NCBI GenBank assembly: GCA_008692225.1
Contig: VICG01000005.1
Span: forward strand, 62,001-126,000
Direction of reading: 5' to 3'
DNA from: Monilinia fructicola
Lineage: Eukaryota > Ascomycota > Leotiomycetes > Helotiales > Sclerotiniaceae
DNA: 64,000 bases
The notes below the pieces were generated by a model. The model did no database searches and was not told the DNA's origin. It was given only the letters and a program-made list of their open reading frames with translations. Shown one piece after another: positions 1 to 64,000 of the stretch (positions are counted from its first letter, which is position 1; the number at the start of each line of letters is the position of its first letter). A program made the translations under genes and the position numbers.

Positions 1-694
1 TGTAGGTGGAGGTGATGGTCACCGCTGCACTATGTAGTATGTGGTGCCACTGCCGGATCTCCATTTTATGTTTATATCCGACGATTGGTAGGTTGCAGGT
101 TGATCAAGGAGAAGACTGTACTTTTGTAAAGTCATGTAAGTCAGGATGGTGGTGCAATATCGGAAGGATGATTGGATTGATGCATCAAGCATTGAATTCT
201 CCTTATGCCACTACTGTGTATGTATGTATCAGTGTATCCGGATCAAAAGTATGCGGCAGCGCACCGCCCGTGCACAGGTAGAACTCATTAGGCGACCTGG
301 GGATCGGTGACAGGATGGACGCACGGCACTGTATGATTCTTGGCTTGGGAGTGGGAAGATGTTGAAGGAAGTGGAGAGAGGGTGTGGCGTGGAGGGGGTG
401 GAAAATATGATGTATCGCGTAGTAATTTGTTTTTCGCCTCCGCAATTTCGATTTTGTTTCGTTGGAGGCTTGGTTGGGTAGGGAATTCCTCGTCGCTAGC
501 TCGGATTGGTGTTGGGGAGCTGTGCGTATGTGTATATGTGTGTATGTGTATGCAGGATAAGTAGTAGATTCGGGAAGAAGCGGGTTGGGCTTGTGCTTGG
601 GTTTGCTGGTGGGGAGATATGGAGCTGGTTGGATTGGGAGATGAGACATGGGCGATGGGAGATGGCAGATGGCAGATGGCAGATGTGCTATACA

Positions 695-858
695 GTATGT
701 ATGTATGTATGTATGTATGTATGTATGTATGTATGTATGTATGTATGTATGTATGTATGTATGTATGTATGTATGTATGTATGTATGTATGTATGTATGT
801 ATGTATGTATGTATGTATGTATGTATGTATGTATGTATGTATGTATGTATGTATGTAT
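695..858. repeat. (GTAT)41 microsatellite
   Basis: An uninterrupted tetranucleotide array of 164 bp, about 41 copies, read directly from the sequence. Imperfect GTAT/GTGT units continue to about 920. Such a long perfect array is likely to be length-polymorphic between isolates. Confidence 0.98.
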
Positions 859-2868
859 AATTATGATGTATATATGTATGTGTGGATGTATGTATGTATG
901 TATGTGTGTATGTATGTACCTACTTACAGTGGTTAGGTATATTATACGTTTATGGGAAACACGTTTTCAGACGAGATACATGGATTAGTAGATTGATATT
1001 GGGGTTGAGATGCTCGGGCGTTAAAGTTTTCTACATCGTTGGGTACATAGATTCAACAGATCAATGGAGCAATGGATCAATGGAGCAATGGAGCAATGGA
1101 TCAATGGATCAAAAGATCAAAAGATCTCTCTACTGTTTCTTTTGATTAGGGGTTTGACGAGACGAGAGATAAGAAGGAACTACAGTAAGGTTATTGCTCG
1201 TACGATGAAAGGTGGGTGTGTGTAGCAAAGTGCAAATGATACGTGCTGTACTCGAGTATGTTCTGTACAGTAATTATGATACAGTACTGTATTATTCTCG
1301 CTATAAGGATTCAGGTAATTAGATAAACCTTGGAATTCCCTTGTCAAATTGTACAGTAAATGGAGTCATCTCAAGCTCCACTAGCTCTCATGCATTTGAT
1401 GACGAGATGATTCCACTCCACTCCATATCGGAAAATTCTCGATCGATATTTAGATTGTAGATTGATTGGGTTTGAGAATGTACGGCAGTACAGTACTACA
1501 GTACTGTTACTGTACTGGTATGGGCCAAATATAGTTGATTAGATGGCATCCATCGAGAGTCGAGACGGTCAAAAAAGGGCTTCCAAGGTTCACTCAACAA
1601 GCCCGAGTCTAATCATACAGTACACTGGAAGATTATTAGGTAGTATCAGAAGGATCTTTGCACCCTCAGCCATTCTAAATAAATCCAACCCCTCCGTCTA
1701 TCTAATCTCTACAGTAGCAGTGTAGCATGAATGCCACTAACAAGCGATGTAGTACCCGGCTCGAACCGTGCCTTTTTTGATACATGAGGGATAAGGATAG
1801 GGGAGGTAAAGTGAAAAAAGAGTCGTACTGTACTGTATGTATGTAATAAACTCGGGCCGTAAATCGATCCTTTAACTTAAAATTACATCAACAGAACAGC
1901 CGTGCAAGCTTGGCAGTTGGTTGATCAATCATCAGTGAGAGGGCAAGGGATTTTAGAAATAGCTTCTACTGTCGTTATTGGGGTCGTGAAAAGGGTAAAT
2001 CGTATCGAGTTTCTCGAATGGTTTCGCTAATTTAGAGGAGCGGGAAGAAAAGGTCTAAGCTGTCAAGGGTTGCGGCTGGTACTGTACAGTAATTCCTCGG
2101 TTGCGAATGAAGGAGAAGCTACTGTACCGAGAGGAGTTTCATCAAAGGTAACTTTATTCGTGAGGATGCCAATCGCAAGGGCCGCAAGAGGATCAGTTCT
2201 ACTGGTTTGCCTGATTGTACGACAGACAAAGAAAAATGGTCTGACTTGACGTACGGAGGACAGAGTAGAAATTACTTACCCCTCCGTGAGACAAAGAAAC
2301 TATTGAAATGTAAAACATTCAGTGAAAATCAGGAGTCCTAACGATTGGTTCTCATGATTTTGCGAAGAGTCTAATCATATGATACTTTGCTTCATCATCG
2401 TCATTGATGCTTGCTTGCTTGCTTGCTGGAATAGTCTCATTTCAAAGTACGGTAATGAAAATATGGGAATCTTTGTACGGAGTAGCTCAAAGAAGTGGTG
2501 TGGCATGCCCATGCTCATGCTCATGCTCATGCCCATGCCCGACGAACTGGTGTGGCTTATCTTTAGTATGCATGGCGCCAATTTGGTCAAGAGCCTGTAA
2601 GCACTTGCAAGAAAGGCATCATACAAAAGGTATATTAAGGATGTTGTAATAATAGCAAAGGGAGTATGGATCCAAAGCTTCCATTCTAATAGGACACGGA
2701 GTATTGTCCGAAAGTAATTGGATTTCCTGGAGTAGGGGGATGAATGGTTGGCTAATTGGAGAATGGTCTCACGGGAAATGCCTCGAGCGCAAAAAGGCAT
2801 TATATCATACCGGTCGGTATGTCTATAATAATGATAGAACTAGCCTTTCTCCGCATTATCCAAGGATT

Positions 2869-2910
2869 GGGAGGAGAGGAGGAGGAGGAGGAGGAGGAGG
2901 AGAGAGGAGG

Positions 2911-2955
<45 letters not shown>
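2869..2955. repeat. GGA run followed by (ATG)14
   Basis: A purine-rich GGA run of about 45 bp passes directly into 14 perfect ATG units (2914-2955). It gives long Met, His or Ser runs in different frames, none of which belongs to a recognisable gene. Confidence 0.95.
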
Positions 2956-2956
<1 letters not shown>

Positions 2957-3759
2957 CGAGGAACGATATTGATGATGGATAAATCATAGATTTCCATAAA
3001 CGAGAAAATGGCTTGAAAAAGCATGGTTAATCTGAATTACCAATTACCTACCGTCTTAGAAGAAAGTTGTACAGAGTACGACCGCCCGATTCCTGCTTCT
3101 ACTCTTCAAATAAGGATCGGAGAAATACCAAGGATCAAATGTTTATGGCGTCTTACTGCGGCTACGAGATAAAATCATATGCATAGCATGATGTTGATGT
3201 TATGGTTCCTTTGTTAATGATACGGCGGATGAATGTGTATTGAGCCTTTTTCTTTTTTTGTGTTTCAATATGCTGAATGAGAAGAACATGAAGCATGTCA
3301 TGATAATTGAAGGGTTCGGTACCTTTTTTCTCTTCCACATGTACATAACAGTATATGCAGCAATGAGGTACGGATGGAATGAAGGTATCATATTTTTTGA
3401 TCATATTTTTGTTATGTTACAGACTTACAGGACTTACCTAGTAGTAGTAGACAAATAGAGTTTGAATAGTACTGTGCAGAATAGAAGGGGAGAAAAAGAA
3501 GGGACCTCATTATTTCTTGCATATGCATTATCTCGATGTTACTACAGAGTATAGTACGGAGTGCAGGATTCATCGTTTCTGTTTGATGTTGATGTTGATG
3601 TTGATGTTGGTTCGCTTCTTTTCTATCCGCCACCTTTTCTTAGCTCAGACTGCAAGAGGGGAAAGGAAGTGAGATATAAAAAAATATAAGTAAATAAGGT
3701 AAGGTTAATAAGAGGCGCACGCATTTAAGAAGACGGGAGGGAGTAATGTTAATCATTTA

Positions 3760-4493
3760 CGGAGTATTGTCTATATATTTTACGAATAGCTTCTTTTTGA
3801 TCGTTTTTTATTAAACCCCTTAAAGATTAGAAGGAAGGATGTATTATTAATAATATTATTATTATATAGTATATAGTATATAGTATATAATTAATAAGTA
3901 TATAATACTTTATATATAGTATATTTTATTTATCTTTATATTATTTATATTATATTATTCGTTTCGTTTTATTTCGTTTCGTTTTATAATAGTATTTATT
4001 ATTATTCTACTTCGAATATTATAATTAATCTATTTACGATATAAATATTTAAAAGTTTAATTAGTTTATATCTTTTCTTATTATTTCTTACTTCTTATAT
4101 TTTATTTCTTATATTTATATATCTCTAGCTATTCACCTTACGAGGTTTACTAAAAAGATATTTAATTATAAAGTATAGATTAATATAATTTTAAAAGAAG
4201 ATTAATAATATAAATTTATAAATAATTACTAATATATAAAGTATTCTTCGTATAGAATATTTAATAATAGAATAAAAGTCTTATTAGGTATTTTTTTAAA
4301 AAACTTATTAAACTAAGAATTAAATAGATTTTGATTTTATAATTATATTTAATAAATAGTTTTTATTAGTTTTATTTTCATTTATTTTATAAGTTATAAT
4401 CTATTTATATATATTAAGATTATTTATATTGAACTATAAGATTCTCTTATTATAGATTAAAATAAATAAGTAAAAAAAAAAAATAATAAAAAA

Positions 4494-4528
<35 letters not shown>

Positions 4529-4559
4529 AATAAATAAATAAATAAATAAATAAATAAAA

Positions 4560-4606
<47 letters not shown>

Positions 4607-4765
4607 ATACTAATAATAATATCTTTTATATATATCCTATTACTAATTATTTACTTATAGTAAAAGTTTATTACTTAAATAAGAGTTGAGTATAATAAGT
4701 AAAAGATATTAATTATTATAAAAGAAAATAATATTATTATTAGTATTCGCTTTAAGCAAGTAAGC
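3760..4765. repeat. A+T-only block, possible decayed repeat
   Basis: About 1 kb almost without G or C, including an AAAT/TAAA-type array at about 4490-4608. Composition changes abruptly on both sides. This fits a transposon remnant driven to A+T by repeat-induced point mutation, but no element ends or coding remnant can be recognised, so the origin is inferred from composition only. Confidence 0.5.
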
Positions 4766-5578
4766 AAGCAAGCAAGTAAGCCTTCTTTTCTTTAAACCAT
4801 TTTGTATCTGTGGAGAATGAAGAGAAGAGAGGAAAAGAAAAGAAGAGAAAATAGAAGAAACGAAACGAAACGAAACAAGAAGAGAAGAAAAGAAAGGAAA
4901 GGAAAGGAAAGGAAAGGAAAGGGAAAGGAAGGGAAAAAGAATCGAGATTGTATTCTTTCATCTATTTCTTTTGAGGAAATAGGAATTTCTCTAATCATTA
5001 CCTATATTACCATTTTCAAACGTTTTTACCTTTTCGGAATACTTCATACCTCATATCACCTTATCGATGACCCAACAAATTACACTTTACGGACATTATA
5101 ATCAAGAAACACGCAGAGCACAGAAGAAACAAGCAATGATGAAGTTAAAATTTGATAGGGACAGATTCTTCATTTGATAATCGTCATTCATTCTATGTAG
5201 GTGTACTGTACTACTTGTTAGTCGGTAGATAGAGAAAGTACGTACAGTATAAGTAACTTTAGTAACCTTAGGAACTTCATTACTCCGTACAATTCAGATT
5301 TGAGATCCAAACTAAGAAAGAACGAATATACCCGTGGACAAGAGTATTAAATGTATGCTGCGGGCCTTACCAGGGACATACGATAGGAAACTACTACTAG
5401 ATAGGTAATTGATGCTAAGGCAACCTACCTAGGTAGGTACTTACTGTATAGTAGAAATTCAACCTTATCCTCCTTGCTACTGTAGTATCCGTCAATCTAG
5501 TACTATCCGGGTATATTTTACATTTGTATTTAGTAAGTTCGATCTATTATTCGATGATATTTATTATTTACAATTGCT

Positions 5579-5580
5579 TA

Positions 5581-5668
<88 letters not shown>
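5579..5668. repeat. (TTA)n microsatellite
   Basis: About 30 perfect TTA units followed by imperfect copies interrupted by C to about 5715. It lies roughly 770 bp upstream of the kinase coding region. Confidence 0.95.
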
Positions 5669-5669
<1 letters not shown>

Positions 5670-6486
5670 TTACTATTATTATTATTCTTTACTATTATTA
5701 TTATTCTTTACTATTATAATAACAAAAAGAGAGAAAGAGAAAAAAAAGAACGATATATATATTATTCATCCTCTACTTTGATATTAACTTTAATTTAATT
5801 TAGAGAAAAGAGAAAGCATAGATAGATAATCCATTACAACTAACTTCCTTTCTTTCTCCACCATCCACCATCCATCATCCATCATCTCACTTACCTTACC
5901 TTACTTATTACTTATTACTTACTACCACTACTACCACCACCACTACTACTACTACCACCACCATCACCACCACCACCCTTTCAACCTCACCACCTCTTTT
6001 TAAACCATCAATCCGGAATACATAATCAAACCAAAAAGAGACAGACGACATTTAACCCCAACCCAACCGAAAACGATACGATCCATACACCCAATACCAA
6101 TACCAATCAATACGAACACCAATACCAATACCTATACCAACCATACCAACCATACCATACCATATCATTTACCACCTTACCTGGGTAATACAACAATCAC
6201 AACAATATCAACGACAACCAAGAAACTTCCTCGAATCCATTTGACCTCATCACTTCCTCCTCCTTCTCCTCCTTCTCCTCACCATTACCTCCCACCAACC
6301 ATCACAAATATACACTCTTCACTGCCTCACTTACAACGTAATCCAACTATAATAAATGATGGCTTATTGATAACCTTTTCACTTAAACTTTGTTCTAGCT
6401 GGGGCAAAGATTGCCAGAAACTTGAACACCAAAGATGTCTGCACTCGACGTGCTTTCACCACAACCATCATCACAACCATATCACA

Positions 6487-9400
6487 ATGGATTCAACAAC
6501 AATTCCAAGAAATTCCGCGTGGACCACTCCATCTTCGAGTCCTGGTTTGTTTAGTCCTTCGAATTCACATCGTCAATCGATACCAGCATTCGACCATGGA
6601 ACTCCTCACTCAAGTCCTTATCTACATCCTTTACAGATGCACAAAGTAAGAGAGTAAGTTGTCCCGTCCCCTGACACACTTTCTCTATCCCCTCTGCGAA
6701 AATATATCCATGGAATTCTACAACCCGCAACACCTTTGCAAGCAAGGAGGGGCGCTTTCGTTATATTGATTTCGATCTAATTAGCCCCGCTACTTTGACG
6801 ATAGACTAAAGGCTACTTACTGACTCGCAGTTTTCACCCGATACTAACGTTTCTCTCACAATAGAACTCACAAGGCACAAGTCGAACAAGATTTCATTAC
6901 CGGGAGAAAGCTTATCAACCAATATGAGATTATCGATGAGATTGGGAGAGGTGTACATGGAAAAGTTAAATTGGCCCGGAGCCTGGAAACCCAAGGTTAT
7001 GTCGCCATCAAGATCATACAAAGATTCTCAAAGAAAAGAAGACTGGGGAGGGTAACCGTCTCCCCCGAGGACAAAACGAAGAGGGAGATTGCCATTCTCA
7101 AGAAGATCCGTCACCCCAATGTTGTCGGTCTCTTGGAAGTTATCGATGATCCGGAATTGAAGAAGATATACATGGTCCTTGAACACGTCGAATTAGGGGA
7201 GATCGTATGGCGTCGAAAGGGAGTCCGGAAGATATGTCTGTATGAACGCCGGAGAATTGAAAGAGAAATTCGGGAGAGAGGATGATCAAGGGAATGACGA
7301 GGCATACTTCGAGACACTCAAGCGTCGGAGCCAACGAAAAGAGATGAAGAGAGCAAAACTTTTACAATTTCAAGGAAACGGAGAATTCTGGAGCTTGGAA
7401 CATGGAGATGATGACGATGAGGAGGATCGTTCCGAATTACCCCCTCTGTCACGAGTACCCACAAGAGATTCCTTTGTATCATTATCGCATACATCCCTCG
7501 TCCGATCAAATCCGGGATCGATCAAAAGTTCTCGAGCCACATCTAGAGCACCAACTGCACAAAGTTCCCGTGCTCCCACGCCTTTACCTGGACCGGTGGA
7601 CTACGACATAGGACCACTCGATAGTGACAATGAGGATGATGCACCGAGTTCATATGTTTCACATGCATCAGCTCTAGCTTTAGAAGGTACAATGTATGGG
7701 TCTTATGCAGAGGATCCCATGTATCGAGGAAGATCTCCCAGCATGGCTGACAGTATTATTTCTCGCATGTCTTCAATTGATGACATGACGCAACATGATG
7801 CTTTTGAAGACGACTTCTCTTATGTCCCATGCTTTACGTTGGATCAAGCTAGGTCAGCCTTTCGAGATACTGTTTTGGGCTTGGAGTATCTCCACTACGA
7901 GGGTATCGTTCACCGAGACATCAAGCCGGCAAATTTACTCTGGACAAAGGGTCATCGAGTCAAGATATCTGATTTTGGTGTCTCATATTTCGGTCGACCT
8001 ATTAGAGAGGGGGAAACAGAAGAGAATATTTCTGAAGCTGACGCAACTGACTTTGATGACGATCTAGAGTTAGCCAAGACTGTTGGAACACCTGCTTTCT
8101 TTGCTCCCGAACTGTGCTATACCGATATAGATGTCGAACAACCAAAAGTTACTGAACAGATCGATGTATGGTCTTTGGGAATCACTCTCTATTGCCTGAT
8201 ATATGCTCGCATTCCCTTCATGGCAGAGGATGAGTATCAACTATTCAAGGCTATTGCGAAAGAGGATGTCTATATTCCCAGAAGACGATTGAAGGCCGTC
8301 GATCCAGGAAATCCAACTTCGCATTTTAGTAGAAGGATGGGACCATGGGATGGGCCTTATAGGGATGAGGGGGATTTGTCTTACGAAGAAATTGACAATG
8401 AACTATATGATTTACTTAGGAGAATGTTGATCAAAGATCCCGCAGAGCGGATCAAGCTTCGAGAAGTCAAACGACACCCATGGACACTCAAAGGCATTGA
8501 TAATATCATTGGATGGCTTGATGATACGGACCCATCACGCAAGGCTGCAGGACGCAGAATTGAGGTCGATAGGAGTGAATTAGAACGTGCTGTCGTCCCC
8601 ATTTCCCTTTTAGAACGCGCTCGATCAACCTTCAAAAAGACATTGGGCAAGGTCACGAGTGTGATGAGAAATGATAGGAGTGAAGGGTCTCGCAAAAGAG
8701 CGACAAGTAATGCGACGAATACAAGTTCAGGTGCCGAAAACTCCACGCATCCTCTACCACCATATACTCCTATCTTGCGTGAGATGGTTCGTCGAGCAAG
8801 TCTACGTGGAGATGAATACTTTTCAAACATCGGGGATTCTCACCATGATCACCATAAAGAGCCAACGGAGCACCCTTTAGCTCAGAGTCAAACGGCTAGC
8901 CCTGATTCGGCATCGGGCGATCCACTTCAGCATGACTTTCCAATTTCTTCCCCGGTAGGAGCCACCCCCAAACGTTCCGGATCCTCTTTGGCATCATCAA
9001 ATTTTGATGCGAGACCAGGTCCACCAGAGCGCACTATCTCGGGGACGCCATCGATTGCGACGGTCGTTCATAGAGGTCACTCATATTCGCGATCGGTAAA
9101 TCACGCTTTTTCCGGAAGCCCGCCTGCAGATGAATGCCCAAGAACGCCTGGTCTATTTACAGATCACATGGGACAAATATTTGGTGGTCATTTGTGGAAT
9201 CCTAGGGGTCGGGAATCCTTGACGGAGATTGATGAAAGTGCGTCATCGAGAGCTAGATCTGTTGACCGGGGTCTTTTCAATGCGGAAGATAAGCATGCAT
9301 CCGCCAGCATTGCCATGAGTACTGCAGTCGCCCCAGGGCTTTTTGAACATCCTCGTCCTACCTATCAGTCAGAATCTAGCCCAATCAATCCCTATTTTGA

Positions 9401-10331
9401 CAAACCCCTATCCTCCCCCTTGTTCTTCCAACCATACATATTTGACAAGCATCAAACGGTCTCATCAGCATCGACACCCAACGTGATGAGCACGCAATAT
9501 GCCGCATCAATACTGGAAAATAGACCCGCCACTGCCAATCGAACACCAGAAGGGAAAACCCCGGCGCCACGAACCTTTGGAGCCAGCACACCCGAATCAT
9601 TCCAAAGAGCTCAAGAGCAACTTGATCGACGAAGAAAACTTGAAGCAGATGCAAATGCAAAGAGACTTGAGTTCCATAGCTCAAACCTAAAAATAGAAAC
9701 TACCACATCAAAGAGTTGTCCGCTATCGCCCGATGATGAAATTTTCGCTCAAAAACAAGAGGACGCTTCCAAACGGGCTCGGTCATATAGCTCAGTCAAC
9801 TCAACAAGCATCGTTTCGCCAGGTGACATGACATCTCCTTCCGATGTCAATTCTCCCATTTCCTCAGTAGCTCTTGGCTCACAAGAACAATTCTTCCCAT
9901 CGGTACCTTCATTGCCTGCTTTAGTATCTGGCTCATCGTCGGTATCTGCTGATCCGGAGGGTGATATGCTTCAAGATCCCGACATGTGTCCTCCGGAAAC
10001 TGTTTACGACACCTCGGAAACTCTCACACCACCTATGTTTTCCAAGCAGTCCTCTGAAAACGAAGCCTCCACAATTTCGGATGATCATGTTGCTATTCAT
10101 CCAGCTGCTAGTCACCCTTATGCTGACACAGATGAGGAGGGGTATAATGGTGATGGTGACAATAGCATGAACGCAGATGTGGATGATTCAGATAGTGATG
10201 AGGGGCTTACAATGATGCGAAAAAAACCACGAGCGAAACTGGCAGGTATGAGCAGTAGTCATGGTAGAAGAGGTACAAATGCAAGTGTTGGAAGCACAGA
10301 TACTGCCAAGAAAGTTTCAATGGAGGGATAA
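6487..10331 (+). CDS. CaMKK/Sak1-Ssp1-type serine/threonine protein kinase
   Basis: Likely an upstream activating kinase of the SNF1/AMPK pathway (Sak1/Tos3/Elm1, Ssp1 group). Exon 1 is 6487-6653; the intron 6654-6864 (GTAAGT...TAG) joins it to the kinase domain. About 1,210 residues: Gly-rich loop GRGVHG, VAIK Lys near residue 105, HRD near 405-407 followed by IKPANLL, DFG near 425-427, APE near 469-471. A long acidic/Ser-rich insert of about 180 residues separates the N-lobe from the catalytic loop, and a disordered Ser/Pro-rich tail follows. One frame change is needed at 7271-7274 (CGGG) between EREIR and REDDQG; no intron fits there, so this is an indel or sequencing error. The start is uncertain: an ATG at 6435 opens a plausible N-terminus in another frame (MSALDVLSPQ...) that would need a second shift near 6540. 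Confidence 0.85.
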
Positions 10332-11368
10332 GAAATTTGTGATATTGACTGATATTGTGATTTGAGGAAGGCCATTTCTGGGAGTCGAAACTTCGTGAAG
10401 CTGTTTTCTCGATAACTTTTTTTTATCTTCGATAGTCAACATCAGAAGATAAAATTACGGTTGGCTTGGGAAAAGAGAAGAGATTCAAAACGAAAAAGAA
10501 ACAAATGTTGAAACTACGACACTTTAGATCTTGGGAAACAAAATGGCGATGCCGCCTATAGCAAGAAGTATGATGACAGTTGCCAAAAGGGGAAAGACTG
10601 GGAGAACTCCGACACACAATTTGTTGTCAAATCATGACTCTTCCTTATAAAAGGAAGTGTAGTGTAGTTTATGAGGGGTTATGTTATTATGATTTCTTGT
10701 TATTTTTTTTCTCGAGGCTTTTTTCTTTGCTCGATGAAGATTTACGTTGAAAGGTGCAAAGAAAGGGGAGATGTTATGAATCGGTGGGAGAGACTTGAGT
10801 AAAGTCGTGGTTCGGTTGTTTTATGATGCTGGCAGGTACTTTAATGCATACGCAAGGAACGGGATATTGTTTTTTTTCAGAGGAGTTGCTGGTGTTGCAA
10901 GAGGAGATGCAATGCATAGGGAGGTGAGGGGTGGATACAAATTTGAAGAGCATAGTGGACGAGGAAAGAAAGGTACTTGGAAGAAAGGAATCGGTGTAAG
11001 GGAATTTTCAAAGGCTGTGAATACTTTTTGAGCTGAGAATCTGCTTACTATATATAATCATTGAGATTGAGTTGAGGACGAAGGAAATATGTAGGAGGAA
11101 ATGAGAGAAGGGGGGATGTTGGGGGAGGAATGACGGATTAGCGAAGGAATTGGGGATGAAAAGATGAAATACCTAGAGATGAGATGCGATGAAACGATAC
11201 GAATAAGATGAATACACGAGATAAGATATCTATTTATATTGTACTGTACTGTATTATATTGTATTGTATGATGGATCTATATATCAATAAATAAATAAAT
11301 TAGAAATTGTATATATGTATATGTGTGTGTATGTGTATGTGTAAATTCATTTTATATTACTAAGCATA
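10332..11368. other. intergenic, kinase 3' side
   Basis: No supported gene. A minus-strand stretch at about 10530-10620 would encode one hydrophobic helix followed by a stop, but it has no in-frame ATG and no clear upstream exon. Confidence 0.5.
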
Positions 11369-12055
11369 AGCAAATATAAAACTTATAATTAATTATTTAA
11401 CGAAACCTTGAGAAAATTTTATATAATGTATAAATAAGTATTATGGATTTAGTATTCTAATACTTACTATACGATTTTTATATTATAAATATTCATTTTC
11501 AATAAATAGTCGTATAATACAATTTACAAATATAGAAAAATATAGAAAAAGTAAATATTTTTATTAATATTAAATAACTCATTGAATATTATAGCTAAAA
11601 TTGTAAAATTATATTAAATAATGGAATAAAAGTTAAGTTTTATATATTATATTTTAGAGTTTTAATATTATAATAGCTGCTTAAGATATATATAAATAAA
11701 GTTAGAAAGATAAAAAATCTATAAATTTTAATAAAGTAAATTCGCTTATTTTCGATTATATAAGTGTAATTTTTTTATTTAAATTTTAAAATCTTAGAAT
11801 TGTTATATTAATATAGATATTGATAGATATAGGCAAGTGTTGAAAGGGATATTATTTTATATAATTTTAGTTTTGAAAATTTAAATATCTAGATTTTCTA
11901 AAATCTCTAGCTTTATAATACTAGTATTCTTTTAAGATTCATTTTATAATATAAAAGTTTTATAGTAAGTATAAAAATACTAAATCTATAATATGTATAG
12001 ATTATATAAATTTTTATTAAGGTTTCGTTAAATAATTATAAGTTTTATATTTGTC
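11369..12055. mobile_element. A+T-rich terminal-inverted-repeat element (MITE-like)
   Basis: The two ends are inverted copies: CAAATATAAAACTTATAATT at 11371 on the plus strand reappears on the minus strand from 12053 inward. The match continues, with scattered mismatches, for roughly 130-140 bp per arm (AACGAAACCTT, TTTAGTATT and ATACTTACTATA are shared). Each end is preceded by TA, consistent with a TA target-site duplication as in Tc1/mariner-type insertions. No transposase frame is visible in the 687 bp, so it is non-autonomous or decayed. Mismatches are mostly transitions in A+T-rich DNA, compatible with RIP. Confidence 0.75.
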
Positions 12056-13280
12056 TATATCTATAGATGCCTTTTAAAACCCGGCCGAGTAAGGATAATA
12101 TCTAATTATTAAATAAACATATGAATAAATGCCCCCATCCGCCCCCCCTTTTTCATTCTCCACTTTACTCCTATATTGTACATATAAATCCTCATACAGC
12201 CTCGAATAAAAATCCCATTTATATCTTCCTTTTTGTCAAGAATAGGGAAATGGGAAAAGAAAGAGGATGTATGTCTTCACGGTAAGTAAGTCAGTCAATT
12301 GTTAGGTTGGTTGGATTGCTTGGATGAGATGCTTAGGCGGGTAATGATAAATGGGTTTAGAGGATGAGGAGGATGAAGGGAGCCCTGGAGATAGATGATG
12401 AGTTTCTTTTAGGCCAATCCAACAAACGACCAATCTTTGCGTTGAACAATATTACAAACTAGATAGATTACGTACAAGTAGATACTCACTTATACTCACA
12501 CAATCCTAATACCGAATCAAAACACAACAAAATACAAAATACAAATACATCCCTCCTCCTTTTCCAATCTTCTCCCCCGCTTCTCCCCCCTCCTTTCCGT
12601 AGATACATACCCGTTGTGAGAAGAATATCTAATCCGTTCGAAGCCCTAATTGATATTCCCAACATCTCCAAATAGATCTTTACTTGCCTACTTCGCCTCC
12701 TCTACAAGCTTCGCCTACCTCGCTTAACCATACTATTCTAGCACGCTTACACTCACTCATCAACCACAACCACAACCACAAGCAAACCTCCTCAAGCCCT
12801 CTACGGAAAACCCAACAATCAAAATCAAAATCACAATCTGAATCCCACCCATGATGAATTTGCCAATAAGCATCCCTATTGACTAAAAACCACCAACAGA
12901 ATACAACAACATGCCCTTAGAAAAAAAAAAGAGGGGCAAGAAATACTGGTTGAGATTTATGGTGTATGGTTGTAAAGATTTATATATAGGTGCTCCTGGT
13001 TATTTGATTATTTTTCATTTTTTTTTGCTCTTTACTACCCTCTCCTTTCATCCTCCTTTCATCCTCTTTTCTCTCATCCTTCCATCCCCTAACCCTTACT
13101 CAATTCCGCGTTTTCACGCATACAAATATTCCTATCAATACATCACTTTCAAGATCCCAAAATCCCAAAATCCCAAGATTACAAATCACAGGGTATTTAA
13201 AATCTCTACTCCTCAAGACATCAACAAGACCAGGTAAACCTCACAAAATTCCATCCGTACCCCTCCACCCCTCCACCCCA
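12056..13280. other. intergenic, palA 3' side
   Basis: No supported gene. The strip is C/A- and T-rich on the plus strand and probably holds the 3' untranslated region of the minus-strand palA gene. Open frames here are short and low in complexity. Confidence 0.5.
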
Positions 13281-16242
13281 TCATCCAAACCTTAACCCAG
13301 CACTCGGATCCCAAGTCGTTTGTTTCGGCTGCGCAGACGCCGCACCCTCGGAATTTTGTCCAGCGCCAGCACCAGCACTACCACCTCCCCCAGCACCCCC
13401 AAATTTAATCCCCAATTCCGGATTCCAAGTCCCGCCTGCTCCCCCGACATTACTTCCAAATGCTCCCGGTATTCCTCCTACCCCAGCAGCACCACCACCA
13501 ACATTAACCGGTGTACTCTGCAAACTAGCTCTTTGCGGAACCGGTGCTTGAATTGGACTCAATTCTCGTCTCGGAGAGGGTATATTTTCCTGAGCTTGAA
13601 TTTGAACAGGGATGAGGGGTTGTGGAGGTGGAGGCGCATGATGGACCAGTGGCTGGGGATGATGCAAACTTAAACTACTCATAGGAGCCAACGGCATGCT
13701 GAGATCACCCTCGGCTCTCCTTCCTTCTTCTCTCCTCTCGGCTACAAAGGCTTTACACCCATCCCGAAACCTTCCCACGATTTTCGCCAGATCATTGTAG
13801 AATTTCCTCCCGCCATCGACATTATTGACAATCTCTTTGTACTTGTAATAAGCCATTTCCAATTTCTGTAAGGCCTGTTCTCTTTCCCTAGTGCTTGTAT
13901 CTCCAGCTCTAGCTTTGATAAATGATGCATTTGCTTTTTCTAATTCTTCAAGGAGCTTTCCCTGTTCTTCAGATTCGGATTTGAGCGAAGCGATATCAGA
14001 GTCATAGGTACGAGAAAGACGCTTTTCGAAGAAATCTTCAAAGTGGGCGGGAACAACCGGTGTGGAAGGGTATTCTCTTTCGAGACGGGCGGTCTCGGTT
14101 AAAATGCTATGGTTTATATCATCTTTCTTTGCCTTTTCCCTTAAAGCTTCGATTTTCCTTCTTCTTCTACTCTCCAATGTTGAGATCTCGTTAAGAGAAT
14201 TTCTAAGTTTTGAAACATCTCCTTCGAGTTTTGGGGGTATATTAACTCGTCGAGAGCTGGGAACGAAGTTTGCAATATCGCGATCTGAACTGGTGAGAAT
14301 CTGAAGAATAGACTCGTATTCACGAAATCTATCGATAACTACTTGATCACTGCTTGATGCGCTTTTGAAATAACCATCAATTTCATCAACCTGCTTATAG
14401 AGTTTTGGAGCAGCTGATCGAGAATCTAATCGTGTCCATCTATCACTTCCAAATTTTCTTAACAAGCGTTCATTTTCAGAAGCTTCTGATTGCAGTAACT
14501 CTTTGCCCTCAAGGAATATAGCCTCATCTGATGCCTTAAGCTTTGCAGCATCGGAAAATGATCTATTTATACGACCAATGGCGTCTGCTTGACGGAGCTC
14601 TTCAGCATGGGAAAGTAAAGTAGGGGGGAGGCCTAAAGGTTTCTCGAGGGCTTGCAAGGAGCCAGGGAGATTGAGAGAGCGAAGGGTATCATGGATACGA
14701 GTGGTTAAAATCTCAAGTTCGTCGATAATATTGTTGTTAACAATTCGGTCGCGACGTTCTTCGTAAATACTGGCTGCTACGTGAACGGCGAATGGTACGA
14801 GTTTGGAAAACAAAGGTGGTCCAAACGCTTTATGATCACCAAGGAAAGTCATCGGCTCAGAGATCTCATTTGGAATTTTAGCGACGGCCATATTTGCTCG
14901 ATCAAGAGTTTTGAGTTCGGTCTTCGGTGGTACAGGATCTAAGAGAGTTAGCTATAATCCCAGCCCTAACAAACATAGCGGTATTGTTTTTTTTTAATAT
15001 GGGGGCAAGCCCCCAAACCCCCATTAGCTCGCTACGCTCGAAAGTATATTTCTTTTGTACCAATATTCAACATGTTCAAATAAAAAATAGCCGGCCTCCA
15101 CGGCAGTGGCCCCCGGAGGGCTAGCGGAGCGTCACCCAACTGAAGCTTCAAACTGAAATAAAATAAACTTACTGAGATAAATTAGATCATTATCCTTTTC
15201 AGCCCTTTTCAGATCTTCCGTCACCTTAAGCTTCAACCCTTGTAAGTCTCCCGCCACCACTTTATTAATATATCTCTGTTCTTTTAATGCCTCATTAACA
15301 CAAGTAATGCTATCCCTTAATCTCGCTACCTCCTCCCCATATTTTCTCTTCTCTAAACAATCACACGCCATTCGATATTGGGCCGCCGCAGCAAAATGAT
15401 GATGTTTAGCTGTAGCATGATGTATCCATTCCGAACTTATCGCTTCACTCTTCACACCCCAATCTCCTGCCTCCGCATATAAATCCGAGACTCTAGCTGC
15501 CAGCTTCGATATCGTTTCATCTTTATACTTATCCATACATGCTTTTGCCCACCAACATTCCTGTGCTTGTGCTAACATGAGACATTGAAGAGACTCAAGT
15601 GTATGATCATCCATATCTTCTGGGGGAGAAGTACGTAGTTCTGGAATAATCTCGGTCTTGAGATGTTTGAGAACTCCCGCCGCAAGGGCAAAGTAATGAG
15701 CCGCAACTTTTGAACCTTCAGCCGTGCCTCTGTTTGAAGACATGGCGAGTTGAGAATAGAGTGCTGCGAGATTGAACATAATGTTTGCGAGTTCGAATTT
15801 GAGGTTATTTTCAACGATTGATCTGTCGGTATTGTAACCTAAAGCTGGATACCATGAAAACTCGACGCCAATCTGTGCTGGGAAGTAAGTATACATCTGT
15901 GGGAAAGGAACGGGCTGGCATACGTCTATAGGGAATTTGCCCCCCAACCAGGAAAGTTGCCCCGCATATGCTGATATCTTCTTGATCCCGCTGATGTGAG
16001 GTTCTCTAACATGAATAGCATCTCTTCGTAGATTATCAATGACCTCAAGGTCTTGCTTGAACATATCCGGGTGTTGATCATATTTGGTGGATATATATTG
16101 CTTTATGGCATCTGATAATGGTAGGTTGGTAGCCTTGCGAAAAGGCAAGAAGAGGATATTGCTATTAGTTTGTAGATTAGCATTTTGTTTTATGATAGAT
16201 AGGTGTTGATAATAAAAGGTGAAGGCCTACTTGCCTAGACAT
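13281..16242 (-). CDS. palA: pH-response regulator PalA/Rim20 (Bro1-domain protein)
   Basis: PalA/Rim20 is the Bro1/ALIX-type scaffold that binds the transcription factor PacC/Rim101 and ESCRT-III so that PacC is cleaved under alkaline pH. Three exons were rebuilt: 16235-16242, 15173-16161 and 13281-14938, giving 884 residues. The joined start MSSNILFLPFRKA and the later join LIYL-NPVPPKTELKTLDRANMAV both match the family. The Bro1 domain covers about residues 4-385 (DAIKQYISTKYDQHPDMF, LGYNTDRS, SEWIHHATAKHHHFAAAAQY). A coiled-coil V domain covers about 400-730, and a Pro/Gly-rich tail ends in WDPSAGLRFG. Intron 1 (16162-16234) has a GC-AG boundary (GCAAGT). Intron 2 (14939-15172) is unusually long and holds GC-rich hairpins. 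No frame errors. Confidence 0.93.
15001..15133. repeat. GC-rich hairpin insert inside palA intron 2
   Basis: Two GC-rich islands lie in an otherwise A+T-rich intron. One starts with the near-perfect hairpin GGGGGCAAGCCCCC and continues to GCTCGCTACGCTCG (15001-15041). The other (15089-15133) holds GCCGGC and GCCCCCGGAGGGC palindromes bounded by TAGCC/GGCTA. The style resembles GC-rich double-hairpin elements known from fungal mitochondrial DNA; a mitochondrial-derived insert or an introner-like element are both possible. Confidence 0.6.
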
Positions 16243-19200
16243 GATGAGTTTCAATAGAATTTTGTTTGTCTATCATTTGTGGGGTGAAATTCTTCTCGAG
16301 ACGGATGGCATCTCCATGTAAATAATCATTACCGGCGCATTTTGATACAGATGGACGATGAGGGGAGCTCCATTGGTGAGGCAGAGATTAAGGCCACAAG
16401 GCAGGAATAGTACTTGAGGAGAGTAGGCGGGCTGACAGGGCAGAATAACATGAATTTTTAATGAGGTTACTTGGCATATACAGAGTATATATTTATTAGA
16501 AGAGAAGTTGAAAAACGATGATTAATATTCATTCATTCATTTATTGATTCATTCCTTGATTCATACATTTATTTACTGATTCATCCATCCATGAATTCAT
16601 TCATTCATTCATTCACTGACTTATTCGTTCACCGATTCATTCATTTACTGATTCGTTTATTCACTGATTCGTTTATTCACTGATTCATTTATTCACCAAC
16701 CAATTCACTCACCACATAATTCAGCTAATAGAACAAAATTGAATTCAAGGTTAATATTGGACTCCGTAAAGTATACCTAGGTAGTATATCCTCATATCCT
16801 CATAAAAACCAAGATCAAACTCATTCTCCAATTTGACAGTCGAATAGATAGATGTTACATACCCTACTCCGTATGTCTAAGGTTATCGTCTGATAGTCTG
16901 ATGGTTTCTAAATTTGTGCCACTGGGCCATTTCTGAGACCCCCGCACCGTTAATGATGTTGTACTTTGAATGTACAAAACCTAATCTTGCATAATAAACA
17001 AAGTTGAAATGCTCATATGTATGTATGTATTCCGTACATTGTGATACAGTATCTGCAACATGATAAAGGACAGATACAACATACAGGAGAATTGCCTAGG
17101 TATTTATTTGCCTATCTTATCTGAATTATATACTCCGTAATGAAGAAGATACTGAGTGACCTTAGACGCCAATGCCGACGAACTAATCGCATTGCTCCAG
17201 CACTGTACTCCGTACTCTTTACTCCTATCGCAGCCCCTTTATTAAACTCGACTACTCGACTACTCGACTACTCGACCAGGTGATATGATGTACAAATAGA
17301 AATTCGCGCATCCCATCACCAGGTTCACCACAATCTTCACCCCCTATTCCTTATCCAAACCTTTTCCGGCACAGTCATCTACTGTAGCTTTTGAGAAGCT
17401 CAATTGACTCCACAATATTCAAAGAGAAATTACAGCAGCCATGACAGATTATTATTGTGGCCAATATCGGTAGTGGTTAATTAGTAGTAAAGTAATGCAG
17501 TAGTAGCGAATTGTAAGAACTTTAATTCATCCAAAAGATCATCCAGATGCTGCTGATTACTTACTACTACTCTATATTGAAACTGCGGTCGGTCCGTTAC
17601 GTTGCGGTGTCGGTGTCGGTGTCGTTTGTACAAGCATGAAGCGGAACAAAGAAAAGGAAAAATAAAAATAACAATTACAACGACAATACAAGTAAAAATA
17701 AAAATAAACCTAAAATTAATGCACAATATCGATCTCTCTGCTTTTCCTTTCCTTTCCTTTCCTTCCCATTCCTTTCCTTCCCGTTCCTCACAGGAACTTG
17801 AAAACTTGTCGTTTCGAGAGGTTGGTCGTTGGGAGGTTGGGCTTTAGTAGGTCATTCATTCTATTTACCCTACAATAAACCATGATATACCGCGAATGTT
17901 ATCACGGTTTGATTGGCGAAGTAACGACAGGATGTTAGAAATTGAAGGAATGATTGACATGATTGACGTTACTGACGTGATTATACTTTGCTATTACTTG
18001 ATTAAATTGTTGGATTGAAAGAAACTGGTATTGAAATAATGGGAATAGTTGAAATGATTGAGATGATTTGTTTGTCAAGCCCCCCTATGTGATGATCATT
18101 CAGGATTGTACGGCCGAGGAACCTTGAAAGCTTGTTGTTATCTTGCGCTAGACTGAGGCTTAAAAGAGTAAGATACCGAAGTTCATTCGGAGGGGAGGTC
18201 GGGGTGGTAGTGGCATTTGTGGGTGGAGGTTTGAGGAATTGAGGAATCGAGGAATTGAGGAATTGAGGAATTGAGGATTGAGGATTGTTTTCTTTAACAT
18301 CGAGCATCGTACTATAGTGTGTATACAGTAGTAGAGGGATTCAGTGAGCTTGTGAAGGGATTTAGAAGTTTACCGGAGAGAAGTAGAGAGATAAAGAAGT
18401 AGACAAGTAGACGAGTAGACGAGTAGACGAGTAGACAAGAAGTAGAGCAGGAGGGAATGAAAGAATGAATCACTTCCAACAGTTGATTTTCATATGTATA
18501 TGGATTATTGAGGTTTCATCATCTATGGATGATAAAACTGTTTACTCTATACGGAGTAGTATTTGATCAATGAGAATATAACTTATGATAACCATCTATT
18601 AACTTCAATTGTCTTATATTGTATTATATTACAGTATCATAGATATACGTATACATATAATATATACACAACCGTAAATATACAACCAAATATAAATATA
18701 ATATACATGTAAAGGTAAATATACAACTGCATATAAATATAACACACACACACACACACATATATACAAACTCATCACATAACACTCTCCATCTTGAAAT
18801 CTTCACCCTTCCCAAAATCATCAATATACTCCGTACAGAGTACACCCCAAAGTACTGCAATGCTTCCTTCATCTCCAATCTATAAATAAATATCCTCTAC
18901 CCGTCTATCTGTCTTGCCATCTTCCCGTCCTGAACTGCATGTTATGTTCCAAACAAATCATGTTCCACACCGTTCTAGACATGTTTGTGTATCCAGATCT
19001 TTTAATCTTCCATCCCCACTTGTCCGCGCACTCCCCGCCGTGCATTCGACTCTTTGGTACATTTTTTCCGACACTAGATGGCCCTTTTAAACTTTATCGA
19101 GAGCAGATAGTCGAAGAATCCTTGAGAATGCTACGCAATCCCCCAAACCTACCCGCAAGTTTAATATCAAATCAAATCTTGGAAAGGGGATTACTAATAA

Positions 19201-20434
19201 GGTTAGATGCAGGTAGTAGCAGGTGGTCAGTAGCAAGTAGGTTGAACATTACCGAAGAAGTTATATATGAAATGTGGGCTAAACATTAACGGGAAACGGA
19301 ATTTATTCTAAAACATAATAATAAATAATTAACGAGTATATCTGAAATTATAAGTGATACTTTAAATAGTATAAGATTAAAAAATAAACGCTTAGTATAT
19401 TTGAATTTCTAAAAACCAAAGTTTAGAATGTATATATATCAAAGAGAAATTTAAAGAATATACTATATTCTAAATTTTACTTCGATATAGACCTAAAATA
19501 ACACTAAGTACCTAGGTAATATACAATCATAGTCTCTAGGTAGCTATAATATATTTATTATATTTAAAAAGGATAATCCGTAATTAGTAATTATACTCTA
19601 AAGGAATATATTTTCATCGTATTAATTTAATTTAATTTATAAGAAAGAATTAAATATATAAAGAAGGAAAAAGAGATAACGAGAAAAAGGAAGAATTAAA
19701 TAAAAGAATAACTTTAATTATTATTAACTACTAGCATTTATAGTACTATATATACTATTATATATTCTCTATATTAATTAAGATATATATAGTAATATAA
19801 TAAAATAATTTTATATAATAAAATGATTTTATATATTACTCTCTCCTTTATACACTAATTATCAACTATCTTCACTTATTATAATTCTTATTCTTATTAA
19901 AGCTCCCTCTATCTTTATTTCTTTCTGTTTTGTCCTATACCTACTATATAATACCGGAATAAGTCTCGACTAACCTTACTCGATTCAGTCTCGACTCTCC
20001 ACAAGGTTCATCGCTCCCCCCGTTTGTCTTTAGGGCAGTTGCATATCGAAATCTCAAGCTTATCTTAGCTTGGCTGGATTTGACTTTCCAATGTTCCTTT
20101 TCATTTTCCCGAATTGGACTTCTTAAATATACACATACCCTTACTCCACCTATCCATCTTCTTCTCTTTTACCTCTCCTGTCTCCTCTCCCTCCCATCTC
20201 TCATCTCTCCTCTCTCTCTTACTTGCATCTAACCACTTCACTCACTCTTGTAACTACCTACATTACTTCGTTGATATCTTCTCAGAAGAAATAACTGTCG
20301 CTACATTTCTCTCCTTCGCCCTTCGCCCTTCATCCTCTCTATCCCCTTGACGCATTTCGCCACATATCCCCATCATCACGTCATAGGAAAATTTGTGTGA
20401 CTGGTTTGCATAAATTCATTCCCTCGAATTCACC
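16243..20434. other. divergent intergenic region between palA and the GT31 gene
   Basis: No supported gene in 4.2 kb. It contains an ATTC-type degenerate repeat (about 16520-16700), short tandem repeats of AATTGAGGA (about 18233-18290) and GTAGACGA (about 18398-18440), a CA run near 18745, and an A+T-only block at about 19300-19900. A frame at 18939-19289 (116 codons) is unlike any family I know and is not called. TACGGAGTA/TACTCCGTA words are frequent here. Confidence 0.5.
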
Positions 20435-22033
20435 ATGGGCATCATAGGTACAGGTACCTCAATGTCACCTAATAGGTTGATTAATCCTCGAAGTCCTTTC
20501 ACCCGTATTGCGATATTCACCTTGATTTGTCTCTCAATCATCCTCTTTACTGGAAGACCTACAAAAGAAAGACTTCATCAAATTCAATCAAAGCTTTCTC
20601 CAAGTTCACAGGAAATCCTGGTCACACAAAATGGTTCCCCTAACTGTGCTGTTAATTCAACACATCTGCGCGCATTGAAAGAGAAATTTGGCCTCGATGA
20701 TAAGATTGAATATGCTTCGAGGCAAGTTAGATACCACAGACAAGATATTGAACGAAAGTCAATCACTCGGCTCGACGAAAACTTATTCCCTCGATACTTT
20801 GACACAATCAACATCGAAAAGGATTCAGCACCCACTACGCAATGCTTGAAGCCACTCGATGTACCTGTTCCAAATTCCGCCATTCCTGCGGATGTCAACG
20901 CCACCGAGTTCCTCTTCGGCATCTCAACCACCTACAAGAGAATCACAGATCCACAGATCAATCCTATGCTAGACTGGTCGCATTGGTTGACAGATGGTCA
21001 CGGAAACTCAAATGGAGGAGGGTTGATCTTACGATTGGTCGATGCTTCTGACAAGGAGATCAATGATATCAAGAAGATGTTGAAGACATATGGGATTGAC
21101 GCAAAAGTCTACAGTGCAGACAGTAAAATCGAAATGGCCGAACGTTATTTCTCCCTTCTGCCAGCTTTGTATAACGACAGCTCCCGAAAACATCGAAAAT
21201 GGTTGGTAATGTGCGATGACGATACCTTTTTCCCAAATATGGACGCTCTCATCAAGAAAATGGCAACGTACGACGCTAGTGAAGATTTGTATATTGGAAA
21301 TCTTTCTGAAGATGTCGGTAGTCTTGCACGCCACGGAAGCCAAGCCTATGGCGGGGCAGGCGTTTTCTTCTCTATCCCATTGGCCGCAACAATCACAGAC
21401 CTTTACCCTCAATGCAGCACCAAGCAAAAAGTCGAAGAAGCAAACTCTGGTTGGGGTTCTCAAGGAGATATTCTTCTCCGAAAGTGTGTATATGAAAATA
21501 CCGAAGTTCGTTTGACTGTCCTTCACGAGATTTGGCAATTGGATATAGTTGGTGACCCTTCAGGTTTCTATGAATCTGGTATTCGACCACTTTCGCTTCA
21601 TCATTTTAAGGGAGGAATGTGGCATGAGGCAAAGGTTTACGAATCCACCAAGATCCAACAAGTTTGCGGCGAAGATTGTTTCCTTCAGAGATTCCAAACA
21701 AGGGATAACTTTATCCTAACAAATGGTTGGTCGATTGCGCATTATCCAAAGGGTATTGATTTCAATTTGCACCAAATGGAGAGAACTTTTAATGCACTTG
21801 GTGATGATGGAACAGGGTGGAATCTCGACTTCATGTTTGGGCCTCAAAGAATACCTCTTCGTGAGACTGGACGAAAGGGTTCTTGGGATTTACAAGAATC
21901 AGAATTGAAAGCTGATGGAACCGTGAGACAAACTTACATTCGAAAGAAGGACGACTGGAGATGGAAAGAACATAAGGATGGAAAGAGAATGTATGATGTT
22001 GATGGTGTGTTGGAATTAATCTGGACCTTGTGA
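20435..22033 (+). CDS. Fringe-like/GT31 family glycosyltransferase, type II membrane protein
   Basis: Single exon, 532 residues, start ATG in CACCATGGG context. A short cytoplasmic tail is followed by one membrane segment (about residues 23-40, FTRIAIFTLICLSIILF), then a lumenal catalytic region. The metal-binding DxD motif is CDDDTFF at 261-266 after KWLVM, and YGGAGVFFS follows at about 305-313, the pairing expected in Fringe/DUF604-type beta-1,3-glycosyltransferases of family GT31. It probably extends glycans on secreted or cell-wall proteins in the Golgi; donor and acceptor are unknown. Intact frame, no introns. Confidence 0.85.
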   Translation: MGIIGTGTSMSPNRLINPRSPFTRIAIFTLICLSIILFTGRPTKERLHQIQSKLSPSSQEILVTQNGSPNCAVNSTHLRALKEKFGLDDKIEYASRQVRYHRQDIERKSITRLDENLFPRYFDTINIEKDSAPTTQCLKPLDVPVPNSAIPADVNATEFLFGISTTYKRITDPQINPMLDWSHWLTDGHGNSNGGGLILRLVDASDKEINDIKKMLKTYGIDAKVYSADSKIEMAERYFSLLPALYNDSSRKHRKWLVMCDDDTFFPNMDALIKKMATYDASEDLYIGNLSEDVGSLARHGSQAYGGAGVFFSIPLAATITDLYPQCSTKQKVEEANSGWGSQGDILLRKCVYENTEVRLTVLHEIWQLDIVGDPSGFYESGIRPLSLHHFKGGMWHEAKVYESTKIQQVCGEDCFLQRFQTRDNFILTNGWSIAHYPKGIDFNLHQMERTFNALGDDGTGWNLDFMFGPQRIPLRETGRKGSWDLQESELKADGTVRQTYIRKKDDWRWKEHKDGKRMYDVDGVLELIWTL

Positions 22034-24420
22034 GAAGTCGAAGCGGGATCAATCAAATAAATGTTAATGGACTCGGAGGAGAAAGGAAGTTGGACGAACT
22101 GTTTGATGACTTATTTATTCATTCTATGCCGCAATGGGCGTTTCTGGCTCGGACACAGTACAAAAGATTTGACTGTATTTTGCTTTAGGGAAGGATGGCC
22201 AATCGAGTCATTGTTCTTTTTTTTTGTACACATTCAAGGAAGGGAAAGAACTGGGCTAGGCTAGGCTGGACAGGGCCAGAATGCATGGTATGGCGTTAGG
22301 TTAAGATATAAATGGGAAGTAGAGTTTAATAGGAACGAGAAGAGACACAGAAACAGAAACAGGAACTCCTCAAAGCCAATGTTTAGATGAGAGGAGTAAA
22401 AAGTTAGAAAGAATTAGAGATATCAGAGATATATATATATAATATCTGCAACTGTACCTATAGAAAATTATAAGGAAGAAAATGTTTGATATTGGAATTA
22501 TTATTTAATATTGAAACCTGGGATTTGGGACTTGACTGAGAATTTACGTATGTTTACTCGTGTAATTTTGTTTTGATATTGATATGTTGGAGTGATTTTA
22601 CATCTGCAGTGCTTGGACTTTCTTCATTGAGTAATTAATGCCAAAGTAGTCGAGTATGAGACTTACTTGCTTACTTACTTGGTAGGTTAGTCGAATGCAT
22701 ATATATATATCAACGAACAAACGGATGGATAAAAGGATCGGCAATACGATCGATCATATTATACAGGTGGGTAGTGCGATGGGAGGAGGACGGGAAGTGG
22801 ATAGGAGATATTAGCTTTGGAGTTTGAGGTTTGAAGTCGGAAGTTTGGAAGGGTGAGATGAATTAGTTTTGGGTTGGATTGGATGGATTGGATTGAGGTG
22901 CGGTGAGGTGCGGTGAGGTGCAGTGGGTGTGGGTGGGTGTATGTGTTCTGAGAGCTGAGCCTTTAGGGATGGAGGTTGAGGGGTGATGTGATGTGATGGC
23001 TGTGATGGATGAAAGATAGGATAGGAGGGGAGGGGAGGGGATTTATATGGGAGGGTGATCGATGAAGGTTCAAGCTATGGGTGAGGTGAAGGGGGAGAGG
23101 GAGAGGTCTTCGTTGATTTTTACTCAATTTTCATTTTGGTATAATTAATGTTGGTAGATCGATAGATGGATGTATAAGGTCTACGGTCCAAGGTATGATA
23201 TAGGATACAAAACATAATTCTTGTCTTATTGGTTTTTTAATGATAATTTGGGTTATTATCATTGATTGGATGAATATTGGATATTAGGTCCAGGCTCAGG
23301 CTCGGGTATCCCTTTTTAACCGAGTATTGTTGGAGGTAAGATTACATAGTATGTATGAGGAGCAACGCATGGCTGTTTATTCGGTATCTTGCATTGGGTT
23401 TGGATTTTAGATATAACGCTTTTTAGATCGATGATTGGAGATTTTGGGATTGGGAGGTTTGGTATGTAGGTGGGAGATATCTATTATCGGTTGTCTAATT
23501 AACCTTACCACCTTACACTTGGAAATCTTAAAATCCTAGAATCTTAGGATCTTAGGATCCCAAGATCCTAAAAGAACCAGAGAGAGAGGAGGTATTTCTC
23601 AATCTTTGATGAGGATTAAATACGGGTGAGGACGAGGAATAGGAATAGGGGATACGTATGAATGCCATTGAATAGATGGAAAAGATGTAAAATACAAAGT
23701 CCAAGGTGTGTAATATAGAGATGGAGTTGCTATTTTAAATATTAGACATTGATAAAGTTATCGACCATCCCTTCTTAACCGAATTTTTTACAAGAAGGGC
23801 TATTTTAATTTTTGTCGGCTAGTATTAAGGTTGAGCTTATGGTTAAGGTTAAGGCTACTTTGATATTTTCTTTTGGATTTGGGATTGGGAGGTTTGGTTT
23901 AGGTATTGTAGAGGTATATCACGGCGAGTTAGGGAGGTTTAATTTGTAGGCTATGTGACTACCACTGGGTACTGGGTATTTTGTATTTGGTCTTGAGTAT
24001 CTATCGTATGGGGTTATGGGTTCGTGGACGAATGGGTAAATAGATCAGTAGGCGTTGATAATTGAATGGGAATTGTTTGTTGTTCATTTTTTTGTTGATT
24101 TGTTAGATAACGGGATGAACGGATGGTGATTAGTTCTAAGTGGTGAGGGGATCAGGAGGTGAGGAGATTCTAGGCTTCGTTTTGTAGTTTTTTGTTGATA
24201 ATAGATTGACTGAACTGATTGAGAGTATTACTACATTTCTTTGCTAGGTTGATCTGCTTTATATACGGGGCAAGGTGAGCTTATTTAGATGTCACGGAGG
24301 CTAGGTTAGGTTTCTAAATCACTATGTAGTGAATCTATGCTACCTTTCATCTCATCCATCTTAAATCCCACATTAATAACTCACCATCTTCCTCACTGTT
24401 CCCCCCTCACCGTCCTCCCT
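22034..24420. other. intergenic between convergent genes
   Basis: No supported coding region in 2.4 kb lying between the convergent GT31 and Pof1-like genes. The plus strand is G/T-rich, with many short GGTTTGG/GGATTGG-like words and frequent stops in all frames. Part of it must be the 3' untranslated regions of the two neighbours. Confidence 0.5.
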
Positions 24421-25680
24421 TCATGTTCTATTCTTCCGTTCATGGAAATATAATTTCTCTCCCAAAATCCATTTTCTGACCCCCTCCCCTACCAATCCTT
24501 TCAATCTTTCTTTAATCAACTTTTCCGGTGTCTTTCCCTTCCCCTTACGCTTCGAACTCCCTGGTCCTTTTGTATGAGGACTTGGCAAGCTATAACTTCT
24601 TATCACATCGCGCACCTTGGTACTACTGATTTCGTCGCCTTCCAACCCTTCTGCCATATATATCCTCTTTTCTGTAACCCAATCACTTAATCCTCCCAAT
24701 TTGGGGAGCTCTGAGGTCATAGTTGAGAGGTAGGTATCTTGATCTTCCTTGGTATGGGATCCGTCATCAGAAGTGCGATATGTTACCCTCAACTTGTGGC
24801 GCTCTAAGAATGGTATTAGAGGGCTGAGATCATGCGTAGGAGGATAATATTTGGGATTTAAAACACGGATAAGTGTATCGTAGCCGGTGCAATGAATATG
24901 CGTTGTTCCTGGAGGATATATGGCAGATTTCTCGATGGCCGCAGATTTATCGTGGAAATATGGGAGGGATGTGAGTGCTATATCAATTTCGGGAGATGCG
25001 CTGGGAGAGTCAGAATGGGAGGGGTTTGAAGGTGGCGGTATTGTGGATTTTGAGTTGGATTCATGTTCTGATTCAACACCCGAGGAATGGAGATCTTCAT
25101 TCCCAGATTCATTCTCGGTATCTGATTCAGATGTAGATTCCGAACCAGCGGAAGTAGCAGGATTCTTCTTGTTTCTATAATAATAGGCCGAGTGACGATA
25201 TATCCAACTCGTTAAAAGATCGGTTGCAAAACACTCTATTCCAACGAGCCTCTCCTCTAGCCTCGCTCCAGTAATCTTTTTGTCTGCATTCTGAGTGCTC
25301 AACAGTAGTAACAATCTAGCCTTTGTATGCCGCAGGTCCGGAGATGCATAGTGATCACGCAGGGCGGATAAACAGATATGTGCGTGGGCGAGAGTTGGGG
25401 GGTTGAAGGAGGAGTCGAGTATGTAGAGGGTTTGCGGAGAAGACTGGGTGATTGAACCATAATCTTTGAGAGCATCGGTAGAAGGATAATAGGATTTACT
25501 GGAAAAATATCCATCAAGTGAGTCAAGGCCGCGAGATGTGAGGTTTGTCGGTGTCGGAGGGGTTGGTGGGGATATTGTTCGTGGGGAGATGGTACGAAGG
25601 ATACGAAAATTGGAAGGGGAGGAGATGAATGAGTTGAAGTTGATGGTATAAAAATTGAAGCGGCTGATAGTGGAGGCCAT
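24421..25680 (-). CDS. Pof1-like nicotinamide mononucleotide adenylyltransferase family protein
   Basis: HxGH-type nucleotidyltransferase resembling yeast Pof1, an NMN adenylyltransferase/ATPase linked to NAD synthesis and filamentation. The first catalytic signature is LYILDSSFNPPTLAHAHI (about residues 85-102) and the second is ISSTKVRDVIR near the C-terminus, as expected for the family. A Ser/Asp/Glu-rich loop of about 60 residues (ESTSESDTENES region) interrupts the fold and is probably disordered. Start chosen at the ATG of MASTISRFNF (419 residues); an ATG nine codons upstream (25707) is also possible, while the hydrophobic stretch further upstream is probably not coding. It is transcribed divergently from the steroid-reductase gene. 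Confidence 0.8.
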   Translation of the reverse strand: MASTISRFNFYTINFNSFISSPSNFRILRTISPRTISPPTPPTPTNLTSRGLDSLDGYFSSKSYYPSTDALKDYGSITQSSPQTLYILDSSFNPPTLAHAHICLSALRDHYASPDLRHTKARLLLLLSTQNADKKITGARLEERLVGIECFATDLLTSWIYRHSAYYYRNKKNPATSAGSESTSESDTENESGNEDLHSSGVESEHESNSKSTIPPPSNPSHSDSPSASPEIDIALTSLPYFHDKSAAIEKSAIYPPGTTHIHCTGYDTLIRVLNPKYYPPTHDLSPLIPFLERHKLRVTYRTSDDGSHTKEDQDTYLSTMTSELPKLGGLSDWVTEKRIYMAEGLEGDEISSTKVRDVIRSYSLPSPHTKGPGSSKRKGKGKTPEKLIKERLKGLVGEGVRKWILGEKLYFHERKNRT

Positions 25681-26000
25681 GACCGAATCTTCGAGGGATG
25701 ATGACATATGATTGCATTTGATACTACCGTCCATGAACAATAAATGATATTTTGAAAAAAAGCTGGAGATTATCGATATCGCTATCGCATAACGCAAGGC
25801 TGTGGCATATCCAATCAGCCAGCCTAAGAGCCAGATATGATTGGACATTCATGCAAGGCTGACAAAATGTGTTTAGCTTTGCGCGCCGAAATGAGACTGA
25901 AGTAGTGACATCATTGAAGTATCTACTTCCACTCCAAGTACACCTGTTCTCTTTTAGAATCGCCAGAGTCGACAGAGTTTTAAGAGAAAGTATCATCAAG
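25681..26000. promoter_or_regulatory. shared divergent promoter
   Basis: About 320 bp separates the start codons of the Pof1-like gene (minus) and the 5-alpha-reductase-like gene (plus). No gene fits between them, so both 5' regions and promoters must lie here. No specific binding site is assigned. Confidence 0.5.
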
Positions 26001-27319
26001 ATGGTTCTTGTAGAGAATTGGATGCCCCCATCAAGGGAAAATTGGGAATTGATCGTTTGGGGATTCCAATGGTTTCCATTGGTTTGTACATTTTTTCTCC
26101 TTTCTTACCCATCGACACCCGAGGACTTACCAGCGGTCAATCTTCCCTATGTACATGTTCATGGAATATGATTTATAGATCAATCGACTCCCTTATCAAT
26201 AGGATTAGATATTGAAGCTGATCGAAAACATAGGTAACGATAACTCAATGGGTTCAACCATGGTATGGAGCAGGCAAGACATCGTCGGATAGTCGGCTCA
26301 ATTTACCTGGGAAAGTGGCTTGGATTACAATGGAATTGCCCGGCTTGCTTACGATGTTGTACATCATGTATACGTTGCCTGCAGAAGTGGGATTGAAGGA
26401 GTTGCCGTGGGAGAATAAGTTGATGGCGGGGCTCTATGTGAGTATTTTTCTTCTCCGGAGGTTCTAGAGAAGAATTGAGAGGAGGTGAGGGCTGAGAGAG
26501 AATATGAGTGATTACTGAGTAGGTTGGGGGCTGGGTCCGAGTGGCTTTTGGGTCTATTAAGGTGCATCGATGTGTGAAAGGTGGTTGGGGAGTCCGAGGG
26601 AAATAGTAGATGAATTTAAACTAACCACACGTCAAAATCTTAGGTCATACATTACATAAACAGAGCTATCATTGGTCCTATTATCTCTCCTTCTATGTCT
26701 CCTATTCATATTCTTGTTTGGCTGGCGGCGATTGCCTTTCAAATCACAAATGCAACATCTCTTGGGTGTTATTTCGCTGGCTATGGCCCTGTTACAAGAG
26801 CCGATTGGTACTTTCTTCTACACTCAGCATGGAATGACATGATAGTTCTCAAGGGGTACTAATAACTTTACTAATAGGAAACCTATATCTGGAAACCCAT
26901 ATGTTAATGGGGCACGAATCGAACTCGGAATGATGATATTCTTTCTAGGTCTTGTAACTAACATATTTCATGACGATGAACTTCGAGAAATCAGACGCTC
27001 AGCACTACGAAAGCAAGCATCTCAAAAAGATGCCTCAACTGGGAAAAATAAAGGCAATACGAAAGTCGACAAAGTTTACATGATCCCCCAAAATGGTCTC
27101 TTTAATTATATCCTATACCCTCATTATTTTTGCGAATGGATCGAATGGGCTGGTTTCTTCATCATGGCTGGTAGTGGCTGTGTGCCAGCAAGAAACTTCC
27201 TTGTGAATGAGGTCACTACCATGTTACCTAGAGCTTTACAGGGTAAGGCATGGTATGTGAAGAGGTTTGGTCAAGAGAAGATTGGGAGTAGAAAGGCGAT
27301 ATTACCGGGGATTTTGTGA
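26001..27319 (+). CDS. 3-oxo-5-alpha-steroid 4-dehydrogenase (SRD5A) family membrane reductase
   Basis: Four exons: 26001-26081, 26234-26437, 26644-26807, 26878-27319, giving 296 residues; all joins are in frame. The start MVLVENWMPPSRENWE, the join FPL-VTITQWVQPWYGAGK, DSRLNLPGKVAWITMELPG and the C-terminal YPHYFCEWIEW with NIFHDDELREIRR follow the fungal SRD5A-like family. These are multi-pass ER membrane enzymes that reduce an enone double bond with NADPH. The substrate in fungi is not settled; a sterol or polyprenol-type lipid is likely. Introns are 152, 206 and 70 bp. No frame errors. Confidence 0.88.
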
Positions 27320-29009
27320 ATCGCTGAAGAAAGATTGGTTATCATGATTACTCATATACAAAGGTTCTTAGGAGATTCTTGAAAAGTTCTAGAGAGATTC
27401 TAGGCACGTTTTGGAAGATACTAGATGACTATATTTCAATTCTGAGATCTATTTCTAGATCTCTTAGGAATATCTTTCGGGCAAGAGATAGGGGAAAAGG
27501 GGTGTAATCGAACATTGAAATGAGGTATCAATGTTCAGAATATGAATAAAAGTTGAATAGAGGATCGACTAAGTATAGACAAACTAGAAATAGAAGAAGC
27601 ATAAGAATATACATTAGCCTATATCATTCTCAGGATATATCTCATATCCCACAGCTAATGGTCCACGCTCATAACCAATAAGGGATAATAATGTTTTAGC
27701 GAGACCCAATACCAAGTTCTCCTTCATCCTCTTCAATTGATGCATCATTTCACAATTCAACTCTTATTTGCACTTGGATAAAAAGGAATCGCAATCTCCG
27801 TTAGGATAATTCTAACTTCTGGTGGCAAATTTGAAGAAAAAGAGACTGAGGAATCTCGTATCATTATATGTTATTTCATCTTCATATGAATGCATGAATT
27901 GGACTTCACGGCATTGACTCTTAAATGGTTAAGTGTACGGAGTATCCATCTCAGGTTAAAATTCGAATTTAAGCAGAAAACATAGCACACAGACTTTCAG
28001 ACAACCATTACAATACCATTCCAGGTTGTAACTAGTATCGTGGCAGAATCTCGTCCGATGTCAAACTAGGTACCAGTATCATTCTCATCCCATCGAGGAT
28101 CGATACCAATTATTTGATTCATCTAGCCATCTCAAGCATTTCCCTTGAGACTTGCAAGTCCTTTTTCTAAGGTTCTTCTACGTGTGTTCTTCGTTGCCGT
28201 TCAATTTTTCGAAGGCTGGAAGAACACATAATGTCCACGTGATGACTAGGTTCATCCATGAAATTTTACATGTCTGCGTGTCCCCTATAATTCATTCATC
28301 TCAATTATGATTGACAAACAAACCACTCTTCCCGGCCGTTTCAATATGTCTCAACAAGCTTCGTAATATAGAAACATCTGGAGGATCTACGTCATTACGG
28401 CAGATGTGCGAAGATTTTCACGATACTCCGCAGTCATCTCATCTTTGATCGGATCTTCGTAAGGGTCCATGTTATTATGCATTGATTTCCACATGGGAGT
28501 TCCCATCACCTTTTTCTCTCCTCATTTTGAGAACTAGCCATTGGAGACTCATAGTTTGATAAGACTGGCTAGTTCTAATATAGCTACTCGCTTTTGTCAA
28601 GCATGATGTCCAGCAAGAACCTAGGTAGAAGAAGTGTCTTCGTACGTTGGTGGCTAGATTGAATGATATTGCAATGAAAAAATAAGAGGAGATGTCTTCA
28701 AGGTTCAAGGAGATCAGTCTAATTGTACATTATGGTGGTTGGAAATGAGGAAAGTGGTTGGTGAAACTCGAATATATATCTGTTCCGGTCATTCCATTGG
28801 AAGTTATCTTTTCATAAATTATCTTTACAACTCAATCGTAATACACCAATATCATACACATCCCTTTTCACTTTCACTTTGTACTTTAACTTCAGGCAAC
28901 AATCATCACTGCTGCTAAGCCACTGAAAGAACGACCTCTTTACATCATACCCTATCACGATTTTCCCTCACCTGACTTAGACATCGATATCAAGAGTCTC
29001 AAGTTAACA
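27320..29009. other. intergenic upstream of the aquaporin gene
   Basis: No supported gene in 1.7 kb. It contains the 3' side of the reductase gene and the promoter side of the aquaporin gene. One exact TACGGAGTA word lies at 27936. Confidence 0.5.
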
Positions 29010-30794
29010 ATGTCAGGAGAAGGCACAGACCTTCCAATATACCAAAGCAGTAAAGCTGCAGATGGAGACGTTATAAAAAGTCCCCGTTCTTCACAACAGC
29101 AATTGGTCCCAATAGGACAAGCTCACAACAAGTTATACGAAAAAGGATCAGCAATGTGGTCACCTCCTTTATCATCACATCCTATCATGTCACCACCTGA
29201 TTTGACTCCACAACATCCCGTCTTCTCCAGTGAAGACCTCACAAGACCAAGTCCGGGTTTGAGAAGACGACCATCAGTGCCAGGTGGTGACTATGATCCC
29301 AAACCCAGTTTCTCATCAAGATACCGGACGAGCTCTCCCGCGCTCGAGACGATCTATTCTATGCCAGTGACAGAGAGATAGAAGGTTCCATGTCATCATC
29401 GCGCAATCGCCCTCGTGATGATCATCCTCATCCTGATTACCACGAGCGTTCCCGTCCACCACGCACCTATCGTAACATTGCAGGATGGGAAAGTGGTCCT
29501 CAAAAATCATATTTTGACGACTCCTCACGAAGTGATCTTGGAAAAGATCGAGATTTAGAAAAGGGAATGAGAGAACCAGGTGCAGCACCAGAATGGGCCA
29601 GTGGTGAGAAGGCTAGAAGAAAGAGTACGGGCGAGAGCATCGACGGGTATAATTACGATTCACACAAGAGAACTGGAACGAGAGGAACAATTAATTTGGA
29701 GGATTTGACACCGGAAGAGAGAGCAATTGTTATGAGATTGCCATGGACACATTGGATGAATAGTGATTTCAAGAATCGTGAGTACTATCTTTCCCTCCAT
29801 CCGAATCACACACATTCTAAGAGCACACAATAGACTTCGTAGCCACAGTCGGAGAATTTGTTGGAACAACAATGTTTCTCTTCTTCGCCTTTGCCGGTAC
29901 CCAAGTTGCCAATATCGACAGCAACACGGCAAACACCACCACGGGCGGTGCTACCGGTTTCAACATCGCAGTCGAGCTCTACATCGCCATCATCTTCGGA
30001 TTCTCCCTCATGGTAAATGTATGGATCTTCTTCCGTATATCCGGAGGACTCTTCAACCCCGCCGTAACCCTCGGCATGGTTCTCGTCGGTGCGCTCCCCA
30101 TCGTTCGCGCCATCTGCCTCTTCTTTGCTCAAATCCTCGGCGGCATCACGGCTAGCGCTATGGTGCTGGGTCTCTTCCCCACCACGTTTCAATGTTCGAA
30201 CGACGCTTGCTGCTAGCACGTCGACGCCACGTGGTGTCTTTATCGAGGCTATCCTGACGGCCGAGCTGGTCTTTACCATCTTCATGTTGGCAAAGGAGAA
30301 ACACAAGGCGACATTCATTGCCCGGTTGGTATTGGTCTTGCGTTGTTCATTGCGGAGATGGTGGGTGTTTATTATACTGGGGGTAGTCTGAACCCGGCAA
30401 GGAGTTTCGGTCCTTGTGTCGTTAGTGGATCTTTCGATAAGGAACATTGGATTTATTGTGAGTCCTTCCATTCCCTCAACCTCTCCTAATCCTTCACTCC
30501 TCATTCATCCTCATTCATCCTTATCCCTTCCTTCCTTCCTGAGTCCCAACCCCCGACTAACCCCCTCCCTCCCCAGGGATCGGCCCCATGATCGGTACAT
30601 TCATCGCAGTCTTCTTCTACAAATTCATCAAGATGCTCGAATACGAAATGGCGAATCCAGGCCAAGACGGCGACGCCAAAAACGATCCCACGCAGAACGA
30701 AGCAAAGCGCGAACAGATCCTGGAGGAGCGACAGAGAAGATACGAGAAGCGGAGTGGAACCGGCAGTTTGAGACCGGGTAGCAGGACGAGTTAG
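29010..30794 (+). CDS. aquaporin (MIP family) with long N-terminal cytoplasmic extension
   Basis: Membrane channel for water and possibly small solutes. The first NPA box (NPAVTLG) is at 30055 and the second (NPARSFGP) at 30391; both are intact. Introns at 29778-29833 (GTGAGT) and 30458-30576 join [11 protein letters not shown] and HWIYW-IGPMIG. About 250 residues of Ser/Pro/Arg-rich N-terminal region precede the channel. Three single-base corrections are required: about 29324-29329 (CCGGACG, before DELSRARDD), about 30184-30191 (ACGTTTCAATG, before [10 protein letters not shown]) and about 30320-30325 (GCCCGGTT, before [13 protein letters not shown]). The protein is clearly conserved on both sides of the last two shifts. 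Sequencing error is the simplest reading; a pseudogene is the alternative. Confidence 0.85.
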
Positions 30795-32719
<1,925 letters not shown>

Positions 32720-35710
32720 TCAATCTGAACCACAATTCAAGAATGAAGAATCAGCCGCAGCTGCCTTCTCAATAACCTCATACCAAATCCCATGAGCATC
32801 TTTATCCACTCGCCCCATCTTACCCATAACTTCCACAATCCCACAATTTTCGATACAAACTCTGGCATACCTAATCCTGCGATTCCTTCGTTACCATTTC
32901 CGTCATTCCTTGGATTTTCCTTTGCCAATCTATGAATGAGATAACCCCTCAATCTAGTCATCAAAAGCTTCATGACTGGCTCACGAAGTTCTTCTCCATT
33001 AGAGCTTGTAGCCGAAGCGGCAGCAACGATCCTCTTGACCAACTCCCGAATGTGGTTTTTGGTAGCCATTGGCATACTTCTACTACTTTCCAATGCAGCG
33101 GTAATTCCCTGTTCCGCTTGCTCCGGCTCCTTAGAATTCTCAAGTACGGAATAGACTCTGGAAGCTTCGGTTTTCCATGGACTTCTAACATCTCGCTTGA
33201 GGATATTCTTGGCTTGAAGCAGGATTGCTGAAGTAGTCGCGATGCGAAGAGTATCTTTCCTTGCCGTCTCAATTCTTCCCAAATCTAACTTCAAGGTTTC
33301 TGGCACTGGGCTCCCGGGTGTAGATGTACATACATCTACCAACATTTGAATGTAAGTTTTTTCTGGTGTCGGTCTATTTCTTGATAGATTGACATTTTCG
33401 GGATCTCGACGAGCTGCTTCGGCGTAAACCTTTTGACGAGCTTCACGCCAAGATGTTGTAGTAATGGTAAGATCATTATTGGTTTCTTCCATTTCTTCCG
33501 AAAAACGTTTAGTCTCATATGTGGAACCATGCTTGATTAGTTCAGGAGCTGATTGTTGAAGCATGAAATTGGCGTAATCGAGTTGCATTAAGTCGATAAA
33601 GCGCATCAATGCTTGAAGACGATCGACAAAATCTCCCTCTTTGAGAGTAGTCTCAACAAGAATTTTGACCTCATCATCTCTGAAAGGGGCGCATAAGCGA
33701 GGGAGAATATTGCCCATGAAATGAAAGAAAGTTTCGTATGAAAACCTTCCGTTTTTAAGTTCTGATGCAACCAAGTCCGTATCAAGAGAGTCTTCGATGA
33801 GTTTATACATTGAATTCCCAGGAGTGAGAAGACGTTGAAGTTTGCCTTTGATATTATCGGCCATGGCAAGAACCCAAGGATCACTATTTCCAGCTGCAAC
33901 CTCTTGTCTCATGGAATCGAAGATGAGCTGATTGACAGCACCTCGTTGTTGAAGACAATCTTCCATCGAGATGCGATATTCTTTGTTAATGGCCAATTCA
34001 TGAACCAAGGTTCGATTATTTGGAAGGATGGAGTTGACCAATCTCAGGTTATCAGCATCAGTGCTTTGCCCACGGCGTTTGACAGGTGTGGCAGGTGGTG
34101 TAAGAGTTTGTAGATGAGATGCAACGGTAGTATCAGAAGCATTAAAGTCTTGAATGACAGGAGATGCCGACCCAGTCTCCGCAGCACGAGGTTTTGAATC
34201 TCCCGTAGGTTCCTTGGTTTTTTTGACCTTTCTCGCTTCTCGAATAGCATTTGCGATTAATCGCTTTTCCTTGAACTGGTCCAGCAAGTCTTTTGATCCT
34301 GACCATCAACTTAAGTTGATTGTCTCTAATCCCATCTCGATATGAATCGGTGACAGATTCTTCCGTGCTATCCTTAACCGTTTGCCATATGGAATCTAAT
34401 TCCACAAATTGTAAAACCATCATGTCAATCAGTGTACTGGCATCTCTCGATTTCCAAGCAATAAATGCATTGAAAAATGTTGCATAAACTTCAGACAGCG
34501 TCGATAGCTGAGCAGGCGGAGGGGTATAATTATTCGCAGCTGTCAATCTAGACAACACCGTCTCAAAAGAAATAAGTAGATCTCGGGCTTTTGCAACGAG
34601 GTCCTGCAGTTGTGGATTAGCCAAATCATCCCTCTTCATTGGTTGCGCTCCTACCTGTTCCTGTCCTCCCTTATCACCCTTACTACTCAAGACTTGGGTA
34701 GGGTGACCCAGGATCAGGAAAGCGCTGAGGAATGTTCGGACTGCTGTCATTTCATTGACTGATCCACTTTCTCCTTCTTTGAGTCCACACATTCTCAAAA
34801 TATGGGCCGTGCTAACAAGGACTTTCTCTTGTGGCCAACAGATCAACCACCTTCTCGAATGAGGTCTCGCGTACTCCATCGATTGTAAGTCCTAGCCCCG
34901 CAAAATCATGTAGGGCCTGCCAACGTCTGTGAATTCTCCACCTCGTTTGAATCCTTTTCGCCGCCGCAGACTCGCTAAGCGGTTTCTTTCTTGATTTCGG
35001 CCACGGGACTTGGACTCGAAGCTCTTCCTCATGCTACTCAAGCTTCTCGCTCGTTGTTTGCTGTTATTATTTCGCTCATTTCGGCTCAAGATCTCCTCTC
35101 GCCTCCTCTCCGCCTCGGCAAGTTTTTCCTCCATGTCCTTTCTCAGTTTCTTTCCCTCCAACTCCCTTCTCTCTTTCATACTTTCTGCGATCCCTTTTGC
35201 CCTCTTGACCTCCTCTGCGCAACTCGCCACGATCTCTGCCAAGTTCTTTTCCCTCGCTTGCTGAGCCGCCAATGCCCTCTCTTCCGTGTTTGTCGTACTT
35301 CTCGGGGCCGCCTTGGCCAAGGCAGCCCTCAACCTAACCTTCTCCGCATGGGCAGCTCTATCCGCCAATCTCGCCTTTCGATCCTCAAGTATACTGGCTC
35401 TACGCAAATGCTGAGCAATATGATTACTCTGCGGACCGGGCATCCCGGCATGCCCGGCATGACGACTTGAGCCATGTGAATGAACGGAAGAGATGGAATT
35501 GCGTCTCGAGGACGCAGCCGAGGATTTGCGACGATTATTGGTGGGGCGATAGAATCTTGCTGCGATGCGCGGTGGTGGAGTGTGAATTCGATTCGAAGGG
35601 GAATCCTCTCTCTCGGCAATGAGATCAAGGTCTGCGGGATCTCCTGGCAGGCCGGTAGATTCCATAATGTTGCGATCGGGATCGCTCATATCTTGAGATG
35701 CGCGACGCAT
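32720..35710 (-). CDS. T-complex protein 11 (TCP11/Sok1) family protein
   Basis: Homologue of yeast Sok1 and metazoan TCP11, linked to cAMP/PKA signalling; the biochemical role is unknown. The gene appears intronless, about 990 residues. A coiled, basic N-terminal third (AAQQAREKNLAEI, EEKLAEAERRREEI) precedes the TCP11 domain (REKV..VSTAHILRMCGLKEG, DSYRDGIRDNQLKL, HGSTYETKRFSEEM). Four single-base shifts must be bridged: about 34965-34980 (into AAAKRIQTRW), 34829-34837 (LLA/QEKVLVST), 34261-34270 (GGAAAAGCG, into RLIANAIREARK) and about 32855-32865 (into VEVMGKMGRVDKDAHGIWYE). With the last shift the stop is at 32720-32722; without it the frame stops at 32737. Confidence 0.82.
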
Positions 35711-36645
35711 TGTGTCAGTACTCCGTAGGGATGGATAGATGGATGTATGTACGTTGGTGGTTGGGGTATGATTGTGTGGGGGCGGTGGGTTTATTGAGGA
35801 TGTAGTTGAGAGTGCTCGCAGGTGCAGATGCTGGTAGTTGCTGCTGTTGCTTGTTGATAAATGTAATAATTATGATTTGATTCAGAAATGAAATTGAATA
35901 TGAACATTCAAGTGCATCCAAGAAACACCAAAAAAGCGGAGGATTACGAATAGAAAGCACAATATTCTTTTTCGTACACTATATCTACACCTACTCCCAG
36001 ATTGAGGATGACAATGTGATGGATGGATGGGTGGATGGGTGGATGGATGGATGGATGCAATGCAATGCAATGCAATGTCGAGTAAGGAAAGCAAGGCAAG
36101 GAGAGGGCAAGTAGAGGAAGTAAAGGAATCAAGCAGGTGAGATGAGATGGAATAATATAAGTTGGGTGGGTGGGTGGTTGAATGAAGTGGTTACTCCTCG
36201 GTATGAATGAACGAGTGAATCTTCCAGTAGTATACAAGTACTCGAGGAGTACAGTAAGTATAGCAGAGATGGGATGTATGTAATAATATGAAGAAGAGAA
36301 GGATTAGATAATTAATTGAGGAGGTTGGATTGAAAGGTATGAATGCATTCAGAATTGCAGAATTTCAGATGTCAAGTGGAATTACTTTCTTTCCTTCGAG
36401 GCATGATAATGCTTGGTAGGCAACGGGGTATTCGAATCTACAGTAGATTGATCGAGGTTGAGGTTGAGGTTCAAGAGAAAGAAACCATTCCAGGCTTGGA
36501 AGTTGTTTGAAACCTTTGACTGCTTACTGTATGAATGTTCTATGGGAAAAGGGAAAAGGGAACCTGGAAAGATGAAAACATCAGCTTGTGTCTCCCTCGG
36601 CATTTGGGTGGGTGGCTTTGCGCTTAGATGATTCACTGAGTCGAC
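35711..36645. other. intergenic, TCP11 promoter side
   Basis: No supported gene. It contains the presumed TCP11 promoter, with TACTCCGTA at 35719 immediately upstream of the start codon, and GGATGGATG-type repeats near 36020-36060. Confidence 0.5.
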
Positions 36646-37789
36646 AGGTCGGATGGACGTCCATCTGAGCTCCCGTGGACTGGGAAAAACGTCGGGTGGA
36701 CTAGTGGGGCAAAAATTATAAATTTGCATAAATTTGCATAAGATTCATAAAAATTCATAAAAAAATTATGCAAAAATTGATTATTAATAAATTATAAATT
36801 TTTGAGATTAGATTCTAAACGTTTTCTAAACGTTTTGAAAACGTTTTGAAAACGTTTAGAAAACGTTTAGAATCTAATTTTAAATTATTATTAAAAAAAT
36901 AATATAATTTTCTTATATAAATTTATATTAATTTTATTTTAAATTAAATCATATTATATATATATATAATTCTTAAAATATTTTAATAATATTTAAATAA
37001 TATATATATATATATATATATAATTTAAATAAATTTATATTAAATAATTTATTTTTAATAAAGCTTTATTAATTAATATATATTTAATTTTAACTTTATT
37101 TATTTATTACTTTATTAATATTTAAATATTAAATATAAATATATTATTATTATTATTAAAATATTTTTAAATATTTTTAAATATTCTTAATTAGATTCTA
37201 AACGTTTTCTAAACGTTTAGGATTTAATTTAAAGCTTTTATTAAAAAATTAATATAATTATCTTATATAAATTTATATTAATTTTATTTTAAATTAGATT
37301 ATATCAAATATTAATAATTATAATATTTTAAGAATTATATATATATAAATATATAATTTATCTTTTAATAAAACTATATATAATTAATATATATTTAAAT
37401 TTATTATTATTAATATATATTTAAATTATTATTTAATTAATATTTTAATATTAAATAATTAGTTTTTTAATATTAAATATAAATATATTAATATTATTAT
37501 TAAAAAAATTTTAAATTTTTTAATTAGATTCTAAACGTTTCGAAAAACGTTTCGAAAACGTTTAGAAAACGTTTAGAAAACATTTCGAAAACATTTCGAA
37601 AACATTTCGAAAACGTTTAGAATCTAATTAAGAATATTTATAATTTATGCAAAATTTTATGAATTTGCATAAAATTATACATTCGGTTAAACGTCGGGTG
37701 GACTTGTGTAACGTTTTTGCAGTTGACCTTTTTTTTTTAAGAGACGCCCCACAGGTCCATATGAGCTCAAATGGACGTCCATCCGACCT
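36646..37789. mobile_element. nested inverted-repeat element (short TIR element with A+T-rich insert)
   Basis: The ends are inverted copies of AGGTCGGATGGACGTCCAT followed by (C/T)TGAGCTC (36646 plus, 37789 minus). Inside, a 20-bp direct repeat with one mismatch (AAACGTCGGGTGGACTNGTG) occurs at 36687-36706 and 37689-37708. Between the direct repeats lies about 980 bp of A+T-rich DNA with inverted ATTTTATGCAAATT-like arms and three clusters of TTAGATTCTAAACGTTTT palindromic units (about 36806, 37193, 37524). Removing the insert and one direct-repeat copy leaves a compact TIR element of about 140 bp, so a second element probably inserted into a small MITE. No transposase frame. Confidence 0.75.
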
Positions 37790-40700
37790 ACATACCGGAT
37801 TCACTTGGCTGAAAACGATGATGATTGATTGATTGATTGATTGATTGTTCAAAATGATTGATTATATTATTTTGCTTTGCTTATTAATGGTGAAAGTAAA
37901 AGAGAGAAAAGAGAGGAGTGGAAAGAAAGGGAAGGGAAAGGAAAAGATGAGAAAGAAAAGAGAAAGAAAGGAATTAAATAGAATTGAGAAATTAATATAT
38001 ATATATATAATTATTTATTTTAAGAAAGTTATTTATATTAATACTATAAGTATCTACTCGAGTATCTTTAATAAATAAATAAATATATAATTTAAAAACT
38101 ATAATAAATATCTACTTTATAGAATCTAGATATTCTATTATTTATTATTTATTATAATAAGAGAACTTTATTATATACTTTTATATAAGGAAATCTTTTT
38201 ATATATAGGAATTATATTTCTTTAATTAATTAATAATTATTAATAAATTATTATTTATTAATTTTTATTATTTATAAAACTATAATAACTTTATTTATAT
38301 ACTTTATTTATTTTAACTATTTTAATTACTTTAAAGATATAATATAATATAATTAATTCATTAGTAACCCTAATATTATTATTATACTATACTATATATT
38401 TTATACTTAGTATACTATATATATATATTATTTATATATATTACTATTAATATCTCGCTTTCTAATTTAATTCCCTACTAAAATATTACATCTATAATAC
38501 TTTATAGACTATACAATATAGACGAAGTATAATAATAAGTATACAAGCCTTTATCACCTCATATTAAATATCCATCCATTATTCATCCATCATCCATCCC
38601 ATCATCAATCCACTCCCTTCGTTTCAGTCCTCCAAGCCACAACCCAAGAAAGACAAACCTACAGACGGGTTTACCGAAATATCGGCGCAAGTCCTTGGTC
38701 CATTATCAAGCATTACCTCCCCGTGGGCCGTGGACATTCAATATAAGTAATACACACAACGTAGCTATAGTATACATCAAGGACCTACCCACCACCAGGA
38801 TATAATCAATCCATGAATTTTGAAGCGGAAGATATTAAAATGTTAGATGGGTGTCTACCTAGGGTACGTACGGATATAATACGACCTATACTTCCTATTA
38901 TATAATATATAATTAGAAAAGCTTATTTATTATATATTACCCTATGAATCCTATAAACATTAGTAAATTATTTTTTATTATTTTTTTTATTACTTTTTAT
39001 TATCTTTTATTATTTTTTATTATTTTTTATTATTTTTTATTATTTTTATTATTTTTATTATTTTTTTATTTTTTTATTATTTTTTATTATTTTTTATTAT
39101 TTTTTATTATTTTTTATTATTTTTTATTTTTTATTATTTTTTTATTATTTTTTATTATCTTTTATTATCTTTTATTATTTTTATTATTTTTTTTTAATAT
39201 TTTTGATTATCTTTTATTATCTTTTATTTCTTTTATTTTTTCTTTTATTTTTTTTAATATGTTTAATTATTTTTAATTATTTTTAATTATTTTTAATTAT
39301 TTTTAATTATTTTTAATTATTTTAGTTATTTTTAATTATTTTTATTAAAAAAGTTATATATATATTTAAAGCTTTTTACAACGAATATTATATATCTAAG
39401 TATATAATATCTTATTATACTTTAGTTTAAATTAATTTTAAATTAAAACAATATTATAAATAAAAAAGATCTTTTAAAAAAACCTTTTCTTTTTTTAGCT
39501 TTTTAATTTTAATTAATTAATTTTTAATAAGTTACTTTAATATATAATTATAATAATATAAATTTTATAAATAATTTTCATATAACTCTAAAACTAGAAA
39601 TTCTATTTTTCTATAATCTTTTATTACCCTTTATAAAAAAAATCGTAAAAACTTAAAATCTTTATAATCTATCAATAACTATATCAAAAAGCCTTGGTTA
39701 AAATTGAAAAAATATATATTCATCTTTGATAATGTTATTAATACATTCAAATGGCCGTTTATAGTGTGAAATGCTGGCCAAATGAGGGGGCGAGAAGGAC
39801 CTAGGGTAGGCGACTTCGAGTGATGGATGATACAGGGTCTAGAGAAACATCGGGGTCTCTACTTTAGCGGTATATTGATCCTGTTATATCATATCAATCT
39901 TTATCCATTATTTCATCGATTCATGTATTCATGTATTCATATATCCATTCACCTTAACGCGATTTGAGGATTCATTTCGGGGGTCGGGAGAAAGTTGGAG
40001 GAGATGTTTTCGGTTTGGGATGTCATGGGATAGGATCTGAGGCGAGGAAGGGGAGGCGGAAGGATGATATAAAATATGTTTTTTGGGATTTATTTGAAGA
40101 GCAGATGGATAGGTAAGTAGGTAGGTAGGTAGGTAGGTAGGTAGGTAGGTACCTAGGTAGGTATCTTCTTCAACGATAATAAACAGTGACGCGGAAGTAG
40201 AAAGAGAAGAACGGGCAATTGATATTTAATCTAGTGTGCTGATTGATGGATGGATGGATGGATGAATATCTTCACTGCTATCTAATATCTATGCATGTGG
40301 ATGACTGAGAATGGAATTGAGGATAAGATTTAGAACAACAACAACAATAACAATAACAACAACAATAAAGATAATCAGATACTCCATTCCCACAATCTGG
40401 GATCAATATTGATATCTATCATTCACATGGGGCAGATAATCTTGAATCCATTGATCCCATCCATACTATACCATAGTGCTACCACCTCGTACATCCATCC
40501 ATGCATCCATCCATCTATTAACCTTATTAGTATGTATCCATCACGATTACCAATCATCCATCATTCCAATCCCCCATAGTAGTGGTAGGTACCTAAGTAG
40601 GTAGGTACTACGGAGGACAGCATAGTAAGTAAATTCACGTGTTGGATCTACTTATAACAAATCACAACAATCTTCTTCGTTCATCTATCGTTTCCTTCTT

Positions 40701-41565
40701 TCCACCAGATCTCACATCTCACATCTCACATCACTACACCCATATCACATCACACACAACACAGCCAAAAAATCGAAACATACATACAACAAAACACACG
40801 ACACAAAGATATAAAAACATAACATCATAAATCAACTTCAAGCTTGAGGTATCTACAAGAAAAACACAAATGCGCCAAAGAGCACACCTGCATTACAGCA
40901 CATTCCCCCCAAAATCCATCCATCTTCCCCCCCCCCCGCACAATGCACATCCGTATCCCAAGGGCAAGACCAAAGCAAAGAGAAGAGGAGGATTTATAAA
41001 ACAGGGTAAGGATCATATCAAGAATACTTTTCATTCATCTGTACATTCGCCGCTCGCATATGCAAAAGAAGAAAACAAATTATCCTCCCAATCAAATCTT
41101 CCCCCAGGTTTAAGATATCATGCCCACAAGAACTCCATGCTGGCCGGACATGACCCGATGACCAGGAATAGAGGTACGAGCGCGAGACGCGCAAAGGTAC
41201 GGAAGCATACCCATCAGCGCCCTGAAGAAGTTGCAAGCAGACATAAAAAAAAAAAATCAAAAAGTAATGCACAAGAAAGTATTTGGTTATGTTTTTTTTG
41301 GTCTTCATTGATATCAATCCCTTACATCAAAGCTCCCATCCCCAATCATCTAACTGTTTGCATGTCCTCCAATCCTAAATATTGAATCTTGAATCTTGAA
41401 CCCCTTCATCATGTATTGCAAAAAGAAAATAAAACATTGCACGAGTAACAAAAGAAACGTCCACCATTCATCTCCTCAACCTAATCACTTACTTCGCTGT
41501 CAAGAAGCAGTTAACCAAGTCGAGTTTACGGATTAGGCAATCCATCCCGATGATACGGGAAAGAT
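37790..41565. other. A+T-rich gene-free region
   Basis: No supported gene. It includes long A+T-only blocks (about 37980-38520 and 38870-39720), a GTAG array at 40108-40160 and C/A-rich sequence from 40600. A 171-codon frame at 40870-41385 is basic and low in complexity, matches no family I know, and is more likely the 3' flank of the minus-strand secreted-protein gene than a gene. Confidence 0.5.
38967..39340. repeat. TTTTTTATTA-type low-complexity array
   Basis: About 370 bp of imperfect T-rich units of the form TTTTTTATTAT, degrading into TTTTTAATTA units at the right. It encodes Phe/Ile/Tyr/Leu runs that imitate a membrane protein but is simple repeat sequence. Confidence 0.9.
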
Positions 41566-43158
41566 TTAGTAACCGGTTGGCTTGGCACCAGTAGGTCTAG
41601 CCTTGCTGGTCAAGAATCCGGAAGATGCGCACTTGGATTTGGACTTGCGGGTGGAGGTGACGACGGTTCCGTTACCGTAGAAGGGAACGGAAGAGACGGC
41701 AGGGGTGGTTACTGGGACGGGCACGACGGTAGCGGTGCTGACGACGACAGGGTTGGTGGCTACTCCTGCGGCGTCCGAGGTGGAGACGACGGCAGTTTGA
41801 ATATCAGAAGGAGCGTAGGTTGGGACGGAGGCGGCGTATGTTGGGACACCGGCAGTCTAGAGGAATGGGTTAGAATGGTATGGATGGAGGGGGGAAAGAG
41901 TTGGTACTTACGACAGTGACGGTCTCAGCTGGGAGTGTGACGGTTTGGGCAGCGGCGGTTACGGTAACGGTAACTGGCTCGCATGCTCCAGAGGCGGCGG
42001 ATCCAGTACCAGATGAGCCGGAGCCGGAGGATCCTGATCCAGATGAACCGGTATCAGGTGATCCAGATCCAGATCCAGAAGATTTGTTAGATCCAGAATC
42101 AGCTGGAGTGGTTTCACCGGAGGAAGCTCCAGCAGATGCAGATGCAGATGGGCAACGTATCCCGCACCGGCACCAGTACCAGCGGCAGCAGATCCAGAGG
42201 CAACCGCTGAAACAGTGACGTAGTGAGTAGAGGTGGAGGTGCCGTAGACGGTGGTGGTTTGGGAAGTGGTAGATTCACCCGCCGAGACACCAGGTTGAGA
42301 AGATGGGGAGCCAGGGGCGCCAGCAGCGCCAGATGATGCTGGAACGGTTTGGGTTGGGTAAACAGTGGCGTAGATGGTGGAGGCGAAGTCTCGATGATGG
42401 TGGTGGTGACCACGGTGGTGGAGGATCCAGATCCGAGAGTGTAGGTCAAGGTGTGGCTGCTTGCTGGGCCGCTAACGGTTCCAACAGGGGAAACAACACC
42501 GGTACCGAGAGGAACGGATACTGGAGAGTAGCCGGATGGCTTGGAGACACCTGGGATAACTGGGGTGGTCTCGAGACCTGCAGCGCTCGATGAGGAAGCG
42601 GGGAGCGAGGCGACTGGGGCGGAATATCCTGCTGGGGTCGACTTGGATGGGACAGCTGGGGTGGTCTCAGCACCAAGGGCGGATGAAGCACCGTAGGTTG
42701 GGAGCGGGATGGAAGAAGATGGGGTGGTGGTAGCACCGTAGAAAGAACCACCGCCAGCAGCCTTTGAGATCTCATATGAGAGGGAGGCGAGGGCAGAAGT
42801 CAAGTGCTGGCTGGTGATGTTCTTGCTAGCCGCTTCGGCCTCGGTGACTGGGCAGACGGTGGTTGCCAAAGTGATGGGTGTCAGTGACATAGACTACTGG
42901 TGGGGTGACGGCACCCGAAGCCCCAGAGCTGGTACGAGCTGGGCAGTTGGTGATGGATGCAGCGCAAGATGTAATGGTACGGACGTTGGTGGCATAGACG
43001 GTCAAAGTAGTCTGACCGGCGAGATCAGTTGTGGCGACATTGCTGCTGGGGATAGCAGAAGTGGTGGTGTTGCTGACACGCTTTGGGTGGTAGTGGCCTG
43101 GCTGATAAGCGGCGGCGGTTCCGGCCAAAAGGGCCAAGGAGAGTGTGGTGAATTGCAT
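41566..43158 (-). CDS. secreted Ser/Thr/Ala-rich cell-wall-like protein
   Basis: The N-terminus is a clear signal peptide (MQFTTLSLALLAGTAAA, cleavage after AAA). The mature protein is rich in Ser, Thr, Ala, Pro and Gly, with TITSCAASITNCPA and ATTVCPVTEAEAASKNIT near the N-terminus, a Gly/Ser-rich linker (SSGSGSPDTGSS type) and a basic, Cys-containing C-terminus ending in ARPTGAKPTGY. One intron is recognised at 41857-41911 (GTAAGT...CTAG). No C-terminal hydrophobic tail is seen, so GPI anchoring is unlikely. Three frame changes are needed, near 42875 (run of C), 42385 and 42155-42170; codon use and composition stay gene-like across each. Function unknown; a structural wall or matrix protein is inferred. 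Confidence 0.7.
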
Positions 43159-46100
43159 CGTGATCGGGACGATGGGATCGATAGATTCGATGGATAAATA
43201 AGTCTAGATTCTTCGTAAATGAAATGATCCTTCCTTTGCGATGTAGTCTCGAGCAATCAATGCTATCCTAAATTTTTCCAAAGATCGAAAGAACTGCTAT
43301 GTACCCCTCGGTGCCTGTTGTTGACTCAAAGTTGTATGTATGTGTGTATGTGTATGTAAATGAGCGAGCGAAATCGATTCCGCCGAAAAGTGTATGCTTT
43401 CAAGTTAAAGAGTGACTGTAGAGTTGGAAATAAGAGAAAGGAACTCTTTTGTGCAAGAAGGATTTGGTAATGACTGTGTAGTGATTGAGGAAGAGATCGA
43501 GTTGGAAAAGGAGGGTGGATGAATCTTATAAAGAAAGATGAGGAGGGCTCGCGATAGGAGAGGGAGAGAGAGAGAGCTGGAGAGTTAAAAAGGAAATGGG
43601 CAAACGGGGGTGGGCACAGGAAAAAAAGAGTGGATCCCTGAACAGTGGGATTACTGCAGTGTATGAGAGAGTGAGTGAGAGAGAGAGTGAGTGATTGATT
43701 GGTTGATTATTTATTTATTTATTTATTTTATTTTATTTTGTTATCTTATGATATCTTATTTTATTATTTATTTCTCTATTTATCTTTTGATTTATTCATT
43801 TGTGTATCTACTTAATTAATTAATTCTTTAATTAGCTCCTTCTTTCTTTGATCACTTATGAAATGAAATGAGATGAATAACGAGATGAACATGGATGAGG
43901 GAAGAACCTTATCCCGTAATAGGCAGTGGCATATTGTAAATATATCCGTGGACTGTATCAACCTGGAAGTTTCTGTGAGGATGCATTGAGGAGGAAGGGT
44001 TTGTATGGAGCGCATGGGTTTACAGGCACAGTATAGTACAGCATAGTATAATACAATACAATACAAGACAATAATCGCACTTACGCTTGTGAACGGAAAG
44101 AAAAAACTTTTTTTTCTCTCTCCTTCGCTTTGCTTTACTTTTTGGAACAAGGCGCGCGATTCTAATGGAGCATATGGGTCGGTGCTAGACTGCTCCTGTA
44201 CTATACATACTCTAGTACAATGTACATAGTACATAGGACATACGACACACTACATATTATTCATACTACATACTACATATTACATACTACCTAGGTATAT
44301 ACTATATACAGCACATACAGTGCAGACTCGCAGCCGTCGATGCAGGTACGGGTTTTTTTTAAAAGAGGATCTCACCGCAACTAAGGGTTGACCCCTGGAT
44401 GTCGGAACATGGGTAGAAAAGCTTGGAGGATCTCTCCATGGCGAGAGGCTACTGTATTTGATCTTATGCTCTCCAGCCTCCAGAGTCCAGGGCGAGTAGA
44501 TTTATTTTTGTTCAAGTTAAACTAAGTTGAGTGATCCAATGTTATATTACTGTATGTTATGTTGTATGACATTGCCTTTGATCATGTAATGTCAAGTTTT
44601 GCTTTGCAGTGAATAGATCCATCCATTCAACATCCAATGATAACACGACCTTAAAGCATCTTTTCCACGTTTTTCCCCGTTCTTCCACGTCCACGTCCTC
44701 GTCCTCGTCCTCCCTCATCCTCCCTCATCCTCTTCCAATCAGATTCGGTATAGGGGTAAGGTGTGTTGCCCATTCGAACATGGAGAAATCATTACCCAAA
44801 GGAGTTAAGCGAACAAGCCAGCAGCATAAAATGCTAGTGATGTCGGTACCTAGTCATGAGATGATTACAGTAGATGGTTAGATGATGTGGTCCGTAATTT
44901 CCATAAATCTCTGACCTCTTAGTGGTCAGACAAATTGGTCCAAGCAAGCCATGAGAGATTGAAGGGAAGCCATCTTCGTTTCATAGGATCCGGTTGGCTT
45001 GCTTCATTAATGATGTTGGTGAAACTAGGTAGTCACGACTCTCCTGGGTATGAGGTAGTGTACTACTCTACGGTATTACTGTGCTACCTACTCCTCGACT
45101 GCTAGTCTACGACATCAGCTACTAGCTAACATACAAACGGACGCTAGCTCATCGACCTTGCTGTATATGCCCGCAGGCTGATATCAAACTCTTCCCAGGT
45201 TGCATGCCATTTTTTTCTTTCCCGCATGAATTTGAACTTTGAGATGTCATTCAAGTAGTTGGGATAACTCATCTTATGTTGTATCTTGCCCGGCGGTAGA
45301 TTGATTCAATTACGACATCTGTTTGAGCCTCTCTGTTAAAGGTTTCCTTTTCATGAAATGGAATCAAATGGAATGGTCTATTAAAACATAAATTGTGGAA
45401 AGTTCGATGTGTATATGCGCACCCGGACAGTTATGGAGGGCCTGTGTGAGGTATTTTATATCAGTGTCTGGTATGGTATGGTATGGTATCAACCATTCCA
45501 GTGATGTATGTTATCTTATACCAACCAGTATGCATGGATCTAATATGAGGATCTTGTATCAGGATCTATCAGCATTCCATACCAGTCAGTATCCATGGAT
45601 CTACCAGTATCTTCTTATGCTCCTGGTTGGTGTATTTATTAGTAGGTAGACATCTCATATCAGTATTTACTAGCAAGTATCTCATCTCACATGAATAGAT
45701 ATCTGCTAGTAAACATCTTCCAAGTTCCAAGTTACACCAGTATCTACCAATGGGCATCTCATACCAGCACCCTATACCAGTATCTATCTACCTACCACTA
45801 TCCCATACCCAACATCTCATGATTCTTATCCCATCCCATCCCCATCCACATCCCCTCCCATCCCCTCTCATCAATCACCAAAACCACCACGTATTCCTCA
45901 AGTCTCTTGATCCGATTGGAAAAGCCATCCCTCTACTCAGTCTCCCGTCATTTCCAGGTTATTACTGATGACGACTTGAACAAACAAGTACTGTACCGTA
46001 CAACACAAATCGGAAATCGGAAATTAGCTCATTATCTTTTCGTTGGAATACAGTAATGACAGAACCTAGATGTCAAATTGACTGATTGGATCAGAAACCT

Positions 46101-49100
46101 AGATATAGGATTATCTCATTACCTACCCATTAACCTTCTCGGTGCGACGTCCCTGCTCAGGTGAAGGTTTAATCACGATTCAAGATATACTTTGGAGAGG
46201 TAAATGATAGCCAAGAGGGCCAAGCTTCAAGTTATCCGACGTCCAATTTGGTCTTACCGTTCGTTCATTCATATGGATGGATAAATGGATGGATCTTCAT
46301 TATCATTCTTCTTTTCGGGTTTTTTTCTCTTTGATCAAGTTTTTTCCCCAGTTGAACATTTGATTTTTGAGGTACGCATCGAGAACCCCTCCTCGATAGA
46401 TGGATGGATGGATGATGGATGGATGATGGATGGATGATGGATGGATGAAGTGACCTCGAATGTCTTTTTTCATACTTCTTAAGCTTAACATATGATTTTG
46501 AGTTGAGAGGTTTGACCATTGATCATTGATCACCTGCATTCATTGATCATTGGTATACATACTTATTGTACTATACCTCCTACAGACCTAGGTAGCCTAT
46601 CAACCATCAAGCACTTTGAGCCCCTTCATCGGGAGTTCCCTTGCCTCACTTCTTTCTCTTACTTTCTTTCACTCCGCCGTCCTCTTCATAACATCGGATG
46701 CTCCAGAATGTATGAACGAATCAATGATATCGTCAATCAATCCGAGGTATGGAGTAGACTCAGCAGAGTTAGGTGCGTGTTTGATAATGTTCATGCATCA
46801 TTTCATCTTACTCCGTACAAAGTCATAGGGCAAAGCAAAGATCTAATCTCAAATCTGGATCATCTCTCTATATAAGAGGTCCGACTAAAAGCATACGGCA
46901 CTTGATACTTTCTTCAGCCGCCTTGATCTTTTCTGCCTTCTTCAGCCCAAGTGACATGACCTCAGACGCCGAAGCAACGGTCGAACCTCAAAAAGATCCT
47001 TCATCGAGTCATCATCTCTCCACCCCATGACACAGTACCACGCAGTACAGTACAGCACAGGTCGTTACCGAATAACATGGCGCATCATGATCATACAACG
47101 AACGGTTCATGAAACTGTACCTGCATAAAAAGTAATATTATGCTCACAGCGATCATCTCTCTCCCTTTCCAGCTTCTTCCCTGCACCCAAATTCTTTACC
47201 CCTGATGCTACAAGGACAGCACAGTACCGTATAACTAAAGCCTATCAAACACCCCGGACTGAGCAGCCAAAGCATTGAATATTTTCATGGCGACATTTGT
47301 GTTCTAGATTTTAAACGCCCAGGTACGCGCTCTCTCCACTTCTCCAATTGAGATGAGATGAGATATTGGGACTCAATCGATTCGGCTTTATGTCTCGGGC
47401 GAGTATTCCTTTTCATCACTGAGGATTAACAGTACCCGGGACAGTAGATTCAATCTTGATTCGTATCCGTCATGTTATCCACATATCAATCCATCAAAGA
47501 ATCAAAGAATCAATCAACTGATTACCCGAGCAGAAGTGGTAATCTTATACACATCCTCAAAATTAGACATCTTATCTTCCCTTTCGTACCTTTTTCCGGA
47601 GTAACATCCTTACTTAATCTCGTGTCTGCCAAGATTATCACTCATGAATCATGATTCTATCGTTCAGAGTATACAGTACTGTACCAAAAGGTTTACCTTC
47701 CCCATCCTTTTATATTAATACTCGCTCACATCATGGGCAGCCTTCCCGAGTACAGAATGAAAATTCATCTGCCAGTTTCATCTTAACTTTAATTCATATT
47801 AAACCTTGTGATGACTTGGAGACGAACGAATCGATGAGGAGGAGGAGGAGGAGGAGGAGGAGGAGAAGGGGGAGGGGAGGAGGTGGAGGAGGAGGAGGAA
47901 CATACATACGACTTGGTAACTGTTTTAGTAATGCCATTTTTAGTTTGTTGAAATTAATGATTGTTTTTGATGAGTGGTTAATCATTCGATTTTAGGGATC
48001 TTCTCTTTCTTTTCTGTTTCTTTGTCAATAGTTCGAACGAGTGAGTGGATGAATGAAAGAGCGAAAGGAAGAAAGAAAGAAAGAATTATTTGGTAATTAG
48101 GTCTCTTAATCTAGATACTGTCCTTACTGTATTTGCTGTCTTGGTAGGGCGGGATATAAGCGCCAAGCTAAGGAGGAAGGAAATGAAGAACTACTTTGTG
48201 TCCCTGTCGCAATTGTAGGTTCATATTGCGAAACATAACTTGCATACATTTGATGATATACTTGCTCCGGATTATATTCATTTGTAACTTATCGTTCATT
48301 CATTCATTCATTCATACGTACATATGACATTCCGATAATCATACTTTTATCCTTTTATCCTTCCATACTCATACTTTCAAATTCATCCTTCCATACTCAT
48401 ACTTTCAAATTCATCCTTCCATGCCTTCGAATCCTAATCCATTACACGATAATATTACTCACCCATCAACCAATGTCACCCACTCACCCACTCACTCACT
48501 ACACAGTAAGCACAAATGATCCTCTCATTGCTCCCATCTTCCCTCTTCTTTATCTTTGCTTTTTCCCAAGCAAAAATCTCCACCATAATCATATTCCTCC
48601 AATGGGTCGCTGGGACTACCCCGGACATATCAATGCTTATTTTATCTCCTTCATCTCGCTTCATCTCGTAGCGCCCAGCTTCCCTCAATCTCATCTTGTT
48701 TTCGGAGAAATCTTCTACTCCTTGGGTATATCCCCTCCACGCCTCCAAAACATGCAGTCCAAGGATCGAAAACAAGAGAAATGGAATAGATGAATCCATA
48801 TGGATGAGTCAGATAAATTGGTGAGGGAAGTTGGAGTCTGAGAAAATGTTACCGTATGATGATTGTGATTTTTGATGGAGAATGAAGGAATTAAGCCCTA
48901 TGGGACGAAGTTTAAGTGGCATGCTCTGGATGCGAGAACGGGAGCTAGTCATCCCGTTTAAGCTTTGTGTATCCATCCATACATATACATATATATACGT
49001 GACATAGCATGAAGTGATTGTTGTGCATGGAGTCATCGCGGATATTTGCCAGGAATCATAGTGCCAAGTGGCGATTTTTACTTTTAACTCTCTTGGGAGA

Positions 49101-51757
49101 CACAGGTTTGTGGAAAGAATCCGGCGCCGAAGATGCCGTTAATTGCAATGTTGGTCTAGATGGGACTCATGGGAGACATCTCTCAGAGTACTGCCGTCTT
49201 GTTGTTCGTATGCGTTGCATGTTGTTGCGTTGTTACGAACTTCGGGATATGGGGTATGGGGTCAGCGCTGTTGATTGCAGATTTACGTGTTTATTGGAGA
49301 AGTTTCTATGGCACGGTAATGCGGGTAGGAATATCTTTAGCCAATACTCATTCATTGTCTGATTAGGATCACTTGTTGATCGCAAATATCTTTGTTGATC
49401 TTAAAATTTTTCCCCTTGGCCTAGATGCTTCTATAGCGCAAACTCTTACGGCCCTGGGTGTTAACCCATCTGGGACAGTCAATCATGGGTAAGGCTGGGC
49501 TGAATAGGGGTTTTATAATACTTGCGCAATGCATTTGTCTACCTAGATGCCGAGAATTCACATAATGATTATCACATGATGAACGTCACGCCGTTTGGTT
49601 TGTCAGAATGCGGGGAGAGAGCAAAGTGATGTTCCCAAGGTTCGGTTCAGCGTGACCATCTCTTAACGTCTGCCAACTTCCGATCCATCTATTCTTTCCC
49701 GTTAATGTCTAGTTGGCTATGATATTTTTTGGAACAATAATCTAATCTATTCAACATCGAATCTCATCATCCGCTACGAACTCTTGACTAGATTGACCCC
49801 CCGAGTTCATATATATTTGCAACAACGTCTTACTTGTACATCCTGTTTCCAACTTATCTTCATGACCATCCATCTACTGCTTAAGACTCGCAAGATAGAT
49901 AGATTACAAAAGGTCAAAGATACACTATAAGCATGGCCCAAAATACTCGCTCTCTGTGTCATCAATTGTCGACTTGCACTCCGATACCCAACAGCCCTGA
50001 TGTAATCATGTTCTTCTTCTGTTCACAGCCAACAGCCAAGCCACGCGGACCAAGCCAATGCGGATTCAATATAAGTATTCTAAGCTACAACAGCCAATCT
50101 GAACAGCAGGCAGGTATGAACAGCAGGTAGGTAGGTATGAATATCCACAACCCCCCATCGCAAACCGCAATAATCATCTCTTAACCGGCCTTCACACGGA
50201 GTACCATCAAACCTCAATCAAATCCTCAACATCCCTTCCTACCCAATGCGTGTGCAAGAATCAGCAGAATAACTTGAATAGACCAACAATCAAGAAGCAA
50301 GAAGCAAATAATAGTCAAAATCCCCTCTCCCCCGCCCTCAAAGATCCCCAAGATAATGGATGACTTGATACTGGTTTGTTGGATTGCAAGTTCTTAGGAA
50401 GTGATGAGTTTGTATTGTATTGTATTGATATAGTTTTATATCTTTAAAAACAAACAAATAAACAAACAAACGATATTTCCCAACAAAACAAAACAAACAA
50501 GATATACAATAACCAACAATCATCTCCAATGCAGGCGTAACTCTTACAATCACGATGTCAATGCGCGGGCGGTAATTCCGCTACTAGATTGCTATGTATA
50601 TATGTTGCGGGATACGGATGGGTATAAGATGATGTTTGGATTTTATTGATTGGGTTGATGGAGTGTGGTCTTGAGTTTGGAGGTTTTGTGGGGGTGGAGG
50701 GAAGGGGGGAGGGTTGGGCAGTAGAGTGGGTTTTGGGAGGAGTGGGGAGGAGAGCAAGAGCAAGAGCAAGAGTTTCGCTATTGGTGGAGTATACTGAGGG
50801 TGGTTATGATGAGTGGGGGAGAGGTATCGCAGATTATATATATATAATCTGTGAACGAGAGTAAGGTAGGAGGAGGGTGAGAAGAAGGCATGGAGGTTTT
50901 AATTTCAGATTTTGAGATGGGGGGGGGGCGGCTATGTGTGAGATGAGGTGACTCCTAGGTCGATACCGATGTGATTCTTCTTAATGTAGAAGATGGTGCT
51001 GTGGAAGACTGAAAGATTGAAAGATTGAAAGATTGCTCTACAATGTTTTGCTTTTGTTTCTGCGTTTGAGTATACGCTCAGTTCACATACCTGTAACAGC
51101 GGACCTGGTACTACAATAGTACAACCCTGAACACCTAGACTATATCGAAGCGCGACTTGAAGAATGGCGATACGTAGATTGGAAGATGGATGGATATTTG
51201 GGGATTGGTATTAGGCTCCGTATCAAGAGTAGAAGATCATTATGCTTTTTGAGGCGTTGCGTGAAGATGAGAATGACGTGGTGTGGAGAAGTGATTTCGA
51301 AATGGGAGGCGGAAAGATGAGGGTGGTATGGTCATGGAGCTGTGGGTTGATTGTTGTTTTGGCTTGGTTGGTGCTGTGCTAAGTGTTGAGGTGCGTAGTG
51401 GTGGCTAGTTTGTGGGAGTATATGTCAGTAGTATTGTGCTGGCTTAGTGTCAAAGTTAATGGCGAGGGAGGAGAGGGTCGTGATGATGACTGGATAATTG
51501 TTGACTTTACAGGTTAGTCTTGAATGCTGCGGGCCATATATATGTAAATACATATGCGGAATTTGCTGAGTGGAGGATGAATTGTTTGATTCGGCAAATT
51601 TCAGGAGTCGGTTTTTACCGAGGACAACAGATAATAATGAAATTGTATAACATTAAACAAGACCCTCCAGTATAGTATCCCAGTATATCTATATCCCAAA
51701 CCAGTTTCCGAGTCCAAATATCTATAGCTATATATGCTACCACACACGTCTATCCAA
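43159..51757. other. long gene-poor region
   Basis: No supported gene in 8.6 kb. The first part must hold the promoter of the secreted-protein gene. GA, GGA and CATC-type simple repeats occur (43670, 46400, 47835, 48300). A 68-codon hydrophobic frame at 49160-49366 (FVCVACCCVVTNFGIWG) could be a decayed membrane-protein exon, but no adjoining exons are recognisable. An A+T tract is absent, so this is not obviously a RIP-degraded block. Confidence 0.45.
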
Positions 51758-53510
51758 TCACTCTCCCCCCTTAACCTTAACCAACCTCGTAACACTGGTC
51801 CCATCCTCCAAAACCGCCACCTCCTCCTCAATCCTGTACCCCCTCCATCTAGGCAACGCCCAAAAAACCACCGCCCACCATGCCACCCCAAAAACAATAA
51901 TCCCCACCCCCACAACCGCATACGTCGCATACCAAAACCCCACATCGCCCCCTCCCTTCTCGGGCGGAAAAAACGGCCCCGCGATCAACGCCAAACAGAT
52001 CGCGATGCGGATCCAGACCGCCGGCAGCCAGGCTTTGAATGGTCGTTTGAGATCAGCTCGCGTGTACCGCAAGTAGATGAGACCAAAGGATATGGCGAGC
52101 GCGGCAAATTGTCCCGGGTATCCTTCGACGTCGAGGATGAAGTTGTAGACGTCTCCGCGGGGAGGGATGGCAATCACGAGGAAGGAGGGGATGTAGTGAA
52201 CTATTAAGCCGCCGAGGGGAGCGCCGAAGGGCGCGGACGAGGAGAGATATTGGGAGTAGGGGAGAAAACCTTGACGGGCGATTTCTTGGTTTACGCGGGC
52301 CTGGGTGCAGGGTTAGTGGGAGTTCGGGGTTAGGGTTTGGCTTTTGAGCTTTGGGCTTTGGGCCTTGACGATACAAAGGAGATGGAATCTGCAATTGGGA
52401 AATGATGAGAAAACTTGCCAGTGTAAAGGTAACGACCATGACGTTTCCCGCAGCGCTAATCGCCACAGCCAAAGGCAATAGAACACGTCCTCCCACATCC
52501 CCGAAAACTCTCTCGAAGAATAAGGCGGCAATCAGCTGTCCGCTCTCCTTCACTTCCTCCAGGGGCACCACGGACAGATACGCAAAATTGGCGAGGAGAT
52601 ACAAGGAGCAAGCCGTGAACAACGCCGCCGGCGCAACGGTCTTGAGGGTCCGCACCGGGTTTTTCACCTCGTTCAACACATTGTTCAGATTCGACAAGCC
52701 CGCATAGGAATACGAAACCTTGAAGACGGCCGTGGTCAGCGTGCCCCAATGCCAATTGGAGCCCTGCCACAAGGCATCCCAGGAGAAGCCCGCGCGCGAA
52801 AGCGCAGGGATGGCGGCATTGGATTCGGGAAGGCGGACGCCGAACACCACGACGAAGATGCCCGTCAGCGCCATGAAGAGGACGAGGCCGACCTTCACCC
52901 AGCCCAGGACATTCTGGATCCAGATGCCGGTTTTGAGGAAGCAACCATGCACGATGGTGATGGCGGTGAGGAGGCCGAGGGCAATGGCTTTCTGGCCGAG
53001 TTCGGTGCCGTGGATTCCCAGGGCGAAGAGCACGTATTCGCCGAAGACGATGCAGTTGCTTGCGGTGAAGCCGAGGAGCACTGCTTGGACGGCTACGAGG
53101 GTGCTGGCGAGGAAGCGGGGCCGTGGATATGTGAATTCGAGGTAGACTTTCTCGCCTCCGGATCGGGGCAGCATGCAGCCGTACTCGAGGGAGATTTGGA
53201 GGCTGAGCCATGCGAGGAGGGAGCCGGCGATCCAGAGGAGGAGAGCCAGGCCGATGCTGCCGGTCGTCTTGAGGATGGGTCCGGGGGTGGCGAAGATTCC
53301 GGACCCAATGACTCGGGAGATGACGAGGATGTAGGCGCTGGACCAGGAGAGATTGCGGCCTAAGGTGCTGGTTTCTGGGATGGTATCGTCTTCTATCTGG
53401 CGGGAGGGTTTGTGGGGCGAGGCGGAGAGGGAGTTGGAGGTTGAGCGGGAGGAGAGGAGGGGTTGGGACTCGAGGACTGATGAGTCGGCGGAATGGGTTG
53501 TTGGTGACAT
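51758..53510 (-). CDS. MUP1-like amino-acid (methionine) permease, APC superfamily
   Basis: Plasma-membrane amino-acid permease resembling yeast Mup1/Mup3. Exon 1 is 52419-53510 and exon 2 is 51758-52300, giving 544 residues with about 12 hydrophobic segments. The APC helix-1 signature VIGSGIFATPG is at about residues 67-77 after a Ser-rich cytoplasmic N-terminus, and SYAGLSNLNNVLNEVKNPVRTLK is the conserved mid-domain block. The exon join VTFTL-ARVNQEIARQG is typical of the family and requires a GC-AG intron (GCAAGT donor; 52301-52418, 118 bp). Substrate assignment to methionine or cysteine is by family resemblance only. Codons are strongly G/C-ending compared with the neighbours. Confidence 0.87.
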
Positions 53511-54707
53511 GTCGGAGGTTGAGGAACGTGTCTACTGGTGCATTATTTTCATGTGCTGATGGTTGAGTATTGTACTGTATTACTTTAGAATTGAGACTTG
53601 TGTCATTTTACTGTCAGAATTTACATTGTATTGAACGAACTAATACCGTTATCGCGTTCGCCGTTGGAATGTGGTGATTATGCAAAGGAAATGGGACATC
53701 CGATGAGACCGAATATTTGAACGAAATCGACCAAAAACCAAACCAAACCAAACCAAACAAATCAAAACAGGATAATTCAGATCGATGTTCGAACTTCAAA
53801 GTCTAAGTTTAAGATAAAAATACAGTATCTTCGAGGTTAACTTTGAACCTTTAACCTCACTCTTTGGAACTTGAGAGATCAATATCATATCAATTGCGAG
53901 AGCAACAACTATGTGCATCCCGTCGACATCCATATCAGCTCAACCACTACTCATCATGTTTCACCCTCCCCCCCAATTTCATCATCATCCCACCATCGAA
54001 CCCCAGCCATATCAATGATGCCATAGGAACTATATAAGAGAATATTGTATGACAAACACACGGCATCGCATGGATATAGATCAGGCTCGATGTATCATCT
54101 TATGCAACAATTGCGTGCTCTCTTATACAGCCTCGTGATTCGTCGGGAATCGGCGGAGCTTTGGATGCTTTGACATCAGTTGCCCAAATCTCTTATCTCC
54201 TCTATCTGCCTCTCGTGAGCTTTGAAATCAAATACTGCGTGTCGATAGGATTTCGTCCGTGAATTCGTGTAGATTTGAACTATATTTGAGGAGCACGAGG
54301 GGTTAGGAGCGTCGATTTGTCTAACTCTTGCTGTACTTGTACTGCATTTCCTTATTAACGGCGGATGTTGATCAAAGCTAAAGTTTAAACTCCCACCGAC
54401 CTCACGGATCACCTATCAAAACATAGAAGCGCTTCTAAAATTACGCCATTCCCATTAGACAAGCAGAAAGAACGGAGAATGCGGGGTTGTAGAACGATGC
54501 TTTGAAATCATACTGAATTACTAATTATATGGATTAGTTAGTGGAGTGGGCATTCAAACATCATCAGTTCATCATGTTGAGATGAAAGAGTATTTATACT
54601 TGTAATTTCCTAGGTTCAGCAGAGCATTCAGAGTCGCAATAGAATCCAAGTCACAATCAAACATACTTAGCTGAAATATAAAAATATCAATACAAACCAC
54701 AACCACA
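53511..54707. other. divergent intergenic region
   Basis: No gene seen in 1.2 kb between the permease (minus) and the CmcJ-like gene (plus); their promoters presumably lie here. Confidence 0.5.
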
Positions 54708-55692
54708 ATGTCTACCACCATCACCGAACAAGCTCCCGTGGAGCATATCACCAAGCTCGAAACAAATCCCACCACACCTCATGATATTCAAGCAGTCTTA
54801 AACTATTACCTCGACCCAGAAGATGGTAGCCCACCAGAGCCAAACTACGTGAACAATCCTAGCTCGTACGATCGCCCGGTACACGCTGTCAACGTTACCG
54901 TACACGATATTCGCGGCTCAGAAGATCAATATACACTAGATACAACTGGCTTTCAAGTTGTTAAACATGTTAGCCAGGAGAAGGATTTCCTGGACGAAGA
55001 GAGAATCAAGAGTATTTACTACAAAGAGACGGAAGAATTGTTGAAAAAAGAGTCAGTAGTTTCCAGCTTTTCCAGCCCACCTTCAATGCCGGGACATTTA
55101 CTTACAAACAAGTAGAACCGGGGCTTCCAAAATCTTCATTTTCGACCACACAATACGTCGCGAATCTATTGACAAGGGACGCACAGTACCCACTTCTACT
55201 GATGCCGTCAATAAAAACCCCACTCCTGTTGCCACGCGCGGCCCCGTTCAGCGCGTTCACATCGATCAATCCTATGGCGCCAGTCCCCGTCGTGTAACAC
55301 ATCATCTTCCTGACGAAGCCGAGAGACTTCTCAAAGGAAGATTCCAAATCATCAACGTCTGGCGACCAATCAAGACAATTCTTAAAGATCCACTCGGTGT
55401 CGCAGATGCCAATTCAGTTGAAGATAAGGATCTTGTTCCAATCAAGCTGATCTATCCTGATCGCGAAGGAGAGACTTACTCTGTTCGCCATGCTCCGGGT
55501 CACAAGTGGAATTACTTGTATAAGCAGACGCCTGAAGAGGTGCTTCTGATCAAGTGTTTTGATACTAAGACCGATGGAAGAGCAAGACGTGTGCCACATA
55601 GTGCGTTTGTGAATCCGGAACATGAGGGAGAGAAGACGAGAGAGAGCATTGAGGTTAGGACATTGGTTTTTTATGAAGATGATACGGAGTAG
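54708..55692 (+). CDS. CmcJ/AsaB-like (GA4 desaturase family) putative oxidoreductase
   Basis: Two exons, 54708-55051 and 55116-55692, give 306 residues. The intron 55052-55115 (GTCAGT...GTAG) joins KKE-TGASKIFIFDHTIRR. Family blocks seen: VHDIRG, DEERIKSIYYKETEELLKK, IFDHTIRR, RVHIDQSYGASPRRV, FQIINVWRP, RHAPGHKWNYLYKQTPEEVLLIKCFDTK and a C-terminal RRVPHSAFVNPEH. Proteins of this type (7-alpha-cephem-methoxylase P8 chain-like, AsaB/GA4-desaturase-like) are common in fungal secondary-metabolite clusters and are thought to be hydroxylases/desaturases. It lies 1.4 kb from the repeat-peptide gene, so a role in that cluster is possible but unproven. Confidence 0.85.
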
Positions 55693-57080
55693 GGAGATTC
55701 TTGGGTGATATAGTGCGCTTGCAAATATATAAGAACGGTGGAAGAAATCATGGGTGAAATAATAAGATTATATTTGAATTGAACAAACGTCTTGTCGATG
55801 TAGAGAGGAGAGCACGTACTGAATTGCTTGACCGTTATGATTGAAACATCATCCATGTGTAAAACAACTTCAAAGGAATTCTGATCATCATAGTTGACGT
55901 CTGGAACCGAAATCTGTAGTGGTATTTGGAGAAATGGTTGTGTTTGCCATCTCGAAATTATCTTTGACAAGTTTTGAAGATGGAAATGAAATAAATGATT
56001 AATTAGTTCGAAGCTTGATGGAGTCTTATCGCGAAACCTTTTTTGCTGACTAAGCTTGTTCTACCCAAATTGCTGCCAACCTTCATTCAACCTTCAACGT
56101 TGACATGAGCATATCATATGTATGGCGATATCGACCATCTCAACATAAACGGTAGACACTATCGTAATATCAGCAGGGCCTTCTTGAATATAGCGAACGC
56201 GATTCCGTGATTTGCAACAAAAAGACGCCAAACAAGCAAGATGCAGAGATCAAATATTTGGATACAAGGAATGGTTGCGAGCTTCGACAGGAGGCAAGAT
56301 TGCCGATGGAGCGTTTGAACATTCTCGAGCTGAATTATGCACACTCAACAATTCTTTGCTTGTGAGCTGCGGCTCGCGGTGGCCGTATTGCGAGCGCTTC
56401 CAATGCTGAGAAAGAAGACGAGGCACGGTATTTTTATGGATTGTGCGACAGGCGAGTGGTGTTGTCTTTTTTCTTCAATGGATCTTTCAGTATCTGTTAC
56501 TCAACTAGTTAAAATTTGGTTGTAACCAGGAAGCGGCCGTTCATCCAACACGAGATCACTGTCTCGTTTATAAATCATACCCCATTCTGCAGATCGCAAG
56601 CTTCCTTGCCATGTGGGATTTGTAAGGTTTGCTCTGTGCCGGTTCCATTTCAGGGTCGTATCCCTTTGAGCTATTTTTAATGTTGTTGATCTCTATTCAG
56701 GAGTTGGACGTTTACTCCTTTTGAATCCGTTTAGTCACTGCCAATATTGATATATCTCACATTTCTCATCGCGATGTTTTAGTTGTCTATCATTGCCTTG
56801 TATTTCTATTTAACTTGCGCCAGAATCATGAATCTCTTCTCGAACTGCCATAACCTCCAGTATTCCATCAGTGTTGTAGTGACCTTCTGACTGGTAATAT
56901 CAGCCCTATATTCCGATATCCGATCAAATGGCAAGACGGGTTTTCAATACGAAAGACTTTCCGATGCCACTCAATACCCCCGTCTGCATACGAAATCATG
57001 TCAGTTTGTGTCTATATGTTACGATTGTCTATTCAATATCCTACCTTGTGGAACATAGCGACTTCAAGATCTACCAATAT
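55693..57080. other. intergenic between CmcJ-like gene and peptide precursor
   Basis: No supported gene in 1.4 kb. Both neighbours point their 3' ends into it. Open frames are short with no recognisable domain. Confidence 0.5.
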
Positions 57081-57453
57081 TCAGGCATTGCGCGTGTCTG
57101 CCCATTCGATCAGGGGGGCAGGTGAAGCTTCGTCCGTGTCAGTGGATCTTATACTCTTCTTGGTATCTGCCCATTCGAGTAAAGGAACAGGCAAAGCTTC
57201 TTCGTCATCTTCAGTTGCTCTCATCACTTTCTTTGTATCTGCCCATTCTATCAAGGGCGCTGGTGATGTCTCATCGACCACAACGTCATTATCTGATATG
57301 AGTTAATAGGAGATCTCGAGAAAAGATGCGGTAGGAAAGGGGCCATGAATATTTCATAATTTGAAAGGGCTATTGCATACCAGAGCGAGATCCTAGGGGA
57401 CTTGCCACGGCAAAAGTTGCCATAGACCAGGTGATAAAAAAGCTGAATTGCAT
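57081..57453 (-). CDS. candidate RiPP precursor: secreted three-repeat peptide
   Basis: Two exons (57381-57453, 57081-57292) separated by an 88-bp GTATGC...ATCAG intron encode 94 residues. Residues 1-17 form a signal peptide (MQFSFFITWSMATFAVA, cleavage before SPLG). The mature part has three repeats with period 23-24: SPAPLIEWADTKK (residues 34-46), LPVPLLEWADTKK (58-70), SPAPLIEWADTRN (81-93). Acidic spacers (ATEDDEEA, STDTDEA) separate them, and KK pairs follow the first two. Signal peptide plus near-identical short cores with dibasic sites is the layout of fungal dikaritin-type precursors processed by Kex2-like protease. There is no Tyr in the repeats; Trp is the only aromatic. A UstYa-type gene and a P450 lie within 7 kb. 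Product unknown. Alternative: a Kex2-processed repeat protein without modification. Confidence 0.82.
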
Positions 57454-57571
57454 AATGACTAGTAGAATTTGATGGACTGTTGCACGCACTACTTGACTAT
57501 GATGGGAAGGTCTTCTGGATGCTCGAATTCAATAGACTATATATGCGCTAATTCTTGGACTTGGTCTCTTT

Positions 57572-57579
57572 CTTATATA
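57572..57579 (-). promoter_or_regulatory. putative TATA box of the peptide precursor gene
   Basis: TATATAAG on the minus strand, about 120-125 bp upstream of the precursor start codon, with an ATTGG (inverted CCAAT) just further upstream. Position and sequence fit a core promoter. Confidence 0.4.
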
Positions 57580-59203
57580 TGCCAATTATTATATGAAACA
57601 TTGCGTATTTGTTACTTTAATACTTTCTCTCTTGTTCAGGCAGCCTTCAAGTGCGTGATCGAAGGTGTGCGCAGCAGATATCAAAGGAGCTGCAGCAAGC
57701 CACAGCAACGCCTCCAGAATGCGAGTGAGAATTACAAGTAGGCATGGAAAAAGCACCTTTTCCGAGGACATTGACTAAAATGAGATCACTCGCAGATAGG
57801 TAAGATTTGCACCACTGTAAGGATTCATCTGCTGAAAGCCAGGTTTAAGCCTATCCTGACATCTGATAAAGCAGCAATTCTGATTAACAGATCTCATATC
57901 GTTTTTGGCCTGCATAGCTTGAGATTCAAGATTTTCTTTGGTCTATAATTCATGCAAGCAAGGCATTCTTATACCAACCCTAGCTGCCTTTGAACTTTGA
58001 AGATATGGAGAGGGCCGCCCATAATGCAGCACTCTCCGAATTCGCCAAATCATTCACGACTTCACAAAAAGTAGCCAACTGAATCTCTATCTGCATACAT
58101 CAGGGATCCGAAATCAAACAGGAGGGGCGTTGTGACAATGGCCGTGCAGTGTGCAGGAACGCGCACGTTGCTTGCTAACAGACATCCAGCTTCAATAAAA
58201 GTCGAACCAATGAATTCATTAATGCATCATGTATCAATGTTTCGAATCAAAATTTAGTGGTTGCTTTTTGATGGAATCACGGCATTTTTTCTCGGCCAAA
58301 ACGGCCCTGAAAGAGACAACAGTTTATATTACACGGAACTAGAATTTGGACTGGATGCGTAGCGACAAATATGGAAGTTCAGGACCGTGGCAAATCCATG
58401 AATAATATAAGTCATCGGATAGGCCTAACAAATAATGAGCGAAACGTATGTTGAAAGATGGCGTGGTGTTATATCAGACATAAGCTGCTTACTCATGCCA
58501 GAACCCAGTGAGAATGACAGACACGATAAAATCTGAACGGCGAGTCTTCTATTGTAATTTGAACAACATGAAACTTTGTCAGAACTGAATTTAATATTCA
58601 GATTTGTTGTCGATTTCAATAGAGTTGATATTGTGAATGTCTCACATGTTATTGATTTGTATGGTTTATTTTCAAATATTTTTGTTGAAGTAGATGGCTA
58701 CTTTGAAATTGCGAGTTTAATATATTTTAGCGCCAGAGTTCATTCTTGCATGAGGGGATACTTTCCTATAAGGTATATTGTGACCGGTATGTTGATTCTG
58801 AGCCGGGTTTCGTGCAGCCAAGATACGACGTTAGACGGGAGAAGCTTTCCCCGTGCTTGGGTTGCAGAACCGAGAATCGGACAAAATGCTTGTTTATACC
58901 CCAAAGCATGGCCGCAAGGTTTAATTTCACTTAAATCAATCTCACAGTTCATAGGTTGGACTTCGAAGCATTTACATATAACGCTTGAAATGAATCTGAT
59001 GAAAAAGAAGCGATCCCTTGACCGGGGAACTACTCGGAGCAACTGCAATTTTATAACCCCGAACACAAATCTGATGCTTATAGATGTTCTGCTCTTCACC
59101 CAAAACTTGATGATTGACGCCCCCTCTAATTGCTTTCTGATTGTTATCACACAGAATCTCGTAAAATCGTTGCTTTCAATCCAAATATTTTGAGTTTTCA
59201 AAC
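57580..59203. other. divergent intergenic region of the peptide precursor and SAT4 genes
   Basis: No supported gene. A 205-codon frame at 58576-59193 ends just before the SAT4 start, but it has no recognisable domain and is probably promoter sequence. A CCG-N5-CGG pair at 58870-58880 could be a Zn2Cys6 regulator site. Confidence 0.4.
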
Positions 59204-60893
59204 ATGTCTACTACTTCTCACCGGGGACTACTTGCACTTGGCAGTAGTTTACTGGCACTTTCTGTCGTTTCCGTAATTCTACGCTTCTATTCTCGCCGGA
59301 TTCAAAAGGCACCACTGAAAGTAGATGATTGGATCATGATACCATGCCTTGTATGTCCTGTCACCAGTTACTCTCCAGAGCCAGCTAAGCTCTAGTAACT
59401 TGGAAAAGTATTGACCAAATCCTCTCGTACTGACAATAAATCTCCAGCTGCTTCTTGGAGGCTCCTGCGGTACGGCATTTTATGGTGAGACAACATCTCG
59501 TTAGCCCAGCGGGTCACCCACATTCGATTAATAGATATCAAATGCTGACTTCTCTTTTCGACAGGCGTAAATAAAAAGATTTTGGGCTACCCTACGCCAA
59601 GTGACATGGAATTAGTGCTAGCGACTGCCGCAACAGCATCAAAGGTCCTTACATAATCTTTCATCTCCTTTGGTTTCCCTACTGGTAACATAAACTAATA
59701 CTTGTTCAGCTCTACTTTACCTTTGACCTATTCTCAGTTCTGACTCTGGGCTGTGTCAAGATCAGCGCCTTATTCTTCTATTACCGGATATTTTGCGAAA
59801 ACGGACGTCGAGATGCCTTCCGAAATCTCGTCATCATAAGTATCGTGGTGTGCTGCCTTTGGGTTGTAGCGTTTACTATTCTGGTTGGCCTGTCCTGCGG
59901 GACTCACTTCTCAGCACTTTGGACTTCTAGCAAGGCGGTATTCCTGCAGTATTGTGGGAAGAGACCTCACCAGTTCTTGCTCAGTATGTCTATCTCTGAC
60001 TTTTTGCTGGATTTTTGGATCATCGCTCTTCCTATCCCGCAGGTATGTTGCGATTGCAACAAGCGATCCGCTCAAACTTCCCTTGTCCTTCATGGGCTAA
60101 TGAAAACAGATTTTGAAAATAAAAACCAGCCTCTCACGTCGTCTCGCTATCATTGGAGTTTTTCTCCTAGCATTTGTGTTAGTTCTTTCCTGTCCGGCGT
60201 TCGCCGAAGAGGTGTCCATGTACTGCTACAATCTGTTTCTCATTTTACTGACATGATATAATGCAGAGGGTTCGGAGCTTGCATTGCGAGATTGGCAGTT
60301 TTCGTCGAACTTGATCATCGTAAGGATTAGGTTTCCTCCACTTCCTACTCAAAACTTACTCATCACTATGGCCTGATCATGTCTAACCTTATTCGTAGTT
60401 CCCGCGACCGCAAAGGTGGACTCGAGATGTAAGTAAAAGCCTCTGGCATTCACTTGGCATTCCTGTGTTGTTGTTGTTGCAACATGTGCATGATATTTGA
60501 TCGTTAAACTAATAGACAACAGTGACCAATACTAAATCCATTTACCTCTCCCTCCTCGAAGTAGGGCTTAGTTGCATTGCGGTCAATCTTCCTTCCTTAT
60601 ACTATCTCTCGAACAAAGTCACACCTGAGAACGTTCTTCGTAGTGTACGCAGCATTGTTTCTCTACGTTCTGTTGGCTCTCGCAGTTCTCAAAACAGCAA
60701 ACGATACCAAAAACCAAGAGGAAGCAAGGATACCCAAAGCATTGATAGTCCTTCGTTATCCAACTTACGACCAGATGACGTGGGCGCTATTGAAACACAT
60801 GCGATGCATGATTTGGAAAGCACCGGACGCGTCTCTGTTCCGGATGATGTGCATGTCACAAAGACCCTATCACAATCCTCACAGAGAATGTGA
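59204..60893 (+). CDS. SAT4/PTH11-type seven-transmembrane protein (fungal rhodopsin-like domain)
   Basis: Eight exons reconstructed: 59204-59350, 59448-59484, 59565-59644, 59710-60042, 60110-60177, 60267-60319, 60399-60428, 60523-60893, giving 372 residues. Family blocks: N-terminal helix SLLALSVVSVILRFYSRR followed by VDDWIMI, KISALFFYYRIF, LDFWIIALPIPQ-ILKIKTSLSRRLAIIGVFLLAF, and LLEVGLSCIAVNLPSLYYL, then a cytoplasmic Ser-rich tail. SAT4-domain proteins include PTH11-like putative receptors and members of mycotoxin clusters; ligand unknown. The last intron acceptor (60522) is chosen because the nearer AG gives a stop. It diverges from the peptide precursor gene and converges on the P450. 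Confidence 0.82.
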
Positions 60894-61439
60894 TTCATGG
60901 GGATAAGCGGGTTTTGAATGGGGGATTACTTCTGGCACGATCGTTCTTGAAATATAAGGTAATGGAATCGGAGTGTTCTTTCGTCGTAATGGTGGATCTA
61001 GGAACCTAACCCTAATGAGATGGAATTTTTAAATCGTTATATCTATCATGAATTGAGGATGCAGTATAAAATGCGAGTCTTTGTTATATTCGAGTACACA
61101 GTGCTTTTGAGATTATTAATGTATGAATGGCTGCAACTAGATATTAATAGCATCTGAGCTAAATCGGCATTCTATGAATTATAAATGAAGATGAGCTCTA
61201 TACTTAAAAACAACTTTCTGCAACTTTGAGTCAGTTCGTCTAAACCTTCCGACCCAATTCAAGTTTCCAAAGTCCGAGAAAAAGAAATTCCAACGTCCAA
61301 TAACCTGTAAAAGTTGAAAAAATGATTTGCTTATCCAATCAACTTCTTCTTTAAACAAGTTCAAAATCTTAGCAGACTTTAATCCCTCGCATGATGTCAA
61401 GCATCTAGACAGACCCGAGGCTCAATTGTAAGAAGCCGC
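60894..61439. other. short convergent intergenic region
   Basis: No gene seen; it holds the 3' ends of the SAT4 and P450 genes, with A+T-rich sequence typical of untranslated regions. Confidence 0.5.
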
Positions 61440-63059
61440 CTAAACCCGGAATGCGACCTTCACCCCGTTTCTACTCTCCGTCAAAGCTTTTACCAATCCT
61501 ACATATTCTTTGACTGGATCTCTATTCTCAATCATTTCAAACTCTCGTGTGAGCCTAACCAGAACATATATAGATTGTGTGATTACCTGCTGCTGAGCAG
61601 GACAGACTCTCGGCCCTCCAAGAAATGGTAAGAACTCCCACTGAAACTGTTTTTTGGGATCAAACCATCTGTGAGGGTTGAATTTATTGACATCCTCCCC
61701 CCAAACATCTGGATCATGATGAAGGCCCCATAAGTTCAAAGCAACCACGGTTCCCTTTTCCACAAATATGGGGGATTTTCCTGAGGGCCCACCACCTGTG
61801 GGGAGAATGGTATCTCTCGTTGCGGTCCGGTAGATACGCCCAGAGGGTCCTTGGTATCTGAGAGTTTCATAAAGCACATACTTAAATAATTGAAGAGATT
61901 TGAGAACCTCCAAGGTTAATTCTCTATCGCCCAATGCGAAGCTATCGGCTCGTAGCTGTGTCCAAATGTTTGGATTTCTCGCAAGGTGAAATAGTGTATT
62001 CGAAAGCATAACAGCACTTGTATCACGAGCTGGGATAAAAACATTCAAGATTTGAAATCGAAGGGAGACAGGATCACGTATTTGCTTGGCCATTTCCAGC
62101 AGAAGGATATACCGTTTTGGGTGCTGTGAATTTTCATCCACGACTGCAATTTTCGATTCAGGATTGTCGGTCTCTTTCAGTGCCCGCTCAACATGAGCAT
62201 CAATATAGGAGTGGACTGTTCCACAAGCTTTCTTCCAACTTTTGTCAAAGTTATGTAGGATTAGTTGCAATTTTGACAGTAATCTACGTTTTCCTACCCC
62301 AGCAAGCGAAGCATCGAATGCCGCAAGTATCTCTGCCGAGTTATTTGGATCGTTCGCTAATTGAGAATCTATTGACTCTCCCAACAAAAACTCTGTAGCT
62401 GTATCCAAAAACTATACATCAATTAGCAAGCCAAAATTGGTAGAAATGCCAGGGGACAGTACCAATTTTCGTAATGGGAGCTGGAGATCAATGCTGGTTC
62501 CGTCTCGAGGAATCAAGCCAATCAGCCTATCCACGTGCCTTTCCATGAACTGGACATCCGAGATCTCAGCCTTCGAGAACGTAGGCCGGATAAGCTCTCT
62601 AGCGTGCTTCCATTCGGCGCCATTCATAAAGAATATGCCTTGACCGAAGAAAGGAGTAGAATGCGTGGTCGAAGCTTTACCCCAGTCTTGGAAGGCGAGT
62701 GAAGTGACCTGTTGAAAATTTCGTGCCTCCATTGTATTTATAATTTTTTTGCCCATAAAATTTTCCTCCCATGTCTTTCCGTACAAACCAAAATGGTCCA
62801 TGTATAAATCCATTAAGCTACCATTTTTGGTGGCATCTGTCCGATCTCTTACCAGTTCCGATTCTTTGACTTGAGGGTATGATGGAGGAGTCTCGCAGCC
62901 ATGTTCATTAATGACCTTGCGGGCTGATCTATATGAGTTTATCCGTTGCAAAACATAGGTAAGTAGGATGAGGGGTAGAATGTATCCAAATGCAATCAGT
63001 GAATTGAACATGTTGAGATCGTGCGAGTCGACAAATTTTCTAACCACCATTTGTGACAT
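61440..63059 (-). CDS. cytochrome P450, CYP52-like
   Basis: Heme monooxygenase of about 522 residues from two exons (62463-63059 and 61440-62411; intron 62412-62462, 51 bp, GTACTG...ATAG, joining LPLRKL-FLDTATEF). A single N-terminal membrane anchor (FNSLIAFGYILPLILLTYVL) indicates ER location. I-helix PARDTSA at about 326-332, ExxR (ETLR) at about 381-384, FNPHRW, and heme loop FLGGPRVCPA with Cys near 469. Overall resemblance is to CYP52-type fatty-acid/alkane hydroxylases, but the loop residues after Cys (PA) and its place beside a UstYa gene suggest a pathway enzyme. The first in-frame ATG is at 63059. Frame intact. It diverges from the UstYa-like gene. Confidence 0.88.
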
Positions 63060-63703
63060 GAGAACTCCCAAAATGAAACATCCAGTTTGAAAGATACGTT
63101 ATTAAGACAAGGATTGCGCAGGCCTTTAACTTCTCTTAAGGAATAAGAAAGGAGAGAAGGAGGAGGGAAGAGAGGTCACGTGGAAAGAAAATATGTACCA
63201 GGTAGATGAATAGTCTAGCCATTCCCTTCGATGGACCCGACGGAAACCCCTGTTACAAGTTATATTGAAGGAGGAAGAGTGAATAGTTCCTGGTAAAGGG
63301 CATATGTACGCCGTATCACGTATCTCTAGGATTTGGTTTGCAACCAACCATAGATGATATATGTGATCATGTATTATCTGGCTTGCCATTCTCGGCTATG
63401 GACACAGGGTTGAACGACATCGCCACCAACGTACATATCTGCAGTTAGCATGGAATCCGGTAAAAGCCGCGAAGGGAATTCGGTACCGTGCCGCATAATC
63501 TCACATACGCATCGTTTTAGTCCAGCTCCGGCTTATGAATTTTTACAATGTGATGTAGAAATTGAACATGCCGCTTTAACATTGACAACGTAAGACAACC
63601 CAAAAATGTTCATCGCATTTAACCTCGGGAGATGAAAGCTACTATTGGTATAAGTTTCTCTTGGCAAACGTGGCGATGAAGGTCAATATCACCGCTTCCC
63701 ACA
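63060..63703. promoter_or_regulatory. shared divergent promoter of P450 and UstYa-like genes
   Basis: About 644 bp between the two start codons with no gene between them. A perfect CGGTACCG palindrome at 63481-63488 is a possible Zn2Cys6 regulator site. The arrangement favours co-expression of the two enzymes. Confidence 0.45.
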
Positions 63704-64000
63704 ATGACTCTTCAGGAGTATAAGTTAATACACCAAAACGATACAACCCCAGAAATCGAGACTTTATTCTATCTCAATTTACAGCGACAACTTCGTCTCT
63801 TCAAAAGGGGATTTTTAGCTACTGGTATCCTGCTTTTGGTCTCGCTATTCTTCAATGCGCTATGGACTTACCAGACTCTACCATGGACATCAAAGTCCAC
63901 AACTGCACCAACCAAATACAGTATGCTTCCAGAATATAGTCAAAATTGGTGCAATTTGCTAAGAAGGGTGACAGCTGGTCTTGTGAGAAATATCTCGACT
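63704..64000 (+). CDS. UstYa family (DUF3328) oxidase, 5' part only
   Basis: The gene is cut by the window end. It starts MTLQEYKLIHQN, has one membrane segment (FLATGILLLVSLFFNALW), then TKY. A 54-bp intron (63921-63974, GTATGC...GACAG) joins TKY-TGLVRNIST, the KYAGL-type block that follows the helix in UstYa proteins such as those of the ustiloxin and phomopsin pathways. The reading is also open through the intron, but only the spliced form keeps this block. The His-containing catalytic motifs (HxxHC) would lie beyond the window, so activity cannot be judged. UstYa proteins carry out oxidative cyclisation of RiPP core peptides. Its partner may be the repeat precursor at 57 kb. Confidence 0.75.
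   Translation, partial: MTLQEYKLIHQNDTTPEIETLFYLNLQRQLRLFKRGFLATGILLLVSLFFNALWTYQTLPWTSKSTTAPTKYSMLPEYSQNWCNLLRRVTAGLVRNIST

Follow-up and report, generated by a model that had tools for sequence, protein, structure and literature searches.

A Trp-centred, Tyr-free repeat precursor near a UstYa oxidase gene in Monilinia fructicola, a candidate dikaritin-type RiPP

In the papers cited here, the dikaritin pathway runs from secretion of a precursor through a Kex2 cut after a basic pair and peptidase trimming to cyclization by UstYa (PMC9233826, PMC10512285). The definition in PMC10512285 rests on a repeat precursor plus UstYa, with Tyr forming no part of it, and victorin and epichloecyclin are grouped there with the dikaritins; a narrower, five-gene sense includes a tyrosinase, a methyltransferase, and several DUF3328 genes (PMC12048977). 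The dikaritins described in these papers are crosslinked at Tyr and victorin at Phe, whose ring is bonded to an internal Leu (PMC9233826). UstYa-type enzymes also act in polyketide and NRPS pathways (PMC12048977). Among Kex2-processed repeat proteins, those of type P-3 combine W with P in the repeat, have a UstYa (DUF3328) gene nearby in four of seven cases, and are listed from Fonsecaea, Cladophialophora, Galerina, Psilocybe, and Coprinellus (Umemura 2020, PMC7329392).

Here we describe a gene of Monilinia fructicola whose product we read, at a probability of roughly 0.62, as a Kex2-processed repeat protein and the precursor of a secreted peptide modified by UstYa, in other words a dikaritin-type RiPP precursor with Tyr-free cores. 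The gene lies in a 64,000-nucleotide stretch of contig VICG01000005.1 (C5, positions 62,001 to 126,000), hereafter the window. Its anatomy, its conservation, and its co-location with other genes are observed; the processing steps, the crosslink, and the product we infer. On the minus strand, positions 57081 to 57453 encode 94 amino acids and a stop once an 88-nt intron is removed, giving MQFSFFITWSMATFAVASPLGSRS / DNDVVVDETSPAPLIEWADTKKVMRATEDDEEALPVPLLEWADTKKSIRSTDTDEASPAPLIEWADTRNA (exon 1 / exon 2), with the following features.

57381..57453, minus strand: precursor exon 1, with the start codon and the signal-peptide-like MQFSFFITWSMATFAVASPLGSRS, judged by N-terminal hydropathy
57293..57380, minus strand: precursor intron, 88 nt, GTATGC...CAG, with relatives from Monilinia and Botrytis co-linear across its predicted junction
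57081..57292, minus strand: precursor exon 2, with three repeats, spacers, and stop
57234..57260, minus strand: repeat 1, APLIEWADT, then KK
57162..57188, minus strand: repeat 2, VPLLEWADT, then KK
57093..57119, minus strand: repeat 3, APLIEWADT, then RNA-stop, with no dibasic pair after it

Re-derivation from the DNA confirmed as real what an earlier, sequence-only reading had observed: after splicing, the product has 94 residues, a hydrophobic N terminus where that reading saw a signal peptide, three repeats of the type (A/V)PL(I/L)EWADT, KK after two of them, and acidic spacers (between repeats, VMRATEDDEEAL and SIRSTDTDEAS). The splice at 57293-57380 that it predicted is likewise backed by relatives that align across the junction. 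At the N terminus, in the putative signal peptide, a hydrophobic stretch, FFITWSMATFAVA, recognized by hydropathy, is followed by AS-P and is kept in relatives. The gene had been called unannotated-looking; this does not hold, as it is already annotated as hypothetical protein EYC84_001397, in which the first 70 residues agree with the 94-aa product and a different splice then replaces repeat 3 by unrelated residues. In a further M. fructicola record, MFRU_026g00120, all 94 residues are present and 91 agree, the three differences including A36V in repeat 1. The precursor is matched one time in the whole genome (44.0 Mb, 20 contigs), no paralogues being found elsewhere in it.

Among about 5.8 billion proteins searched, there were 16 candidates, of which 12 are relatives with E values of ≤10 (four Monilinia, one Ciborinia, and seven Botrytis/Botryotinia records), which are 55 to 97% identical to the precursor and co-linear with it over the splice junction. 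Among these 12, leader residues A17, P19, and L20 are invariant, and A15 and S18 nearly so. The Trp is kept in 31 of the 32 annotated repeats (repeat 1, 12/12; repeat 2, 11/12; repeat 3, 8/8), repeat 3 being missing as annotated in four records, two of which end at PTPLIE. Neither Tyr nor Phe occurs in the M. fructicola repeats, and Tyr is absent from the repeats of the family with one exception, RYAKK in Ciborinia, where it follows the Trp. Because the repeats lack Tyr, UstYa would have to use another core residue. Repeat-versus-repeat comparison gives pS of 0.79 to 0.92 and pN of 0 to 0.10, rough values from nine codons per repeat; high pS with low pN indicates that the copies are old and that selection at the protein level has kept them alike. 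Recent tandem duplication of the repeats was rejected, since synonymous sites are near saturation, as was a chance or low-complexity repeat, given relatives co-linear across the splice and repeat differences biased to synonymous sites.

Among the 12 relatives, a basic pair stands after repeat 1 in 10 and after repeat 2 in 11; after repeat 1 it is KR in all seven Botrytis/Botryotinia records, versus KK in M. fructicola. The pair gives way to NK or TK after repeat 1 in Ciborinia and M. fructigena and after repeat 2 in M. laxa, and Monilinia has no basic pair after repeat 3. An Arg three residues past the pair (R49, in VMR or IAR) is invariant among the 12, so that the basic pair is not the sole conserved basic site. 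Both this invariance and the substituted pairs in relatives that keep the Trp would suit a small, acidic, repeat-bearing secreted protein that acts at full length, for example as an effector in the apoplast, in which case the basic pairs would be incidental. We consider such a protein unlikely, as the pair is kept at 21 of 24 sites after repeats 1 and 2, UstYa and P450 genes lie near the precursor, and the spaced, near-equal repeats are as in Kex2-processed precursors. The sequence-only reading had further held that dikaritin precursors have exactly this plan. The general plan of the precursor bears this out; the word exactly goes too far, as KK is a lesser Kex2 site (PMC6339444), no pair follows repeat 3, and the repeats have no Tyr or Phe.

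For the genes around the precursor, Pfam searches covered 18 frames or models of the window, and protein-database relatives were sought for the precursor, UstYa, and Fung_rhodopsin. From left to right, the order is CmcJ/NvfI oxidoreductase, precursor, Fung_rhodopsin, P450, and UstYa, with an amino-acid permease (PF13520) on the left flank.

54708..55692, plus strand: CmcJ/NvfI-family oxidoreductase, 306 aa, intron 55052-55115 (NF041278, 8.4e-79; PDB 7eus, 1.7e-48)
59204..60893, plus strand: Fung_rhodopsin (Pth11-like) seven-helix protein (PF20684, 1.1e-31), hand-spliced to 363 aa, some exon edges approximate
61440..63059, minus strand: cytochrome P450, 522 aa, intron 62412-62462 (PF00067, 4.3e-45)
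63704..64000 and on to C5:126604 beyond the window, plus strand: UstYa oxidase, 283 aa (PF11807, 2.6e-26), with HNLHC and HVTHC

UstYa is the third gene from the precursor, 6.25 kb off, with the Fung_rhodopsin and P450 genes between; for comparison, Umemura 2020 gives an average of 3.09 genes, with 22% of 7878 such precursors near a UstYa (DUF3328) gene (PMC7329392). With 17 UstYa loci in 44.0 Mb, the chance of falling within this distance of one is ~0.5%, and the presence of this gene, which crosses the right edge of the window and so lay out of sight of the sequence-only reading, strengthens the main inference of that reading, a dikaritin-type RiPP. The UstYa intron (64211-64259 on the window scale, donor GTTGGT) was placed via Botrytis deweyae and other relatives; the protein is 82% identical in alignment to an orthologous B. 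deweyae protein, the database row of which (78%) comprises 20 sequences under one displayed name. A PDB sequence search with UstYa returned nothing better than E 0.32, and an AlphaFold model of the Botrytis orthologue (29 of 42 relatives in the alignment) is too weak for use, at a mean pLDDT of 67 and a pTM of 0.44. The CmcJ/NvfI oxidoreductase is a possible cluster member as a candidate tailoring enzyme. Two Rutstroemia relatives of the Fung_rhodopsin protein carry the name "plasma membrane Pth11 protein." To the right of UstYa, no gene-like ORF of at least 130 aa was seen by eye over ~21 kb (65 to 86 kb), after which a RasGEF-like gene appears at ~86 kb.

Set against the described systems, the locus shares with ustiloxin, phomopsin, and asperipin-2a a putative secretion leader, repeated cores, dibasic sites, and a nearby UstYa-family gene, and with ustiloxin also a P450 in the neighbourhood. 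A repeated core, putative Kex2-type dibasic sites, and a predicted UstYa with HXXHC motifs are present in M. fructicola, while the Tyr or Phe that would serve for the crosslink is absent from the core. Unlike in dikaritins, the Trp is nearly invariant and flanked by Glu/Asp, the precursor has only three repeats, KK replaces KR, UstYa is single, and a Fung_rhodopsin gene stands between precursor and oxidase. Contig C5 has no match at E ≤ 0.001 to tyrosinase (PF00264) or S41 peptidase, and the single PF11807 gene at the locus, together with the missing PF00264 match, places it outside the narrower five-gene sense. Victorin, from Cochliobolus victoriae, likewise has a non-Tyr aromatic, but Phe where the M. 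fructicola cores have Trp. The spacing from the aromatic residue to Leu/Ile looks comparable in the two. By description, the precursor can also be set beside type P-3, with which it shares W together with P in the repeat; the present family is from Sclerotiniaceae, outside the genera known for P-3.

In the dikaritin-type reading, the signal peptide would carry the precursor into the ER, and a Golgi Kex2-like protease would cut behind KK (in Botrytis, KR) to release three fragments, each terminating in or close to ...PL(I/L)EWADT. These would be trimmed by carboxy- and aminopeptidases, and a membrane-anchored UstYa oxidase would then act on the trimmed core, with further oxidations added by the P450 and perhaps also by the CmcJ/NvfI oxidoreductase. 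As the conserved aromatic residue is Trp and victorin offers the precedent of a Phe-Leu bond, the simplest guess is a UstYa-made bond between the side chain of Trp and the Ile/Leu that precedes it by two or three residues, which we offer by analogy and as tentative, the odds being against it. The core may also be oxidized without cyclization or be unmodified. The precursor is probably the source of an undescribed small modified peptide.

Further repeat precursors were sought among 2920 ORFs from the window and other loci, most of the latter chosen because they surround UstYa genes, in a scan that left out ORFs with one residue above 30% and favours strongly repeated proteins. Two were found.

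C7:1565499-1565849, plus strand: second repeat precursor, with five copies of a unit that has AELW at its end, ahead of KK, KR, RK, or stop
C1:2437794-2438210, minus strand: third repeat precursor, with EAAPWDEKRWDEKR repeats, each unit having two Kex2-type sites

The rest of the scan output comprised alternative frames of the precursor DNA, ORFs in microsatellites, and, at another locus (L043), a single ORF that has no dibasic pairs. The C7 precursor lies between two UstYa genes, the nearest UstYa match being 1.8 kb away; for the C1 precursor this distance is 2.3 kb. Both have Trp, repeats without Tyr, and hydrophobic N-terminal leaders in hand-made models. That all three Trp-bearing, Tyr-free repeat precursors lie beside UstYa is suggestive, the sample being small. 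In a laxer scan of 14 DNA pieces, no precursor appeared in the pieces from C14 (5 kb) and C4 (4.5 kb), those from C12 and C6 being partly covered. At the C7 locus (1559 to 1568 kb), the repeat precursor and its two UstYa genes are accompanied by a P450 and by the Fung_rhodopsin paralogue that best matches the window gene, scoring 97 bits where the next single match reaches 28. This locus was also considered as the place of the closest UstYa paralogue and rejected, as the paralogue at C9:1409 kb scores higher in sum (132 versus 92 bits); the nearest Fung_rhodopsin match to the latter is 355 kb away. The best paralogue of the P450 is at C13:1947 kb, with C12:1571 kb among the next. At C12:1571-1579 kb, we observed a P450 (pieces 42% and 29% identical to the window P450), two UstYa genes, and one Fung_rhodopsin gene.

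Conservation of the neighbourhood was judged from locus tags and contigs in database rows. In each of three species, relatives of the precursor and of Fung_rhodopsin share a contig and have consecutive tags: M. laxa (EYC80_002774/002775), M. fructigena (DID88_001064/001063), and Botrytis tulipae (BTUL_0053g00340/00350). Relatives of UstYa and Fung_rhodopsin are consecutive in Cytospora mali (VM1G_02812/02813), share a 44.8-kb contig in Lachnellula suecica, and fall on separate contigs in Glarea lozoyensis and Hymenoscyphus fraxineus; in Botryotinia calthae, the contigs of 36 and 12 kb are too short to decide linkage. The precursor-UstYa pair is visible in these rows in M. fructicola only. The sequence-only reading had proposed to look for homologues beside UstYa genes, and this is borne out for M. 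fructicola itself, with UstYa crossing the window edge; in other Sclerotiniaceae, the neighbour seen to be kept is Fung_rhodopsin. None of the 42 UstYa rows, several of which are without a species name, is named M. laxa, M. fructigena, or Ciborinia. UstYa relatives from B. calthae and Botrytis fragariae, at 46 to 47% identity, are on other contigs than the precursor and are probably paralogues.

This pattern bears on a rival in which the precursor yields linear, unmodified, pheromone-like secreted peptides that the Fung_rhodopsin protein could sense, UstYa and P450 serving another product or none. In its favour are the neighbour seen in three other species, which is Fung_rhodopsin, the precursor-UstYa pair being visible in M. 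fructicola only, and the separate contigs of the B. calthae and B. fragariae UstYa relatives. The dipeptides after the basic pair in Botrytis, IA and TA, moreover belong to the XA class, which Ste13 cleaves off pheromones; those of M. fructicola are VM and SI. Ascomycete alpha-pheromone precursors have a conserved Cys and Trp in the core and Ste13-type XA/XP dipeptides after the Kex2 site; the present family does not fit as to the Cys, 11 of the 12 precursor relatives having none past residue 20 and DID88_001064 having one in its tail. The 78% of 7878 repeat precursors that lack a nearby UstYa gene also lend weight to linear peptides (PMC7329392). We nonetheless hold them to be rather unlikely here: a complete UstYa gene is in place in M. 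fructicola, the C7 locus again unites repeat precursor, UstYa, P450, and Fung_rhodopsin, and UstYa and Fung_rhodopsin relatives adjoin in C. mali and share a contig in L. suecica.

A decaying or non-functional cluster remnant would agree with the lack of UstYa rows named M. laxa or M. fructigena and with the M. fructigena precursor, which looks degraded as annotated and adjoins a Fung_rhodopsin of only 246 aa. For M. fructicola we judge this very improbable, as the precursor, P450, and UstYa genes read complete with one intron each, alongside a hand-spliced model for Fung_rhodopsin, and the two M. fructicola records agree at 91/94 precursor residues. In M. fructigena, DID88_001064 has a W-to-R change in repeat 2 and is without repeat 3 as annotated, and its neighbour DID88_001063 is a shorter Fung_rhodopsin; the cluster may be in decay in that species.

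The dikaritin-type reading draws on the constrained repeats, the kept Trp and basic pairs, UstYa as the third gene, the C7 locus, and the victorin precedent. It is weakened by the lesser KK site, the pair substitutions, the missing tyrosinase and S41 peptidase matches on C5, the roles of UstYa-type enzymes in polyketide and NRPS pathways, the precursor-UstYa pair being seen in M. fructicola only, and the decayed-looking M. fructigena precursor. It is also weakened by Trp being no commoner in UstYa-linked repeat precursors, at 20.5% versus 24.5% in others (PMC7329392).

As a control for the recurrent Fung_rhodopsin gene, exon matches were merged into loci at 10 kb and Fung_rhodopsin genes at 1.2 kb; 5 of the 111 matches in the Fung_rhodopsin list are below the family cut-off, and for P450, scores cover 92 of 155 candidates. 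Fung_rhodopsin lies within 7 kb of 6/17 UstYa loci (0.47 expected), 6/24 ketosynthase (PF00109) loci (0.65 expected), and 7/68 P450 loci (1.89 expected). With control loci within 15 kb of UstYa left out, UstYa differs from P450 (5/64; Fisher P = 0.009) and not from ketosynthase (6/23; Fisher P = 0.73). A specific UstYa-Fung_rhodopsin module was rejected, as ketosynthase loci are equally rich in Fung_rhodopsin, which points to a companion of secondary-metabolite loci in general. Such company is not new in print, since a PTH11-type GPCR gene is among the genes of one putative Trichoderma RiPP cluster (PMC7099791).

Pth11-like proteins belong to the fungal GPCRs, which are mostly orphan receptors (PMC13308352), and the cluster offers a concrete candidate for a ligand-receptor pair. 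With Fung_rhodopsin as common near ketosynthase loci, the pairing is less likely than at first, and we drop its strong form. We also find improbable the wider proposal that Sclerotiniaceae cassettes of precursor, oxidase(s), P450, and Pth11-like protein make Trp-centred, Tyr-free UstYa peptides that the seven-helix protein senses or guards against; this would place a ligand, its maturation enzyme, and the receptor, from an orphan class of fungal GPCRs, next to one another.

Among the literature matches listed, open-literature titles and abstract starts mention neither the precursor, a Monilinia RiPP, nor UstYa acting on Trp. The M. fructicola genome paper lists biosynthetic clusters, and in its main text, as accessible, "UstYa" and "ribosomally" are absent and "ripp" occurs only in RIPper, a repeat-mutation tool (PMC8959702). 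The class is known; new, as far as seen, is the conservation through a fungal family of a core that is centred on Trp and free of Tyr, a type that may stand among the 7878 precursors of PMC7329392. A product, if found, would demonstrate action of a UstYa oxidase on Trp, of which the same titles and abstract starts hold no report, and would define a peptide family common to brown-rot and grey-mould fungi, both crop pathogens. Elsewhere in the window, positions 36817-37622 and 38967-39347 hold an AT-rich stretch in which tandem AAACGTTTTGA/AAACGTTTCGA 11-mers flank a 350-base repeat, as well as an array of 10-base repeats.
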